In this document: piece after piece, positions 1 through 64,000 of the stretch
Position numbering within the stretch: the first letter of the stretch is position 1
How the letters are laid out: each line of letters starts with the position of its first letter
Source: Erythrobacter sp. HL-111
Lineage (GTDB): Bacteria > Pseudomonadota > Alphaproteobacteria > Sphingomonadales > Sphingomonadaceae
Assembly (NCBI RefSeq): GCF_900105095.1
Contig: NZ_LT629743.1
Location: 1,116,001 to 1,180,000 of the forward strand
DNA length: 64,000 nucleotides
Direction of reading: 5' to 3'
Translations under genes and position numbers: made by a program
Notes under the pieces: model-generated
What the model saw: the letters and a program-made list of their open reading frames with translations, nothing else
Databases searched by the model: none
What the model was told of the DNA's origin: nothing

Positions 1-797
1 TTGCGGAACATCTCGACGCCGGTGACGGTCGTCTTGGTGGTGTCCTTGATGCCGACGATCTCGACTTCATCGCCGACCTTCACGATGCCGGTCTCGACAC
101 GACCGGTGACGACGGTGCCGCGACCCGAGATCGAGAACACGTCCTCGATCGGCATCAGGAAGTCCTTGTCGACCGGACGATCGGGCTGCGGGATGTGCTC
201 GTCGACGGCCTTCATCAGCTCGAGGATCGAGTTCTTGCCGATCTCGTCGTCGCGTCCTTCGAGCGCGGCGAGCGCCGAACCCTTGACGATCGGAATGTTG
301 TCGCCGTCGAAATCGTAGTTCGAGAGCAGTTCGCGCACTTCGAGTTCGACGAGCTCGAGGATTTCCTCGTCATCGACTTGGTCGACCTTGTTCATGTAGA
401 CGACCAGAGCCGGCACGCCGACCTGACGGGCGAGCAGGATGTGCTCGCGGGTCTGCGGCATGGGGCCGTCGGCCGCGTTCACCACGAGGATCGCGCCGTC
501 CATCTGCGCGGCGCCGGTGATCATGTTCTTCACGTAGTCGGCGTGGCCCGGGCAGTCGACGTGGGCGTAGTGCCGCGCTTCGGTCTCGTATTCGACGTGC
601 GCGGTCGAGATGGTGATGCCGCGCTCGCGCTCTTCGGGGGCCTTGTCGATATTCGCGAAATCGACCGCCGAACCGCCGAACGTTTCGGCCATGACCTTGG
701 TGATCGCCGCGGTCAGCGTGGTCTTGCCGTGGTCGACGTGACCGATCGTGCCGATGTTGCAGTGCGGCTTGTTCCGCTCAAATTTTTCCTTCGCCAT
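1..797 (-). CDS. tuf: Elongation factor Tu (partial, C-terminus outside window)
   Basis: GTPase that brings aminoacyl-tRNA to the ribosomal A site. The visible N-terminal 265 or so residues begin [20 protein letters not shown] and contain the G1 loop GHVDHGKT, the G3 motif DCPGH and the G4 motif NKVD, followed by the start of domain 2 ([13 protein letters not shown]). The start ATG at 797 gives the canonical EF-Tu N-terminus. It is the last visible gene of the str operon, 93 bases downstream of fusA on the same strand. The C-terminus runs off the left edge. Identification is secure; whether the genome carries a second tuf copy cannot be seen here. Confidence 0.98.
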
Positions 798-890
798 TTC
801 TCAGTTGTACCTTCTCTTGAGATGATTTCTTAGCGGGAGAAAGGGCGGGCCCGCTCGAAACAGGCGCCGCCCCTAGCCTTGCTTTGCCGC

Positions 891-2984
<2,094 letters not shown>

Positions 2985-3152
2985 GGTGGTTTCCTCGGTT
3001 CTGATGGAGCTTCGAGCCTGCTTCCACAGCCTCTCCCCGGACCTGCGTCCGAGCGCGCCCCATATAGGGATTATTGTGACGGCGGTAAGACGGGAGACGC
3101 CCTTTATCGACAGCCCCCGCCCCGCGTTCCGCCCGCCTCGCCCGCCGGCGTC

Positions 3153-3623
3153 TTACCAGCGGTAGTGCGAGAAGGCGCGGTTGGCGTCCGCCATCCGGTG
3201 GGTGTCCTCGCGCTTCTTCACCGCATTGCCGCGGTTGTTCGCCGCATCGAGCAGTTCGCCCGACAGCCGCGCCGCCATCGTCGTTTCCGGACGCCCGCGC
3301 GCCGCCGTGATCAGCCAGCGGATCGCCAGCGCCTGGGCACGCTCGGGACGCACCTCGACCGGCACCTGGTAGGTCGCACCGCCGACCCGGCGCGAGCGCA
3401 CCTCGACCTGCGGCTTCACGTTGTTCAGCGCTTCGTGGAAGAGCTGCACCGGATCGGCCTTGGCCTTGGCCTCGACCGTGTCGAGCGCGCCATAGACGAT
3501 CTTCTCGGCAACGGCCTTCTTCCCGTCGAGCATGAGGTTGTTCATGAACTTCGAGAGCACCTGATCCTTGAACTTGGGATCGGGCAGGATTTCCCGCTTT
3601 TCGGGACGACGACGACGTGACAT
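3153..3623 (-). CDS. rpsG: 30S ribosomal protein S7
   Basis: S7 nucleates assembly of the 30S head by binding 16S rRNA. The 156-residue product starts [20 protein letters not shown] and contains the conserved segments [12 protein letters not shown] and [15 protein letters not shown] and the C-terminal [10 protein letters not shown]. The start at 3623 is chosen because it gives the canonical N-terminus. A longer in-frame extension to 3767 would translate straight through the intergenic hairpin and is not credible. It lies between rpsL and fusA in the str operon. Confidence 0.97.
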
Positions 3624-3643
3624 CTTTTCTGAACTCCTTCGTC

Positions 3644-3765
3644 GTTGGGTGCCGGGCCTCCCAGTCCCCCGCCCTTCCGCCCTTGATGGTATCCTTCCGG
3701 GTGGAAGGGCGGGGGACTGGGAGGCCCGGCACAAGCCGGCGACGGATGTCGCCGGCGCACCCAAC
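3644..3765. repeat. Long inverted repeat between rpsL and rpsG
   Basis: Arms of 29 bases at 3650-3678 and 3703-3731 are perfect reverse complements, separated by 24 bases. A further 9-base pair of arms, GTTGGGTGC at 3644-3652 and GCACCCAAC at 3757-3765, encloses them. The element fills almost all of the rpsL-rpsG spacer, so the polycistronic str mRNA would carry a very stable hairpin between S12 and S7. There is no T-run, so it does not look like a standard terminator. It is probably a palindromic repeat element inserted in the operon. Confidence 0.85.
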
Positions 3766-3773
3766 AAAAACTC

Positions 3774-4145
3774 TTACTTCGGCCGCTTGGCCCCGTATTT
3801 CGAACGGCTCTGCTTGCGGTCCTTCACCCCTTGCGTGTCGAGCACGCCGCGCAGCACGTGATAGCGCACGCCGGGAAGGTCGCGCACGCGCCCGCCGCGG
3901 ATCAGCACGACCGAGTGTTCCTGCAGGTTGTGCCCTTCGCCCGGGATGTAGGAGATCACCTCGCGCTGGTTGGTGAGGCGCACCTTGGCGACTTTCCGCA
4001 GCGCCGAGTTCGGCTTCTTCGGGGTCGTCGTGTAGACGCGGGTGCACACGCCGCGCTTCTGCGGGTTCTGCTCCATCGCAGGGACCTTGCTCTTGGCCTT
4101 CTGCGGAACGCGGCCCTTGCGGACCAGCTGGTTGATAGTCGGCAT
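3774..4145 (-). CDS. rpsL: 30S ribosomal protein S12
   Basis: S12 lies at the decoding centre and controls accuracy. The 123-residue product has the canonical beginning [12 protein letters not shown] and the invariant loop [12 protein letters not shown] around residues 40-51, with lysines at both positions where streptomycin resistance substitutions usually occur, so a streptomycin-sensitive form is expected. The second conserved loop [12 protein letters not shown] is intact. It is the first gene of the str operon here. The next gene upstream on the strand is an unrelated P63C gene rather than rpoC. Confidence 0.98.
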
Positions 4146-4348
4146 ATATTCTCGCTTCGCTCGTTATCCGCGCCGACGGTTTGTCGGCGCGGGTCGCCCC
4201 TTCCGGGCGGAAAACCGGTTCCCACTTTTCCTGAAGGGGCTCCGGCACGGTGCCCGCTCAGGTTTCCGCCAAGCCGCCCGCGAGCAAAGCTCCAGGGCAC
4301 TTGCCGGTCGGCAACCCTTGGGAAGTGTCGATGGAGGGAGGATCAGGC

Positions 4349-4456
4349 CTTGTTCCTTGCCGCCAGTCCCTGCGAAGGCAGGGACCTCATGCCTCGGGCG
4401 TTCCGCCGGAGGCCGGCAGGCTCCTGCCTTCGCAGGAGCTCACCGCAAGGAACAAG
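4349..4456. repeat. REP-like palindromic element
   Basis: Nested palindrome. Outer arms CTTGTTCCTTGC (4349-4360) and GCAAGGAACAAG (4445-4456) enclose two small hairpins, one around GTCCCTGCGAAGGCAGGGAC and one CTCCTGC-CTTC-GCAGGAG. The 3' half (GGGACCTCATGCC, then GGCTCCTGCCTTCGCAGGAG and CTCAC) recurs at 17141-17198. Family resemblance suggests a REP-type repeat of the sphingomonad group; mobility is inferred. Confidence 0.7.
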
Positions 4457-4535
4457 CCGAAACGCTCCACCCGCATGACCGCCCTTATCCGAAGGGCCAC
4501 CCAGGGTTACTCTGACGACCGCCCCAAACACGAAA

Positions 4536-4563
4536 GGCCCGCCTCATGAAAGAGGCACGGGCC
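4536..4563 (-). terminator. Candidate rho-independent terminator
   Basis: Read on the minus strand, GGCCCG-TGCCTC-TTTCAT-GAGG-CGGGCC forms a GC-rich hairpin followed by TTTCGTGTTT. It lies just after the stop of the P63C gene at 4661 and before rpsL, so it would keep transcription from that gene from entering the str operon. Confidence 0.6.
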
Positions 4564-4660
4564 GAAAGGGACTGACGCCGCCATTGTTCAGCTTTATCGT
4601 CCGAGCGCGGACCGGAGCCTGCCTCGGATGGCGCGCCTTTATGTTGGATTTGGGGCGGGG

Positions 4661-5725
4661 TCAAGAGTGTGGAGAACTAGGCCGGGGCAATGCCAACGAT
4701 AGCTGGACGATCTCACGCCCGTAATGTTCTGCGACCATATCCCTTAGCTCTCTCATATTCGAACAGGTCTTAGCCATCCCAATTACCTCATAACAGCGAG
4801 ACACAAGAGCGCGAATCCCTAGGTTCTCAGTCAATTGTCGATGCCAATGCACTCCCGTCGGGGGCCGGTTGTTCCGTAAGTAATCCGCCACGTCAGGATC
4901 TAAAGTATCGTATATCAACTCGATGACGAGTTTACCCCACCACTTCGGTCGGCTGTGCAGGCTGCCCTTCCATCCTGTTAATCGACCAAACTCTGCCCAC
5001 AACTCATCCGGGAATGTCTTTTCCCAAGCCCGCAACTCTTCAGCAATGAATGCCTGCAACTTCACCTGCAACGCATCTTCGGCGCGTTCGTATTGGTAAC
5101 CAGTCGCCTCATCGATGAGAGCGTCGAGACCTGTCTTCGCACAAGCTGAGAGGAAAATACTCGCTTGCATAGCCATCTGGCGCTGCCGCTCAGTCATCTT
5201 TGGAAAAGCTGATGTTGGATCGAAGCTTGCCTGCAACGCGGCAGTAAAACCTTGACAGACCTCGATAAGTAAATCTGCCGGCAGCCCTTTCACAGCCCTC
5301 TCTAGACCTTCAACCTCAACAAGCCGGAAAGGAACCATGCGGGACTGGACCTTTTCGACGTTAATAAATGGTTCGAGCGACTTAACTGACAAGTATTTCT
5401 CAAGCGCACCACCCCCTTTAACTCCGGTAAGCAATTCGGTCGCAGAGGTTCGGCCGATGATCTTCTCGCCATTATCCAATACATAGCAAGGCACTTCCAA
5501 GCCAACGATATTCAGCACGCCACGATGGCGCGCAACAGGCAACGTTCCTTGGAACTCGTCAGATGCCACAATATCGTCCGCGGCTTCTGCCGCCCGCTCT
5601 TCCAATCTCGCCTTTCTCCAACGAGCTTCAGCAGCGGCCTTTGCACTTTCACGGCGCTGAACATCCGTCATCGCCGCCGCTCGCGCCTTCCCACCTCGAG
5701 CTTTTCCAGTCACCCCATCAACCAT
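4661..5725 (-). CDS. P63C domain-containing protein
   Basis: Protein of 354 residues. The C-terminal part contains the P63C family signature (DEATGYQYERAEDALQVK through WEKTFPDELW, the RLTGW segment, RPKWWGKL and HHW-like GVHWHRQLTEN). P63C proteins are phage-associated or orphan proteins of unknown biochemical role. The N-terminus is rich in Ala, Lys and Arg (GGKARAAAM, AAAEARWRKARLEER) and may bind nucleic acid or form a coiled coil. The start ATG at 5725 is preferred because GAGGTGG lies just upstream of it; a further upstream in-frame start would run through the repeat-bearing promoter. Lower GC than both neighbours suggests horizontal acquisition next to the str operon. Function is unknown. 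Confidence 0.8.
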   Translation of the reverse strand: MVDGVTGKARGGKARAAAMTDVQRRESAKAAAEARWRKARLEERAAEAADDIVASDEFQGTLPVARHRGVLNIVGLEVPCYVLDNGEKIIGRTSATELLTGVKGGGALEKYLSVKSLEPFINVEKVQSRMVPFRLVEVEGLERAVKGLPADLLIEVCQGFTAALQASFDPTSAFPKMTERQRQMAMQASIFLSACAKTGLDALIDEATGYQYERAEDALQVKLQAFIAEELRAWEKTFPDELWAEFGRLTGWKGSLHSRPKWWGKLVIELIYDTLDPDVADYLRNNRPPTGVHWHRQLTENLGIRALVSRCYEVIGMAKTCSNMRELRDMVAEHYGREIVQLSLALPRPSSPHS

Positions 5726-5738
5726 GACCACCTCATTT

Positions 5739-5794
5739 TGCACGCATAAAAACGGAATATGCACGCATATAATGCACGCATCTGATGCACGCAA
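5739..5794 (-). repeat. Four direct repeats of ATGCGTGCA (operator-like)
   Basis: On the plus strand TGCACGCAT occurs at 5739-5747, 5760-5768 and 5773-5781, and TGCACGCAA at 5786-5794. Spacings are 21, 13 and 13 bases. Three copies overlap the -35 and -10 of the predicted promoter of the P63C gene, which suggests a repressor binding array, possibly autoregulatory. Confidence 0.75.
5766..5794 (-). promoter_or_regulatory. Promoter of the P63C gene
   Basis: On the minus strand TTGCGT (5794-5789), a 17-base spacer, then TATATG (5771-5766): a good sigma70-type spacing. It begins about 40 bases before the start codon and is embedded in the 9-bp repeat array. Confidence 0.6.
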
Positions 5795-5830
5795 TAGAGG
5801 CCTTTGGCTTATCACAATTTAAGCATGCCG

Positions 5831-5925
5831 GCGGCGAAGCCGCCACAAGCGCGACTGCCCGCCCGCAGGCCCCTCAGGGCCGAGGATTTCGCAGCGCGGA
5901 TGCGCTGCTGTAAACAAAGACTCCC
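5831..5925. repeat. Dispersed repeat, copy A
   Basis: About 95 bases that match 25370-25462 closely in the same orientation: both run GCRAAGCCG, then CAAGCGCGA, CGCCCGCAG, GAGGA and GCAGCGCGGATGCGCTG, and end in CAAAGACTCC or CAAGACTCC. The internal GCAGCGCGGATGCGCTGC is itself palindromic. Apparently an uncharacterised interspersed repeat. Confidence 0.75.
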
Positions 5926-5937
5926 TCCCCCCTCCCC

Positions 5938-6117
5938 CGTCATTGCGAGCCGCAGGCGAAGCAATCCAGTCCTGCCGTCCGTCTGCACGCGCCACGCCGG
6001 GACTGGATCGCCGCGGCCCTGACGGGCCTCGCGATGACGGAGGGAGGGGCGTTCGGCGCGTAATGATCGGGCGGCGGTCCCCCCACCCCCGACCCCCTCC
6101 CCCGCGGGGAGGGGGCT
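5938..6117. repeat. Imperfect palindromic repeats (CGTCATTGCGAG type)
   Basis: CGTCATTGCGAGCCGCAGG at 5938 is mirrored by CCTCGCGATGACGG ending near 6043, with inner arms CAGTCC and GGGACTGG. This is the widespread bacterial repeat type with CGTCATTGCGAG ends. A second short palindrome, CCCTCCCCCGCGGGGAGGG, follows at about 6099-6117 and recurs at 29239-29257. Confidence 0.65.
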
Positions 6118-6227
6118 CAAGGAGCCACCCCGGCCCCCGATGCCGGTCCCGGCGCAGGCCGGGATGGGAGAGAGGGGAAAGGAAGGATTTTCCTACTCCG
6201 CCGAAACGTGCAATCTCCCCGCGGGCC

Positions 6228-6887
6228 ATGACCGAGCCCCCCTGCACCTGCCCCGACCCGCCCGACCGTTCCCTGCCCAAGCGCAACAAGCGCAAGATCG
6301 CGCGGCAGGCGACCTCCGAGGTCGCGTGGGAGTTCGAGCCGGCGGTTGTGTCGGACGAAGACCCGCTGCTCGCCTTCGCGCCCTATCTCCACAAGCAGCC
6401 GCGCCGCAATTCGATCACGCCCGACCTCCAGCGCGCCTTCGTCGCGCGGCTGGCCGAGACGGGCGTCGTCAAGGCGGCCGCGATCCATATCGGGCGCTCG
6501 CTCGAGGCGCTCTACAAGCTGCGTCGGCGGCCGGGGGCGGAGGGCTTTGCGGCAGCGTGGGACGAGGCGCTCGAATGGGGGGCGCTGCGGCTCGAGGATT
6601 GCGCGATCGAGCGGGTGCTGGCCGAGGGGCTCTCCAACCGGCGCGCCAACTCGATGCTCGCCTTCCTGATCCGCCACCGCCGCGCGCCGTATCTCGATCC
6701 GCGCGAAGTGGGGCCCGGCCACCCGCTCTACGAACGCATCCGCCGCGAGATCGAGGAGGAGAACCGCGCGCGGGCGAACGACCCGGCCGAAATCGCGCGG
6801 GTGCGCGCCTGGAAGCTCGAGATCGAGCGCGAGGTGCGGCGGGAGATGGAGGAGCGCGCGGCGCAGGGGCGTGCGCCGGAGGGCTAG
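6228..6887 (+). CDS. Hypothetical protein with helix-turn-helix-like segment
   Basis: Protein of 219 residues starting MTEPPCTCPDPPDRSLPKRN; the ATG at 6228 is chosen because everything before it in frame is repeat DNA. A basic N-terminus is followed by a segment FVARLAETGVVKAAAIHIGR and SLEALYKLRRRPGAEGFAAAWDEAL that looks like a helix-turn-helix as found in terminase small subunits and site-specific DNA-binding proteins. The C-terminal third is a highly charged helix (EIEREVRREMEERAAQG). No catalytic motif is seen. It stands alone, convergent with the PilZ gene. Role unknown; DNA binding is inferred. Confidence 0.7.
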   Translation: MTEPPCTCPDPPDRSLPKRNKRKIARQATSEVAWEFEPAVVSDEDPLLAFAPYLHKQPRRNSITPDLQRAFVARLAETGVVKAAAIHIGRSLEALYKLRRRPGAEGFAAAWDEALEWGALRLEDCAIERVLAEGLSNRRANSMLAFLIRHRRAPYLDPREVGPGHPLYERIRREIEEENRARANDPAEIARVRAWKLEIEREVRREMEERAAQGRAPEG

Positions 6888-6963
6888 CGCGGGTTGCGGG
6901 GATCTGTCGGGGTCGGGCTTTCCGGGTGAGGCTTTCCGGGTCTTGGCGGGGGATTGCCCCGCC

Positions 6964-7671
6964 TCAGAAATCGCTCCAGGCGCGCGCGGCGCGGTCTTCC
7001 GGCAGGTCCGCGGTCTCGCTCATGCCGGTGAGGATCCGCGCGAGCTGGGCGCGGGTGAGCGGGGCGGCAAAGCGGATGCCCGTCTCGTCCCGCTGCGACC
7101 AGCGCACGCTCGCGCCGGCGAACTCGACCCCGCCCAGGCGCACGGTGAGCAGGACGCCCGCCGGGGCCTTGAACCCGCTCACCCGCATCCCGCCGAGCGA
7201 AAGGTTCTCCAGCGCGGCGAAATGGCACATGCCGCCCGCGAAGATCTCGGCGCGCATGGCGCAGGGCACCCGGACGGAGCGGTAGGGAAAGGGGTTCGCG
7301 AAGGGGCGCGCGTCCGCCGCGTTCTCGAGCCCGTGGGCGCGCCCGTCGACCCAGGCGACGACGGCGTCGATGACGTTGGTCTCGTCCCAGAAATAGCGCA
7401 CGCGGGTGCCCGGCTCGATCGGCTCGTCGAGCTCGATCATGACCCCGCCGGACGAAAGGTTGCGGATGATGCCGAGCAGCATCCGACCATTGCTGAGCAC
7501 GCAGCCCGGGCGGAATGCGGACACCACGCGGCGGTCGGCGCGGCGTTCGGGGGGTGGCGGGACGGAGGGCGTTTCGTCTTGGAAATCAGTCGCTTCGCCG
7601 AACGAAACCTTGTCGTCGTGCGAACCGCAAGCGAACGGCGCGCGGCTTTCGCCGTCATGAGAAATCGACAT
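6964..7671 (-). CDS. PilZ domain protein (two PilZ modules)
   Basis: Protein of 235 residues. The first PilZ domain has the cyclic-di-GMP signature RRADRR near residues 43-48 followed by NLSSGG near 71-76. A second, more degenerate PilZ fold is suggested by ENLSLGGMRVSG in the C-terminal half. PilZ domains bind c-di-GMP and regulate motility, polysaccharide or adhesion. The start ATG at 7671 has a strong GGGAGGT upstream. The N-terminal 40 residues are low-complexity. No effector domain is fused, so the target is unknown. Confidence 0.85.
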   Translation of the reverse strand: MSISHDGESRAPFACGSHDDKVSFGEATDFQDETPSVPPPPERRADRRVVSAFRPGCVLSNGRMLLGIIRNLSSGGVMIELDEPIEPGTRVRYFWDETNVIDAVVAWVDGRAHGLENAADARPFANPFPYRSVRVPCAMRAEIFAGGMCHFAALENLSLGGMRVSGFKAPAGVLLTVRLGGVEFAGASVRWSQRDETGIRFAAPLTRAQLARILTGMSETADLPEDRAARAWSDF

Positions 7672-7945
7672 AGAACGTAACCTCCCTCCCGCCGTCCCCC
7701 CCGGAACGGCGTGCAACCCTGGAATGAGACACGTCGGCGCGACCCTTGGTGTCGTGTGCATAGGGCCTTCCGGGCGGGGCCGAGGACCAGTTCAGCCGCT
7801 CGCCCGGAAGAACTCGCGCAGAAGCGTTCGATGTCGCTGGCGGGGGGTTGGAAACCCCGCCGGCATCCTCTGCCTTCGCATTCGCACCCGCGCAGAACAG
7901 GGACGAGATGGCAATGCAGCAGATGCCGGACAACGACCGCTTCAT
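7655..7945 (-). CDS. Possible small exported protein upstream of the PilZ gene
   Basis: A 96-residue frame starting ATG at 7945 begins MKRSLSGICCIAISSLFCAG and continues ANAKAEDAGG, a convincing signal peptide with an A-x-A cleavage site near residue 24. The rest is polar and short, without a known domain. Its 3' end overlaps the first 17 bases of the PilZ gene, which could mean translational coupling. No strong Shine-Dalgarno is visible, so it may be a chance frame in GC-rich DNA. Confidence 0.4.
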   Translation of the reverse strand: MKRSLSGICCIAISSLFCAGANAKAEDAGGVSNPPPATSNASARVLPGERLNWSSAPPGRPYAHDTKGRADVSHSRVARRSGGDGGREVTFYVDFS

Positions 7946-7968
7946 TGGCCAAGGATGCGATTTTGTTC

Positions 7969-7997
7969 TTGCTTAAACGAGTGTCACACGGTATATG
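7969..7997 (+). promoter_or_regulatory. Predicted promoter of the gene at 8115
   Basis: TTGCTT (7969-7974), 17-base spacer, TATATG (7992-7997). The implied leader is about 110 bases. This 7946-8114 stretch is otherwise featureless. Confidence 0.5.
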
Positions 7998-8114
7998 TAA
8001 CGTTACGCAGTGACGGGTCGCAGAATGCCTTTGCCAAGGTATTGCCGTTACACGAAAACCTAACAAGACCTTAACCGGTCAGTCGGTGTCCGTGGCTTAT
8101 ACAGGCTCACGCAG

Positions 8115-9875
8115 ATGACTTTCGGCGAACAATTGCGCCGGGAGGAGCAGCGCGTTCTCGAGGATCCGGTTTTCCGGCGTTCTCCCACGCAGGCGAAGCT
8201 CCTGCGCTACCTCGTCGAGCGCGCGCTCGCCGGGGGGCCGGGGCCGACCCAGTACGAGATCGCGGTCGAGGCGCTCGGCAAGCGGGAGGATTTCGATCTC
8301 GCCAACGACAGCTATCCGCGCGTCCAGGTCTCGCGGCTGAGGAACAGTCTCGACCATTACTACGCCCGCACGCAGCCGCGTGACGGGCACCGCCTGATGA
8401 TCGAGCCGGGGCAGTACGAGCTTCGCCTCGCGGCGACCGGTGCCGACCCGCAGCAGGGGGACAAGGCCGCCGCCGCGCCCCCCGGCACGGCGCCCGCGCC
8501 CGCCCTTTCCCAGCCGCCCGCCGCGCCGGCCGACGGGAACGCCGCCCCAGCCCTGGCCGAAAGCACGGCGAGCCGCCGCCGGAGCGGTCGCGCATTCGTC
8601 GCCGCGCTGGTCGCCGTCATGGCGATCGCGGTCGCCGGGCTGCTCGCCTGGCGGATGGATGAGCCCACGCAAGACCTGCCGCCGAGCGCGCTCGACAAGC
8701 CGGCGATCGTCCTGCGGACCGATCTCACCGGGCTCGACGGCAACGGCGACGCCGATCGCGACACGGCGCTGCTCGCGGTGCGCGTCACCGAGATCCTGCT
8801 GGCCTATTCGCTCGTCTCCGACACCGTTCCGCCCGCCGAGGCTCAAGACGCCGACTACACCCTCACGCTGAGCTTCATGCAGGAGCCGGGCAGCAAGCTC
8901 GAGGCCTTCGTCAGCTTCACCAATTCAGCCGGCAGGACGCTGTTCAACGAACTGATCGAACACGACCCCGCCCGGCCCGAACGCTTCGCCCGGCAGCTGC
9001 GTCTCGCGCTCACCCACATCACCTCGCCCACCGGCGCGCTCGCGCAGGATCGGCGCGCGGCACTGGGCGATCCGCTCGCAAGCGGGTTCGCCTGCTTCCT
9101 CACGATCGAGAACCGCCGCGCCGCCGGCGGCGAGGTCGCGCAGCTCGTCGACACCTGCATCCAACGCCACCCGGACAGCGATTACGTCCCCTATTTCCGC
9201 GCGCGCCGCGCCTTCGCCGCATACCAGGCCGCGCGCCGCGCGGGCGAGCCGATCCGCGCATCCGGCCCGGCCTGGCGCGACCTGCAGCTCGCGCTCGATG
9301 CGGACCCGTACAATTCCTTCGCCAACGCGATCGCGGGCAAGGTCCTGCTGGCGGAGGGCAAGTGCGAGGCAGCGCGATCGAATCTCAGGATCGCTTTCGA
9401 ACAGGGGGCGAACTTCCCCACCCTGCGCGCGCTGATCGATGCCGAGGCGCCGTCCTGCCCGGACGATGAAGACGAGATCGGCCTCACCGCGGAGGAACTG
9501 CGCGCCCAGATCGCCTCGCTCCCCGCGGCCGATACGATGCACCATTTCTACATGCTCGTCGCCGCGCTCGCCTCGAACGATCTGCAAAGCGCGCGGATGC
9601 TCGCCGCGCGGCCGCAGACGCCGGCGACGGCGGGGAGCGAGATGACGACGATCGAGATACTGCACCGCGCGCTCGGCGATCCGGCCTTCGCCCGCGCCAA
9701 TGCCGAAAGGCTGCGCGACGGCATCGCGCTCAACATCTGGGGGAACCGGGCGGTCGATCTCGCGGTCGCGAACCTCACCCGCGCCGCCGAATCGTCCGGC
9801 GCCGCGGGGGGCAATGACCGGCGCGGTCAGGCGGGCAGCCGGTCCGCCTCGCCCGCGAGCAGGGCAAAGACATAG
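8115..9875 (+). CDS. Membrane-anchored protein with N-terminal regulator-like domain and TPR-like C-terminus
   Basis: Protein of 586 residues. Residues 1-100 (FGEQLRREEQRVLEDPVFRR and the later SYPRVQVSRLRNSLDHYY) match the domain found at the N-terminus of many membrane-anchored TPR or adenylate-cyclase-like regulators, often predicted to bind DNA. A Pro/Ala-rich linker is followed by one membrane helix at about 160-180 (FVAALVAVMAIAVAGLLAW). The C-terminal 400 residues would be periplasmic and helical, with TPR-like spacing and several cysteines. The layout suggests a one-component transmembrane regulator. Targets are unknown. The 3' end overlaps the convergent GNAT gene by 49 bases. Confidence 0.75.
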   Translation: MTFGEQLRREEQRVLEDPVFRRSPTQAKLLRYLVERALAGGPGPTQYEIAVEALGKREDFDLANDSYPRVQVSRLRNSLDHYYARTQPRDGHRLMIEPGQYELRLAATGADPQQGDKAAAAPPGTAPAPALSQPPAAPADGNAAPALAESTASRRRSGRAFVAALVAVMAIAVAGLLAWRMDEPTQDLPPSALDKPAIVLRTDLTGLDGNGDADRDTALLAVRVTEILLAYSLVSDTVPPAEAQDADYTLTLSFMQEPGSKLEAFVSFTNSAGRTLFNELIEHDPARPERFARQLRLALTHITSPTGALAQDRRAALGDPLASGFACFLTIENRRAAGGEVAQLVDTCIQRHPDSDYVPYFRARRAFAAYQAARRAGEPIRASGPAWRDLQLALDADPYNSFANAIAGKVLLAEGKCEAARSNLRIAFEQGANFPTLRALIDAEAPSCPDDEDEIGLTAEELRAQIASLPAADTMHHFYMLVAALASNDLQSARMLAARPQTPATAGSEMTTIEILHRALGDPAFARANAERLRDGIALNIWGNRAVDLAVANLTRAAESSGAAGGNDRRGQAGSRSASPASRAKT

Positions 9876-10390
9876 ATGTCGCACATCCCGGCATGGGTTT
9901 CCTCGTGTTCGCGGAAATGCGCCTCGCGGGTGAAGCCGAGCGTTTCGAGCAGGCGGATCGAGGCGGCGTGGCGGGTGTCGACCACGGCCTCGATCTTGCG
10001 CGCGCCGCCTCCCTGCGAAGCCGGGGCAAGCAAAAGATGGCGCACCAGCGCGGCGGTGCATTCGCGCGCGACGCCTTCGCGCTGACGGTGCAGGCAGGTG
10101 ATGTAGCCGATCTCCTCGACACCCTCGCGCCCCGCAGGAACCGCGACGAAACGGCCCGCGACGTCACCGCTTTCCCGGTCTTCGGCGATCCAGGTGCGCC
10201 CCGGCCAGCCGGGCGCGGCGAGCCATTGCCACAGGTCGGTGTGCGAGGCGAAGGCGGGCCGGGTGAGATAGAGCGCGCTCGCCTCGTCCGACATGGTGGG
10301 GAACAGCGCCGCGAGGTCCGACCGGCGCAGGCCGCGCAGGCGAAAACGCGGGGTCTCGATCTCGGGGACGGCGCGGATCGGGGCGCTCAT
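9827..10390 (-). CDS. GNAT family N-acetyltransferase (RimJ/RimL-like)
   Basis: Protein of 187 residues with the acetyltransferase fold seen in RimJ/RimL and related proteins: N-terminal ETPRFRLRGLRRSDL, a central IGYITCLHRQREGVARE strand-loop, the acetyl-CoA region, and SIRLLETLGFTREA near the C-terminus. The ATG at 10390 overlaps the stop codon of the upstream LysR gene (ATGA), so the two form a translationally coupled pair. The substrate is not predictable; protein N-termini or amino compounds are typical for the family. Confidence 0.88.
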   Translation of the reverse strand: MSAPIRAVPEIETPRFRLRGLRRSDLAALFPTMSDEASALYLTRPAFASHTDLWQWLAAPGWPGRTWIAEDRESGDVAGRFVAVPAGREGVEEIGYITCLHRQREGVARECTAALVRHLLLAPASQGGGARKIEAVVDTRHAASIRLLETLGFTREAHFREHEETHAGMCDIYVFALLAGEADRLPA

Positions 10391-11187
10391 GCGGTCAGGA
10401 ACTCGACCAGCGCGCGCACCTTCTGCTGGCGCCATTGCGGCAGGGGGGCGACCAGCCAGTAGGCGCGGCGCGCGTCCTGCGGCCCTGCCAGCGCTTCGAG
10501 CCGGCCGTCCGCGAGCGCGGCTTCGGCCAACGCGAGCGGCAGGATGGTGCGGCCCATCCCGGCGAGCACGCTGGAGAGCGCCTGACCCGGATTGGCCGCG
10601 CGGATGGAGGGTGAGATGCCTTCGGGCAGGGCGGCGCCGGGCCAGTCGATCCACGCGTCGCGGGTTTCCGGGCGCGCGCCGGGGGCGGCGACGGTGACAC
10701 GCTTGGCCGGGGTGAGCCGCACGCCCTCGAGATCGCCCGGCGCGTCGATCAGGCGCACCGCGCAGTCGAGATTGGCCTCGGTGAAATCGGTCTCCTCGCC
10801 CGGGGCGAGAATGTACTGGATGCCCGGCCGCCCGGCCTGGAACGCGGCGAGGCGCGCCGCGAGCCAGACGGAGTAGAATTCGCGGGGGCTCGCGATGGTG
10901 TAGCGGTCGGAGGATTGCCCGACCTGCATCGCCTGCACGCTTTCCTCGAACCGCAGGAAGCCTTCGCGCAAGGGGTCGAGCCCGGCCGCGCCTTCGGGGG
11001 TGAGTTCGAGCCCCTTCGAGGTGCGGCGGAACAGGACCACGCCGAGATGGTCCTCCAGCGCGCGGATCTGCTGGCCGACCGCGGCGGGGGTCACGGCGAG
11101 TTCGTCCGCCGCGCGGGTGAAGGACAGGTGCCGCGCCGCCGCGTCGAACACGCGCAGGGCATTGAGGGGAAGATGGGTGCGCTTCAC
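10387..11187 (-). CDS. LysR family transcriptional regulator (GcvA-like)
   Basis: Protein of 266 residues. The winged HTH is at residues 4-65 (LPLNALRVFDAAARHLSFT, AADELAVTPAAVGQQI, LEDHLGVVLFRRTSKGL) and resembles the GcvA/AmpR subgroup. The effector-binding domain is slightly short for the family but otherwise complete. It is directly followed by the coupled GNAT gene, which it may control. The inducer is unknown. Confidence 0.9.
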   Translation of the reverse strand: MKRTHLPLNALRVFDAAARHLSFTRAADELAVTPAAVGQQIRALEDHLGVVLFRRTSKGLELTPEGAAGLDPLREGFLRFEESVQAMQVGQSSDRYTIASPREFYSVWLAARLAAFQAGRPGIQYILAPGEETDFTEANLDCAVRLIDAPGDLEGVRLTPAKRVTVAAPGARPETRDAWIDWPGAALPEGISPSIRAANPGQALSSVLAGMGRTILPLALAEAALADGRLEALAGPQDARRAYWLVAPLPQWRQQKVRALVEFLTA

Positions 11188-11252
11188 GGGGGCAAGCGCC
11201 TAGCGGGGGGCGCAGGACCGCGCAAGCCGCCCCGCCCCCGGCATCCCGGGCG

Positions 11253-11666
11253 TCAGGCGGAAGAGCGCCCGTCGGCCGTTTCGGGGGCGGCCAGCGGGAA
11301 GAAGGGGATCCGCACCTCGAACGGCGATCCGTCGGCACGCGCAAAGGTGTAGAAGCCTTCCATCGAACCGTGCGGCGTCGTCAGCGGGCAGCCCGACACG
11401 TAATCATGGCTTTCGCCCGGGGCGAGCCTGGGCTGTTCGCCGACCACGCCCTCGCCGTCGACATGGTTCACCATCCCGCGCGCATCGGTGATCCGCCAGT
11501 GACGGGTCCGCAGCTGAATGGTTTCGTGAGAGCCGTTCTCGATCCGGATGTGATACACCCAGAACCATTTTCCGGCCTCGGGATGCGATTGCTCCGGCAG
11601 GAAATTGACGGCGACCCGGACGGTGACCCCGTCGGTTATGGCAGCGTGTTGGAACAGCTCTTTCAT
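11253..11666 (-). CDS. apaG: ApaG protein
   Basis: Protein of 137 residues covering the whole ApaG/DUF525 beta-sandwich: VRVAVNFLPEQSHPEAGKW, WVYHIRIENGSHETIQLRTR, HWRITDARG and the signature GMVNHVDGEGVVGEQPRLAP, ending in SMEGFYTF. ApaG proteins are linked to Co/Mg resistance and dinucleotide metabolism in enterobacteria, but the biochemical activity remains unclear. It is a single gene here. The start at 11666 gives the standard N-terminus. Confidence 0.93.
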   Translation of the reverse strand: MKELFQHAAITDGVTVRVAVNFLPEQSHPEAGKWFWVYHIRIENGSHETIQLRTRHWRITDARGMVNHVDGEGVVGEQPRLAPGESHDYVSGCPLTTPHGSMEGFYTFARADGSPFEVRIPFFPLAAPETADGRSSA

Positions 11667-11808
11667 GATGGCTCCAAGGTAACGATTCCCGCCTCGCTCA
11701 CAAGGGGCCTAACGCGCGATTTTGGCCGCGGGTCCCGATGACTTTGACAAATGGCATATTTGCAACGCGCCCATGCCCGGGCGGGAGCGGTGCCCAGGCC
11801 CTGCGGCG

Positions 11809-12426
11809 TCAGGCGGCGAGCGCCTCTTCGACCTGGTCGAGCCTTTCCTTGCCGAAGAACATCGATTCGCGCCCGCTGCCCGCGGGGACGAAGATGGTCG
11901 GGATGCCGAAAGCGCCGCGTTCGACCGCGTCGTCGGTGCTGGCGGCGAGGCGCTGCTTCAGCCCCTCGTCCTGCGCGCGTTCGGAAAGGGCCTGCGGATC
12001 GAACCCCGCCGCCGCGATCCGTTCCCCCAGCGCCCCGGCATCGGCGAGGTCGATCCCCTCCTCCCAGATCGCGCGCAGGAGGCTCTCGGCGAAATCGACC
12101 CCGCGCCCGTCCTCGCAGGCGGCGAGGAGCATCCGCTGCAGGCCTATCGAATTGAACGGGAATTGCGGGTGGAGCCGGTAGCGTGTGAGGCCGTGCCGGG
12201 CGATGAAGCGGTCGATTTCGAGCTGGGCGTAGGCGTTCTTGCCGCGCACGTCCCTGTCGCGGATCATCGGCGGGGCGTTGCCGGTGATGCGGTGCATCCC
12301 GGCGAGGAAGACGGGGGTGACGACAAGCTCCGCCCCGTGCCGGCGGCACAGGTCGCGCAAGGGCCACCAGACGAGGTAGGCGTTGGGGCTGACGAAATCG
12401 AAGACCAGTTCGGCGGACTTGCCCAT
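11809..12426 (-). CDS. 2-hydroxychromene-2-carboxylate isomerase / DsbA-family protein
   Basis: Protein of 205 residues of the thioredoxin-like HCCA isomerase (kappa GST) family. N-terminal FDFVSPNAYLVWWPLRDLC has the usual FxFxSPxxY signature with the catalytic-type serine, and GIPTIFVPAGSGRESMFFGKERL near the C-terminus has the conserved GxPxF. The family isomerises aromatic-degradation intermediates with glutathione. The start ATG at 12426 has GGGAG upstream. No aromatic pathway genes are nearby, so the real substrate is unknown. Confidence 0.85.
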   Translation of the reverse strand: MGKSAELVFDFVSPNAYLVWWPLRDLCRRHGAELVVTPVFLAGMHRITGNAPPMIRDRDVRGKNAYAQLEIDRFIARHGLTRYRLHPQFPFNSIGLQRMLLAACEDGRGVDFAESLLRAIWEEGIDLADAGALGERIAAAGFDPQALSERAQDEGLKQRLAASTDDAVERGAFGIPTIFVPAGSGRESMFFGKERLDQVEEALAA

Positions 12427-12533
12427 GCGGATGCTCCCTCGGATTGACGCCGCCCGATTACACTGTCCGACGACGGCGGCAACAGCACCCGGCGCGCAGC
12501 GCCGCAAGGCCGGGCGGCCGCCCGCAGCGAAGG

Positions 12534-14036
12534 TCAGTGCGGCGCCAGTCCCAGTTCCAGCCCGGTCCGGTCCTCCAGCGCGAACTTGTCGAACAGGTCC
12601 GCGCTCGCCGCGTTCAATCCGACGACCCGCGTGTGCCGCCCGTTGCGGCGCATCCGCTCGACCACCTTTTCCAGCGCTCCGATCGCCGAGATGTCCCAGA
12701 AATGCGCCCTCGAAACGTCGATCACGACATGGCGGGCGGCATCCTCGTAGGCGCTTTCGGGGCCGAGCCTGGCGATGAACTTGTCGACGCTGGCGAAGAA
12801 GATCTCGCCGGTGACGACATAGACCGCCGAATGGGGCCGGCGCACCCGCTCGACATCGAACAGGTTCCGCACCTTGCCGGCGAAGAAGATGCCCGAAAGC
12901 AGCACCCCGACAAGCACGCCGAGGGCGAGGTCATGGGTCCATACGACCACCACCACGGTGGCGATCATCACCGCGCTCGAGCTGGGCGGGTGGCGGCGCA
13001 GGTTCGGGATCGAGTTCCACGAGAAGGTCCCGATCGAAACCATGATCATCACCGCGACCAGCGCGGGCATCGGAACCCGCCCGACCCAGTCGCCCAGAAC
13101 GGTCAGCAGGAACAGCAGGAACGCGCCCGCCGTGAAGGTCGACAGCCGCCCGCGCCCGCCGCTCGCGACGTTGATGACCGACTGCCCGATCATCGCGCAG
13201 CCGCCCATCCCGCCGAAGAACGCGGCGGCGATGTTCGCCCCGCCCTGTCCGGCGCATTCGCGGCGCTTGTCGCTGTCGGTGTGGGTCATGTCGTCGACGA
13301 TCTGCGCGGTGAGCAGGCTTTCGAGCAGGCCCACGGCCGCCATGGTGAGCGAATAGGGCGCGATGATCCGCAGCGTCTCCAGCGTGAGCGGCACGTCCGG
13401 CAGGCGGAAGAACGGCAGGCCGTCGGGCAGTTCGCCCTCGCCCGCGACGGTGTTGACCGGCAGGCCCCACCACACCGCCGCGCCCGTCAGCAGCAGGATG
13501 GCGACCAGCGGGCTCGGCACCGCCTTGGTAATCCTGGGAAAGCCGTAAATGATCGCAAGCCCCGCCGCGACCATGACATAGGTCTCGATGCCCACGCCGG
13601 TAAGCTGCGGGATCTGCGCCATGAAGATGAGGATCGCGAGCGCGTTCACGAAGCCGGTGATGACGCTGCGGCTGACGAACTGCATCAGCAGGTCGAGCCG
13701 CAGCAGCGCCGCGATGCCCTGGAACACGCCCATCAGCACGGTCGCGGCGAAGAGGTATTCGACGCCGTGCTCCCTCACCAGCGGGATCACCACCACCGCC
13801 ACCGCCGCGGTCGCGGCCGAGATCATGCCGGGCCGTCCGCCGGTGAACGCGATCACCATGGCGATCACGACCGAGGCGTAGAGCCCGACGCTCGGATCGA
13901 CCCCCGCGATCAGCGCAAATCCGATCGCCTCGGGAATCAGCGCGAGCGAGACGACGATGCCGGCGAGGATGTCGGCGCGCGGCTGGGCGAACCAGTCGGC
14001 ACGCAGCCGGGCTGCGAGGGAGCGGGCTTGGGTCAT
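12534..14036 (-). CDS. SulP family anion transporter with STAS domain
   Basis: About 500 residues. The N-terminal SulP core holds roughly 11-12 membrane helices ([20 protein letters not shown] onward; [20 protein letters not shown] is the conserved SulP loop). A C-terminal cytosolic STAS domain occupies roughly residues 385-495 ([33 protein letters not shown]). The family carries sulfate, bicarbonate or other anions. The start at 14036 is chosen to place helix 1 correctly, but no good ribosome binding site is visible and an ATG at 14120 would add 28 residues. The substrate is not determined from sequence. Confidence 0.9.
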
Positions 14037-14371
14037 GGGGCGAAAATGTCCGGGAATCTCTGGAAGCCCCGCGTGAAGGCAGCGGGGCGATGAAAGGCGC
14101 GCCTTGCGGTAGAGGTTCATGCTGCAATGCACAACCCGCGCGCCGCGCCGCTTCGTGGTTGATGCCGCGTTACCCGAATTCTTCCGCACTTCCTTAGGCG
14201 CGAAGGGGTGAGGAAGGGCAGGTCCTCGGGACCATCCAGGGCCCTTAACGGCACCGTTCCCGATTGGTCGTTTCCGGGCGGTCCTGCCTCGTGCAGCCGT
14301 CATGTGCGCGGGCCGGGTCCGCCCTTCTCTTCACCGAGGCACGGGGGCGGCCCCGGCCCCTTGCCGGCCGG
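14037..14371. other. Intergenic region between SulP and metZ genes
   Basis: About 335 bases. GC-rich self-complementary sequence around 14346-14371, immediately after the metZ stop on the minus strand, may act as its terminator but lacks a T-run. Nothing else is supported. Confidence 0.4.
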
Positions 14372-15589
14372 CTAGAGCCCGGCCGCACTCAGCGCCCGGT
14401 CCATGTCCTCGACAAGATCGGCGATATCCTCGAGCCCCGCATTGATCCGGACGAGGCCGTCCGTCACGCCCATCTCGCGGCGTGCTTCGTCGCCCATGTT
14501 CGCGTGGGTGGTCGAGGCCGGGTGGCACATCAGCGTCTTGGCGTCGCCGATATTGTTCGAGATGTCGATCAGCTCGAGCGCGTCGAGCAGGGCGAAGGCC
14601 CGCTGCCGCGTGCCCACGTCGAAGGCGAAGATCGGGCCGGTCGCGTCCATCTGCCGCAGCGCGAGCGCATGGCGCGGATGGCTCGCAAGGCCCGGATGGA
14701 GCATCCGACCGCCCGCCGCCTCGATCCGTTCCTCCATGAAGCGCCCCAGCGCGACGGCATTCTCGCTCTGGCGGCGGGCGCGCAGTTCGAGCGTTTCCAG
14801 CCCTTTCAGCACCACCCAGGCGTTGAAGGCCGAAAGCGTCGGCCCGGTGTTGCGCTGAAACGGCATCAGCACCTCGTCGATCCACTGCTGCGAAGCGCAG
14901 ATCGCCCCCGCCAGCACCCGGCCCTGCCCGTCCATCAGCTTGGTCGCGCTGTAGGCCACGACGTCGGCGCCGAATTCCATCGGGCGCTGGAGCACCGGCG
15001 TGGCGAAGGCGTTGTCGACCACGGTGGTGATGCCATGAGCGCGGGCGAGGTCGCAGACGAATTGCAGATCGACGATGTCGAGCGTGGGATTGGCCGGGGT
15101 TTCGAAGAAGAACACCTTGGTGTTCGGCCTGATCGCCGCTTCCCAGGCGGCGTTGTCGGCGCTGTCGATCACGCTCGTCTCGATCCCGAAACGGGGCAGC
15201 AGCTGATCGACCAGCCAGCGGCACGAACCGAAGGCGGCGCGCGCGGCGACGCAGTGGTCGCCGGCGGAAAGCTGGCACAACAGCGCCGCGGTCATCGCCG
15301 CCATCCCGCTCGCCTGCGCGCGGGCGGCCTCGGCCCCCTCGATCAGCGCGATGCGCTCCTCCAGCATGGCGACCGTCGGGTTCTGGAGGCGCGAATAGGT
15401 CATGCCCGCCGCCTCGCCCGCGAAGCGATCGGCGACGGTCTGCGCGTCGTCGTAGGAATAGCCCGAGGTGAGGAACATCGCCTCGCTCGTCTCGCCCTGT
15501 TCGGAACGCCAAGTGCCGCCGCGCACGGCCTGCGTCGCGGGGCGCCATTTCTGCGTGACCTTGCGGTCCATGCCGGTCGTCTTCTTCAT
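14372..15589 (-). CDS. metZ: O-succinylhomoserine sulfhydrylase
   Basis: PLP enzyme of the Cys/Met metabolism family, 405 residues. The PLP-binding lysine is K217 in YSATKLMDGQG; AGMTYSRLQNPT, ALIEGAEAARAQASGMAA and TLMCHPASTTHANM are conserved family segments. The D-G-Q-G after the lysine and overall similarity favour direct sulfhydrylation of O-succinylhomoserine to homocysteine over cystathionine synthesis. The start at 15589 is followed by a second possible ATG at 15571. It is divergent from the mannosyltransferase gene, 156 bases apart. Confidence 0.9.
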   Translation of the reverse strand: MKKTTGMDRKVTQKWRPATQAVRGGTWRSEQGETSEAMFLTSGYSYDDAQTVADRFAGEAAGMTYSRLQNPTVAMLEERIALIEGAEAARAQASGMAAMTAALLCQLSAGDHCVAARAAFGSCRWLVDQLLPRFGIETSVIDSADNAAWEAAIRPNTKVFFFETPANPTLDIVDLQFVCDLARAHGITTVVDNAFATPVLQRPMEFGADVVAYSATKLMDGQGRVLAGAICASQQWIDEVLMPFQRNTGPTLSAFNAWVVLKGLETLELRARRQSENAVALGRFMEERIEAAGGRMLHPGLASHPRHALALRQMDATGPIFAFDVGTRQRAFALLDALELIDISNNIGDAKTLMCHPASTTHANMGDEARREMGVTDGLVRINAGLEDIADLVEDMDRALSAAGL

Positions 15590-15745
15590 GGGAACGGCGA
15601 TTAGGCGGTGGCGCGCGGGCTTACAAGCCGCTGGCGAGAAGGCCCGCGCGCGGGATCCGGGGGCGGCCCGCGGCCGACGCAGGCCGCTGCGCCGCCTGAT
15701 CCCGCTTGGCAAGCGCCGGGCGCTTGCGTAAGCGCAGGCCCAGCC

Positions 15746-17089
15746 ATGCACGAGGTCGCCTCTCCGCCGGTCGCCGCCCGCCCCGACATGACGGGCCCGC
15801 CCGAACACCCGCGCGACCCGCTCGGCTGGTGCCTCGCCATACCCGTCCTGTTCGCCGCGCTCGCGAGCATCCGGCTGGCAATCCCGACCGCACCCTTCTT
15901 CGACGAGGTCCACTACCTTCCCGCCGCGCGCGCCCTGCTCGAAGGCGGGGAATACCTGAACCGCGAGCACCCGCTGCTCGGCAAGGAGCTGATCGCGCTC
16001 GGCATATGGTTGCTGGGCGACGGGCCGCTCGGCTGGCGGATCATGCCCCTGCTGGCGGGCACGTTCGCGGTCGGGGCGGCGATGCGGGCGCTGTGGCACG
16101 CGAGCTTCGATCGCCATGCGTGCATCGCCTTCGGCGTGCTGCTGGCGAGCGGTTTCCACCTCTTCGTCCACTCGCGCATCGCCATGCTCGACATCTTCAT
16201 GGCGGCCTTCCTCGCCCTTGCCGCCTGGCAGTTCGCCGCCGCCGCACGCGAGCCCGAAACGGGGCGCTGGCGGCTGGCGCTGTGCGGGGTCGCGCTGGGC
16301 TGCGCGCTCGGGGCGAAGTGGAACGCCGTCCCGCTCGCCGTGCTGCCGGGCCTGGCCTTCTTCGCCGCGCGTCTGGCCGCCGGGCGCCGCCGGTTGCTGA
16401 TGAGCCGCAGGGGGATCCCCGTGCCGGGAGTGAGCCTGCTCGAAGCCTTCGCATGGCTCGGCCTCGTCCCGCTCACCGTCTATGCGCTGACCTTCCTTCC
16501 CGGCTACTGGCTGGGCGCGCCATTGCGCCCCTCGCCGCTGGAGGGGCACCTGTTCCCGTTCGGCCTGGTCGAGCTGCACCGGGAAATCGTCGAACTGCAG
16601 GCCTCGGTCATGGCGCCGCACAATTACCAGAGCACCTGGCCGCAATGGATCACCAACACGCGGGGGATCTGGTATCTCTACGAATACGCCGACGGGGCGC
16701 AGCGCGGGGTGCTGCTGATCGGCAATCCGCTGACGATGCTGTTGGGGCTTTTCGCGCTGGTGTGGTGCATGGTCACGGGCGTCTGGCGGCGCGATTGGGC
16801 CAGGGTCGGCGTGGTGGTCGGCTATGCGGCGAGCCTCGGGCTGTGGGTCATCGCGCCCAAGCCGGTGCAGTTCTACTATCACTACATGATGCCGAGCGTG
16901 TTCCTGCTCGCCGCCCTCGCCCTGTCGCTGTCCGACCTGCGGCAGGTCGAACGCCTGCGCTGGCTCGGCTGGGCGGTGCCGCTGGGAAGCATCGGTGTCT
17001 TCGCACTGTTCTGGAAGGTGCTGAGCGCCGCGCCGCTCGACGGCCCGATGAGCTTCGCCGACTGGACGTGGATTTCGGGCTGGCGCTAG
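15746..17089 (+). CDS. Dolichyl-phosphate-mannose-protein mannosyltransferase-like (GT39)
   Basis: Polytopic membrane glycosyltransferase of 447 residues. The first luminal/periplasmic loop has the GT39 signature DEVHYLPAARALLEG and then LNREHPLLGKELIALGIW, with the acidic pair that acts in catalysis. About ten membrane helices follow, and a large loop contains HNYQSTWPQWITNTRGIWYLY as in the PMT C-terminal domain. Family members transfer mannose from a polyprenol-phosphate carrier to Ser/Thr of exported proteins. The convergent GT2-GtrA gene at 18867 could make that donor; the IS1380 element now separates them. Confidence 0.88.
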   Translation: MHEVASPPVAARPDMTGPPEHPRDPLGWCLAIPVLFAALASIRLAIPTAPFFDEVHYLPAARALLEGGEYLNREHPLLGKELIALGIWLLGDGPLGWRIMPLLAGTFAVGAAMRALWHASFDRHACIAFGVLLASGFHLFVHSRIAMLDIFMAAFLALAAWQFAAAAREPETGRWRLALCGVALGCALGAKWNAVPLAVLPGLAFFAARLAAGRRRLLMSRRGIPVPGVSLLEAFAWLGLVPLTVYALTFLPGYWLGAPLRPSPLEGHLFPFGLVELHREIVELQASVMAPHNYQSTWPQWITNTRGIWYLYEYADGAQRGVLLIGNPLTMLLGLFALVWCMVTGVWRRDWARVGVVVGYAASLGLWVIAPKPVQFYYHYMMPSVFLLAALALSLSDLRQVERLRWLGWAVPLGSIGVFALFWKVLSAAPLDGPMSFADWTWISGWR

Positions 17090-17101
17090 CTCCCTCGCGC
17101 G

Positions 17102-17198
17102 AGTCCCGGCGGACGCGAAGCAGGCCGAAAGGCCAACGCCGGGACCTCATGCCGGTTGGCGCAAGGCCGCCCGAGGCTCCTGCCTTCGCAGGAGCTCA
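17102..17198. repeat. REP-like palindromic element
   Basis: Two hairpins: GTCCCGGCG and CGCCGGGAC around a 24-base loop (about 17103-17143), then CTCCTGC-CTTC-GCAGGAG (17177-17194). GGGACCTCATGCC and the second hairpin also occur in the element at 4349-4456. It lies directly after the GT39 stop codon, where it may stabilise the mRNA end. Confidence 0.65.
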
Positions 17199-17207
17199 CA
17201 CTCCTAG

Positions 17208-18866
17208 CCCGGATTATTCACCGGCAGTGGTCTGACGGGTTGGCGGGAGTGGCGTAAGCATTTGCATTGTTGTAGGAATGTGGTTGCTTAAGCCAGACCT
17301 GCAACGGGGCAAAATATGCCACAGACCACACCCGCCGGATGCGATGATAGCGCGTCCGTATTTTCGTTTCCAGCAGTGCGCGGCAAGAAGGTCACAGCTG
17401 CGTTTGACGGCGGCAGGCTGACCTCGGATGGCGGGGTGCTGGTGCTGGCTCAGGCCGAGCGCATGATGGGGCTCTGCCAGCGGCTTGCGGCGTGTATTGC
17501 CGATCCGCGCGATCCTGCTCGGGTGGTTCATCGGCTTGAAGATATCCTGCGCGCGCGGATGTTCGCGATCGCCTGCGGCTATGAGGATGCCGATGATCTC
17601 GACGCTCTGCGCGATGATCCGGGCTTCCGCCTTGCGCTGGGCAAGCTGCCGGGATCGGGTGCGGGGTTGGCCAGCCAACCGACGATGAGCCGCTGGGAGA
17701 ATGCGCCGAGCACGCGCGAGCTGGCAAAGATGCTGGGGATCATGATCGACATCTACTGCGCCAGCTACCCCACTCCGCCGGCGGCGGTGACGCTGGATAT
17801 CGATGACACCTGCGACGTCGTGCACGGCTATCAGCAACTCTCCTTCTGGAACGGACATCATGGGGAGCGCTGCTTCCTGCCGATCCATGTCTACGACACG
17901 GCAACGGGCCGGCCGGTGGCGATGCTGCTGCGCACGGGCAAGACGCCTTCTGGCAAGGAGGCGGCAGGGCATATCCGGCGTCTGGTGCGCCATCTTCGCC
18001 GCCACTGGCCTGATACCCACATCACCATCCGCGGTGACGGGCATTATGGACGGCCCGAGGTCATGGCCTTCTGCGAGGCGGCCCATGTCGATTACGTGTT
18101 CGGTCTGCCGACCAACGCCGCGCTGCGCGCTGATCCGGTTATCGTCACTGCCGCCGATGCCTGCGCGGTCCGCCGCGCCGAGTGCCAACTCCCGGTCCTG
18201 CGCAGCTATGCCGAGACCCGCTACGGCGCGAAGAGCTGGAACCGCCAGCGCCGCGTCGTCGCCAGGATCGAGGCCAGCACGCTGGGCATGGATATCCGCT
18301 ATGTCGTCACATCGCTAACCCAAGGCTCGGCTGAATACATCTATGACACGCTCTACTGTGCGCGCGGGCAGGCCGAGAACTTGATCAAGCTGCACAAGAC
18401 CCAGCTGGCCAGTGACCGCACCTCGTGCCGGTCGGCGAACGCCAACCAGATGCGCCTGATCCTGCACACCGCTGCCTACTGGCTGCTGTGGCGCGTTCAG
18501 CAGGCGATCCCAAAGACCACCGCTCTGGCAAAAGCCGAGTTTACGACCCTGCGCCTGCGGCTGCTCAAGGTTGCTGCCCGCGTCATGGAAAGCGCCACCC
18601 GAATCCGCGTAGCGTTCGCCTCTGCGTGCCCCGATGCCGATCTGATGCGTGCCATCGTTCTCGCGCTCAAGCCTGCGCCGACGTAGCGGGCGCGGCAGTG
18701 CCGCAGAAACCCCGAGCCAAGTCCTTCAACCAGAAAAGCCCATCGATCACAGCGCGGTGAAACAGACGCCAGCGGTGCCGCACGCCCGCTCTACGCCGCC
18801 GCACGCAGCAGTGGCGTCAAGCTCGCGCCGAGAGGCGCCCAACCGCATCGCCGTGAATAAGAGAGG
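17208..18866 (+). mobile_element. IS1380-family insertion sequence, copy 1
   Basis: Element of 1659 bases, virtually identical to 41342-43000. Imperfect terminal inverted repeats share the pattern CC-N4-TTATTCAC (left CCCGGATTATTCACC, right end complement CCTCTCTTATTCACG). A perfect 4-bp target duplication CTAG flanks it (17204-17207 and 18867-18870), fitting IS1380. It carries a single intact transposase gene. It inserted at the stop codon of the GT2 gene without changing the protein. Confidence 0.93.
17316..18686 (+). CDS. IS1380 family transposase (copy 1)
   Basis: DDE transposase of 456 residues. FDGGRLTSDGGVLVLAQAE near the N-terminus and TLDIDDTCDVVHGYQQLSFW in the middle are the family signatures, the latter holding the first catalytic aspartates; IRGDGHYGRPEVM supplies the second aspartate region, and ARGQAENLIKLHK carries the glutamate region. 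It appears intact and is identical in protein sequence to the copy at 41450. No frameshift. Confidence 0.95.
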   Translation: MPQTTPAGCDDSASVFSFPAVRGKKVTAAFDGGRLTSDGGVLVLAQAERMMGLCQRLAACIADPRDPARVVHRLEDILRARMFAIACGYEDADDLDALRDDPGFRLALGKLPGSGAGLASQPTMSRWENAPSTRELAKMLGIMIDIYCASYPTPPAAVTLDIDDTCDVVHGYQQLSFWNGHHGERCFLPIHVYDTATGRPVAMLLRTGKTPSGKEAAGHIRRLVRHLRRHWPDTHITIRGDGHYGRPEVMAFCEAAHVDYVFGLPTNAALRADPVIVTAADACAVRRAECQLPVLRSYAETRYGAKSWNRQRRVVARIEASTLGMDIRYVVTSLTQGSAEYIYDTLYCARGQAENLIKLHKTQLASDRTSCRSANANQMRLILHTAAYWLLWRVQQAIPKTTALAKAEFTTLRLRLLKVAARVMESATRIRVAFASACPDADLMRAIVLALKPAPT

Positions 18867-19955
18867 CTAGAACCGTCCCCAGACGAAGCGGCTGGACAGG
18901 GCATAGTTCCAGACCGACCCGATCAGGATGCCCGCGAGCGCGGCGAGCGCCCAGAACACCCCCTGGCTCTCCAGTAACGTCGCCACCGCCACGTTGGCGA
19001 AGCCGCCCACCGCGCAGGTTCCGCAGAAACCCAGCCAGCCGCGCAGAACCGCACCCGCACCGCGCAGACGCTGGTCGCGATAGGTCAGCCAGTTGTTGAG
19101 CCAGAAGTTGAAGCTCATCGCCACCAGCACCGCGAGAGCCTGCGCCAGCGTGAAGCCTTCCTCGTAGACGAAGAGCAGCGCGGTCAGCACCGCGAAATGG
19201 ACGATCACGCCCAGCGCGCCGACCGTGCCGAACAGGGCGAAGCGGGTGGGGATCAGGCGGCCCATGGTCTTGTCGTAGAGCCCGGCGAGGAAATCGAACA
19301 GGATCGCGCGGTCGAGCTTGCTCACCCCTTCGCGCCGGGCCGCGAAATCGAGCGGGAATTCCCTGACGCGCAGCGGCCTGTCCGAAGTGGCGAGAAGGTC
19401 GAGCAGGATCTTGAAACCTATGCCGGAGAGGCGCGGGACGAGCGCGCGCGCCGTCGCGGTCGGCAGCATGAAATAGCCGCTCATCGGGTCGGTCAGCTCC
19501 ACGCCGGTCAGGGAGCGCGCGATGCGGTTGGCAAGTCCCGAAAGCTTCTCGCGCTCCGGGTTCGCCCAGTTCGCCGTGCTCGCCCCTTCGGCAAAGCGGC
19601 TGGCGACGCAGACGTCCGCCTCTCCCGCCTTCAGCGCCGCGAGCATCGGCGGCAGCAGGGCGGGATCGTGCTGGTGGTCGGCGTCCATCACCGCGGCATA
19701 GGGGGCGGCGGTGGCGCAGAACCCCTCGATCGCCGCGCTCGCCAGGCCGCGCCGCCCGATCCGCTGGATCACCCGCACCCGCCGGTCGGTCAGCGCCAGC
19801 GCGCGCGCCTCGTCCGCCGTGCCGTCGCGGCTGTCGTCGTCGACGATCAGGACTTCCCAGCCCTCCGGCCCGAGCGCGCCCTCGATCCGCTCGACCAGCG
19901 GGGCGAGATTGCCGCGCTCGTTGAGCGTCGGAAGGATGATGGCCAGTTGGAGCAT
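18867..19955 (-). CDS. GT2 glycosyltransferase fused to GtrA domain (polyprenol-phosphate mannose synthase-like)
   Basis: Protein of 362 residues. Residues 1-225 are a GT2 domain of the dolichol-phosphate mannose synthase type (IILPTLNERGNL, VIVDD-type EVLIVDDDSRDGT, AAVMDADHQHDP, and MSGYFMLP). Residues 230-362 form four membrane helices of a GtrA-like domain, ending SVWNYALSSRFVWGRF. It probably charges a polyprenol phosphate with mannose for the GT39 enzyme encoded convergently. The stop TAG lies within the CTAG target duplication of IS1380 copy 1, so the IS abuts the stop codon. Confidence 0.9.
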   Translation of the reverse strand: MLQLAIILPTLNERGNLAPLVERIEGALGPEGWEVLIVDDDSRDGTADEARALALTDRRVRVIQRIGRRGLASAAIEGFCATAAPYAAVMDADHQHDPALLPPMLAALKAGEADVCVASRFAEGASTANWANPEREKLSGLANRIARSLTGVELTDPMSGYFMLPTATARALVPRLSGIGFKILLDLLATSDRPLRVREFPLDFAARREGVSKLDRAILFDFLAGLYDKTMGRLIPTRFALFGTVGALGVIVHFAVLTALLFVYEEGFTLAQALAVLVAMSFNFWLNNWLTYRDQRLRGAGAVLRGWLGFCGTCAVGGFANVAVATLLESQGVFWALAALAGILIGSVWNYALSSRFVWGRF

Positions 19956-19970
19956 GGCGCCCGCGGCGGA

Positions 19971-21029
19971 TCAGAGCCGCTCGCGCACCGCCGCGCCGAT
20001 CGCCTCGGTGCCGTGATCGCCGCCGAGGTCGCCGCCGCGGATCCCGTCGGCGAGCGCCTTGGCCACCGCCGCCTCGATCCGCGCGGCGTCCTCCTCGCGG
20101 CCGAAGGAATGGCGCAGCATCATCGCCGCCGACAGGATCGTCGCCATCGGGTTCGCCCTGCCCTCGCCGGCAATGTCGGGCGCGCTGCCGTGGATCGGCT
20201 CGTAAAGGCCGAAAGTGCCGTATCCCGTCTGCCGTTCGCCCAGCGAGGCGCTCGGCAGGAGGCCGATCGAACCGACCGCCGCGCTGGCGAGGTCGGACAG
20301 GATGTCGCCGAACAGGTTGCCCGTGAGCATCACCCGGAACTGCGCCGGGTGCGCGATCACCTGCATCGCGGCGTTGTCGACATACATGTGGGAAAGCTCG
20401 ACCTCGCGGTAACCGCCTGCGACCTCGCTCACCACGTCGCGCCAGACCTGGCTGGTTTCGAGCACGTTGGCCTTGTCGACGCTCGTCAGCCCGGCTCCCA
20501 TGGCCTTGGCGGCGCGGAAGGCGACATGGGCGATGCGCCGGATTTCCGGGGCGCTGTAGGCCATTTCGTCCCAGCCCTCGCGCTCGCCCGAATCCGTGGT
20601 GCGCTCGCCCTTCTTCCCGAAATAGACGTCGCCGGTAAGCTCGCGCACGATCAGGATGTCCAGCTCGCGCGCGATTTCGGGGCGCAGCGGCGAAAGGTGT
20701 TCGAGCCCTTCGAACACCCTGGCCGGACGCAAGTTGGCGAACAGGCCCAGCTCCTTGCGAAGGCCGAGGATCGCCTGTTCGGGCCGCAGATGGCGTTCCA
20801 GCCCGTCGCAGGACGGATCGCCCACCGCGCCGAACAGCACGGCATCGGCGGCGCGGGCCATTTCCAGCGTCTCCTGCGGAAGCGGGTGCCCGTGGCGCCT
20901 GTAGGCGATCCCGCCGACATCGCCTTCGAACAGGGTGAGCTGCGGCAGGGCAAGGCTTTCGAGCACGCGCACCGCCTCGCGCGTGACTTCAGGACCGATC
21001 CCGTCGCCGGGCAGCACCGCGATTTTCAT
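19971..21029 (-). CDS. leuB: 3-isopropylmalate dehydrogenase
   Basis: Leucine biosynthesis, oxidative decarboxylation of 3-isopropylmalate with NAD. Protein of 352 residues, starting [15 protein letters not shown]. Conserved active-site segments include [45 protein letters not shown], the metal-binding [10 protein letters not shown] and [15 protein letters not shown]. The length and domain order are normal. It lies 15 bases upstream of the GT2 gene on the same strand and 11 bases after recO, so they may be co-transcribed, though the functions are unrelated. Confidence 0.97.
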
Positions 21030-21040
21030 TCAACAGCCCC

Positions 21041-21655
21041 TCACCTCACCATCCGGGCAAGCCGTTCGCCCAGGAGGACGCGCGCGGCCATACCATCGCC
21101 CGGGCTTCCTGCAAGGGCGTGCCGCCCCATCGGCCCGTGCAGCGCGCGGAAGGCGGCGAATTGCTGCTCCAGCGGCGCATCGAGCGGCGGGGCGGCCTCG
21201 CCCGGCGGCGCGCCATAGCCGGTCTCGCGCAGCAGCAGCGTCTCGTAGGCGACCATCGCGCCGAGCCAGCCGCGCGCCGAGCGCGCATGGCAGATCGCCC
21301 CGAGCAGCCCGTCGAGCGCGCAGTGCAGGGCGGGGTAAGGATTGCGTTCGGGCAGGGCCGAGGCGGTGAGCGTGCAGGCCCACTGGATCGCCGCGGCGGG
21401 CAGCGGCTCGGTCATCCAGGGGGCGCGGCTTTCCTCGAGTTCGAGCCGGGCGAAGGGCAGTTGGCTGTCCGATTTGGCGGAAAGTTCGAGCGCGACGCGG
21501 TTGCCGGGTATGACGACGGGCCGCATCCGCCGTCCGCGTCCTCCGGCGACATAGGCCGCGACAAGGCCGTGCCGTTCGGTCATCAGCCGCGCGATCACGG
21601 CATTCTCGCCATGGGCGCGCGCGGCGAGCAGGATGGCAGGCGCGCGCAGGTGCAT
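21041..21655 (-). CDS. recO: DNA repair protein RecO
   Basis: RecO helps RecR load RecA on SSB-coated DNA. Protein of 204 residues with the N-terminal OB fold (APAILLAARAHGENAVIARL, GLVAAYVAGGRGRRMRPV, PGNRV) and the helical domain ending ARVLLGERLARMV. The length is slightly short compared with 230-250 residues in many species, as in other sphingomonads. Zinc cysteines typical of some RecO proteins are absent. Confidence 0.92.
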   Translation of the reverse strand: MHLRAPAILLAARAHGENAVIARLMTERHGLVAAYVAGGRGRRMRPVVIPGNRVALELSAKSDSQLPFARLELEESRAPWMTEPLPAAAIQWACTLTASALPERNPYPALHCALDGLLGAICHARSARGWLGAMVAYETLLLRETGYGAPPGEAAPPLDAPLEQQFAAFRALHGPMGRHALAGSPGDGMAARVLLGERLARMVR

Positions 21656-21675
21656 GACGCGCGCGCCTCAGCCGG

Positions 21676-21927
21676 TCACTTCGCGGCGAGCTTCGCCTCG
21701 AGTTCGGCGACCTTCGCTTCGAGCGCGTCGGCCTGTTCGCGCGCCTTCTGCGCCATGGCCTTGACCGTGTCGAATTCCTCGCGGGAGACGAAATCCATGC
21801 CGCCCATCGCCTCGCGCAGGCGTTCGCGCGCATTGTCGCGCGCCTCGCGGCTCATGCCGGCAAAGGTACCGGCCGCGCTGTTGGCGAGTTTGACGAAGTC
21901 GGCGATGATCGGGTTCTGGCTCTGCAT
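21676..21927 (-). CDS. UbiK-like accessory factor (BMFP domain)
   Basis: Protein of 83 residues. The C-terminal half is a coiled coil (MAQKAREQADALEAKVAELE) preceded by MDFVSREEFDTVKAMAQKAR, the hallmark of the BMFP/UbiK family. UbiK in Escherichia coli assists ubiquinone biosynthesis complexes in the cytosol, and related proteins are membrane-fusogenic in vitro. It lies just upstream of recO on the same strand. Confidence 0.85.
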   Translation of the reverse strand: MQSQNPIIADFVKLANSAAGTFAGMSREARDNARERLREAMGGMDFVSREEFDTVKAMAQKAREQADALEAKVAELEAKLAAK

Positions 21928-21973
21928 GGCGTCTATTTGGTTGCGAGGGCGCCGTTTGTCCAGCGGTTACGCG

Positions 21974-22531
21974 TCACTCCGCGCCGAGGTCGAAGCGTTC
22001 GATCGCCCCGCTCGGGTTCGCCGGGCCGCCGTCCGGGTTCTCGGCGATGAACTGGTAGTTGAGCGCCGCGGCGAAGCTCGCCCAGGCGAGATAGGGCAGG
22101 AGCAGGATCCCCGCCCATTTGCGCACCCGCCAATAGAGCACGACGACGAAGAGCAGGCTGACCACCGAATAGCCCAGCACGTAAAGCGCGATCCGCATTT
22201 CCTGCAGCCCGAAGAACACCGGCGTCCAGGCGAGCGGGCCGATGAAGTGCAGCGCGAAGACGCCCAGCGCCAGCGCCCGCCCGCGCGCGCCCCACGCGCT
22301 CGCCACCAGCGCGCTGGCGAGCCCGATCATGACGTAGAGCACCCCCCACACGATCCCGAACACCGCCGGCGGCGGGAAGATCGCGGGCTTTTCGAGCGCG
22401 GCGAACCATGGCGTGTCGGCCCCGCCGATCTCGCCCGAAACGAAGCCGAGCAGCACGATCAGCGGAACGAAGAACAGGGACCAGCGCAAAAAGCTTGTGC
22501 GCAACTGCCCTTTCGAAGCGAGTGTATGCAT
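21974..22531 (-). CDS. tspO: TspO/MBR family protein
   Basis: Membrane protein of 185 residues with five helices. Family signatures include WFAALEKPAIFPPPAVFGIVW, the tryptophan-rich AWTPVFFGLQEMRIAL and LPYLAWASFAAALNYQ. TspO proteins bind porphyrins and modulate tetrapyrrole or photosynthetic regulation in alphaproteobacteria. The start ATG at 22531 is preferred over the adjacent GTG at 22534 because GGGAGAGG lies at the right distance. Confidence 0.92.
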   Translation of the reverse strand: MHTLASKGQLRTSFLRWSLFFVPLIVLLGFVSGEIGGADTPWFAALEKPAIFPPPAVFGIVWGVLYVMIGLASALVASAWGARGRALALGVFALHFIGPLAWTPVFFGLQEMRIALYVLGYSVVSLLFVVVLYWRVRKWAGILLLPYLAWASFAAALNYQFIAENPDGGPANPSGAIERFDLGAE

Positions 22532-22920
22532 CACCTCTCCCGGCGATCCGCCGATCCGGCGGGCGGGGGCTGCGCCGCCCCTCGTCCCCGCCTCTCGCGC
22601 GAGTCGCCCTGCCTATGCCGGGGCCACTGCCCAGGCATCGCGCGATACACAAGCACGGGGCGAAGGCCAATCGCACCCGCCCGAACCGCGACGATGCCCG
22701 GCGCGCGGCTGTCCCGAAACCGGACATCCCCTGCGCGTTTCGGGGGACGCAAGGTGAAATGAGGCGAAATTATGACGATTTCGGTTAGCAAGGCGGGCGC
22801 ATTCTGCTACTCACGCCGCATTCTTGCCGCGATTCGGGGCGCTATGCGGCAGGAAATCCCACGCGCGTCCCAATCCAAAATCATGGCCCCGGTCAAGGGG
22901 CCGATTAGGGGAACACGAAA
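22532..22920. other. Intergenic region between tspO and the lipoprotein gene
   Basis: About 390 bases holding the divergent promoters of tspO and the acidic lipoprotein. No convincing small gene, RNA or repeat was seen. Confidence 0.4.
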
Positions 22921-23196
22921 ATGAAGACCACCAACCTTTTCTCGCTGATCGCCGTTTCCGGCGCCCTCGCTCTCACCGCCGCCTGCGCCGAGCCGGCTGA
23001 AGACGCCGCCACCGAAGCCGACACCACCTCGGTCGAAGAAACCGAAATGGCGCCGGAAGGCGAGATGGAAGGCATGGACATGGGCGAAGAAGGCATGGCC
23101 GAAGAAGGCATGACCGAAGAAGGCATGACCGAAGAAGGCATGACCGAAGAAGCTCCGGCCGAAGAAGCCGCCGAAGAAGAAGCTCCGGCCGAATAA
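22921..23196 (+). CDS. Small acidic repeat-containing lipoprotein
   Basis: Protein of 91 residues. The signal peptide MKTTNLFSLIAVSGALALTA ends in a lipobox with Cys22 (LTAAC). The mature part is almost entirely Glu, Ala, Met and Gly, with three tandem EEGMT units encoded by 15-base repeats at about 23098-23142. No known domain. It probably sits in a membrane as a short, strongly negative, methionine-rich tail; metal binding or oxidant scavenging by the Met residues is only a guess. A strong terminator follows directly. Confidence 0.8.
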   Translation: MKTTNLFSLIAVSGALALTAACAEPAEDAATEADTTSVEETEMAPEGEMEGMDMGEEGMAEEGMTEEGMTEEGMTEEAPAEEAAEEEAPAE

Positions 23197-23224
23197 TCGG
23201 TCCGGCCTTCGGGCTGACGAAAGG

Positions 23225-23260
23225 GCCGGTGGCAGCGATGCGCTGCCGCCGGCCTTTTTC
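23225..23260 (+). terminator. Rho-independent terminator
   Basis: GGCCGGTGGCAGCG-ATG-CGCTGCCGCCGGCC forms a near-perfect GC stem followed by TTTTT. It ends the transcript of the small acidic lipoprotein gene and may also help end the convergent tlyA transcript. Confidence 0.9.
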
Positions 23261-23311
23261 GTTGCGGCCATCCACGCGGCCGCGCGCCGGTCCGCCCGAT
23301 CGGCCGCCCGA

Positions 23312-24112
23312 TCAGCCGCCCGTTCGACCTCGCCGGGCGCTCACCAGGAATTCGACATTGCCCTGCGGCCCGGTGATCGGGCTCGTCACGATTCCCTCGA
23401 CCGCGAAACCGATCGTCCCGAGCCATTCGCGCACCTCGCCGCAGACGCGCTCGTGCAGCGCCGGATCGCGGACCACCCCGCCCTTGCCGACCTCGTGGCG
23501 CCCGACCTCGAACTGCGGCTTGATGAGAGCGACCACCCGGCAATCGGGCGCGGCGAGTTCCAGCGGGCGTTCGAGCACTTTCGCCAGCGCGATGAAGCTC
23601 GCATCGCACACCACGAGATCGCATTCCCGGTCTATCTCGGCGCGGGTGAGGATGCGTGCACTGGTCCGTTCGAGCACGGTCACGCGCGGGTCCTGCCGCA
23701 GCTTCCAGGCGAGCTGGTTGGTCCCCGAATCGACCGCGAAGACGTGCGCCGCGCCCCTTTCCAGCAGGACGTCGGTAAAGCCACCGGTGGATGAACCAAT
23801 GTCCATCGCCACCGCCCCCTGCACGTCGATCGCGAAAGCGTCGAGCGCATGGTCGAGCTTGATCCCGCCGCGGCTGACCCAGGGATGATCGCGCCCGCGC
23901 ACCTCGATCGCCGCGTCCTGCGGCACCTGCTGGCCGGGCTTGTCCACCTTCGCCTCGCCCGCGAACACCAGCCCCGCCATCACCAGCGCTTGCGCGCGCG
24001 TGCGGCTTTCGGCGAGCCCGCGCTCGACCAGCAGGTGGTCGACGCGGCGCTTGGCGGGCCTCGCGGGGCGAGCCGAGGAAGGGGGCGGCGTTTCCGGCAT
24101 GGACAAGCCCAT
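23312..24112 (-). CDS. tlyA: TlyA family rRNA methyltransferase / hemolysin-like protein
   Basis: Protein of 266 residues. An S4 RNA-binding domain at residues 20-80 (RRVDHLLVERGLAESRTRAQ) precedes an FtsJ-type methyltransferase fold with the SAM-binding DIGSSTGGFTDVLLERGAAH and the following VFAVDSGTNQLAWKLR. Characterised members 2'-O-methylate 16S/23S rRNA; the haemolysin label is historical. The start is 24112 or an in-frame ATG at 24100. Only 23-35 bases separate it from the divergent gene at 24136, so the promoters must overlap coding sequence. Confidence 0.9.
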   Translation of the reverse strand: MGLSMPETPPPSSARPARPAKRRVDHLLVERGLAESRTRAQALVMAGLVFAGEAKVDKPGQQVPQDAAIEVRGRDHPWVSRGGIKLDHALDAFAIDVQGAVAMDIGSSTGGFTDVLLERGAAHVFAVDSGTNQLAWKLRQDPRVTVLERTSARILTRAEIDRECDLVVCDASFIALAKVLERPLELAAPDCRVVALIKPQFEVGRHEVGKGGVVRDPALHERVCGEVREWLGTIGFAVEGIVTSPITGPQGNVEFLVSARRGRTGG

Positions 24113-24135
24113 GCCCTAGCGCGCAAAGTGCGGCC

Positions 24136-24717
24136 ATGAAAGCTGCCCTGCCCGTCATCGCCGCCACGCTGGCGCTCGCCGCCTGCATCCCTTCCGCCCC
24201 CGCCCCGACGCCCGCGCCCGCCCCGGCCCCCACGCCGGCGGCCCGGCCGGCTCCGGCGCCTTCCCCGACGCCTTCGCCGTCTCCGACACCGGTCCCGAGT
24301 CCGACTCCGGCACCGGCCCCCGAGAACTGGATGGACGCACCCGCCACGCCGGGAGAATGGGGCTATCGCCGGTCGCAGTCACGTTCGGTCGCCTTCTTCG
24401 AACTGGCCGATCCCAGGGACGGGGGAATGGGCCTGACATGCAGCTTCGGCTCCGGCGCGATCATGTTGGGGGTCTTCGCGGCACCCGACAACCAGACCCC
24501 CCAGGTGCGGATCAGGACCGAAACGGCGGAACGTGAATTCGTCGCCCGCCCCGGCGGGGGCGCGGCCGATCGGCTGGTGTTCATCCCGGCAAACGATCCG
24601 ATCCTCGATGCGATGGCGCTCTCCAAGGGACGCTTCGCGCTCGAGGTCGAGGGGACGCCGCCGCTCTACCTGCCCAGCCATGCCGAGGTCAGCCGCGTGA
24701 TCGAGGATTGCCGGTGA
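24136..24717 (+). CDS. Proline-rich lipoprotein, unknown function
   Basis: Protein of 193 residues. The signal peptide ends in a lipobox with Cys17 (LALAAC). Residues 20-60 are a Pro-Ala-Thr-Ser tether (PAPTPAPAPAPTPA) that would hold the globular C-terminal domain away from the membrane. That domain (WGYRRSQSRSVAFFELADPR, LTCSFGSGAIML, ILDAMALSKGRFALEVEG) resembles short periplasmic domains of unknown function seen in sphingomonads. It is divergent from tlyA. Confidence 0.8.
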   Translation: MKAALPVIAATLALAACIPSAPAPTPAPAPAPTPAARPAPAPSPTPSPSPTPVPSPTPAPAPENWMDAPATPGEWGYRRSQSRSVAFFELADPRDGGMGLTCSFGSGAIMLGVFAAPDNQTPQVRIRTETAEREFVARPGGGAADRLVFIPANDPILDAMALSKGRFALEVEGTPPLYLPSHAEVSRVIEDCR

Positions 24718-24846
24718 TCCCGCACGGGCGCCGCCGCATCGGGCGCTCGCCACCCACCTGAAGCGCGCGTCCCGGCGAAGGAGATTCGCGCTTATCCACA
24801 GCGGCGACTGCCTATCGCGCCAGTCTTCTGCATGTAACAAAGAAAA

Positions 24847-24874
24847 GGCGTCCGGAATTTCCCGCCGGACGCCC
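24847..24874 (-). terminator. Candidate terminator on the minus strand
   Basis: GGCGTCCGG and CCGGACGCC flank a 10-base loop; on the minus strand the stem is followed by TTTTCTTTG. No annotated minus-strand gene lies just upstream, so it may end an antisense or unrecognised RNA, or insulate the following RNA locus. Confidence 0.6.
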
Positions 24875-24932
24875 CATAAGTCCTCAATGCGATGAAGGCT
24901 CATTGTGACGCGGGAAAAGATTTTTTCAAGTC

Positions 24933-24961
24933 TTGCACAGCCCCCTGCCATGATTCACATA
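24933..24961 (+). promoter_or_regulatory. Possible promoter of the small RNA locus
   Basis: TTGCAC (24933-24938) is followed after 17 bases by CACATA (24956-24961). The -35 is good and the -10 weak. It would start a transcript near 24968 leading into the extreme Shine-Dalgarno sequence. Confidence 0.3.
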
Positions 24962-25047
24962 GAGGACGAGGCCAGCGGCGAACGCGGTTCTCGGCCCCCG
25001 GTGAAACGGCAGGGTCTTGGCACACTAGCGCGAAAGGAGGTGATCCG

Positions 25048-25104
25048 ATGTCTCATGGTTCAGCAGAGAGGTCGGCAAGTTTCCGCGCGGAGCACTATCG
25101 GTAA
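25048..25104 (+). CDS. 18-codon small ORF with extreme ribosome binding site
   Basis: ATG at 25048 begins the peptide MSHGSAERSASFRAEHYR and ends at TAA. The AGGAGG core lies 7 bases before the ATG, optimal spacing, and the pairing with 16S rRNA extends over 15 bases. The peptide is basic and polar without a signal or membrane segment. Such strong initiation for so short an ORF suggests either a regulatory leader or a real micropeptide. Too short for homology judgement. Confidence 0.5.
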   Translation: MSHGSAERSASFRAEHYR

Positions 25105-25152
25105 GACGGTACCCCTAGAGGCTTCGTGAGCGGCACTTCCTGGCCGCTGACC

Positions 25153-25215
25153 ATGAAAGGGCGTTTCCATCCGCCACGGCACAAGGGGCGGGCTGGAAGC
25201 GCCCTTTTCATTTTT
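25153..25215 (+). terminator. Rho-independent terminator of the small RNA locus
   Basis: GAAAGGGCGTTTCCA and TGGAAGCGCCCTTTTC pair (one G-T) around a loop of about 25 bases and are followed by ATTTTTT. It ends the transcript before the dispersed repeat and ilvE. Confidence 0.8.
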
Positions 25216-25369
25216 TGCTTTGCGTCTTTCGTCCGCACGCCATCCGGCGTGCGATGTCCTCGGCGCCGACGGGATTGCGGGCGGGTGGTGGCCCTTGCGG
25301 CCTTTCGGGCCGGACTGGCAGGATATGCGCGCGGGCTCCCTCGGACACACCCGAAAACAAGCGCTGCGC

Positions 25370-25462
25370 CGGGGCAAAGCCGTCGCAAGCGCGAGTGTGC
25401 GCCCGCAGCGCCGAGGGCGCGAGGACATTGCAGCGCGGATGCGCTGTGCAAAACAAGACTCC
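25370..25462. repeat. Dispersed repeat, copy B
   Basis: Partner of the repeat at 5831-5925, in the same orientation, sharing long blocks such as GCAGCGCGGATGCGCTG and CAAGCGCGA. Located between the RNA terminator and the ilvE start. Confidence 0.75.
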
Positions 25463-25501
25463 GGCTTGCCCAAGTGCACCGGCCATATTAACCGCCGATC
25501 C

Positions 25502-26581
25502 ATGCAGTTCACCCGCCTCCCCCATCCCTCGCCCACGCCCGCCGAACGGCGTGCCGAGCTGATCGCCGATCCCGGGTTCGGAAAGATCTTCACCGATCAC
25601 ATGGTGACGATCGATTACGACGAGGACCGGGGCGGATGGCAGGCCCCGACGATTGGCCCGCGCCAGCCGCTGACGCTCGATCCGGCGGCAAGCGTGCTGC
25701 ATTACGCGCAGGAAATCTTCGAAGGCATGAAGGCCTTCGCCCACGCCGACGGCGGGCTCGCGCTGTTCCGGCCCGAGGCCAACGCCGCCCGCTTCAACGC
25801 CAGCGCGCGGCGCATGGCAATGCCCGAACTGCCCGAGGAGACCTTCCTCGCCGCGGTGCGCGAAGCGGTCACCGCCGATGCCGACTGGCTGCCGCCGATC
25901 GAGGGCGGATCGCTCTATATCCGCCCCTTCATGTTCGCGTCCGAGGCGTTTCTCGGCGTGCGCCCGGCGAAACAGTACAAGTTCCTCGTTTTGCTCTCGG
26001 CTGCGGGCAGCTATTTCAGGGGCGGGGTCGCGCCGGTCCGGATCTGGGTCGCGCAGGGCTATGTCCGCGCCGCTCCGGGCGGGACGGGCGCGGCCAAGAC
26101 CGGCGGGAACTACGCCGCATCCCTAGTGCCGCAGGCGCAGGCGATCGCGCAGGGCTGCGACCAGGTCGTGTTCCTCGATGCGGTCGAGAACAGGTGGATC
26201 GAGGAACTGGGCGGCATGAACCTGTTCTTCGTGCGCGCCGACGGCAGCGTCATCACCCCGCCGCTGACCGGCACGATCCTGCCCGGCATCACCCGCGACA
26301 GCCTCATCGCCATGCTGCGAGCCGAAGGGCTCGACGTGCGCGAGGAACCCTATTCGCTCGAACAATGGCGCAGCGAAGCGGAAAGCGGCGCGCTGACCGA
26401 GACGATGGCCTGCGGCACCGCCGCGGTGGTCACGCCGGTCGGCACGGTCGCCTCGCCCGAAGGCGAGTTCACCATCGGCGCAGGCGGGACCGGACAGCTG
26501 ACCGCAAAGATGCGCGAACAGCTGGTCGGCATCCAGCGCGGCACCGCGCCCGATCCGCACGGCTGGGTGACGAGGCTTTAG
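25502..26581 (+). CDS. ilvE: Branched-chain amino acid aminotransferase
   Basis: Fold type IV PLP aminotransferase of 359 residues in the class of longer (type II) BCATs. Key segments: LHYAQEIFEGMKAFAHADG, SLYIRPFMFASEAFLGV, AKTGGNYAASLVPQAQA (PLP-region lysine in the preceding AAKTGGNYA segment) and EAESGALTETMACGTAAVVTPVG, which holds the phosphate-binding GTAA. It catalyses the last step of Val/Leu/Ile synthesis. The start at 25502 gives the usual beginning; no strong ribosome binding site is visible. It follows the small RNA locus by about 290 bases. Confidence 0.92.
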   Translation: MQFTRLPHPSPTPAERRAELIADPGFGKIFTDHMVTIDYDEDRGGWQAPTIGPRQPLTLDPAASVLHYAQEIFEGMKAFAHADGGLALFRPEANAARFNASARRMAMPELPEETFLAAVREAVTADADWLPPIEGGSLYIRPFMFASEAFLGVRPAKQYKFLVLLSAAGSYFRGGVAPVRIWVAQGYVRAAPGGTGAAKTGGNYAASLVPQAQAIAQGCDQVVFLDAVENRWIEELGGMNLFFVRADGSVITPPLTGTILPGITRDSLIAMLRAEGLDVREEPYSLEQWRSEAESGALTETMACGTAAVVTPVGTVASPEGEFTIGAGGTGQLTAKMREQLVGIQRGTAPDPHGWVTRL

Positions 26582-26615
26582 AACCCGTTTACCCGACCCC
26601 TGTTATGTGCGCGGC

Positions 26616-26996
26616 ATGGCCAGCCTCGCACCCGTCTTTTCGGTCGTTCGCGACGATGCGCGGCGCGAAGTGCACTATGCGCTTTCGGGCCTGTTCACGG
26701 TCGAGGCGATCGACCGCTTCCTCGAGGAACTGCGCCGCACGGCGAAACCCTTCATCGAGGACCGCCGCGGCTTTCGCGCGGTCGGCGATCTCAGGCAGTG
26801 CAGCGTCCAGCCGCGCGACGTGGCCGAACGGATGCAGATGTCGCAGGACATCTCGGCCAAGGTCGGCGTCACGCGCATGGCGATCATCTATTCCTCGGTC
26901 CTCCAGATGCAGCAGCTGCGCCGGGTCAGCGGCGCGCTCGAAATGGGCTATTTCGAGGACATGGGCGAAGCGCTCGACTGGCTGCGCGCGCCCTGA
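26616..26996 (+). CDS. STAS/SpoIIAA-like protein, paralog 1
   Basis: Protein of 126 residues beginning MASLAPVFSVVRDDARREVH. The pattern of an N-terminal beta strand, then YALSGLFTVEAIDRFLEELR, AVGDLRQCSVQPR and a C-terminal GYFEDMGEALDWLRAP helix resembles single-domain STAS-like or SpoIIAA-like proteins common in sphingomonads. The start at 26616 is favoured over a GTG at 26607 because the downstream paralog has the same MASLAP beginning. Function unknown. Confidence 0.7.
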   Translation: MASLAPVFSVVRDDARREVHYALSGLFTVEAIDRFLEELRRTAKPFIEDRRGFRAVGDLRQCSVQPRDVAERMQMSQDISAKVGVTRMAIIYSSVLQMQQLRRVSGALEMGYFEDMGEALDWLRAP

Positions 26997-27081
26997 GGGG
27001 CAAGGCTCCGGCGCGGGCAGGGTGAAGAAAGTCCTGCCCGCGTTATCGCAATCTTTACGCAGGTGACGTTACGGAAAGGGC

Positions 27082-27462
27082 ATGGCTTCGCTCGCGCCCT
27101 CGCATTCGATCTCGCTCGATCGGCACCGCGCGGAATTGCATTTCGCGATCAGCGGGCTGTGGACCAAGGCGAGCATGGAGGGTTTCCTCGCCGAACTGCT
27201 CGACAAGGCCAAGCCGTTCCTGCGCGACCGCGCACCGTTCAGCGCCCTGGGCGACCTGCGCGATTTCGTGCCGCAGGACCGCGCGACCGCGCAGGTGATC
27301 CGCGATTCGATCCTCGCCGGGCGCGACAACGGCCTGACGCGCTTTGCCGTGGTGTCGAGCGCGCCGCTGGTGCGGATGCAGTATCGCCGCATCGCCGAAG
27401 GGGTCGAGGTCGAGTTCTTCGACGCGCCCGACGAGGCGCGGCGCTGGCTCCGCAGCCGCTAG
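27082..27462 (+). CDS. STAS/SpoIIAA-like protein, paralog 2
   Basis: Protein of 126 residues, clearly homologous to the product at 26616: both start MASLAP and share AKPF, GDLR, TR-A, MQ--R and a final WLR motif. It lies 85 bases downstream on the same strand, so the two look like a diverged tandem duplication. STAS-like folds often act as small regulatory or lipid/nucleotide-binding modules; no specific role can be assigned. Confidence 0.7.
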   Translation: MASLAPSHSISLDRHRAELHFAISGLWTKASMEGFLAELLDKAKPFLRDRAPFSALGDLRDFVPQDRATAQVIRDSILAGRDNGLTRFAVVSSAPLVRMQYRRIAEGVEVEFFDAPDEARRWLRSR

Positions 27463-27478
27463 GCCGGATCGCGATCCG

Positions 27479-28399
27479 TCAGGACCGGCCCGGGCGCTCC
27501 TTCGACAAGCGCGCGCGGAAGGCGTCGATCAGCCAGCTCGTTGCCGGGCCGAGCCGGGTGTCGCGCCGCCACAGCGCGGCGAGCGTGTAGCTCGCCCCGG
27601 GCCTTTCCGGCAGGTCGAGCTCGACCAGCTGCCCGCTCGCCAGGTCGGCCGCGATCATGTGGCGCGGCATATTGCCCCAGCCCAGCCCCTGCCTCAGCAG
27701 GACATGCTTCGCGCCGAGATCGCCGAGCCGCCAGGTCAGCGGGCTCAGCACCGAAAACTCGCGCCCCTCGGTCCGGGTCGAACGATCCGACAGCACCAGC
27801 TGGAGGTGGCGGCGGCTCTCCCCCGCAGCGATGCCGGGCCGCGCCAGTGGATGCGCGGGGGCGGCGACGGGGACCAGTTCGATCTCGCCGATCGCATGCC
27901 GCTCGAGCAGCGGGTCCGCACCGGCGATCGGCCCGCCCAGGGCGAGCTGCGCCCCTTCGCCCAGCAGGCATTCGACCACCGCGCCCAGCGCCTCGACCCG
28001 CAGCCGCAGCACCACGGTCGGGAAGGTCGCGCGGAAATCGGCGAGCACGGCGGCGATGACCTCGCCCGGAACCATCACGTCGATGACGAGCCCGATCGAG
28101 GATTCGAGCCCCGCATGGAGGCTGCGCGCCTTCGCCATCAGCGCATCGACCCGGTCGACGAGGGTGCGGGCCTCGGGCAGCAGCCCCTCGCCCGCCGGGG
28201 TCAGGACCGGGCGGCGCGAACCCTCGCGTTCGAACAGGGTGACGGCGAGCTGCGCCTCCATCTGCGCGATCCCGTAACTGATCGCCGAAACCGCGCGCCC
28301 CATGGCTTTCGCCGCGCCGCCGAAGCTCCCCTGTTCGACCACGGCGAGGAAGATGCGGACCTGGTCGATGCTGGGTTCGCCGAGCTTCATCGCGCCCAT
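27479..28399 (-). CDS. LysR family transcriptional regulator
   Basis: Protein of about 306 residues. The winged HTH occupies residues 8-68 (QVRIFLAVVEQGSFGGAAKA, AVSAISYGIAQMEAQLAVTL, FEREGSRRPVLTPAGEGLL); the remainder is a substrate-binding domain. The divergent pirin-azoreductase pair is its likely target. The ATG at 28399 overlaps a 21-base palindrome, and an ATG at 28390 is an alternative, so the palindrome may lie in its own leader and serve for autoregulation. Confidence 0.92.
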   Translation of the reverse strand: MGAMKLGEPSIDQVRIFLAVVEQGSFGGAAKAMGRAVSAISYGIAQMEAQLAVTLFEREGSRRPVLTPAGEGLLPEARTLVDRVDALMAKARSLHAGLESSIGLVIDVMVPGEVIAAVLADFRATFPTVVLRLRVEALGAVVECLLGEGAQLALGGPIAGADPLLERHAIGEIELVPVAAPAHPLARPGIAAGESRRHLQLVLSDRSTRTEGREFSVLSPLTWRLGDLGAKHVLLRQGLGWGNMPRHMIAADLASGQLVELDLPERPGASYTLAALWRRDTRLGPATSWLIDAFRARLSKERPGRS

Positions 28400-28418
28400 G
28401 TTCGGATCATCCGAACAT
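28398..28418. promoter_or_regulatory. Palindromic operator between LysR and pirin genes
   Basis: ATGTTCGGAT and ATCCGAACAT are perfect inverted arms around a single C. A further half-site ATCCGAAC lies at about 28445-28452. This fits a LysR-type binding region controlling the divergent pirin gene and the regulator itself. Confidence 0.7.
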
Positions 28419-28526
28419 CTTGGCAAGTTTTATCGCACTTATCCATCCGAACGAAGGCCCCCATCTGCATGAGCGACAGGCGAGGCCCAGATCGAGCGCG
28501 CCCCGCCCCGGACAGGAGACAGAGCA

Positions 28527-29228
28527 ATGATCGAACTGCGTCCTTTCGAAAGCCTCGGCGCGGCCAATCACGGCTGGCTCGACGCGCGGCATCACTTCTC
28601 CTTCGCGGGCTATCACGATCCGGCCCGCGTGCACTGGGGGAGCCTGCGCGTCTGGAACGACGACACGATCGCGCCCGGCACCGGCTTTCCGGCCCATCCG
28701 CACAGCGACATGGAGATCATCACCTATGTCCGCGAAGGCGCCATCACGCACCGCGACAGCTTGGGCAACGAAGGCCGCACCGCAGCCGGCGATGTCCAGG
28801 TGATGAGCGCTGGCAGCGGCGTGCGCCACTCGGAATACAACCTGGAGAACGAGGAAACCCGGCTCTTCCAGATCTGGATCATCCCCGACACCCGCGGCGG
28901 CGAACCCGGCTGGGGCGCGCGCCAGTTCCCGAGGGGCGAGCGCAGCGGCGCCTTCGTCCCCCTCGCGAGCGGGATCGAAGGCGACGGTGACGCGCTTTCC
29001 ATTCGAGCCGATGCCCGCGTGCTGGGCGCGACGGTCAGGGCTGGCGAGAGCGTGACCTACCGCCCGCGCTCGGCGGATCGGCACCTCTACCTCGTCCCCG
29101 CCACCGGCAGGGTGCGGATCGGGGAGATCGAGGCGAAGGCGCGTGACGGCATCGCCATCACCGCGCTGGGCGAGGTGACCGTGACAGCGCTCGAGGACGC
29201 AGAACTTGTCCTCGTCGACGCGGCCTAG
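28527..29228 (+). CDS. Pirin family protein (quercetinase-like)
   Basis: Bicupin of 233 residues, YhhW/YhaK type. The N-terminal cupin has the metal ligands H57, H59, H101 and E103 (GFPAHPHSDMEIITYV and GSGVRHSEYN). Members can cleave flavonols with oxygen or act as redox sensors. The start ATG follows CAGGAGACAGAGCA. It precedes an azoreductase gene, 58 bases apart, with LysR divergent; this trio recurs as a redox/quinone stress module in proteobacteria. Confidence 0.93.
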   Translation: MIELRPFESLGAANHGWLDARHHFSFAGYHDPARVHWGSLRVWNDDTIAPGTGFPAHPHSDMEIITYVREGAITHRDSLGNEGRTAAGDVQVMSAGSGVRHSEYNLENEETRLFQIWIIPDTRGGEPGWGARQFPRGERSGAFVPLASGIEGDGDALSIRADARVLGATVRAGESVTYRPRSADRHLYLVPATGRVRIGEIEAKARDGIAITALGEVTVTALEDAELVLVDAA

Positions 29229-29286
29229 CCCCGAATCCCCCTCCCCCGCGGGGAGGGAAGACACGATATTCGAAAGGAAAACTCCC

Positions 29287-29880
29287 ATGACCACAATCCT
29301 TCACATCAAGGCCAGCATCCGCGGCGAGGAAAGCGTCTCGAACGCGCTCGGCCAGCGGATCGTCGACGGCCTGACCCGCACCGGCGAGGCCGACGTGGTC
29401 GTCCGCGACCTCGCGGAGGACGCCCTGCCCTTCGTCAGCGCCGAACGTTTCGCCGCGAACCTCGCCCCCGAGGGCGAGCGCACCCCCGAACAGGCCGAAC
29501 TCGCAGGGATCGCCGACACCCTGATCGCCGAACTGGAGGCGGCCGACATCATCGTGCTGTCCACCCCGGTCTACAATTTCGGCGTTCCCGCGAGCCTCAA
29601 GGCCTGGGCCGATCTCGTCGCCCGCGCCGGGCGGACCTTCAAGTACACCGAGAACGGCCCGGTCGGCCTCGTCGAGGGCAAGAAGGCCTATGTCGCGGCC
29701 GCCTCCGGGGGCACGAAGATCGGCAGCGAGATCGATTTCATGAGCCCCTGGCTGACCTTCTTCCTCGGCTTCCTCGGCATCACCGACATCAAGATCGTCG
29801 CCGCCGACGGCATCATGGGCGAGGACGGCGAGGCGATCATCGAAGCCGCGCATATCGAAGCGCAGCGCCTCGCCGCGTGA
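29287..29880 (+). CDS. azoR: FMN-dependent NADH-azoreductase / quinone reductase
   Basis: Flavodoxin-fold protein of 197 residues. TILHIKASIRGEESVSNAL binds the FMN phosphate, and LSTPVYNFGVPASLKAWADL with RAGRTFKYTENGPVGLVEGK are AzoR signatures. The enzyme reduces quinones and azo compounds by two electrons. It is co-directional with the pirin gene and probably in its transcript. Confidence 0.92.
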   Translation: MTTILHIKASIRGEESVSNALGQRIVDGLTRTGEADVVVRDLAEDALPFVSAERFAANLAPEGERTPEQAELAGIADTLIAELEAADIIVLSTPVYNFGVPASLKAWADLVARAGRTFKYTENGPVGLVEGKKAYVAAASGGTKIGSEIDFMSPWLTFFLGFLGITDIKIVAADGIMGEDGEAIIEAAHIEAQRLAA

Positions 29881-29886
29881 CGCGCC

Positions 29887-29969
29887 GACTGGGCGGCGCC
29901 GTGCGTTTCGTGCGGCGGCGCGGCCCAGTCACGGCCCCGTCACGGCACCGTCACGGCACCGTCACGGCT
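29887..29969. repeat. Hairpin plus four 11-bp tandem repeats
   Basis: GACTGGGC (29887 onward) pairs with GCCCAGTC ending at 29930, forming a hairpin between convergent genes without a T-run. From 29928 to 29969 the unit GTCACGGCACC is repeated about four times (first copy GTCACGGCCCC), running up to the EamA stop codon. Confidence 0.75.
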
Positions 29970-30876
29970 AGAGGCGCGGGCGCACCAGCAACGGCTTGAA
30001 GATCGACGCACTCGGCCGCAGCACGATGATCGCCACCCCGGCAAGCGCCAGCGCCGCCCCCGCCAGCAGCCGCCAGCCGATCGGATCCCCGGTCAGCCAC
30101 GCGCCGAAACCGATGGTGAGCAGCGGCGTCAGCAGGGTGAAAGGCACGATCATGTTCGCATCGTGCCGCTGGAACAGGCGGTAATAGCTCGAATGCGCCC
30201 CGACCGAGACGATGAGCCCCGCGAACACCACGCAGGCCCCGGCGGCGAGCGGGCGGGCCGAAATCGCGGCCGCCTGCCCGCTTTCCAGCGCGAAGGAGAG
30301 CGGGAACAGCACCGCGACCGACGCGACCCCCGCCCAGGCCTGCATTTCCAACGCGCCGATCGAAAGCCGCTTGAAGAACACCGACCCGAGCGCGCCGATC
30401 ACCGCCGAGGCGAAGACGAAGCCGAGCCCCAGCCGCTCTCCAGCCCCGAGGGCGAACCGATCGCCACCGCCACCCCGACGAAGGTCAGCGCGATCCCGAT
30501 GCCGCGCCGCCAGCGCACCTGTTCGCGCAGGAACAGGATAGCGAACAGCACGGTCAGCGGCGCGCCCGACAGGCTGACGATCCCGGCGGCCGACGGCGTG
30601 GCGCTCTGCAGGCCGATGAACAGGAGCGCGAAGGACCCGCCGCTGATCGCCAGCCCGACGGCGAGCACGCGCGGCAGGTGTTCGGGCACGCGGCGCAGCA
30701 GCGGGGCGAGCGCGAGGACCACCAGCAGCGAGCGCAGCGCGGCGTAGAACAGCGGCGGCAGGGCGAGATCGTCGACCGCCAGTTTCGAGACGACGACGTT
30801 CAATGCCCACAGCACGTTGCAGGCGACGAGGATCAGGACCGCGGAAAAGGGCAGCGAACCGGGCAGGACGCGTCAC
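29968..30876 (-). pseudogene. EamA/DMT family transporter, frameshifted
   Basis: Together the two reading frames make a ten-helix drug/metabolite transporter. The first part (VVVSKLAVDDLALPPLFYAA and LREQVRWRRGIGIALTFVGV) is in one frame, and the rest (LGLGFVFASAVIGALGSVFF and GDPIGWRLLAGAALALAGV) is in another. The shift falls at about 30421-30447, where one missing base would restore GLE-SG-LGLGF. The N-terminus is also odd: no ATG, GTG or TTG in the proper frame before GTG 30815, while a GTG overlapping the nadE stop (GTGA) is in another frame. Either a real inactivated gene or a sequencing error. Confidence 0.75.
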
Positions 30877-32948
30877 TCCCGCTCCGGGAAGGCGTCTTCG
30901 GGAAGGCCGGCCCGCAGCTCCTCGACCCACACGTCGGCCACGGCATCGGACGGCGCGCGCCAGTCCCCCCGCGGCGACAGCGCCCCGCCCGAGGAAACCT
31001 TCGGCCCGTTCGGCAGCGCGCTGCGCTTGAACTGCGAAAAGCCGAAGAAGCGCTTGCAGAAATTCTCCAGCCAATGCGCGATCGTGGGAAGGTCGTATTG
31101 GTTGCGGCTGCCTTCCGGAAAATCGACCGGCCATTCGCCCGCCTCGCGGTTCTTCCAGGCGTGCCAGGCGAGGAAGGCGATCTTGGACGGGCGCTGGCCG
31201 AACCGCACCGTGTGGTGGAGGAAGAAGTCGTTGAGCTCGTAGGGACCGATCACGTCCTCGGTCGACTGGATCGCCCCGTCCTCGCCCGCGGGCACGAGCT
31301 CGGGGCTGATGACCGTATCGTGGACCGCCTGCAGAACCGCGTTGCATTCGCCCACGAACTGCCCGGTCTGGATCGTCCAGCGGATGAGATAGCGGATCAG
31401 CGTCTTGGGCACGCCGGCATTGACGCCGTAATGGCTCATCTGGTCGCCCACCCCATAGGTGCACCAGCCGAGCGCAAGTTCGGAAAGGTCGCCCGTCCCG
31501 ATCACGAACCCGTCATGCAGCCCGGCGAGACGGAAGAGATAGTCGGTGCGAAGGCCCGCCTGCACGTTCTCGAAGGTGACGTCGTAATGCGCCTCGCCGG
31601 CGGCATAGGGGTGGCCCATGTCGGCCAGCATCCGTTCCGCCGCCGGGCGGATGTCGATTTCCTCGGCCGTGATGCCGAAGCTTTCCATCAGCTTCCACGC
31701 ATTGGCCTTCGTCTCGTCCGAGGTGGCGAAGCCGGGCATGGTGTAGCCGCGGATGGTGGTGCGCGGCAGGCCGAGCCGGTCGCAGGCCTTGGCCGCGACG
31801 ATCAGCGCATGGGTCGAATCGAGCCCGCCCGAAATGCCGATCACCAGGCTCTTCGCGCGGGCCGCCTGGATGCGGCGCATCAGCGCATCGACCTGGATGT
31901 TGAACGCCTCGTAGCAATCCTCGTCCAGCGTTGCGGGATTGTTGGGCACGAAGGGGAAACGCCGCACCGGGCGAATGAGGCCGATGTCGCCCCTGCTGTA
32001 GGCGTGCTCGAACATGATCCGGCGATAGCGGTCCTCGGGCCTTCCGTGCGCCTCGGCGGCATCGGCGAAGGTCTGGTTGCGGATGCGTTCGGCCATGATC
32101 CGGTCGGTGTCGACATCGACGATATTGAGTTCGCGCCCGAGATCGAAGCGCACGCTTTCCGAAAGCAGGTCGCCCAGTTCGTAGACCACGCCCTGCCCGT
32201 CCCAGGCGAGGTCGGTCGTGCTCTCGCCGTGGCCGCTCGCCGAATAGACATAGGCGCAGATCGCGCGGGAGGAGGAGGAGCGGCAGTGGAGGTGACGGTC
32301 GTCCGCGCGCCCGATCGTGATCGGCGAGGCCGAAAGGTTGCACAGGATATGCGCGCCCGCGAGAGCGGCCATGTTGCCGGGCGGGAGCGGCGCCCAGAAA
32401 TCCTCGCAGATCTCGATCCCGAAGGTGAAGCCGGGCAGGTTCGCCGCGGCAAAGACGAGATCGGTCCCGAACGGCACTTCCTCGCCGTTCACCGCGATCC
32501 ACATGTCCTCGCAGCCGCGGCCGTGGGCGAAATGGCGCTTCTCGTAGAACTCGCGGTAATTGGGCAGGTAGCTTTTCGGCACCACGCCGAGCAGTTCGCC
32601 TCCCGCGATCACCAGCGCGCAGTTGTGGATCTTGTCGCCGCGCCGCAGCGGCGCCCCGAGCACGAGGACCGGCGTGAAATCGTCCGACGCCTCGACCACT
32701 TCGGCCACCGCCTGCTCGACCCGCGCCAGCATGGCCTGCTGCAGGTGGAGGTCGTCGATCGCGTAGGAGGACAACGTCAGTTCGGGATAGACCACGAGAT
32801 CGACATTGCATTCGTGCGCCCGCGCCGCCTCGGCCAGCACGCCGGCGGTGTTGAAGGCGACGTCGGCGGTGCGCGTCGCCGGGGTCGCGGTCGCCACCCG
32901 GACGAGGCCGTGGGCGTGCATGTCGAAGAAGGGGTGGGCTTCGGTCAT
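30873..32948 (-). CDS. nadE: Glutamine-dependent NAD+ synthetase
   Basis: Two-domain enzyme of 691 residues. An N-terminal nitrilase-type glutaminase (YPELTLSSYAIDD with catalytic Glu, lysine in VVPKSYLPNYREFYE, cysteine in FGIEICEDFWAPLPPG) feeds ammonia to a C-terminal NAD synthetase with the ATP pyrophosphatase loop VIGISGGLDSTHAL and GTGDLSELALGWCTYG. It converts deamido-NAD to NAD. The start at 32948 is the first plausible one; frames upstream overlap the topoisomerase region. The stop overlaps the possible start of the EamA gene. Confidence 0.95.
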   Translation of the reverse strand: MTEAHPFFDMHAHGLVRVATATPATRTADVAFNTAGVLAEAARAHECNVDLVVYPELTLSSYAIDDLHLQQAMLARVEQAVAEVVEASDDFTPVLVLGAPLRRGDKIHNCALVIAGGELLGVVPKSYLPNYREFYEKRHFAHGRGCEDMWIAVNGEEVPFGTDLVFAAANLPGFTFGIEICEDFWAPLPPGNMAALAGAHILCNLSASPITIGRADDRHLHCRSSSSRAICAYVYSASGHGESTTDLAWDGQGVVYELGDLLSESVRFDLGRELNIVDVDTDRIMAERIRNQTFADAAEAHGRPEDRYRRIMFEHAYSRGDIGLIRPVRRFPFVPNNPATLDEDCYEAFNIQVDALMRRIQAARAKSLVIGISGGLDSTHALIVAAKACDRLGLPRTTIRGYTMPGFATSDETKANAWKLMESFGITAEEIDIRPAAERMLADMGHPYAAGEAHYDVTFENVQAGLRTDYLFRLAGLHDGFVIGTGDLSELALGWCTYGVGDQMSHYGVNAGVPKTLIRYLIRWTIQTGQFVGECNAVLQAVHDTVISPELVPAGEDGAIQSTEDVIGPYELNDFFLHHTVRFGQRPSKIAFLAWHAWKNREAGEWPVDFPEGSRNQYDLPTIAHWLENFCKRFFGFSQFKRSALPNGPKVSSGGALSPRGDWRAPSDAVADVWVEELRAGLPEDAFPERE

Positions 32949-33018
32949 CGCCTGGCGTCTCCTGCTGCGCGGGGCTGTAACGCGGCGCGGCCCCGCTGGA
33001 AAGGGCACGCGGACCGCC

Positions 33019-34038
33019 TCATTCGGCGAGGAGTTCGGCCGCCTTGCCGCTTTGCTCGAGCAGGTCGATGAGGCCGCGCTCCGCCCGGCTGAGCCATCTC
33101 GTCGCACGCGGCAGGTCGAGCGCCGCGCGCCATTCCTCCTGCCCCTCGATCCGCTCGATCACGGCGGGGTGGATGTAGGAGCTGCGGACGACAGCGGGCG
33201 TGTTGCCGAGATGCGCCGCGACATGATCCAGCATCTCGCCCAGCAGCACCCTGCCCCGGCCGCAGGCGAGCTTCTCGAAGGCGAGCGCGCTCGCATGGAA
33301 GGTGCGGAAATGCTTGGCGGTGAAATCCTCCCCCGTCGCCTCGCGCAGATAGGCGTTGACCTCGCACGAGGTGACGGGATGCACCCTGCCCTCCTCGTCC
33401 TCGTAGCGGAACAGGTGCTCGTCCCCTTCGCCCTCCTCGCCCTCGAGCTCCTGCATCCGCCGGACCGCGCGGGCAAGGCGGGCATCCTCGAGCGAAAGGT
33501 CGCGCTCCTTCCCGCCCTTGCCGACGAAGCGCAGGTCGATCCGCCGCGTGCCGACCTCGGCATGGTCGCGCCTCAGCGTCGTCGCGCCGTAGCTGTCATT
33601 GGTGCGGGCATAGCGTTCGTTGCCGATCCTGATCGCCGCCCGGTCGAGCAGGCGCACGGTCGCGGCAAGCGCCCGCTCGCGCGTCACGCGGGGCGCCGCG
33701 AGGTCCGCATCGACCCGTCGGCGGATCAGCGGCAGGAGCCTGCCGAAAGCGGCGCAGGCGTCGTATTTGGCCCCGTCGCGCATCGCGCGGAAATCCGGAT
33801 GGTACCGATACTGCTTGCGCCCCGCCTCGTCATAGCCGGTGGCGAGGATGTGGCCGTGTTCCTCCGGGCAGAACCACGCGTCGCGATAGGCGGGCGGCAG
33901 GGCGATCGCGTTGAGCCGCGCGCGCTCGGCCGGATCGCGGATCAGCTCGCCCGCCGGATCGTAATAGGCCCAGCCCTTCCCCGCCCGGCGCCGGGTGATC
34001 CCGGGCAGGCTGTCATCGACGCAGACGATCTTTCCCAT
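33019..34038 (-). CDS. DNA topoisomerase IB (poxvirus/bacterial type)
   Basis: Protein of 339 residues. It has the N-terminal RRRAGKGWAYYDPAGELI and IALPPAYRDAWFCPEEHGH segments, the catalytic core RIGNERYARTNDSYGATTLR with its Arg, KGGKERDLSLED, KHFRTFHASALA and the active-site tyrosine Y288 in VRSSYIHPAV. The enzyme relaxes supercoils through a 3'-phosphotyrosine link. Such genes are scattered among alphaproteobacteria. It is 92 bases from the divergent yghU gene. Confidence 0.93.
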   Translation of the reverse strand: MGKIVCVDDSLPGITRRRAGKGWAYYDPAGELIRDPAERARLNAIALPPAYRDAWFCPEEHGHILATGYDEAGRKQYRYHPDFRAMRDGAKYDACAAFGRLLPLIRRRVDADLAAPRVTRERALAATVRLLDRAAIRIGNERYARTNDSYGATTLRRDHAEVGTRRIDLRFVGKGGKERDLSLEDARLARAVRRMQELEGEEGEGDEHLFRYEDEEGRVHPVTSCEVNAYLREATGEDFTAKHFRTFHASALAFEKLACGRGRVLLGEMLDHVAAHLGNTPAVVRSSYIHPAVIERIEGQEEWRAALDLPRATRWLSRAERGLIDLLEQSGKAAELLAE

Positions 34039-34130
34039 GACAGGGGAAATGCGGGGGCGAGGCGCGCGGTTCCTCCTTGCCCTCGGCGAGCGGGCACGCC
34101 AACGGTGCACCCGCGCCAGGAGGCGCCGAA

Positions 34131-35021
34131 ATGCCTGCGAAAGGAGCGACGTCGATGGCCGATCCCGCCTATACCCCGCCCAAGGTCTGGAATGCCGACA
34201 CCGTTTCGGGCGGGCGTTTCGCCAACATCAACCGCCCGACCGCCGGCAGCCGCGAGGACAAGGCCCTGCCGCAGGGCGATCATCCCTTCCAGCTCCATTC
34301 GCTCGCGACGCCCAACGGGGTGAAGGTGACGATCATGCTCGAGGAGCTGCTGGAAAAAGGCCACGCGGGTGCCGAATACGACGCCTGGACGGTCGATATC
34401 GGCAAGGGCGAGCAGTTCACCAGCGGCTTTGTCGGCATCAATCCCAATTCGAAGATCCCCGCGCTCGTCGACCGCAGCGGGCCGCAGCCCTTCCGCGTGT
34501 TCGAAAGCGGCGCGATCCTCGTCCACCTGGCGGAGACGTTCGGCGAGTTCCTGCCCGCCGATCCCGCCGCGCGGGCAGAGGTCCTGTCCTGGGTCTTCTG
34601 GCAGGTCGGCACCGGCCCCTTCATCGGCGGCGGCTTCGGCCATTTCTACGCCTATGCGCCCGAGAAATACGAATACCCGATCAATCGTTACGCGATGGAG
34701 GTGAAGCGCATCTTCGACGTCGCCGACCGGCGTCTTGCCGAGACGCGCCATCTCGGCGGTGAGGACTACACCATCGCCGACATGGCGAACTGGCCCTGGC
34801 TCGCGCCCTTCGTGGCGGGACAGATCTACAACGACGCCAGAACCTTCCTGTCGATCGACGAATACGAACACGTCGGCCGCTGGGCGCGTGAGATCGCCGC
34901 GAGGCCGGCGGTGCAGCGCGGCCGGATCGTCAACAAGACCTGGGGCGAGGACGACGAGAAGCTCCTCGAACGCCACTCGGCCGCGGATTTCGAGGGCAAG
35001 CGGCTCGACTGGACCTTCTGA
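34131..35021 (+). CDS. yghU: Glutathione-dependent disulfide-bond oxidoreductase (YghU-like)
   Basis: GST-superfamily protein of 296 residues of the nu class. SLATPNGVKVTIMLEELLE and FVGINPNSKIPALVDRSGPQ are the thioredoxin-like part, FESGAILVHLAETFGEFLP binds glutathione, and the C-terminal helical domain holds GEDYTIADMANWPWLAPF. It reduces disulfides or peroxides with two bound glutathiones. The start ATG at 34131 is chosen because AGGAGG lies 7 bases upstream. It precedes the tRNA-Gln gene. Confidence 0.94.
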   Translation: MPAKGATSMADPAYTPPKVWNADTVSGGRFANINRPTAGSREDKALPQGDHPFQLHSLATPNGVKVTIMLEELLEKGHAGAEYDAWTVDIGKGEQFTSGFVGINPNSKIPALVDRSGPQPFRVFESGAILVHLAETFGEFLPADPAARAEVLSWVFWQVGTGPFIGGGFGHFYAYAPEKYEYPINRYAMEVKRIFDVADRRLAETRHLGGEDYTIADMANWPWLAPFVAGQIYNDARTFLSIDEYEHVGRWAREIAARPAVQRGRIVNKTWGEDDEKLLERHSAADFEGKRLDWTF

Positions 35022-35085
35022 GGCACCCCTGCGCGACGGGGGCCTTCACATCGCGGAGCGAGACGCTATAGAGCGCCGCTCCTGC

Positions 35086-35160
35086 TGGGGTGTAGCCAAG
35101 CGGTAAGGCAGCGGTTTTTGGTACCGCCATGCGCAGGTTCGAATCCTGCCACCCCAGCCA
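35086..35160 (+). tRNA. tRNA-Gln (UUG anticodon)
   Basis: Acceptor TGGGGTG pairs with CACCCCA, the anticodon stem GCGGT/ACCGC encloses a loop with TTG, and the T arm carries GGTTCGAATCC. Discriminator G is followed by encoded CCA (35158-35160). The sequence folds as a canonical cloverleaf. A lower-GC intergenic stretch follows directly. Confidence 0.95.
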
Positions 35161-35741
35161 GGATTTCCAGGCTTTATAAGCGCCTGAAGATACGTAGGTT
35201 TCTCTGAGATTCGCAACGCGCGGCACCCTGCCGTGGCCCCTCGCCGAGCACCATGATTCGAGCGGCCGAGCAGCGCAAGATTGCCTGCCGGGCGAAAGCG
35301 GATCTCCGCCGGTCTGTGCACAGGATTTTCGCGTCGCTTTTGGCTGAAACCGGACTGAACGCTAGCGGGATCGCATCGAGACCTTGGCTATGGCTGATTC
35401 TGGGTGGATTGCCGACGCTGGCGATGCGCCGAAAGTCGATTGCGAAGCCAATCAACCAGGCTTGTCCACTGGCCGGAGTCGGCGGGGCATCGCCCGCCAC
35501 GCGTCTTCGCGGCCGATCGGCTGCAATGATCTCAAAAGCTTCCTGCGTCAGGAGAGGTCGCTATTCCCGACCGAACCGAAGCTCTGGCGATGGATGATTT
35601 ACAATGAACATGGAAGAGTGGTAATCTACTGGACAGTCCAGTTCCGTGCGAATTTCGAAATTCGCGCGTTCAGTTCCGCTTCACGACTGATCGAAGAAAG
35701 CTGGGGCCAGGTCGCGAATCCTCTGCCTGAGAGAGGTCCCA
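35161..35741. other. Lower-GC intergenic region after tRNA-Gln
   Basis: About 580 bases with lower GC than the genome average and no convincing gene. Frames exist (for example around 35384-35815, with SLFPTEPKLWRWMIYNEHGR) but have no recognised motif. Perfect palindromes TGGACAGTCCA (about 35631-35641) and GCGAATTTCGAAATTCGC (35648-35665) may be regulatory sites of the following gene. A tRNA 3' end is a classic integration site, so this may be the scar of a lost element. Confidence 0.5.
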
Positions 35742-37640
35742 ATGCGCGCAAGGTATCTCCATTTCGTCCTGCTCGCTGCTTCAGCGATCGTGTTCCTTCT
35801 GGTCCCCGTCACTGAAGGGCCTTTCAGGTCAAGCGCATTGGCAGCTGGTAAGTGTGGCGGCGTCAACCAGCAGGCGTGCAAGGTCTGGCAGCGGCCCGGC
35901 AGGCCCTGCGATGCTGGCCTCGTCGAGGTAACCTCGAACGCGCTCGATCCCAATGCGGGGCGCTGCGTCCGAAAAAGTTCGGCGCGCAAGGGCTGCGGCA
36001 AGGAAGGCCAGCGCGCCTGCACCGTTTTCGAAAGACCCGGTCGTCCCTGCGACGGCCGGCTGGTCGAGCGCACCAGCAATTACCTCGATCCCACTGCCGG
36101 TCGCTGCGAAAAATTCGATCCGGACAATCCCGGCACGATCATCGACAACGTTCGTGACCTCGGAAACGTGATCGTGGCCACATCGACGGACACGGTGACG
36201 CAAGTTCCCGCCATCATCGGCTTGGCGAGCAGGGACGCCGGGCGGCTTGCGCCCCTGAGTTTCGAACTGAGCGGCATGTGGACCCGCTGCGCCGCCGGTT
36301 TCAACGGCATGCGCCGGGGCAGCGGCCAGGGATTCTATGATGCGATCCTGGCCAGCCCCTGCTTCCTCGACACTCTCGAGGTCGCGCGCAGGCATGGCTA
36401 CAGGACGGTGACGATCGGCCTTGCCGGTGGCGCGGCCGGTGGTGTCGGCGTCGAGCTGGAAAGCGGGCTGGCCTTCGACGTCGCGGGCGTGCGCAACGCC
36501 ACCGCCTATGACAGCCAGGCCCTGAAGATCAACAGCTACGGGGCGGGCGGCGCGCTCTCGATCGGGCTGTGGCGACCGGCAAACGATGCCCTTGCCGGGG
36601 ACGGCCAAGGGATCGCAGGCGGGATCGAGGCGTTCGGCGGATCGGGCGGCGGTATCTGGTATGACTACGACCGGAACTTCACCGGCTTCAGCGTCAGCGT
36701 GACGGCCGGGGCCGGCGCCGAGGCCGCCTATGTCCGCAACACCGTCCAGGTCCAGGGCACCAATATCCGCCCCGTAAGGCCGGACGCCCGCGCCAGGGGA
36801 TACGAAGGCGGCAATGGCGACATGGTCTTCGGCAACGGAGACCGGATTGGAGCCGGACCCTTCGGCCGCGCTCCCGACCCCACGCTCCTCAAGCTGTGCA
36901 ACGATTCGGGCGAGCAATTCATGTATGCGGCGCTCGCCTATTACGACGTGGGCTCCCGCCGGGGAGGCGGCGGTTGGACATCGAAGGGCTGGTTCGAGAT
37001 AGCCGACGGGGAATGCCGCAATGTCGTTCTTCCGCAAGACGAGACGGGCGGACCCTATGGCGGGGAGGTCTACATGATGGGCACTGCCGAGCGGGCCGAC
37101 TGGAACCTGCCCGACGCGACCTTCTGCGTCGGCCAGCGGGATGAGTTCAGGATCGTCGATGCGGACAGCATCGCCTGCGACGGGCCGGACTACATGCTCA
37201 CCTCGAAGCGATTCGAAGTGAGCCGGGGCAGCGAGAATGTCTTCACCTTCGCTCCCGGCACGAGGGTCGCGGAGAAAACGATCCTCGAGGTCTGCAATCG
37301 AACCGGCAGGCCCACCATCGACTTCGCCATCGCGAGCGACCGCGGTCCGGCGCATGGCGGAATCGTGTCCCAGGGCCGGTGGAGCATAGAGCGCGGCGAA
37401 TGCCACGAGATGAACCTTGTCGATGCGGTATCCGGGCACGGCAAGAGGGGCGCCATTTTCCTGACCGCGCACTCCGACGTAGCGAGCTACGGCTATGGCG
37501 GGGGACGCATGTGCTTCGACGCCGGGAACGGGACGCGCATCGAACATGCGGACACCGCGGAATGTCCGTCCGGCCTGAGAGAGACTGCCCGGATCGAAGT
37601 TCGCCCGGGCCGGCCGGCAAGGTTCGACTTCCATGATTAG
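35742..37640 (+). CDS. Secreted modular protein with Cys motif repeats and DUF1036-like domains
   Basis: Protein of 632 residues. The signal peptide (FVLLAASAIVFLLVPV) is followed by two copies of a 37-residue Cys motif, at about 38-75 and 84-122, each with QxAC, RPGRPCD and LDPxAGRC. A Gly-rich middle (TIGLAGGAAGGVGVELESG) looks beta-structured. Two C-terminal DUF1036-like modules follow, at about 385-480 (LKLCNDSGEQFMYAALAYYD, then GWFEIADGECRNV) and 510-600 (LEVCNRTGRPTIDFAIASD, then GRWSIERGECHEM). DUF1036 proteins are exported and of unknown function. The next gene also encodes an exported protein. Confidence 0.75.
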   Translation: MRARYLHFVLLAASAIVFLLVPVTEGPFRSSALAAGKCGGVNQQACKVWQRPGRPCDAGLVEVTSNALDPNAGRCVRKSSARKGCGKEGQRACTVFERPGRPCDGRLVERTSNYLDPTAGRCEKFDPDNPGTIIDNVRDLGNVIVATSTDTVTQVPAIIGLASRDAGRLAPLSFELSGMWTRCAAGFNGMRRGSGQGFYDAILASPCFLDTLEVARRHGYRTVTIGLAGGAAGGVGVELESGLAFDVAGVRNATAYDSQALKINSYGAGGALSIGLWRPANDALAGDGQGIAGGIEAFGGSGGGIWYDYDRNFTGFSVSVTAGAGAEAAYVRNTVQVQGTNIRPVRPDARARGYEGGNGDMVFGNGDRIGAGPFGRAPDPTLLKLCNDSGEQFMYAALAYYDVGSRRGGGGWTSKGWFEIADGECRNVVLPQDETGGPYGGEVYMMGTAERADWNLPDATFCVGQRDEFRIVDADSIACDGPDYMLTSKRFEVSRGSENVFTFAPGTRVAEKTILEVCNRTGRPTIDFAIASDRGPAHGGIVSQGRWSIERGECHEMNLVDAVSGHGKRGAIFLTAHSDVASYGYGGGRMCFDAGNGTRIEHADTAECPSGLRETARIEVRPGRPARFDFHD

Positions 37641-37747
37641 CCGGGCGAGCGCGCCATGCCTTGGACGTGAAGCCAGACCATTCTCACGGAGTCGGCGCAG
37701 TGCGGACCCGGCTTGCGAACCTGAACACGGGAAAAAGGACGGGCACC

Positions 37748-39070
37748 ATGAGGTCGGCTAAGGCCGCGTCGGCCATGATCCTCGCAACCCTCGCCGCGGC
37801 GACCCCCGCCTCGGCCTCCCAAGGTGCGGGCGCCGGACCTTTCGAGCCGGGCGAGGTCGTGCGCTATCAATGCGCCGGCGAAACGGGCCTTATCGCGCAA
37901 TACGCCAGCGTGTGGGGCACGTCGGCGGTCGAGGTCACCGTGATCAAGGCCAATTCCGCCAGCTCCGGCCATGACGGCCGCTTCGTCCTCGTCGCGGGGC
38001 CTACCGGCAGCGGCGTCCGCTTCACCAACGCGGATGCGGTATTCCACGTGAAGGGCGAGAAGGCCCGGCTCGATGTTCCGGAAGGGGCGCATGGCCCCGC
38101 CGTCGAGGCCACGGATTGCGCCGCTGTCGCGCGTCCCGAAGCAGCAGGGATCACCCAAGCGGCACAGGCGGGGGCCTATTTCGTTGCGCCTGACAGGAGC
38201 GCGGAGGGGATGCAGCGCTATTTCATCGAAGCGGAAACGATCTGTTTCGCGGTGGGGCTTCCAAGCTTCTTTGCGCTCAGTCCCGGAGCAGGCGAAACGG
38301 GGCCGCTGGTCCATACGGAGAACGAGACGGACCCGGTCTCGGTCGGGGAGGTCGACGCCGGGACAGGAACCCGCCGATACTCCCTCTCGCGCCGATCGGA
38401 CCCGGAAACTCCCGTCTATCTCACCTTCGCGGCGCCGGGAATGCTGGAAGGATCGCTCAGGGCGACCTCGGGCCTTTCGAGCATTTCGAACGGACAAGGC
38501 GAACGCCGCGAATGCATCGACAATGGCGACCTTGCCTATGCCGCTGCCTCGCGAACGTCGCATGTCACGATCTCGCTCGAACAGGACGGTTCCCTGACCT
38601 ACCGCAACGGGGTTGACCCCGCCGATCCGGAACGCCTGATCAGGAGCGGCGTGATGTCGCGCGATGCGATCGGCACGAGCTTCCATTTCTTCGGCTCGAA
38701 CGGCGTGTATGTCCGTGTTTCGACCAATGATCGCGGAGCCTTGGTTCCGAATACCTGGTCCACCACCCTGGCCGGCACCGAGATGACGGACCAGCCGCGA
38801 GCCTATTTCATCGCGGACCCCGACCTGCTGCTTCGGCGGGCGCGAACGATTTCTTCCTCCACGGCCCGAACGATCCGGCAGCTGGGGATATGCAACCACC
38901 TTGCCGGCGAGGTCGGTGACAGCGCATCGCGCAATGCGCAGATCGAGGCCAGCTGGGCGAAGGAAGGATGCGACGATGTCGTGAAGCGGCACGCCGACCT
39001 GCTCGAGAATGCCGGCCTGCCCGATGCTCTCGTGCAGTGGATGATCGCCAACGCTCCCGTGTGGATCTGA
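37748..39070 (+). CDS. Exported protein with MliC-like N-terminal domain
   Basis: Protein of 440 residues. The signal peptide MRSAKAASAMILATLAAATP has an A-S-A-S cleavage region. The first mature domain (VVRYQCAGETGLIAQYASVW, VTVIKANSASSGHDGRFVLV, AVFHVKGEKARLDV) resembles MliC-type C-type lysozyme inhibitors. The remaining 300 residues are unassigned, with several Cys and a helical C-terminus (RHADLLENAGLPDALVQWMI). The ATG at 37748 puts the signal peptide at the N-terminus. It follows the DUF1036-like gene by 107 bases, possibly one transcript. Confidence 0.65.
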   Translation: MRSAKAASAMILATLAAATPASASQGAGAGPFEPGEVVRYQCAGETGLIAQYASVWGTSAVEVTVIKANSASSGHDGRFVLVAGPTGSGVRFTNADAVFHVKGEKARLDVPEGAHGPAVEATDCAAVARPEAAGITQAAQAGAYFVAPDRSAEGMQRYFIEAETICFAVGLPSFFALSPGAGETGPLVHTENETDPVSVGEVDAGTGTRRYSLSRRSDPETPVYLTFAAPGMLEGSLRATSGLSSISNGQGERRECIDNGDLAYAAASRTSHVTISLEQDGSLTYRNGVDPADPERLIRSGVMSRDAIGTSFHFFGSNGVYVRVSTNDRGALVPNTWSTTLAGTEMTDQPRAYFIADPDLLLRRARTISSSTARTIRQLGICNHLAGEVGDSASRNAQIEASWAKEGCDDVVKRHADLLENAGLPDALVQWMIANAPVWI

Positions 39071-39373
39071 TCCTGGCCCTACAAATGCCGCTCATTGCCG
39101 CCGCTCGAGTTCTGGCGCGGGGTCAGGCCCATTCACGCCGACAGGCTTCGGCCGTTGGCGAAGATGGCAGGATCGGGCACGCAGGCCACCATGGCGCTGG
39201 CCCGATGCCGGGTATCTTCATCAGCCTGCACATCGCGCTCGGCCTACACTATCCACGCTCTGCCGCATCGGCCGCTTCGCCCTGAGGCAGGTTAGGCTGC
39301 CGGCCCCCCTCGGGCGATAGGCTCCGCCGCGACTTTCGTCACCAATGGCGAAGCAGACCGATGGAGAGAACCG
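39071..39373. other. Intergenic region before the ferritin-like gene
   Basis: About 300 bases; no gene, RNA or repeat recognised. Presumably contains the promoter of the following pair. Confidence 0.4.
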
Positions 39374-40651
39374 ATGGCCTTCAATCCGCTTGCCGAGAAA
39401 GGCATTCCGCTGGACCGGCAGCTGCGCAACTGGTCCGAACTTTCAGTCGAGCCTTACAGCACGCAGGACGTGCACCCCTACACACGCTGCCGCGTGATCA
39501 TGATGAACGGCATCGAGGTCGAGGCGATCATGAATTCGCACAACGCTGCGCGGCGGATCTCCGACAGCGGGCTCAAGCAGGCCCTCGCACTCACGCGGCG
39601 GGTGGAACAGCAGCAGCAGAAAGTGGTGAACTGGCTGATCCCGGGAAGCGAGAGCACAATCGCCAACACCATCGGCTATGAACAGGTGGCGGTCGACCTC
39701 ACCAGCTGGATCGCCCGGCACGAGCCCGACCCCTACCTGCGGCAGGTCTACGAATTCGGCGTGCTGGAGGATTACGACCACCTCTATCGCTACGCCAATC
39801 TGATGGATCTGATGGGCGAACGGCGCAAGGCGGAGGAGGTAACCGGCGACCTGACTGAAATCCTGCCGGGCCGCCCGACGATCTTCCAGCACCGCGATCC
39901 GCATGACGAATTGCGCCGGCCGATGACGGTCGAGGCAGCAAGCGTTCAGTCGATCCTCAACGCGCTCACCGTGCTTTCGGCAGAGCAGCAGACGATGAAT
40001 TTCTACATGACCGTCGGCAACCGGCCCGAACACCCGCTCGCTCGCGCGCTGTATCAGGAAATCGCGATGATCGAGGAACAGCACGTCACGCATTACGAAT
40101 CGATCCTTGATCCGATGACCCCCGAACTGCTCAATCTCGTGCTGCACGAATACAACGAATGCTGGCTCTACTGGTCGTGCAGCGAGACCGAGACCGATCC
40201 GCGCATCCGGCAGATCTGGGAGCTGCACCTCGCGATGGAGATCGAGCACCTGCGGATCGCCTGCGAGGCGCTCAAGGCGGAGCATGGCCTCAACGCGGCG
40301 GACTTGTTCCCGAAAGGCGGGTTCGACAAACCGATGACTTTCGAGCCGAACAAGGAATATGTCCGCGACGTGCTCGACCGCACGCTCGACTGGACCGGCT
40401 GGGACAGCGAATTCGTGCCGATCGGTGACTTGCCGCAGGATCACCGCTTCTTCGATTATCAGCGGCAGGTGAACGAGGGCGACGTTCCGTCCGAAGACGT
40501 CATTGCGGCGCATCGCAGCGAGCGCGGCAGCGAATACCGCTTTGCCACCGAAGGCGATCATCCCATCATTGCCCTGCGCGACAGCGGAACGGGCGAGGAC
40601 ACCGCCTATGCCAGGGCCGAACGCGAAGCCCGCAGGGAGTTCGCGCAATGA
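39374..40651 (+). CDS. Ferritin-like superfamily protein
   Basis: Protein of 425 residues. Two helical regions carry carboxylate and histidine ligand patterns of the ferritin-like fold: FGVLEDYDHLYRYANLMDLM near residue 125, EIAMIEEQHVTHYESILDPM near 232, and HLAMEIEHLRIACEALKAEH near 287. Such long ferritin-like proteins are hypothetical and occur in stress loci of alphaproteobacteria. The start follows GATGGAGAGAACC. The TGA stop overlaps the ATG of the next gene (ATGA), so the two are translationally coupled. Confidence 0.75.
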   Translation: MAFNPLAEKGIPLDRQLRNWSELSVEPYSTQDVHPYTRCRVIMMNGIEVEAIMNSHNAARRISDSGLKQALALTRRVEQQQQKVVNWLIPGSESTIANTIGYEQVAVDLTSWIARHEPDPYLRQVYEFGVLEDYDHLYRYANLMDLMGERRKAEEVTGDLTEILPGRPTIFQHRDPHDELRRPMTVEAASVQSILNALTVLSAEQQTMNFYMTVGNRPEHPLARALYQEIAMIEEQHVTHYESILDPMTPELLNLVLHEYNECWLYWSCSETETDPRIRQIWELHLAMEIEHLRIACEALKAEHGLNAADLFPKGGFDKPMTFEPNKEYVRDVLDRTLDWTGWDSEFVPIGDLPQDHRFFDYQRQVNEGDVPSEDVIAAHRSERGSEYRFATEGDHPIIALRDSGTGEDTAYARAEREARREFAQ

Positions 40652-41190
40652 CCCAGCAGCACGGAACGCTTCGCCACGCGATGGACAAGACCACCGATAT
40701 GCTCGGCGGCCTGATGGGACGGGCCAAAGCCAGGGGTGCGGGCGCGCATTCCGCCGACAGCTTCGTCGAGAATGCCGCGATCGGCAATCGCTACGAGGTG
40801 GAGGCGGCGCAGGTCGCGCTGAGGCGCAGCCGCTCCGATCCGGTTCGCACGGCAGCGCGGCGCATGATCGTGGATCACACCGCGATGACGCACCAGTTGC
40901 AATCCGCGCTGCGGATGAGCGAGACCTCCGGCGTGCCCTCTCCACCGGCAGGGCTGGACACAAGGCGGAGCAAGCTGGTCGAGCATCTCGAGGCGGCGCC
41001 CGATGACGCCTTCGACAAGGCCTATCTCGACCAGCAGGTGCTCGCGCACAAGGAGAACCACGATCTCCTGGCAGGCTATGCGAAGAACGGCGACAACCCG
41101 CAGCTGCGTTCTCTCGCCGCGTCGGCCGCGCCGGTGGTGCACCGCCACCTCGCCATGCTGGAAGCCCTGCAGGCGGATCATCGCGGCTGA
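40648..41190 (+). CDS. DUF4142 family protein
   Basis: Protein of 180 residues. The DUF4142 helical bundle spans residues 35-175: SFVENAAIGNRYEVEAAQVA, RRMIVDHTAMTHQLQSAL, FDKAYLDQQVLAHKENHDLL, and VVHRHLAMLEALQ, each with conserved His/Glu. Unlike most DUF4142 proteins it lacks a signal peptide. It is coupled to the ferritin-like gene upstream. Both may form helical-bundle metal or stress proteins; activity unknown. IS1380 copy 2 lies 150 bases downstream. Confidence 0.85.
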   Translation: MTQQHGTLRHAMDKTTDMLGGLMGRAKARGAGAHSADSFVENAAIGNRYEVEAAQVALRRSRSDPVRTAARRMIVDHTAMTHQLQSALRMSETSGVPSPPAGLDTRRSKLVEHLEAAPDDAFDKAYLDQQVLAHKENHDLLAGYAKNGDNPQLRSLAASAAPVVHRHLAMLEALQADHRG

Positions 41191-41341
41191 GAAAACACGC
41201 AGCCGCTTCGCAGGCGTGCAGGGTTCGGTTTGGTCCGATAAAGGACGGAAAGGCCGCAAGAACGAAGCCAATGATCGAACGGGCCAGCTTCGGTTCCGCA
41301 GTTGGGTGTGGCTCAAGATGGATAGGGGACAAAGGGTATAG

Positions 41342-43000
41342 CCCGGATTATTCACCGGCAGTGGTCTGACGGGTTGGCGGGAGTGGCGTAAGCATTTGCA
41401 TTGTTGTAGGAATGTGGTTGCTTAAGCCAGACCTGCAACGGGGCAAAATATGCCACAGACCACACCCGCCGGATGCGATGATAGCGCGTCCGTATTTTCG
41501 TTTCCAGCAGTGCGCGGCAAGAAGGTCACAGCTGCGTTTGACGGCGGCAGGCTGACCTCGGATGGCGGGGTCCTGGTGCTGGCTCAGGCCGAGCGCATGA
41601 TGGGGCTCTGCCAGCGGCTTGCGGCGTGTATTGCCGATCCGCGCGATCCTGCTCGGGTGGTTCATCGGCTTGAAGATATCCTGCGCGCGCGGATGTTCGC
41701 GATCGCCTGCGGCTATGAGGATGCCGATGATCTCGACGCTCTGCGCGATGATCCGGGCTTCCGCCTTGCGCTGGGCAAGCTGCCGGGATCGGGTGCGGGG
41801 TTGGCCAGCCAACCGACGATGAGCCGCTGGGAGAATGCGCCGAGCACGCGCGAGCTGGCAAAGATGCTGGGGATCATGATCGACATCTACTGCGCCAGCT
41901 ACCCCACTCCGCCGGCGGCGGTGACGCTGGATATCGATGACACCTGCGACGTCGTGCACGGCTATCAGCAACTCTCCTTCTGGAACGGACATCATGGGGA
42001 GCGCTGCTTCCTGCCGATCCATGTCTACGACACGGCAACGGGCCGGCCGGTGGCGATGCTGCTGCGCACGGGCAAGACGCCTTCTGGCAAGGAGGCGGCA
42101 GGGCATATCCGGCGTCTGGTGCGCCATCTTCGCCGCCACTGGCCCGATACCCACATCACCATCCGAGGCGACGGGCATTATGGACGGCCCGAGGTCATGG
42201 CCTTCTGCGAGGCGGCCCATGTCGATTACGTGTTCGGTCTGCCGACCAACGCCGCGCTGCGCGCTGATCCGGTTATCGTCACTGCCGCCGATGCCTGCGC
42301 GGTCCGCCGCGCCGAGTGCCAACTCCCGGTCCTGCGCAGCTATGCCGAGACCCGCTACGGCGCGAAGAGCTGGAACCGCCAGCGCCGCGTCGTCGCCAGG
42401 ATCGAGGCCAGCACGCTGGGCATGGATATCCGCTATGTCGTCACATCGCTAACCCAAGGCTCGGCTGAATACATCTATGACACGCTCTACTGTGCGCGCG
42501 GGCAGGCCGAGAACTTGATCAAGCTGCACAAGACCCAGCTGGCCAGTGACCGCACCTCGTGCCGGTCGGCGAACGCCAACCAGATGCGCCTGATCCTGCA
42601 CACCGCTGCCTACTGGCTGCTGTGGCGCGTTCAGCAGGCGATCCCAAAGACCACCGCTCTGGCAAAAGCCGAGTTTACGACCCTGCGCCTGCGGCTGCTC
42701 AAGGTTGCTGCCCGCGTCATGGAAAGCGCCACCCGAATCCGCGTAGCGTTCGCCTCTGCGTGCCCCGATGCCGATCTGATGCGTGCCATCGTTCTCGCGC
42801 TCAAGCCTGCGCCGACGTAGCGGGCGCGGCAGTGCCGCAGAAACCCCGAGCCAAGTCCTTCAACCAGAAAAGCCCATCGATCACAGCGCGGTGAAACAGA
42901 CGCCAGCGGTGCCGCACGCCCGCTCTACGCCGCCGCACGCAGCAGTGGCGTCAAGCTCGCGCCGAGAGGCGCCCAACCGCATCGCCGTGAATAAGAGAGG
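41342..43000 (+). mobile_element. IS1380-family insertion sequence, copy 2
   Basis: 1659 bases, differing from copy 1 (offset exactly 24134) at only four positions noted in the transposase gene: 41572, 42145, 42166 and 42169, all synonymous. The inverted repeats are the same. The 4-base flanks are ATAG on the left (41338-41341) and TTAG on the right (43001-43004), so the target duplication is not perfect. Confidence 0.93.
41450..42820 (+). CDS. IS1380 family transposase (copy 2)
   Basis: Protein of 456 residues, identical to the transposase of copy 1, with the same DDE signatures (FDGGRLTSDGG, TLDIDDTCDVV, IRGDGHYGRP). Intact and probably active. Confidence 0.95.
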   Translation: MPQTTPAGCDDSASVFSFPAVRGKKVTAAFDGGRLTSDGGVLVLAQAERMMGLCQRLAACIADPRDPARVVHRLEDILRARMFAIACGYEDADDLDALRDDPGFRLALGKLPGSGAGLASQPTMSRWENAPSTRELAKMLGIMIDIYCASYPTPPAAVTLDIDDTCDVVHGYQQLSFWNGHHGERCFLPIHVYDTATGRPVAMLLRTGKTPSGKEAAGHIRRLVRHLRRHWPDTHITIRGDGHYGRPEVMAFCEAAHVDYVFGLPTNAALRADPVIVTAADACAVRRAECQLPVLRSYAETRYGAKSWNRQRRVVARIEASTLGMDIRYVVTSLTQGSAEYIYDTLYCARGQAENLIKLHKTQLASDRTSCRSANANQMRLILHTAAYWLLWRVQQAIPKTTALAKAEFTTLRLRLLKVAARVMESATRIRVAFASACPDADLMRAIVLALKPAPT

Positions 43001-43513
43001 TTAGCGCCCGCGCGAGGAACCCGCGACGAAGTCCGGAGAGCGCCACCGCGGCTGCCGGGTTACAGACGTTACGGCGGGTTGTTTGTCGCTTGGGCGGGGG
43101 CAACACGGGCAGGTTCGGGGCATACCGGCAAGGGCTACGACGGCGCACCGTCCAGGATAAGGGCGCAAAGCTGTCGCTCGGAGACGATCATGCGCACGGC
43201 AAGTCGCACCCGTTACCGGTCTTGAGCGGGGCCGTTGCGCGACCGCGTGCTGGGCTGCTTCAGCCTCGTCGCCGCCAGAACTGGAGGTTCTCCTGCGGAC
43301 CCCTGAGCTGACACCCGGGATTGGAGTGGCTCGCCTCCGCGAACCCGACGCTGCCTCCCTGTTGCCGCAAGTTGCACTTTTTGCGATGCTCCCGTGCATT
43401 CGACGTCTTGCGACCCAGCGACAAAGCCGACCCCGCTCGGAAGCAGGATTATTTGGCTTGGGCGCACGAAAAAATTCCACGCCTCGCGCAGGAATCGAGG
43501 AGGACCATTCGGC
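43001..43513. other. Intergenic region between IS1380 copy 2 and the HWE kinase
   Basis: About 510 bases with no recognised gene. Reading frames exist on both strands but show no protein-like features. It may contain the kinase promoter or remnants of what the IS disrupted. Confidence 0.4.
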
Positions 43514-45670
43514 ATGAGGCAAGGTATTCCCGCTTCAATAGATCCGGCATCGTTAATTGATACCTTGCCCACGCTGCTCTCCATTCACGAAGGATCCGAT
43601 CACCGGTACATCTTTTCGAATTCGGCTTATGATTCTGTTTTCGGAAGCCGACAGCCAGTCGGATCGCCTCTTTGTGAGGTCTGGCCGGATTTGGCGGCGC
43701 AGGTTTCGGATCGCTTCGATCGGGTATTGGCTACCGGCGTTGTCGACACGCATTCGGGCTTCAAGGTTATCGTCACTAACGGGAACGGGCAGCAGCAGAC
43801 CCGCTGGTATCGTCAGACGCTGAAACCCTGGCGGGACGGCGAAGACCGGCTGTGTGGGGTGATAAGCTGCGCTCACGAGGTGACCGCCGAAGTAGAAGCC
43901 GAACAGGCGCTCAAAAACCGCGCGGTCGAATTGCAGTTCGCGCTCGATGCTGCAGGCGGCGTCGGCACTTGGGACTGGGACGTCGTCCAGGGCCGAATGG
44001 CGGTAAATGAACAGTTTGCCGCGCTATTCGGACAATCGCATGATAACGCGGAGGGCTTGCCGCTTGCCCGGTTCATCGATGCCATTCTCCCGGAGGACAG
44101 GGAACGGGTCGAAGCAGCCATTGCTCGGGCGGTCGAAGAAGGCGGAGAATACCGGCAGGATTACCGTGTGAGAACCGCGGATGGCGATCTGCGCTGGGTC
44201 CTGGCGCGCGGCCGCTGCTTTCAGGACGAATCAGGCAACCCGACCCATTTCCCGGGCGTGGTGTTCGATACATCGCGACAAGTCGAGGAGCGCGAGCGCC
44301 TCGAACAAATTGATGCCCTCCTCAAATCCTTTCTCGACAATTCTGCCAGCTATGTCTTCGCCAAGGATCTGGACGGCCGCTACATCATGGCCAACAAGTT
44401 CTACCTCGACGCCTTCGGTGAAACCGAGGCGAGCCTTTACGGCCGCACCGATCGCGACCGCTTCGGCGAGAGCGAATCCTACAGCCTGAACGATCGCCGT
44501 GTCGCCGAGAACGGCGCTCCGATCGAGTTCGAAGAGGAAGCGCGCAAGGCCGATGGCGAGATCATCCATGCCATCTCCGTGAAGTTTCCCCTCCGCGATT
44601 CCGGCGGCGTCTTGTTCGGCACCGGATCCATCTCGACTGACGTCACGGACCGCAAACGAGCCGACGCTGCTCTGCGCAAGAGCGAGGCCCGATTGCGCGG
44701 TCTGATCGAGGGCATCCCGCAGCTGGTCTGGCGCGCGACCGACGGCGGGCAGTTCACTTGGACGAGTCCGCAATGGCAGCGGATCACCGGGCTGTCGGAC
44801 GAGCACAGCCGCGACCGCGGCTGGCTTTCGGCGATCCACCCCGACGACCGTGGGAATGTCGTCAACGCATGGGGAAATGCGCCCTCCGAAGGATTGCTCG
44901 AGGTCGAATGCCGGGTGCGCCGGGCTAAAGGCGAGGGCTATCGCTGGTTCCAATGGCGGGCAGTGCCGGTTCGCGACCAGATGGGCGAAGTCGTCGAATG
45001 GCTCGGCACGGCGACCGATGTCGACGACCTGCGGCGTCTGCAGGAACGGCAACGAGTGATGGTCGCCGAATTGCAGCACCGAACGCGCAACCTTCTCGGC
45101 GTCGTGCGCTCGATTTCCGAAGAGACCGTGCTGGCGAGCCAAACGCTGGAGGATTTCCGGACGGCCTTCAACGGCCGCCTGGCGGCGCTCTCGCGGGTCC
45201 AGGGACTTCTCTCGCGCTCCGACGACGAACCGATCACGCTGGGTGCGCTGCTGCAGACCGAACTCGACGCGCTCGGGGCTTCGGGAATGCTCCAAAGGGC
45301 AAAAGTGGAAGGCCCGGACGTGCGCCTTCGCCGTGCGACCGTCCAGACCTTTGCTCTCGCCCTGCACGAACTCGCGACGAATGCGCGGAAGCACGGCGCG
45401 CTTTCGACCGAGCACGGACGCCTCGATGTGAGCTGGCACGAACACCATGGGGAAAGCGGACGGCGTCTGCATCTTTCCTGGCGGGAGACCGGCCTTCCGC
45501 TTCGCAGCGGCGCGGTGAGTTCGGGCGGATATGGGCGCGAACTGATCGAACGCGCATTGCCATATGTGCTCGAAGCCCGCACGTCATTCGAGCTTGGCGA
45601 AGAGGAACTGATCTGCACTATCGACATGCCGCTTCCCCCCGAGGAAGAGGATCGGACAACCATCGAATGA
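43514..45670 (+). CDS. HWE-type sensor histidine kinase with four PAS domains
   Basis: Cytosolic kinase of 718 residues. Four PAS-type sensor domains occupy about residues 10-500; the second to fourth have clear ends (FPGVVFDTSRQVEERERLEQ, GTGSISTDVTDRKRADAALR, EWLGTATDVDDLRRLQERQR). The HWE kinase core has the phospho-accepting H522 in AELQHRTRNLLGVVRSI, the N-box ALALHELATNARKHGALS and the W-x-E motif in LHLSWRETGLP. No membrane helix. The start ATG is preceded by GAGGAGG. HWE kinases in alphaproteobacteria often act in general stress or light responses. A lone receiver gene follows. Confidence 0.93.
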   Translation: MRQGIPASIDPASLIDTLPTLLSIHEGSDHRYIFSNSAYDSVFGSRQPVGSPLCEVWPDLAAQVSDRFDRVLATGVVDTHSGFKVIVTNGNGQQQTRWYRQTLKPWRDGEDRLCGVISCAHEVTAEVEAEQALKNRAVELQFALDAAGGVGTWDWDVVQGRMAVNEQFAALFGQSHDNAEGLPLARFIDAILPEDRERVEAAIARAVEEGGEYRQDYRVRTADGDLRWVLARGRCFQDESGNPTHFPGVVFDTSRQVEERERLEQIDALLKSFLDNSASYVFAKDLDGRYIMANKFYLDAFGETEASLYGRTDRDRFGESESYSLNDRRVAENGAPIEFEEEARKADGEIIHAISVKFPLRDSGGVLFGTGSISTDVTDRKRADAALRKSEARLRGLIEGIPQLVWRATDGGQFTWTSPQWQRITGLSDEHSRDRGWLSAIHPDDRGNVVNAWGNAPSEGLLEVECRVRRAKGEGYRWFQWRAVPVRDQMGEVVEWLGTATDVDDLRRLQERQRVMVAELQHRTRNLLGVVRSISEETVLASQTLEDFRTAFNGRLAALSRVQGLLSRSDDEPITLGALLQTELDALGASGMLQRAKVEGPDVRLRRATVQTFALALHELATNARKHGALSTEHGRLDVSWHEHHGESGRRLHLSWRETGLPLRSGAVSSGGYGRELIERALPYVLEARTSFELGEEELICTIDMPLPPEEEDRTTIE

Positions 45671-45691
45671 AGAGCTGCAAAAGCACCCGCC

Positions 45692-46045
45692 GTGACCGAT
45701 TTCAAAGATAAGCGAGTGCTTGTCGTCGAAGACGACTATTTCATTGCGATGGAATTGTGCCGAAATCTCGAGGCAGCTGGAGCCGAGGTCGTCGGGCCGG
45801 TCGGCCGGGTTGGGGAAGCGCTCGCTCAAATCGCCCGTTCCGATGGGCTCGATGGTGCCTTGCTCGACTTGAACCTGCACGGTGCAATGGCCTTTCCTGT
45901 AGCCGACAAGCTGTGCGAGCGCGGTGTGCCTTTCGTGTTCGCCACCGGCTATGACGGCTCTGTCATTCCCGAGAGGTACCGGGAAGTCCCGCGCTGCCGC
46001 AAACCGGTGGAGTTGCAGAGCATCTCGACTGTCCTGTTCGATTGA
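45692..46045 (+). CDS. Single-domain response regulator
   Basis: Receiver domain of 117 residues with the acidic pair D14-D15, phospho-acceptor D59 (GALLDLNL), the Thr in FATGYD and the Lys in RCRKPVE. There is no output domain, so it probably relays phosphate or acts through protein binding. The start is GTG at 45692, 21 bases after the HWE kinase, making a two-gene signalling unit. Confidence 0.92.
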   Translation: MTDFKDKRVLVVEDDYFIAMELCRNLEAAGAEVVGPVGRVGEALAQIARSDGLDGALLDLNLHGAMAFPVADKLCERGVPFVFATGYDGSVIPERYREVPRCRKPVELQSISTVLFD

Positions 46046-46161
46046 CACGCTGACGCTCAGTGGTGGATCCGTGGAGGATCACCCCTTTCGACGTGGGCTT
46101 TCCAACCGCGAAAAGACAAACGCCGGTCGGCATGGCGCCTTGTGGTTGCCCGCCGGACCGA

Positions 46162-47214
46162 TCAGGGCAGGTCCAGCGCGGCCTTGACCTCGCGCCAGTC
46201 GACGATCTTGTAGTTCTGCTGCCCTTCGAGCGGTTCTTCGTTGTCGTCGTGGATCGCCAGCGCTCCCTCGGGATAACGTCCTATCGGCCCGGACCAGGCA
46301 TCCAGCCCGTCGGTGTGGGTAACGCCGTCGATGTCGTCGCGCGCCACGACCGTGAAGCGCCCGAGATAGGTCTCGCCTTCTTCGGTGATCCGGAAGACCG
46401 GAAAGGTATCGTCCCCCTGCGAGGAGGCGATGAGGTAGCGTTGCCGGCCGTCGCGCATGATCGTCAGGCCCTCGATGTCGTCGGTGATGCGCTGGCGGTC
46501 GACCGATGCCACCTTGGTGGGAGTGGGCGAGGCGGCAGGGTCGAAATCGAACCGCCAGATCGCCGCGTTCTCTTCGCCGACGTAAAGAACGTCGCGATCG
46601 TCGTCGACCACGCAGCCTTCGAGCTGCGAGGGGAGCTTCAGCTGCCTGACCATTTCCGCGGCACCGGGCTCGGCCCCGTTCGCGAGGCGCCAGATCTTGA
46701 TGTCGCCCTGCTTGTTGTTGGCGATCAGGTAGAAGCCGTCGCTGCGGCGGCCCATGCAGAAGCCATAGGGCTCGCCGATGTCGGTCTCGATGAAGCCATA
46801 GTCGCGGGTCTCGAGCGTGCGGGGATCGAACAGGTAGAGATTGATCCCCATCCGCTCGTCATTGGTCGCAGCGACCAGCACGAAGTCGTCGCGCCCTTCC
46901 GCCGAAAAACCGGTCCGCAGGTCGACATTGTTGAGTGCCCCGCTCGCGAGGAACTGGCGAACCGATCCGTCGAGATCGTGCACGTACAACCCGTCGGTCT
47001 TGTCGGTTCCGAACATCACCGCGCGCGTCGGGTCGCTTTCGTCGCTCCAGAGCGCGGGATCGTCGGCATCGACGGCAGGATCGGTGTCCACCCGCGTTTC
47101 GGCCAGAGCCGCCACGGCCACCGGGGTTTCCCCCCCGGCCCAGGCGGGGCCGCGCTGCGTGGTCGAACAACCCAGAAGACATATCGACGCGCAAACAATA
47201 AATGTAAGTCGCAA
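46162..47214 (-). CDS. Beta-propeller phytase (3-phytase), lipoprotein
   Basis: Protein of 350 residues. A lipobox ends at Cys16 (ICLLGC). The mature protein carries the phytase signatures: DADDPALWSDESDPTRAVMF, FGTDKTDGLYVHDLDG, YGFCMGRR, LEGCVVDDDRDVLYVGEENA and the C-terminal GALAIHDDNEEP. BPPs hydrolyse phytate with calcium. The start is TTG at 47214, supported by GGGAGG five bases upstream. It is divergent from a TonB receptor gene, an arrangement seen in marine and freshwater proteobacteria that use phytate. Confidence 0.93.
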   Translation of the reverse strand: MRLTFIVCASICLLGCSTTQRGPAWAGGETPVAVAALAETRVDTDPAVDADDPALWSDESDPTRAVMFGTDKTDGLYVHDLDGSVRQFLASGALNNVDLRTGFSAEGRDDFVLVAATNDERMGINLYLFDPRTLETRDYGFIETDIGEPYGFCMGRRSDGFYLIANNKQGDIKIWRLANGAEPGAAEMVRQLKLPSQLEGCVVDDDRDVLYVGEENAAIWRFDFDPAASPTPTKVASVDRQRITDDIEGLTIMRDGRQRYLIASSQGDDTFPVFRITEEGETYLGRFTVVARDDIDGVTHTDGLDAWSGPIGRYPEGALAIHDDNEEPLEGQQNYKIVDWREVKAALDLP

Positions 47215-47417
47215 GTCAACCTCCCATCTTTACTATAAAAAATTATAATCTGCATCGCACCGCGATCAAATTGGCGCTTTCATACCAATGTGCCCGAAAT
47301 TGACAACCTTCAGGTTGCATAATTGTCCTGTAACTCTGTCATATTTTCTGAACATTACCTCCTGATAGGCGAATGACGATTTAGAATTTCGTCGCGGCAA
47401 GACCGTGCGACCAATCC

Positions 47418-47457
47418 GAAATGTCGTTCAAATATCTGAAATGTCGTTCAAATATCT
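47418..47457 (+). repeat. 20-bp tandem duplication before the TonB receptor
   Basis: The unit GAAATGTCGTTCAAATATCT is present twice head to tail (47418-47437 and 47438-47457), ending just before the GGAGGA ribosome binding site. It lies in the leader or promoter region of the receptor gene and could be a regulator site. Confidence 0.85.
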
Positions 47458-47468
47458 GGAGGAATCCC

Positions 47469-50327
47469 ATGAACTCCCGGCTTGCCTTCCTGTCGACTCG
47501 CTCCGCCGCGTTCGCGCTGATGGCTGCGACTGCCAGCGCAATCATCCTGGGCGAAACACCGCTGCAAGCGCAGGATCAGGAAGCCAGCGGAGTGGTTCGG
47601 GGCCGGGTCAGCACCGATACCGGCATCAATTTCGAAGGGGCCGAAGTCACGATCGTCGAACTCAATCGCAGGGCCGTGACGCGTGATGGCGGCGTCTTCG
47701 TCTTCGAGGATATCCCGCCTGGCGAATACACCTTGCGCACGCTCTATCTCGGCGCCGCGCCGGTCGAACAGCGCATCGTGGTGACAGGCGACGGCACGCC
47801 GACCGTGGCCGATGTCGTGCTGCTCGACGCGGGCGGCGACAGCGATGCGGCCAGCAGGATCCTCGTCTTCGGCCAGACGGCGAGCGCGTCCTCCGCGGCC
47901 AACCGCAAGCGCAACTCCGCCCGCGTCAGCGACTCGGTTTCGGCCGACTTCATCGGCCAGTTCCCCGACCAGAACGTGACCGAGGCGGCCCAGCGCATTC
48001 CGGGCGTCGCGATCAACCGCGACCAGGGCGAAGGCCGGTTCATCTCGGTTCGCGGCGCCGATCCGAACCTCAACGCGGTGACGATCAACGGCGTCGACGT
48101 GCCCGCCGCGGGCGGGGACGAACGCGCGGTCGCGCTCGACGTGATCCCCTCGGACGTGCTGCAGACGCTGACCGTGGTCAAGTCGCTGACGCCCGACCTC
48201 GACGCCAACTCGATCGGCGGCACGGTGCAGATCGGCACCGCTTCGGCGTTCGACCGGCGCGGCGGCTATTTCTCGGCCAGCGCCGAGGCGCATTACAACG
48301 AGCTTCGCGATCTTTTCAGCCCGCGCCTCTCAGCCAGCGCCTCGGACGTGTTCGATGTCGGCAATGGCGGCGAGCTCGGCATTTACGGGTCGATCAGCTA
48401 TTTCAACCGCCGGCTCGGCTCCGACGGGGTCGAGAACGGCGACGGCCTCGACGAGATCGGCGGCACCGTGTTCCCGGTCGTGATCGAGCCGCGCGATTAT
48501 GTCCTCACCCGCGAACGCCTGGGCGCGACGCTCAATGTCGATTACCGGGTGAACAATGATTTCCTGCTCTATGTCCGCCAGCTGTATTCGCGCTTCGGGG
48601 ACGACGAGATCCAGGGCGGCACGGTGTTCGAGGCCGATCCGGACGATGGCGGCAACGTGGTTTCGCAGGATTCTGCCAACCTCCTGCTGGCTGACCAGGA
48701 GGTCGAATCCTATGTCAGCGAACGCGAGGAAATCCAGACGATCTATTCGATCGCGGCCGGCGGGGAAAACCGCTTCGGCAACACCTTCCTCGAATATTCG
48801 GTCAGCTATTCGCAAGCCGGCGAAGACAATCCCGATTACGTCGAACCGATCTTCGTCGCGGATTTCAGCGATACCGATACCCTGGTCGGCACCAACCTCG
48901 CCGATCCCCGGCGCCCGCAGATCATCACCCAGGGCGGCGGCTTTGCCGACGCGGGAGCCTATGAACTCGACGAGATCGTGTTCGAAAGCTCGGAAACGAT
49001 GGACAAGCGTTACGGCGGGCAGATCGACGTGACGCAGGACATGGATTTCGGGCCCAATCGCGGCTTCATCAAGTTCGGGGCCAAGGTCGCGCTGCGCGAC
49101 AAGACTTCCGAACTCGACGCGCTGATCTATGGCGGGGCCGACCAGGGGCTGACCATCGCCGGTTTCCTCAACCCGGACATCGACTATCCGCTCGGGCTGA
49201 TCGCGCCGCAGGCGCTGCCGCGCGACGTCGCCGATGCGGTGCGGGCGAACCAGGCCGCCTTCGACGAGGATCTCGACGAGGAAGGCAGTTTCATCGATTC
49301 CAACGCGGAGGATTTCCGCATCGATGAAAACATCTATGCCGGCTACGCGATGGGGTCGATCGACATCGGCGCCTTGAGCATCGTCGGCGGCGTCCGGGTC
49401 GAGCACACCGATTACAGCGCCTCGGGCAACGAGGTGTCGCTCGACGAGGAGATCGGCGAACTCTCGCTCGCTCCGATCGAGGTCGAGCGCGAATACACCG
49501 ACGTGCTGCCCAGCGTGAACGCGCGGTTCGAACTGACCGACCGGCTGTTGCTGCGCGCCGCCTATTTCCGCGCGGTGGTGCGCCCCAATTTCGAACAGAG
49601 CCGCCCCGCCGCGCTGATCGAACGCGACGACGAAGGCGAGGTCGAAGCCGAGGCCGGCAACACCGAGCTCGAACCCTATCGCGCCGACAATATCGACCTC
49701 GCGCTCGAATTCTACCCGGGCGATGCCAGCGTGCTTTCGGCCGGGGCGTTCTACAAAAACCTCGACAACCCGATCGTTCCGCTCGACTTTGCCGGCCAGC
49801 CGGGGTTCGAAGGGTTCGATGTCTTCTCCAGCTTCATCAACGGCGACAACGCGAAGCTGTTCGGCATCGAACTGGCCCTGCAGCAGCAGCTCACCTTCCT
49901 GCCGGCCCCGTTCGACGGGTTCCTGGTGGCGGCAAACTACACCTTCGTCGACAGCGAGGCCGAAGTGCCGATCCCCGGCGGCGGGGTGCGCGAGGCACCG
50001 CTGCCGTTCCAGTCGCGGCACACCGCCAACGCCTCGATCGGCTACGACAAGAACGGGTTCCAGGCGCGCATCGCGGTTTCGTACCGCGACCGGATCCTCG
50101 ACGAGATCGGCGATCCGGCGGACCCGTCGCAGGATGTCTTCATCGACGAACACGTGCAGGTGGATTTCACGGCCTCCTACGCGATCACCGATGAAGTGCG
50201 CATATTCGCCAACCTGTCGAACCTGAACGATCGTCCGCTCTACAGCTTTCAGGGACGGCGCAGCGTCAATGTCCAGTTCGAGGAATACGGGCTTTCAGGA
50301 AGTCTCGGCGTCCGCATCACCCTGTGA
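47469..50327 (+). CDS. TonB-dependent receptor (phytate-linked)
   Basis: Outer-membrane receptor of 952 residues. Signal peptide (AAFALMAATASAIILGE), an N-terminal carboxypeptidase-regulatory-like domain (VVRGRVSTDTGINFEGAEVT to about residue 110), a plug with ADFIGQFPDQNVTEAAQRIP and RFISVRGADPNLNAVTINGV, then a 22-strand barrel. The start ATG at 47469 follows GGAGGAATCCC; an upstream ATG at 47421 lies in the tandem repeat and is rejected. Being divergent from the phytase, it may import phytate degradation products or phytate itself. Confidence 0.9.
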   Translation: MNSRLAFLSTRSAAFALMAATASAIILGETPLQAQDQEASGVVRGRVSTDTGINFEGAEVTIVELNRRAVTRDGGVFVFEDIPPGEYTLRTLYLGAAPVEQRIVVTGDGTPTVADVVLLDAGGDSDAASRILVFGQTASASSAANRKRNSARVSDSVSADFIGQFPDQNVTEAAQRIPGVAINRDQGEGRFISVRGADPNLNAVTINGVDVPAAGGDERAVALDVIPSDVLQTLTVVKSLTPDLDANSIGGTVQIGTASAFDRRGGYFSASAEAHYNELRDLFSPRLSASASDVFDVGNGGELGIYGSISYFNRRLGSDGVENGDGLDEIGGTVFPVVIEPRDYVLTRERLGATLNVDYRVNNDFLLYVRQLYSRFGDDEIQGGTVFEADPDDGGNVVSQDSANLLLADQEVESYVSEREEIQTIYSIAAGGENRFGNTFLEYSVSYSQAGEDNPDYVEPIFVADFSDTDTLVGTNLADPRRPQIITQGGGFADAGAYELDEIVFESSETMDKRYGGQIDVTQDMDFGPNRGFIKFGAKVALRDKTSELDALIYGGADQGLTIAGFLNPDIDYPLGLIAPQALPRDVADAVRANQAAFDEDLDEEGSFIDSNAEDFRIDENIYAGYAMGSIDIGALSIVGGVRVEHTDYSASGNEVSLDEEIGELSLAPIEVEREYTDVLPSVNARFELTDRLLLRAAYFRAVVRPNFEQSRPAALIERDDEGEVEAEAGNTELEPYRADNIDLALEFYPGDASVLSAGAFYKNLDNPIVPLDFAGQPGFEGFDVFSSFINGDNAKLFGIELALQQQLTFLPAPFDGFLVAANYTFVDSEAEVPIPGGGVREAPLPFQSRHTANASIGYDKNGFQARIAVSYRDRILDEIGDPADPSQDVFIDEHVQVDFTASYAITDEVRIFANLSNLNDRPLYSFQGRRSVNVQFEEYGLSGSLGVRITL

Positions 50328-50454
50328 AGGCAGGCGGCGGCCGGCGTCTGGCCGCGCGAGGCCGAGGAACTCGAGCTGGGGCCGGGTTGCCCCTCGCCTG
50401 CTTGCCGCGGACGGGGCCGGTGTCGGCGGGGGCGGTCCATCCCCGACACGAAAG

Positions 50455-50486
50455 GGGGCGCGAGCGGGATGACCGCTCGCGCCCCT
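50455..50486. terminator. Bidirectional terminator between convergent TonB receptors
   Basis: GGGGCGCGAGCGG-GATGA-CCGCTCGCGCCCC forms a perfect 13-base-pair hairpin followed by TTC on the plus strand and by CTTTCGTG on the minus strand. It lies between two convergent receptor genes. Confidence 0.75.
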
Positions 50487-50520
50487 TCGCGTGCCTCGCC
50501 CGGCGACGGGCGAAGCGCGA

Positions 50521-53500
50521 TCAGAACGCGCCCGACAGGCCGACGAAGAAGAACCGGCCGCGCGGGCCGACCGGCCGCGAGAGACTGCCGAGGAACGGCT
50601 CCGTGTCGAACAGGTTGTTCACGCCGCCATAGACTTCCATGTCGTCGTTGATCCGGTAGCTGACGTTGATGTCCTGCTCGAAGCCGGTGCCGGTGGTGAG
50701 CTGCGAGGGGTCGGCGAGGCCCTCGTTCGGCGAGACGACGACTTCCCCGTCCACGATATCGACGTCGGTCGCGTCCGCGTTCGAGAACTGGAGGGCGGAA
50801 TCCTCGAAGCGGCCGCGCCAGCCGATCCGCAGCCGGTCCATCGTCCAGTTCACGCCGAAATTGACGATCCATTCGGGCGTGCCGATGACGCCGAGCTGGT
50901 CGCTGACCGTCGCCTGGTCGGCGATGAGCAGCTCCTGCTGGAGCGGATCGGGTTCGTCCGCGATCGTCTGGGCGATGACCGGATCGCTTTCGGTGAACCG
51001 CTCGAGGAAGTGGGTCCCGATGGCGGTCAGTTCGAAGAAGCCCCAGTCGCGGTTCCCGCCGAACGGCGCATCGAAGCGATAGCGTGCCTCGAAGTCGATC
51101 CCGCGCGCGCGCAGCACGGCGAGGTTGATGTTGCCCGAGGTGAAGCTGGAGATCGCCCCGCCATTGTTCGGATCGCGCTCGATCGCGTCGCAGAACTGGT
51201 TGTCGATCGAGGGAAGGTCGACGCAGGCCGCGGCGATGGCGGCGCCGGTGAGGCTGCCCACTGCGTCCTCGATCTCGATGTCGTAGTAGTCCGCGATCAG
51301 GGTCAGCCCGTCGAGCGCGCCTCCGAGGATGCCGCGCGGCTGGAAGATGCCGCCGATCGTGAAGCTGTCCGACGTTTCCTCGGTCAGGTCGGGATTGCCG
51401 CCGGTCGTGCCGGTGACGAAGGCCGTGAGGAAGTCCGAGGAATCGAACCCGGGTGCAACGAACTGGAGGCAGTTGTCGGGCCGGTTGGAGCTTCCGTTGT
51501 TGATGTTGCCGTCGTCGCAGGGGTCGGCATCCACGTCGAGGAACGCGGCGCCCTGCGGCGCGAAGAGTTCGCCGATGTTGGGCGCGCGCACCGCGCGGGA
51601 CCAGGTCCCGCGGAAGGTCAGCCATTCGAACGGCGAATAGATCCCGCCGAACGAATAGGTCTCGGTCGAACCGATCGTGTTGTAGTCCGAAAGACGGCCC
51701 GATGCGGTGATCTCGAGCAGGTTGACGAAAGGCAGGTCCCCGAGCAGCGGCAGGTTGATTTCGCCGAAGCCTTCGTAAACGCTGATGCCCTGCCCGTCGG
51801 TCGGCGAATTGAACAGCGGCACGCTGTTGTTCGTGACGACATTGCCTTCGATCGAGAAGAAGTTGGCGCGGGTGAACTGGGACTGGTCACGGCGCCATTC
51901 GAAGCCCGTCGCGAAGCCGATCGGACCGCCGGGAAGCTCGAAGAAATGGCCCGTGTCGCCCGACAGCACCGCCAGGAACTGCTGCTGCTCGATCACGGTG
52001 TTGTCGAGCAGGTCGACGAAGGCGAATTCCGCGCCGGCGCCACCGATCGAGTTGGGCCCGAGGATGTTGAGCGGCGCGCAGGTGCCGTCGCCGACCTGGA
52101 AGGTGACCGGCCGGGTCAGGTCACTGACATCGGTTCCGTCGATGATCGTGCCGGGCGCGTAGAGCGGGGGACCGCCCACGAACAGCGCGGCCGGGGCCGG
52201 AAGCCCGGTCAGCTCGGAACGGCAGACGATGTCGCCGACTTCGGCGGTGCCCGGGGTGATCTGGATGTCCTCGCCGTTGCGGATGGCGTTGAGCGACCCC
52301 ACCCCGCCCGGTCCGAAGGCCACGTTCGGATTGGTCCCGTCGAGATCGGCTGCGGTCAGGGCGACCGCGTCGATCGCGGTGAAATAGCGGTCGTTGAGCC
52401 GCGCATTGCGGAACGTGTCGTCGACTTCGGTGCGGCCCCAGGCATAGAACGCCTCGAACGCGACGCTGCTGCCGGGCGCCTCCCAGCGCAGCCCGCCGGT
52501 AGCGCGGATCGTCGAACGCTCCAGGCTGGTCCCCGAATCGGTTTCCGAGCCGACATTGTCGCGGGCGACGAAGATGCTGGGCGTCTGGTCGGGCAGGAGA
52601 GCGTCGAGAACGGGAATCTGGTTCTGGATCGCGGCAGGCAGAAACGGGTTGTCGAGCGCGATCGGGATGTCGTCCGAAAACGGAATGCCCGAGACATCGG
52701 AGGTCTCGGTGTAGGAGAACTTGGCATCCGCGAAGAAGGTGAGCGTGGGCGTGATCTCGTAATCGAAGCCCGCCGCCGCCGTCACCTGGGTCAGTTCGGG
52801 AATGAGGGTCAGCCCCGGCGCGGTCTGCCCGATGAAGATGCCGTCCCCGCCGATCGCGTTGAAGGCCCCGGTCGAGATGCCGGGATTGAACGCGCGGACA
52901 TTCCCGCCTTCGTCGATGACCTGCAGCACCGGGATGTTCGTGCCCGGGATGTTCGGCACCGTATCGGTCGCGGGATTGAAATTGTTCACGAAGGAGAGCA
53001 GCTGCCCGAAGGGGGACGCGAAGGGCGTCGGATCGACCGCAATGGTCGATCCCGCGCTCGAGACGGGCAGGCGACGGTCCGGCACGAAAGCCTGTTCCGC
53101 GTCGGGATCGAGCCCGAGGATCTCGTTCAGGAAGGCATTGCTCGGATTGAGCGAGGAAAACCCGGGACCGGCGATATCGGGCCGGTCGCGGTTCAGGAGT
53201 CCCGTCGAATGGGTGTATTCGACCGCGAAGACCGCGCTGCCGCGGCCATCCTGGAACGTACCGCCCCCGGCGATCGAGCCGAAGACTTCCTCGGCGTCGC
53301 CCTTGTCGCTGATCCCGGTCTGGAGCCGGTATTCGAGCCCGTCGAAATCGCGTCCGTCGCGCATCACGTAGTTGACGACGCCGGACACCGCGTCCGCGCC
53401 GTAGACCGCCGAGGCGCCGCCGGTCAGCACTTCGACGCTGCTGACGAGCGCCTGCGGGATCGATGCGACATCGACCGTCGCGGTGCCCGCGATGCCCGGG

Positions 53501-53895
53501 ACGTGGCGCCGTCCGTCCTGCAGGACCAGCGTCCTGTCCGTGCCGAGCTGGCGCAGGTTGAGCGTGCTCGCACCCGTCAGCGCGAGGCCCTGCGCGCTGG
53601 AAAGCGTGGCGGGATCCGAACCCTGCAGCGCGGGAAGTTCCCGCAGCGTCTGTGCAATGCTGATCTCGCCCGAATTCTTGAACTCCTCGGCCGTGACGAC
53701 CTGCACCGGGCTGGCGAGGGAAGTCGTCGAATCGGTCGCGATGCGCGAGCCGGTGACGACGATGGAGTCGCCGTCCGCCTCGAGCTCGCGGGATTCCGGC
53801 TCGGAACCGGCGACATCCTGCGCGAGCGCCACTGCGGGCAGGGAGCTTGCTGCGGCGAGGAGAATGGCGTGCGAAGTTAGCTTGAAGAATGTCAT
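50521..53895 (-). CDS. TonB-dependent receptor
   Basis: Outer-membrane receptor of 1124 residues. Signal peptide to about residue 25 (LLAAASSLPAVALAQ), TonB-box-like DSIVVTGSRIA, plug domain with SLASPVQVVTAEEFKNSGEI, LRQLGTDRTLVLQDGRR and SSVEVLTGGASAVYGADAVS, then a long barrel with large loops containing paired cysteines, ending in aromatic GLSGAF. This is the large receptor class common in sphingomonads for carbohydrates, peptides or siderophores. The start follows GGGGCGGATC. Substrate unknown; no catabolic genes are next to it. Confidence 0.92.
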   Translation of the reverse strand: MTFFKLTSHAILLAAASSLPAVALAQDVAGSEPESRELEADGDSIVVTGSRIATDSTTSLASPVQVVTAEEFKNSGEISIAQTLRELPALQGSDPATLSSAQGLALTGASTLNLRQLGTDRTLVLQDGRRHVPGIAGTATVDVASIPQALVSSVEVLTGGASAVYGADAVSGVVNYVMRDGRDFDGLEYRLQTGISDKGDAEEVFGSIAGGGTFQDGRGSAVFAVEYTHSTGLLNRDRPDIAGPGFSSLNPSNAFLNEILGLDPDAEQAFVPDRRLPVSSAGSTIAVDPTPFASPFGQLLSFVNNFNPATDTVPNIPGTNIPVLQVIDEGGNVRAFNPGISTGAFNAIGGDGIFIGQTAPGLTLIPELTQVTAAAGFDYEITPTLTFFADAKFSYTETSDVSGIPFSDDIPIALDNPFLPAAIQNQIPVLDALLPDQTPSIFVARDNVGSETDSGTSLERSTIRATGGLRWEAPGSSVAFEAFYAWGRTEVDDTFRNARLNDRYFTAIDAVALTAADLDGTNPNVAFGPGGVGSLNAIRNGEDIQITPGTAEVGDIVCRSELTGLPAPAALFVGGPPLYAPGTIIDGTDVSDLTRPVTFQVGDGTCAPLNILGPNSIGGAGAEFAFVDLLDNTVIEQQQFLAVLSGDTGHFFELPGGPIGFATGFEWRRDQSQFTRANFFSIEGNVVTNNSVPLFNSPTDGQGISVYEGFGEINLPLLGDLPFVNLLEITASGRLSDYNTIGSTETYSFGGIYSPFEWLTFRGTWSRAVRAPNIGELFAPQGAAFLDVDADPCDDGNINNGSSNRPDNCLQFVAPGFDSSDFLTAFVTGTTGGNPDLTEETSDSFTIGGIFQPRGILGGALDGLTLIADYYDIEIEDAVGSLTGAAIAAACVDLPSIDNQFCDAIERDPNNGGAISSFTSGNINLAVLRARGIDFEARYRFDAPFGGNRDWGFFELTAIGTHFLERFTESDPVIAQTIADEPDPLQQELLIADQATVSDQLGVIGTPEWIVNFGVNWTMDRLRIGWRGRFEDSALQFSNADATDVDIVDGEVVVSPNEGLADPSQLTTGTGFEQDINVSYRINDDMEVYGGVNNLFDTEPFLGSLSRPVGPRGRFFFVGLSGAF

Positions 53896-54177
53896 GATCC
53901 GCCCCTGTCTTTGTTGCAGTGCGGCAGAATTTCGGCGCGAATCCCTGTTGTCAAGGAGCTTTCGCCATTTTGTAACGCTTTAGGGATCCGCCATGAAATA
54001 TTGTTGTATTCGTGCAATCCCTGGCAGCCCGATCATGTGCCAAAAGGGGCACCGCCTCGCGTTCGCAGACGCAAAATGCGGTTCCGGATTGTTGCCGATG
54101 AAGGATCGATGCGAACATGCAGGCAGGGCTAACGGATTGTATCCCGGCACGAATCTTGCTTCGCGGGATGGGTTGGC
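53896..54177. other. Intergenic region between TonB receptor and HerA-like gene
   Basis: About 280 bases with lower GC, holding the receptor promoter. No gene or RNA was recognised. Confidence 0.4.
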
Positions 54178-55752
54178 TCAGGCCGATTCGCCCATTGCCG
54201 AAAGGGTCTCGATCCCCGGCACGGTGATCGTGCGGTCGCCTCCGAAATCCTCCTTCACCACGATGCGCCCGCTGCGCTCGAGATGGTCGAGCAGGCGGCG
54301 CACGCGACTCGGCGAGGAACTGCCGTAGAGGCGTGCGAGCGCCTCCTCGTCCGGCATCGGCGCATCGCTCGCCGCCGCCACGACGAGCGCGAGATAGGGG
54401 GCGAGCACGTCCTCCTCGACTCCCTCGACCATGTCCTCGATCCCGGCGCGCAGCCGCGCGTCGAGCCGGGTCAGCCCCGCGATCTCCCCGGCGAACAGGC
54501 GGCGGAAACGGGGCATGTCGACATGGGCGCTCGCGATGCCCTGCTGGCGGCAGCGGACCGCGAAATCGCGGAACAGCGCGGCGACCGGGCGGAAGGGGGC
54601 GTCGCTTTCCGCGGCGAGTTCGCGCACGACGTCCTCGACCCGGCCAGGGAGACACGTTTCGCGCGTTTCGCCCGCGTGCCCGCCATCTTCAGGACAAGCG
54701 ACCTCCGGCCCCGGCCGGGGCTCGGTCCGCAGCGCGGCGCCCTCCTCCGCCGGTTTCGCGATCGCTCTCGCGGCGAGCGCGGTCTCGATCTCCGCCGCCG
54801 GTCGCGGCACCCTGCCCGCAGCCGCGGCGTCCCGATCCGCGTTCGCCGCGGCGGCGGCGGCGCTGGCAAGGTCGGCGTTGAGCAGCGCCTCCATCTCCTC
54901 GGGCGGGGCTTCGGGCAGGGGGATGAGCGCCGCCGCCGCGTTCTTGCCGGCCGTTCGCACCGGTCCGATCGTCACCGCCACGGGGCGCCGGCTGATCGCC
55001 GGACCGAGCCCGAGGAACTCCCCGCGCTGGAGATCGCGGATACGCTCGGCCTGGCGCCGGTCCATGCCGAGGAGGTCGGCGGCACGGGCCATGTCGATGT
55101 CGAGAAAGGTGCGCCCCATCAGGAAATTCGACGCTTCGGCCGCGACGTTCTTCGCCATCTTGGCGAGGCGCTGGGTCGCGACGATCCCGGCAAGGCCGCG
55201 CTTTCGCCCGCGGCACATGAGGTTGGTCATCGCCGAAAGCGTCATGCGGCGGGTGTCGTCCGACATCTCCCCCGCGGCCGAGGGCGCGAACATCTGCGCC
55301 TCGTCGACCACCACCAGCGCCGGATACCAATGTTCGCGCGGGGCGTTGAAAAGGGCGGTGAGGAACATCGCGGCGCAGCGGATCTGCTGTTCGACCTCGA
55401 GCTCCTCCAGCGCGAGGACGACCGAGGCGCGATGCTGGCGCACGCGCGCGGCGAGCGCCTCGATCTCGCGCGGGGAATAGTCCGCCCCGTCGATCACGAC
55501 ATGGCCGAAATGATCGGCCAGCGTGACGAAATCGCCTTCGGGATCGATCACGACCTGCTGGACCCGGCCCGCGCATTCCTCGAGCAGGCGGCGCAGAAGG
55601 TGCGACTTGCCCGAGCCGGAATTGCCCTGCACCAGAAGGCGCGTGGCGAGCAGTTCCTCAAGGTCGACGCACACGCCCTGCCCGCGCGAATCCCGGCCGA
55701 TGTCGATTGGCGCCCTCACCCCGACAGGACTAGGCGCGCGGGACCGGGGCAT
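54178..55752 (-). CDS. HerA-like ATPase (helicase HerA central domain family)
   Basis: Protein of about 524 residues. The Walker A loop GNSGSGKSH lies at about residues 43-51, Walker B is ALVVVDEAQMF, followed by a sensor region (AMTNLMCRGRKRGLAGIVATQRLAKM) typical of HerA/FtsK-type ATPases that pump or resect DNA. A long Ala-Pro-rich linker leads to a C-terminal winged-helix-like domain (LARLYGSSSPSRVRRLLDHL). No NurA nuclease gene is adjacent. The start is uncertain: 55752 or 55800, and no clear ribosome binding site helps. Confidence 0.82.
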   Translation of the reverse strand: MPRSRAPSPVGVRAPIDIGRDSRGQGVCVDLEELLATRLLVQGNSGSGKSHLLRRLLEECAGRVQQVVIDPEGDFVTLADHFGHVVIDGADYSPREIEALAARVRQHRASVVLALEELEVEQQIRCAAMFLTALFNAPREHWYPALVVVDEAQMFAPSAAGEMSDDTRRMTLSAMTNLMCRGRKRGLAGIVATQRLAKMAKNVAAEASNFLMGRTFLDIDMARAADLLGMDRRQAERIRDLQRGEFLGLGPAISRRPVAVTIGPVRTAGKNAAAALIPLPEAPPEEMEALLNADLASAAAAAANADRDAAAAGRVPRPAAEIETALAARAIAKPAEEGAALRTEPRPGPEVACPEDGGHAGETRETCLPGRVEDVVRELAAESDAPFRPVAALFRDFAVRCRQQGIASAHVDMPRFRRLFAGEIAGLTRLDARLRAGIEDMVEGVEEDVLAPYLALVVAAASDAPMPDEEALARLYGSSSPSRVRRLLDHLERSGRIVVKEDFGGDRTITVPGIETLSAMGESA

Positions 55753-55923
55753 AAAGCCGGCCGGACGAGTTTTCCCATGAAAGCACCGCGCAAGGCGCAT
55801 CGCTTCCGCACCGCGCGGGGGAGCGCTTAGTCAGAAATCCGGGGCTGCATGGTTAACCGATCGTGAGAGATGCCGGCCCATGGCCCGGCATGAGCCATCC
55901 GCACACCAACGGGAACCGCCCCC

Positions 55924-55965
55924 ATGCCTGTCACGCCTGTCATGCCTGTCACGCCTGTCACGCCT
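55924..55965 (+). repeat. 9-bp tandem repeats
   Basis: Four full units of ATGCCTGTC or ACGCCTGTC plus a partial fifth unit, immediately upstream of the kpsF-like gene. It is a short variable-number repeat; it would encode His-Ala-Cys repeats if the upstream in-frame start at 55863 were used, which is not believed. Confidence 0.85.
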
Positions 55966-56009
55966 CCCCTTCCCCGATCGATCCCGGCGCGCCCTGCGCG
56001 CGTGTCCGC

Positions 56010-56999
56010 ATGAACGCCCTTGCCAACGTCCGGGCAGGCCGCGCCGACCTTTCGGCCGGGTGGTTCAGCCGCGTGATCGCGGCCGAGCGCGACGCGCTTT
56101 CGGCCTTTCTCGCGGCCCCGCCGGAGGGCGTGGCGGACGTCGTCGCGCTGCTGGCGGCGCAGCGCCAGCCGGTCATCCTCACCGGGATCGGCAAGTCGGC
56201 CCATGTCGCGGCCAAGCTCGCGGCGACCTTCTCCAGCCTCGGCACCCCCGCCCTCTTCGTCAACGCGGCCGAGGCGGCGCATGGCGACCTCGGCGCCATC
56301 GCGGCGGGCAGTACCGTCATCGCCCTGTCGAACAGCGGATCGACCGACGAGATCCTGCGGATCCTGCCGCTGCTGAGGGCGCGGTCCTGCACTCTTGTCG
56401 GGATCGTCGGCCGGCGCGACACCCCGCTCGCGCGGGCGGTCGATCACCTCATCCCCGCCGAAGTCGCGGCCGAGGCGGACCATCTCGGCATGGCGCCGAC
56501 CGCGAGCACGACGCTCCACCTCGCGATCGGGGACGCTCTCGCCGTGGCGGTGAGCCGGACGCGGGGCTTCACGCGCGAGGATTTCCTCGCCCACCACCCC
56601 GCTGGCCTGCTGGGCCGGCGGGCGATCCCGGTGCGGGCGATCATGCGGCGCGGCGAGGACGTGCCGCGGGTGAGCCCGCACACCGATCTCGTCGACCTCC
56701 TGGCGATCATGTCGGCAAAGCGCATGGGCGCGGCCTGCGTCCTGGGCGATGACGACCTGCTCACCGGCATCGTCGTCGACGGGGACGTCCGCCGCCACCT
56801 GCAGGCGGGGCCGCAGGTCAAGGGCGTGAAGGCGGCAGACCTGATGCAGACGGCCCCGGTGACCCTGCCCGCCGATGCCACGATCGGCGATGCCCTGTTG
56901 ATGCGCGAAGGCGCGCAGGCCGGGTGGCTGGTCCTGCCCGTGGTCGATGCGGCAGGCCGACTCGAGGGGATGGTGCACGCCCATGACCTGTTCGGCTGA
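56010..56999 (+). CDS. kdsD: KpsF/GutQ-type arabinose-5-phosphate isomerase
   Basis: Protein of 329 residues. N-terminal SIS domain (QRQPVILTGIGKSAHVAAKL, TVIALSNSGSTDEILRILPL, GRRDTPLARAVDHLIP) and two C-terminal CBS domains (MRRGEDVPRVSPHTDLVDLL and MQTAPVTLPADATIGDALLM). It interconverts ribulose-5-P and arabinose-5-P, the substrate of KdsA encoded two genes downstream. The start at 56010 is used because the upstream frame translates the 9-bp repeats. The next gene begins 4 bases after the stop, so one operon. Confidence 0.92.
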   Translation: MNALANVRAGRADLSAGWFSRVIAAERDALSAFLAAPPEGVADVVALLAAQRQPVILTGIGKSAHVAAKLAATFSSLGTPALFVNAAEAAHGDLGAIAAGSTVIALSNSGSTDEILRILPLLRARSCTLVGIVGRRDTPLARAVDHLIPAEVAAEADHLGMAPTASTTLHLAIGDALAVAVSRTRGFTREDFLAHHPAGLLGRRAIPVRAIMRRGEDVPRVSPHTDLVDLLAIMSAKRMGAACVLGDDDLLTGIVVDGDVRRHLQAGPQVKGVKAADLMQTAPVTLPADATIGDALLMREGAQAGWLVLPVVDAAGRLEGMVHAHDLFG

Positions 57000-57003
57000 A
57001 TCC

Positions 57004-58314
57004 ATGAGGATCGTCGCCTTCGTCCCGGCCAAGGGCACCAGCGAACGCCTGCCGGGCAAGAATGGCGCGATCCTCGACGGGGATCACCTTTTCCGGCGCA
57101 AGCTCGTCCAGGCGCTCGACTGCGGGAAGATCACCGAAGTCTGCCTCGATACCGAATGCGACAGGCTGGCAGGGCTTGCCGAAGACCTGCCGGTTTCGCG
57201 GCTCAGGCGGCCCGGCACGCTCGCAAGCAACGCGGTGGACGGTCACGAACTGTTCGCCTGGGAATGCCGCCAGCGTCCCGCTGCCGACATCTGGATCCAG
57301 CTCCCGTGCACTGCGCCCTTCGTCGGCGCGGAGACGATCGCGCGCGCAATCGAGGCGCTACTGGCCGACCCCGCGGCCGACAGCCTCGTCGGGGTCGGCC
57401 GCGCGCGGCATTTCTGCTGGAGCGGCGGACGCCCCGCCTATGGAGAGGGACGCATCCCCAACAGCACCGACCTTCCCGACAGCGTGATCGAGGCGATGAG
57501 CCTCTACCTGGTCCGCGCCGCGCCCGGGGGAGAGCCGCCGACGCGCCGGTTCGGGAAACGGCCCATCCTCTTCGAACTCGACCCGCTCGAACAGGTCGAC
57601 ATCGACACGCCGGCGGATTTCGCTTTCGCCGAAACCATCGCCGCGGGCCTCAGGAGCCGCGAGGCCCTGCGGTTTCGCGCGATCGCGCCGCACCTTTCCT
57701 CGGGGGTGCTCGCCGACATCTGCAAGGAAAAGGGCATCGCGGCGGTCCTGCCCGCGCGCATCCGGCCCACCGGCGGCGGGCGGATCCTCGGCCGCGCGCG
57801 CACGCTCGAACTCGCCGCGCTCGACCAGGCAGGGCGCACCGCGGGCTGGGAAGGCATCTACGGCGCGCTCGATTCCTACCGCTTCGTGCGGCAGGGCGAC
57901 GTGATCGTGGTCGCGAACCCGGTCGCGCAGCGCGCCTATTTCGGCGATCTCAACGCCAATCTCGCGATCCGTTCGGGCGCGGTCGGGGCCGTCATCGACG
58001 GCATGACGCGCGACACGGCCGAGGTCCGGCGGCTCGGCTTCCCGGTCTTCGCCCACGGCAGCCACTGCGACGACATCAAGTTCGAGGGGACGCTGCGCGC
58101 GATGAACCGGCCGATCGCCATCGGCCGGGTTCCCGTCGCCAATGACGACGTGGTCTTCGCCGACGAGGACGGCGTGGTGATCGTCCCCCGCGCCCGCTGG
58201 AGCGAGATCGAGGCCGCCGCCTTCGCCGCGATCGAGAACGAGGCCCGCATCCGGATCAGCGCGGCGCGCGGGGCCGAGGTGGGCGACATCCTCGCCCGCT
58301 TCGGGACATTCTAG
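57004..58314 (+). CDS. Fusion of acylneuraminate/KDO cytidylyltransferase-like domain with RraA-like aldolase domain
   Basis: Protein of 436 residues. Residues 1-215 resemble NeuA/KdsB sugar nucleotidyltransferases: [15 protein letters not shown] is the nucleotide-binding P-loop, [20 protein letters not shown] the acceptor region and [19 protein letters not shown] the C-terminal metal-site segment. Residues 225-436 are RraA/4-hydroxy-4-methyl-2-oxoglutarate aldolase-like ([47 protein letters not shown]). It sits between kdsD and kdsA, where KdsC and KdsB functions would be expected. The likely product is a CMP-ulosonic acid. What the aldolase-like half does is unknown. Confidence 0.85.
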
Positions 58315-58325
58315 GAGACACGCCC

Positions 58326-59273
58326 ATGCGAGAAGTGCCGATCGGCCCCTTGCGCCTTTCGAACGAACGGCCGCTCGTCCTCATCGCCGGGCCCTGCGCG
58401 ATGGAGAGCCGCGCCCACGCGCTCGAAATGGCCGGCGCGCTGGTCGAGCTGTGCGGCGCGCTCGGGCTGGGGCTCGTCTACAAGTCGTCCTTCGACAAGG
58501 GCAATCGCACCTCGATCGCCTCGCCGCGCGGGCTCGGCCTTGCCCGGTGCCTCGACGTCTTCGCCGAGATCCGCGAACGGTTCGGCTGTCCGGTCATCAC
58601 CGATGTCCACGAACCGCACCAGTGCGCGCCCGTCGCCGAGGTCGCCGACGCGCTCCAGATCCCGGCCTTCCTGTGCCGCCAGACCGACCTCCTCGTCGCC
58701 GCCGCGCGCACGGGCCGGGCGGTCAATGTCAAGAAGGGTCAGTTCCTCGCGCCCTGGGACATGAAGAACGTCGCGGACAAGCTGGTCGCGAGCGGCAACG
58801 AGCGCGTGCTGCTGTGCGAGCGGGGGACGAGCTTCGGTTACAACACGCTCGTCAACGACATGCGCGCCCTGCCGATCATGGCGGCGACGGGCTTTCCCGT
58901 GGTGTTCGATGCGACCCATTCGGTGCAGCAGCCGGGCGGGCTCGGGGCAAGTTCGGGCGGACAGCGGCAATTCGTCGGGGCGCTCGCCCGGGCAGCGGTC
59001 GCGATCGGCGTCGCGGCGGTCTTCATCGAGACCCACGAACAGCCGGACCGCGCGCCGAGCGACGGGCCGAACATGGTGCCGCTCAGGGACCTGCCGGCGC
59101 TGCTGGAGGGGCTGATGGCGCTCGACCGGCTGGCGAAGCCGTTGACTGACACCGCAGGTCACGAGGCGGCGAGCACCCGCTCCGCCAGCGCCCGGCCCGA
59201 GAGGAAGGCCCCCTCGACCCGCGGCGAATGGAGCCAATCGCCCGCCACCCCGATCCTTGCGGCGGGATCGTAG
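58326..59273 (+). CDS. kdsA: 3-deoxy-8-phosphooctulonate synthase
   Basis: Protein of 315 residues. [77 protein letters not shown] and [14 protein letters not shown] are canonical KdsA motifs for condensing arabinose-5-P with PEP. It ends about 35 residues later than usual: after RLAKPL the tail overlaps 115 bases of the convergent FAD gene. Third gene of the KDO-type operon, 11 bases after the fusion gene. Confidence 0.93.
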
Positions 59274-60115
59274 CGCGCCGGGGCGCCGCCGAGACTTGCG
59301 GGCATGGCATAGAGCCAGCGGTGCGCGGCGAGGTGGAGCGGCTCGGGCACGCGCGTGCCGCTCGCCGCGCGGAAATCGGCGAGGAGGAGGCGGGCGACCT
59401 CGTCCTTGTCCACGTCGAGCAATTCGCGGCTGCGCGCGGGGCTTGCATGGATCACCCAGGTTTCCGCCCCTGCCCGGCCGGGCTTGGCCGAATTGCGCGC
59501 GGCCCAGGCGATCGGACCCTCCCCGCCGCGCAGGGTGTCGGCGGCAAGGTCGAGCCTTTCGGCAAAGCCCGCCATCGCCGCCCAGCAAGGCTCGGACACG
59601 ACTTCCCGCGCAAGCTCCGCAAAAGCGGGAGCCGCTTCCGTCAGCAGCTCGGCGGCCTGTTCGGCCGGAATCGCGACAAGCAGGGTGCGCGCCGCGAAGG
59701 CTTCGGCGCCCGCCTCGATCCGCCATTCGTCGCCATCGCGCGCCGCCCGCTCGGCCCGCACGGACCAGCGCACGGCGACTTCGCCCGCCATCGCCCTGAT
59801 CGGACCGTTCATCCCGGGCGTGCCGACGAAGGCGTCTTCGCCCGCCGCGGGCCAGCGTGCCGCCGCGCCGGCCTTTTCCCATTCCGCCACCGCCTCGCGG
59901 AAGGCGGGATCGCGGGCGGTGAAATATTGCGCGCCGTGGTCGAAGGAGACGGTCTCGCCCTCCATCTCCGCGCGGCGCGCGGCCATGCGTCCACCGGGGC
60001 CGCGGCCCTTGTCGATCAGGGCGACCTCGCGGCCGGCCCGGGCGAGGCGCGTGGCGCAGGCGAGCCCGGCCATGCCGGCGCCTATGACGAGAATGTCGTG
60101 GGAATGCGTGTTCAT
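59159..60115 (-). CDS. FAD-dependent oxidoreductase, renalase-like
   Basis: Protein of 318 residues. The N-terminal Rossmann loop [20 protein letters not shown] binds FAD, with [16 protein letters not shown] and [19 protein letters not shown] characteristic of renalase-like flavoproteins. The C-terminal [21 protein letters not shown] closes the FAD site. Such genes are frequent beside egt and photolyase genes in alphaproteobacteria. It is the third gene after egtB and egtD on the same strand, 38 bases after egtD. The substrate is unknown. Confidence 0.88.
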
Positions 60116-60153
60116 CGCGGCCCCAACGCGCTCACCCGCAAGCGGTTTCCGGC

Positions 60154-61158
60154 TTACGGCGCGCTGCGCGGGGGCCGGGCCTCGGCAAGGATCATAGAGA
60201 ATCGTTCCTCGGCGTCGAGCCAGCGCCGCACCGGCTCCCACCCGCCCGCGAGCAGCAGCATGTTCGAGGTGCGCCGATTGAACTTGTGACTGTTCTCGGT
60301 GTGGATCGTCTCGCCCTTTTCCATCCCGAAGGCCTCCCCGCTGACGGTGAAGCCGATCGCCTCCTGCGCGACGAGATGCATTTCGATCCGCGCATAATCG
60401 TCGTTCCAGCGCGCCTCGTGGCGCAGCTTGTCGAGGGGAATGTCGCCTTCGAGTTCGCGGTTGATCCGGCGCACGAGGTTGCAATTGAATTCCGCCGTCA
60501 CCCCGGCCGCATCGTCATAGGCGGCGACCAGCACGTCCTCGTCCTTGATCAGGTCCATCCCGATGAGCAGCTGCGCGCCGGTGCCCCCCTCGTTTTCCCG
60601 ATAGAGCGTCTCGCGCATCGAGCGCAGCAGGTCGACCGCGGTGCGCGCGACCATGTTGCCGATGGTCGAGCCGGGAAAGAAGCCGAGCTTCGGCTGGTCC
60701 GCGACCTCTTCGGGCAGTTCGACGCGGCGCATGAAATCGACCTCGACCGGATGGACCGGCAGCCCCGGGAACTTCTGCGCGAGATCGGCCGCCGCCGCGC
60801 GCAGGAAATCGCCCGCGATGTCGAGCGGGACGTAGGAGGCCGGTTCGATCGCGGAGAGCAGCAGCGGCGTCTTGACCGAAGAGCCCGAGCCGAATTCGAC
60901 CACCGCCCGGCCCGGCCCGATCAGGTCCGCGAATTCCGCCGCGCGGGTCTGCAGGATCTCGGTTTCGGCGCGGGTCGGGTAATATTCGGGGAGCCTGGTG
61001 ATGTCTTCGAACAGCTGCGAGCCCGCATCGTCGTAGAGCCAGCGCGCCGGGATCGCCTTGGGCGAGGCGCTCAGGCCCTCCAGCACGTCGCCCCGGAAGG
61101 CGAGATCGACCCCGCTCGCGTCTCGCTGGACCAGTGCCAGCCCCTTGTTCGTCATCAT
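60154..61158 (-). CDS. egtD: L-histidine N-alpha-methyltransferase
   Basis: Protein of 334 residues. EgtD trimethylates histidine to hercynine with SAM. DITRLPEYYPTRAETEIL, AVVEFGSGSSVKTPLLLSAI (SAM site), LGFFPGSTIGNMVA, GMDLIKDEDVLVAAYDDAAG and a histidine-binding ETIHTENSHKFN are conserved EgtD segments. The ATG at 61158 overlaps nothing but lies 4 bases from the egtB stop at 61163, indicating one operon. Confidence 0.95.
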   Translation of the reverse strand: MMTNKGLALVQRDASGVDLAFRGDVLEGLSASPKAIPARWLYDDAGSQLFEDITRLPEYYPTRAETEILQTRAAEFADLIGPGRAVVEFGSGSSVKTPLLLSAIEPASYVPLDIAGDFLRAAAADLAQKFPGLPVHPVEVDFMRRVELPEEVADQPKLGFFPGSTIGNMVARTAVDLLRSMRETLYRENEGGTGAQLLIGMDLIKDEDVLVAAYDDAAGVTAEFNCNLVRRINRELEGDIPLDKLRHEARWNDDYARIEMHLVAQEAIGFTVSGEAFGMEKGETIHTENSHKFNRRTSNMLLLAGGWEPVRRWLDAEERFSMILAEARPPRSAP

Positions 61159-61162
61159 GCCC

Positions 61163-62461
61163 TCAAAGATCCCTTGCAAGCCGCAGCCCGGTGAACTGCC
61201 ATTGCTGGTGCGGATAGAAGAAATTGCGGTAGGAAGCGCGCGAATGGCCGCGCACGGTGGCGCAGCTCGCCCCCTTGAGGACGAACTGCCCGCTCATGAA
61301 CTTGCCGTTGTATTCGCCCACCGCACCTTTCGCGGGCTCGAAGCGGGGATATGGCAGGTAGGCGGAACGGGTGAACTGCCAGCAATCGCCGAACAGGTCG
61401 GTCCCGCCGCGGGGGGCCGGCGGGCCGGCGGAATCGAGCTGGTTGCCGGCGCCCGCGTCATGCGCGGACCGCTCGCTCGAACCGTCCTGCCCGCGCGCGA
61501 TCGCTTCCCATTCGAACTCGGTCGGAAGTCGCGCTCCGGCCCAGCTGGCGAAGGCATCGGCCTCGAAGTAATTGATGTGGGCGACGGGCGCGTTCGGGTC
61601 GCGCTCCTGCCAGCCGGCATGGGTGAAGGCTTCCTCCTCGCGCCAGTAGAGCGGCGCGCGTGCGCCCGTTTCCTTCACCCAGGCCCAACCGTCGGAAAGC
61701 CAGAGCGCAGCGGTCTCATAACCGCCATCGGCGATGAATTCGTCCCATTCGCCGTTCGTCACCAGCCGGTCGGCGAGCGCGAAGGGTTCGAGCAGCACGC
61801 GGTGGCGCGGGCCTTCGTTGTCGAAGGCGAAACCGGTTCCGTCATGCCCGACCAGCGCGACGCCGCCAGGATGTTCGTGCCAGCCGCGAGCCTCTTGCGA
61901 GTCTCCGCCCGCGCGCGGACCCGGCTGCGGCCACATCGCGGGGCCGAGCGGATTGTGCCACAGCGCGTGCTTGATGTCGGTCAGCAGCAATTCGATGTGC
62001 TGTTGTTCGTGCGCGATGCCGAGCCGGATGAGGTCCTCGCACGCCGGATCGGCAAGCAGCGGCTCCATCGCCTCGTTCACCCGCGCCCGCCATTCGAGCA
62101 CTTCGCCGAGCGTCGGCCGCGACAGCAGGCCGCGCGAAAAGCGGGCGATGCGCGCGCCTTCCGCCTCGTAATAGGAATTGAACAGGAACGGCCAGTCCGC
62201 GTCGTGGCGTTCGTAGCCCGGCACATGGTCGCGCAGCAGGAAGGTTTCCCAGAACCATGTCGTGTGCGCGAGATGCCACTTGGCGGGACTGGCATCCTCC
62301 ATCGACTGGATCGTCGCATCGGCATCGCCGAGCGGTTCGACCAGCGCCTCGCTCAGCGCGCGGGTCGCGGCGAAGCTTTCGGCAAGCGCTGGCGCGGCCT
62401 GGCCCGGGTCAGGAAGGGACGGCTTGCCGGCAGGCGTCCCGGACGGAAGGGATCGGGTCAC
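61163..62461 (-). CDS. egtB: Ergothioneine biosynthesis sulfoxide synthase EgtB
   Basis: Protein of 432 residues. The N-terminal DinB-like domain has PAKWHLAHTTWFWETFLLRD and the iron-ligand motif HEQQHIELLLTDIKHA; the C-terminal formylglycine-generating-type domain has RLPTEFEWEAIARG and GNQLDSAG. It joins hercynine with a thiol (cysteine or gamma-glutamylcysteine) using oxygen. The GTG at 62461 is chosen because GAGGAGG precedes it by 7 bases; an ATG 18 bases upstream would place that site inside the gene. Transcribed with egtD. Confidence 0.95.
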   Translation of the reverse strand: MTRSLPSGTPAGKPSLPDPGQAAPALAESFAATRALSEALVEPLGDADATIQSMEDASPAKWHLAHTTWFWETFLLRDHVPGYERHDADWPFLFNSYYEAEGARIARFSRGLLSRPTLGEVLEWRARVNEAMEPLLADPACEDLIRLGIAHEQQHIELLLTDIKHALWHNPLGPAMWPQPGPRAGGDSQEARGWHEHPGGVALVGHDGTGFAFDNEGPRHRVLLEPFALADRLVTNGEWDEFIADGGYETAALWLSDGWAWVKETGARAPLYWREEEAFTHAGWQERDPNAPVAHINYFEADAFASWAGARLPTEFEWEAIARGQDGSSERSAHDAGAGNQLDSAGPPAPRGGTDLFGDCWQFTRSAYLPYPRFEPAKGAVGEYNGKFMSGQFVLKGASCATVRGHSRASYRNFFYPHQQWQFTGLRLARDL

Positions 62462-62620
62462 GGGGCGACCTCCTCGCATCGGCCGGACCGCAGGGAATGG
62501 GCCCGTTCGGATGCCGACATGAAGGAAACGCGGCCGGATTGAAAGGGTTGCGCGCAATTCGGGCGGTCGCGCGATGCGCCGTGCCTGACGCACGCCGGAC
62601 CGTTACCCGGTCCGGGCCGT

Positions 62621-62806
62621 TCAGGCCCTGCGCCGCGTCTCGCGCAGGGCGTCAAGCTCGGCCCGCATCCGCCTCGCCCGCTCCCGCGCCGCCCGCGCCG
62701 CGGCCCGGACCTCGCGGCGGGCGGCGATGATCGGGCGCAGCGCGGCGACGGCGGTGCAGCCGATCGCAAGGCCGGCGGCAAGGAGGAACAGATCGAAGGC
62801 GGGCAT
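62621..62806 (-). CDS. Small single-pass membrane protein, hypothetical
   Basis: Protein of 61 residues: membrane helix FDLFLLAAGLAIGCTAVAAL followed by a strongly basic amphipathic tail (AARREVRAAARAARERARRM). No family recognised. An AGGA lies 12 bases upstream of the start. It lies between the DAHP synthase and egtB genes on the same strand. Plausible but short. Confidence 0.55.
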   Translation of the reverse strand: MPAFDLFLLAAGLAIGCTAVAALRPIIAARREVRAAARAARERARRMRAELDALRETRRRA

Positions 62807-62869
62807 GGCGGGGCGATCCTGCCCCGGTCATGGCTTGCCTTTGCCCAACGCGGGCCTGCGGATTTGCGC

Positions 62870-64000
62870 CTAGGCCGCGTCGGCCTTCGCGTCCCGGCCC
62901 CGCACGCCATTCGCCCTTTCGCCGTTCGCGCGTTCGAGCGCGACCTCGTTGAGCATTTCGGCGATGCGGAAGGCGAGCTCGAGCGATTGTTCGGCATTGA
63001 GCCGCGGGTCGCAATGGGTGTGGTAGCGGTCGCCGAGGCGTTCCTCGGTGATCGCGACCGCGCCGCCGACGCATTCGGTCACGTCCTGCCCGGTCATCTC
63101 GATATGGATGCCGCCCGGATGCGTGCCCTCCTCGCGGTGGACGGCGAAGAAGCCCTTCACTTCCCGCAGGATGCGGTCGAAGGGGCGCGTCTTGAAGCCG
63201 GTTTCCGACTTCACGACGTTGCCGTGCATCGGATCGCAGCTCCACACCACCGGATGGCCTTCGCGCTTCACCGCACGCACGAGGCGGGGGAGCCCGTCCT
63301 CGACCTTGTCGTGGCCGAAGCGGCTGATGAGCGTCATCCGCCCCGGCTCACGGGCGGGATTGAGCGTGTCGAGCAGGCGCAGCAGGTCGTCGGGATCGAG
63401 GCTCGGCCCGCACTTCATGCCCAGCGGATTGCCGATGCCGCGCGCCCATTCGACATGGGCGCTGCCCGGAAAGCGCGTGCGGTCGCCGATCCACAGCATG
63501 TGTGCGCTGGTCGCGTACCAGTCGCCGGTCAGCGAATCCTGCCGGGTGAGCGCCTGTTCGTAGGGCAGCAGCAGGCCTTCGTGGCTGGTGTAGAAGCTGG
63601 TGCCCTGCAATTGCGGCACGGTCGCGGGATCGATCCCGCAGGCCTCCATGAAATCGAGCGCTTCGCCGATCCGGTCGGCGGTCTGGCTGAACTTCTCGGT
63701 CCACGGCGTGCGGCCCATGAAATCGAGCGTCCACTGGTGGACCTGCCGGAGATTGGCATAGCCCCCGCCGGCGAAGGCACGCAGCAGGTTGAGGGTCGCG
63801 GCGGCCTGCGAATAGGCGCGCAGCATCCGGCCGGGATCGTTGCGCCGCTGGACCGGATCGAATTCGATCCCGTTGATGTTGTCGCCGAAATAGCTCGGCA
63901 GGGTGACATCGCCGATCGTCTCGGTGGGCGAGGAGCGCGGCTTGGCGAACTGGCCCGCCATTCGCCCGACCTTCACCACCGGCCGCTTGCTGGCGAAGGT
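62870..64000 (-). CDS. aroG: Class II DAHP synthase (partial, N-terminus outside window)
   Basis: First enzyme of the shikimate pathway, plant/mycobacterial type II. The visible 376 residues include [100 protein letters not shown] and [20 protein letters not shown]. The reading frame is open to the right edge, so the N-terminus lies outside. The C-terminal [20 protein letters not shown] tail is poorly conserved. The symbol follows usual annotation of type II enzymes. Confidence 0.95.

Follow-up and report, generated by a model that had tools for sequence, protein, structure and literature searches.

A probable CC2171-type RNA in Erythrobacter sp. HL-111 with a ribosome-binding element complementary to the whole 16S rRNA tail

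The locus described here lies in a window of 64,000 nucleotides, the whole stretch of Erythrobacter sp. HL-111 DNA that was analysed (assembly GCF_900105095.1, contig NZ_LT629743.1, positions 1,116,001 to 1,180,000), and all coordinates refer to this window. Its neighbours encode a protein with an S4 and an FtsJ-like methyltransferase domain (-), which we take to be TlyA-like, a proline-rich protein (+) and a class IV aminotransferase (+). Read on the + strand from 25032, GAAAGGAGGTGATCC is followed by G and ATG, 18 codons, TAA, a helix-rich stretch, a terminator-like hairpin and a T-rich run that ends at about 25216 (Table 1). The first 15 bases are exactly complementary to the 3′ tail of alphaproteobacterial 16S rRNA over its full single-stranded length. 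A preliminary description of this DNA had claimed an RNA-like locus with such a perfect complement at ideal distance from the ATG of an 18-codon ORF, followed by a stem-loop and a terminator and preceded by a terminator-like hairpin on the opposite strand. All of these features are borne out: the complement is exact, a hairpin and a terminator-like hairpin are both predicted 3′ of the ORF, although a simple consensus terminator scan limited to loops of 3-8 reported none at the locus, and the fold z-score is -4.3. The opposite-strand hairpin, oriented for leftward transcription, is found at about 24842-24875 (-) and reads GGCGTCCGG-CGGGAAATT-CCGGACGCC, then TTTTCTTT. Similar hairpins occupy the same place in several of the 15 loci compared, and there is no evident leftward gene to its right.

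Table 1. Positions of the predicted features within the window
Feature	Position	Strand	Basis or detail
Promoter-like region (inferred), CAAGTCTTGCA ... ATGATTCACAT	24927..24960	+	Conserved block upstream of the RNA, similar in genus relatives
15-nt complement of the single-stranded 16S rRNA tail (GGATCACCTCCTTTC), extended Shine-Dalgarno	25032..25046	+	GAAAGGAGGTGATCC, exact
18-codon ORF, MSHGSAERSASFRAEHYR	25048..25104	+	ATG at 25048, TAA at 25102-25104
Helix P1, 5′ strand, codons 3-5, extendable into codon 6	25054..25062	+	Own-versus-swapped pairing test, alignment
Helix P2, 5′ strand, last base of codon 13 to first stop-codon base	25086..25102	+	Covariation
Helix P2, 3′ strand	25111..25128	+	Covariation
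Hairpin P3, GCGGC 25130-25134 with GCCGC 25143-25147, loop with CACTTCC	25130..25147	+	Alignment, fold
Helix P1, 3′ strand (TGACCATG), immediately 5′ of the terminator	25148..25155	+	Own-versus-swapped pairing test, alignment
Intrinsic-terminator-like hairpin and T-rich run; arms 25156-25169 and 25194-25208	25156..25216	+	Sequence, fold

A scan of the window finds no second exact copy of GAAAGGAGGTGATCC. Under lax settings three further matches with three mismatches appeared, and as four or more matches were also obtained in 10 of 100 shuffled sequences, the exact copy alone counts. In the whole 3.19-Mb, one-contig genome AAGGAGGTGATC occurs once, the rRNA genes apparently not being contained in the sequence searched, where a universal 16S motif found no match. 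Since the organism's own rRNA genes are unreadable in this sequence, rRNA operons carried on plasmids in other Alphaproteobacteria served to check the tail. The query, a 53-nt 16S end terminating in GGATCACCTCCTTTCT, matched 237 records, 209 of them at 99% identity or above and with Sphingobium among the genera counted; the 15 listed of the 237 (Rhodobacter, Rhizobium, Azospirillum and others) agree with it at all 53 positions. The duplex with the 16S tail reaches -28.8 kcal/mol, the top value when all 3207 ATG/GTG sites in the window are compared. ATG 25055, which lies behind the same 15-nt element, shares this value, and the next strongest element reaches -19.4.

The promoter-like block suggests a putative transcription start near 24967, and the predicted RNA would measure about 185-250 nt; a simple sigma-70 scan of the + strand made no promoter call at 24927..24960. 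The region from 24920 to 25031 forms a long leader that is strongly conserved at genus level and contains a CAAGTCTTG palindrome, then GAGGCCAGCGGCGAACGCGGTTCTCGGCCCCCGG; the loci of other groups compared carry a short CAACAA-like leader in its place.

At Rfam cut-offs, no family matched over the RNA, either at the locus or in 18 loci of relatives. A search by E-value threshold matched 25023-25205 to RF01867, "caulobacter sRNA CC2171", over the full length of the model (1-159) with 45.5 bits and an E-value of 3e-8, which does not reach the gathering score of 75 bits. By these scores the locus is a distant relative of RF01867 and not a member as Rfam defines membership, and the preliminary description, which did not recognise it as a known family, has to be corrected on this point. 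Its identity as a CC2171-type RNA is highly probable. Both share the 5′ block GAAAGGAGGUGAUCC-N-RTG-UCUCAU, the Rfam consensus containing the 15-mer, a GUG and UCUCAU, and the same long-range stem, which joins the ORF start to the pre-terminator segment, as well as the terminator hairpin are present at the locus. The two differ in the start codon (GTG there, ATG here) and in ORF length (20-25 codons in the Caulobacter-type set, 18 here); further differences are the covarying helix P2 of the locus and the typing of RF01867 by Rfam as an sRNA gene. Matches to rteR, BjrC68 and ftsZ-DE lie far below the respective cut-offs and were rejected.

The Caulobacter sRNA CC2171 reportedly originates from Landt et al. 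2008. A search of open-licence papers, represented mostly by their abstracts, yielded no function for RF01867 and no statement on a 16S-tail complement in this family. The accessible portions of PMC5082802, PMC5521070, PMC5869019 and PMC3751524 do not mention the family, which appears as a table row in the available part of the Rfam 15 paper. According to the accessible text of a study on Mesorhizobium huakuii (PMC5596092), RNA-seq products were obtained for 34 of 35 predicted non-riboswitch sRNAs, with only MH_s6 absent; the RF01867 match MH_s33 is among those reported with products.

A search of related genomes and covariance modelling had been proposed as checks in the preliminary description, and conservation in relatives is confirmed. 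The DNA query 24940-25220 finds matches in the own genome and in all 36 same-genus genomes searched, and all 30 genus loci read, out of 37 matching genomes including the own, display the exact 15-mer, GATG and 18 codons. In 24 genomes from other families of the order the same query returned one 22-base match to a terminator arm, which we regard as chance. Scanning the genome contigs of the collection for GAAAGGAGGTGATCCNATG revealed at least 119 loci; among the matches listed, nearly all are from Alphaproteobacteria (Sphingomonadales, Mesorhizobium and relatives, Hyphomonadaceae, Azospirillum and others), with L119 and L120 falling outside this class and L146 assigned to Pseudomonadota only. 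AAGGAGGTGATCCNRTG is carried by 64 of 385 genomes in an even sample of the class, the backward pattern by none. In a sample of the phylum, this exact pattern is present in 47 of 86 Alphaproteobacteria versus 1 of 213 other Pseudomonadota, and again the backward-read control gave 0.

With the RF01867 model, 85 of the 385 class genomes are positive at E≤0.001, 13 of them over the cut-off, so that by either measure most genomes of the class are without a match. Among 14 control genomes the model matched in Caulobacter vibrioides only, where the score exceeds the Rfam cut-off; therefore a laboratory model is at hand. Of 92 places listed, 82 were read with identical sequences kept, and 76 carry the 15-mer within three mismatches (48 exact, 21 with one mismatch). 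A start codon is present in all 76, at the same distance in 74 (ATG 38, GTG 31, TTG 5) and one base nearer in two. The remaining six comprise L153, whose exact element raises the total to 77, and five places without the element that were treated as chance (L250, L252, L255, L261 and L262). A model (R1) built from 32 Sphingomonadaceae sequences with the terminator left out matched 57 of 64 genomes of the same family, whereas 83 genomes from the order's other families gave no match; at least one of the seven family genomes missed (G685) has the exact pattern. Applied to 60 loci of other groups, R1 matched 58 at E≤1 and 22 at E≤0.001 (best 33.3 bits), these loci being largely chosen for the element and many weak matches spanning little beyond the 15-mer. 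The only genome seen with two element-bearing copies (L170, L245) is G072 from the window's family, in which a Caulobacter-type partner of this pair (MSHCH..., GATCG) stands beside a Sphingomonadales-type one (MSHGS...).

Because the RF01867 model and the contig-scan pattern both contain the 15-nt element, its conservation is partly selected for. In 72 distinct members from across the class, information content amounts to 1.35-2.0 bits inside the 15-mer compared with 0.28 just before and 0.57 just after it. Positions 3-11 and 14 are invariant, here as in all 76 members, and position 12 differs in 12 cases, always by A to G, with G still able to pair with the 16S U. The element is followed by (A/G/T)TG and then mostly by a Ser codon. 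When all 76 members are counted, the 15-mer has 37 substitutions, of which 22 preserve the pairing with 16S and 15 break it, a proportion that by itself does not prove 16S pairing. Identical sequences were collapsed for the counts of information content, neighbourhood, peptide selection, Shine-Dalgarno folding, P1, ORF length and GGRUC. The tests of Shine-Dalgarno folding, stem search, P1, ORF length and GGRUC used 199 of 258 element-bearing loci; the 59 left out are duplicates, lie near a locus end, exceed 330 nt or have no terminator-like end. The sequence of L037 is truncated where its locus stops.

The comparative data also separate the length of the ORF from its coding content. Frame 0 varies least in length: of 75 distinct Sphingomonadales-type ORFs, 69 consist of 18 codons and the rest of 16-20, and in both other frames the position of the first stop is spread out (mode share 40% and 15%). 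In the Caulobacter-type, ORFs span 20-25 codons and in the MSS-type 21-29 (5-95% range), both tighter than their own +1 frame; the MSS-type +2 frame meets a stop after 1-2 codons in most members, through the conserved start region. In 28 nearest Sphingomonadales-type pairs, 9 silent versus 60 replacement single-base codon changes were counted, with a neutral expectation of 26% silent, and third codon positions change least. For the other two groups, nearest-pair sums over chosen ORF length classes (Caulobacter-type 23-25; MSS-type 22, 23, 25 and 26) gave 35 silent versus 94 replacement changes (27% silent), which is close to neutral. No purifying selection on the amino-acid sequence is seen in these nearest-pair counts. 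In addition, the same nucleotides AGCCTCT underlie EQPL in some members and, in a different frame, ESLS in others, and therefore the RNA and not the peptide is kept there. The comparisons demonstrate that the length of the predicted ORF is under selection and its predicted peptide is not visibly so.

These observations bear on the proposal that the locus is a small mRNA for a functional micropeptide, of 18 aa here and about 20-30 aa in most other groups, which is strongly made via the extended Shine-Dalgarno. Conserved ORF length and start-codon degeneracy agree with it, and so would Ser2, which is found in 71 of the 76 RF01867-search members with all four synonymous TCN codons in use; a W-hydrophobic-A-S motif recurs in many Caulobacter-type ORFs. 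In the accessible text of Schrader 2014 (PMC4117421), two earlier Caulobacter ncRNAs, names not given there, are reported as translated. The excess of replacement over silent changes in the Sphingomonadales-type set, the near-neutral ratio elsewhere and the frame switch between EQPL and ESLS nevertheless make a functional peptide unlikely, and of the micropeptide envisaged in the preliminary description weak support is left, with no sign of purifying selection on its sequence. Selection probably acts on ribosome engagement rather than on the peptide.

In the 32 Sphingomonadaceae aligned, helix P2 displays two-sided compensated changes in 12 of 15 pairs, and in the window 14 of the 15 pairs form. 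Covariation of the whole structure is 0.289 versus 0.164 in shuffles, was as high in 0 of 500 of them and drops to at most 0.055 when the structure is slid; the compensated changes are partly clade-inherited, so that the number of events is below that of cells, and scores of this kind can be raised by relatedness. Helix P1 is invariant in the same 32 sequences, and its support therefore comes from comparison between groups, in which the two strands co-vary (CAUGGU/ACCAUG, CAUUGUC/GACAAUG, GUGAG/CUCAC, AUGAGAU/AUCUCAU). In a terminator-anchored test of own against swapped segments, with four of the 199 members skipped, pairing was better with the own pre-terminator window for 48 of the 55 five-prime strand types (p 6e-9), and the three segments used as controls yielded p 0.05 (the segment adjoining P1), 0.30 and 0.46. 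This test replaced a first, unanchored stem search in a wide window that skipped 8 of 199 members and gave 13.6 versus 11.0 in shuffles for the Sphingomonadales-type and 13.2 versus 8.9 for the Caulobacter-type, the signal being weak for the MSS-type (9.4 versus 8.7) and the rest (9.3 versus 8.4). Of 151 distinct members, 84 form at least five consecutive P1 pairs, and at ORF nucleotides 8-12 several Watson-Crick types occur. The comparisons establish predicted helices that hold codons 3-6 and, in the Sphingomonadaceae set aligned, pair the ORF end with the 3′ UTR.

In predicted folds the Shine-Dalgarno core is paired more often than it is free, with mean probabilities of 0.59-0.74 by group. 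A single conserved internal partner that sequesters this core was rejected, as no common partner emerged among the 101 members listed of the 199 folded. The motif GGRUC is enriched in the ORFs of the Caulobacter-type (11 of 17 versus 2.6 expected), the MSS-type (18 of 53 versus 7.8) and the rest (20 of 46 versus 6.8), and more weakly in Sphingomonadales-type ORFs (19 of 74 versus 11). Internal pairing may thus be a further cause of GATCC conservation; as a general feature, a GAUCC-GGRUC hairpin was discarded, the motif being enriched relative to simple shuffles but not universal. Inside the ORF, GAGGTCGG at 25068-25075 is invariant or nearly so in the 32 aligned members and unpaired in P1-P3; RNAalifold proposes CCGAT at the start codon as a possible partner.

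A terminator-like hairpin of its own and varied neighbours would also suit an ordinary trans-acting, base-pairing sRNA, in which the ribosome site only stabilises or times the RNA and target mRNAs are bound through the 3′ part, for instance by base pairing of its pyrimidine-rich P3 loop. The typing of RF01867 as an sRNA and the M. huakuii match point in the same direction, and CACTTCC is present in 19 of the 32 aligned members. This loop is, however, changed in the other 13 (for example to GCTTACC or GTCGCATTG), and conservation peaks at the ribosome-binding element and not at a 3′ seed, which leaves the trans-acting sRNA an improbable account of the locus. A leader or attenuator is suggested by the class IV aminotransferase gene (PF01063, ilvE-like) that follows on the same strand and has homologues downstream in 10 of 161 loci. 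Across these 161 loci, as far as crude ORF calls in GC-rich DNA allow, the neighbours belong to many unrelated clusters and the downstream gene lies on either strand, in 78 of the 136 loci with both neighbours called on the opposite one. No conserved co-directional downstream operon was found across the loci compared, and the ORF lacks any run of Ile, Leu or Val codons. A leader peptide for the aminotransferase gene, the preliminary description having raised a leader peptide as one option, is rejected on account of the variable neighbours, and control of this gene by attenuation is most improbable. Since the neighbours differ across loci, the RNA is probably free-standing. That the Shine-Dalgarno arose by chance in intergenic DNA free of constraint has the small ORF size as its sole argument; conservation, covariation and class-wide distribution refute this reading, and we assign it a negligible probability.

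A length-kept ORF without a kept peptide, placed behind a full complement of the 16S tail, suggests that ribosome capture and not the peptide matters. Our best reading is a structured small RNA that would require ribosome engagement and brief translation, acting as a translation-gated regulator or a 30S trap; as a whole, including the assignment of the locus as the Sphingomonadaceae form of CC2171-type RNAs, this explanation appears modestly probable. It is close to the ribosome-sequestering regulator named as one possibility in the preliminary description. Very long Shine-Dalgarno pairing is expected to hold the 30S subunit strongly. A 30S subunit would thus bind the 5′ end of the emerging RNA tightly, and without a ribosome the finished RNA would fold on itself and hide the start region, the closed form covering codons 3-6 inside the 30S footprint. 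A ribosome at the start codon would open P1 and a ribosome at the stop codon P2, corresponding to initiation and a short translation run, and the RNA could alternate between ribosome-held and closed forms. As the helices at the start and stop regions could both be opened by a ribosome, the RNA would hence be translation-gated, perhaps as a 30S trap or gauge. Its output might consist of free 30S subunits being tied up or reported, or of a 3′ part that is exposed in one form only. A function as sensor or trap is put forward tentatively. Still more speculative is the wider proposal that an Alphaproteobacteria-wide RNA meets the ribosome by capturing free 30S subunits via the full 16S tail, and that its choice between a brief round of translation, whose peptide would be irrelevant, and closure on itself serves as a gauge or buffer of translational capacity.

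If the preferred reading holds, the best-kept part of RF01867-type RNAs would be a start codon together with a ribosome-docking element that spans the entire 16S tail, and the family would provide a rare and testable example in which translating is itself regulatory instead of a route to a product. The family is already in Rfam as an sRNA; the comparison adds the docking element for the 16S tail and an ORF length that appears to be selected without the peptide. Small RNAs with short ORFs are also represented by Pos19 of Rhodobacter sphaeroides (accessible text of PMC5036791), by rnTrpL/peTrpL of Sinorhizobium meliloti, whose rnTrpL is translated as judged by Ribo-seq (available part of PMC10117765), and, as far as the source consulted in part describes it, by Spot 42. 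In contrast to these, the peptide is unconserved here and the ribosome site extends over the full length of the 16S tail. Pairing with 16S rRNA beyond the usual core is likewise described for the extended Shine-Dalgarno of Staphylococcus aureus, which the accessible part of PMC13009471 presents as a species-wide initiation feature, whereas here a single genome site carries AAGGAGGTGATC in the sequence searched, from which the rRNA genes appear to be absent. In Caulobacter, 75.4% of starts have no Shine-Dalgarno, as stated in the available text of Schrader 2014 (PMC4117421).

A few further observations concern matches outside the RNA itself. ARAGORN places a tRNA-Lys (ctt) at 46531-46617 (-) of the window, which is absent from the Rfam matches at cut-off. 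A viral match (L031) encodes a different, 54-aa ORF and was set aside. In a Geobacteraceae MAG (L120), the same element precedes a 46-aa peptide with CHAP repeats, a locus that is probably unrelated. In six loci, three of them from Azospirillum (L065, L097, L107, L186, L204 and L214), the same 16S-tail element stands before ORFs of at least 50 codons that are secreted-peptide-like, with a signal-peptide-like start, and there it is perhaps reused before another gene.
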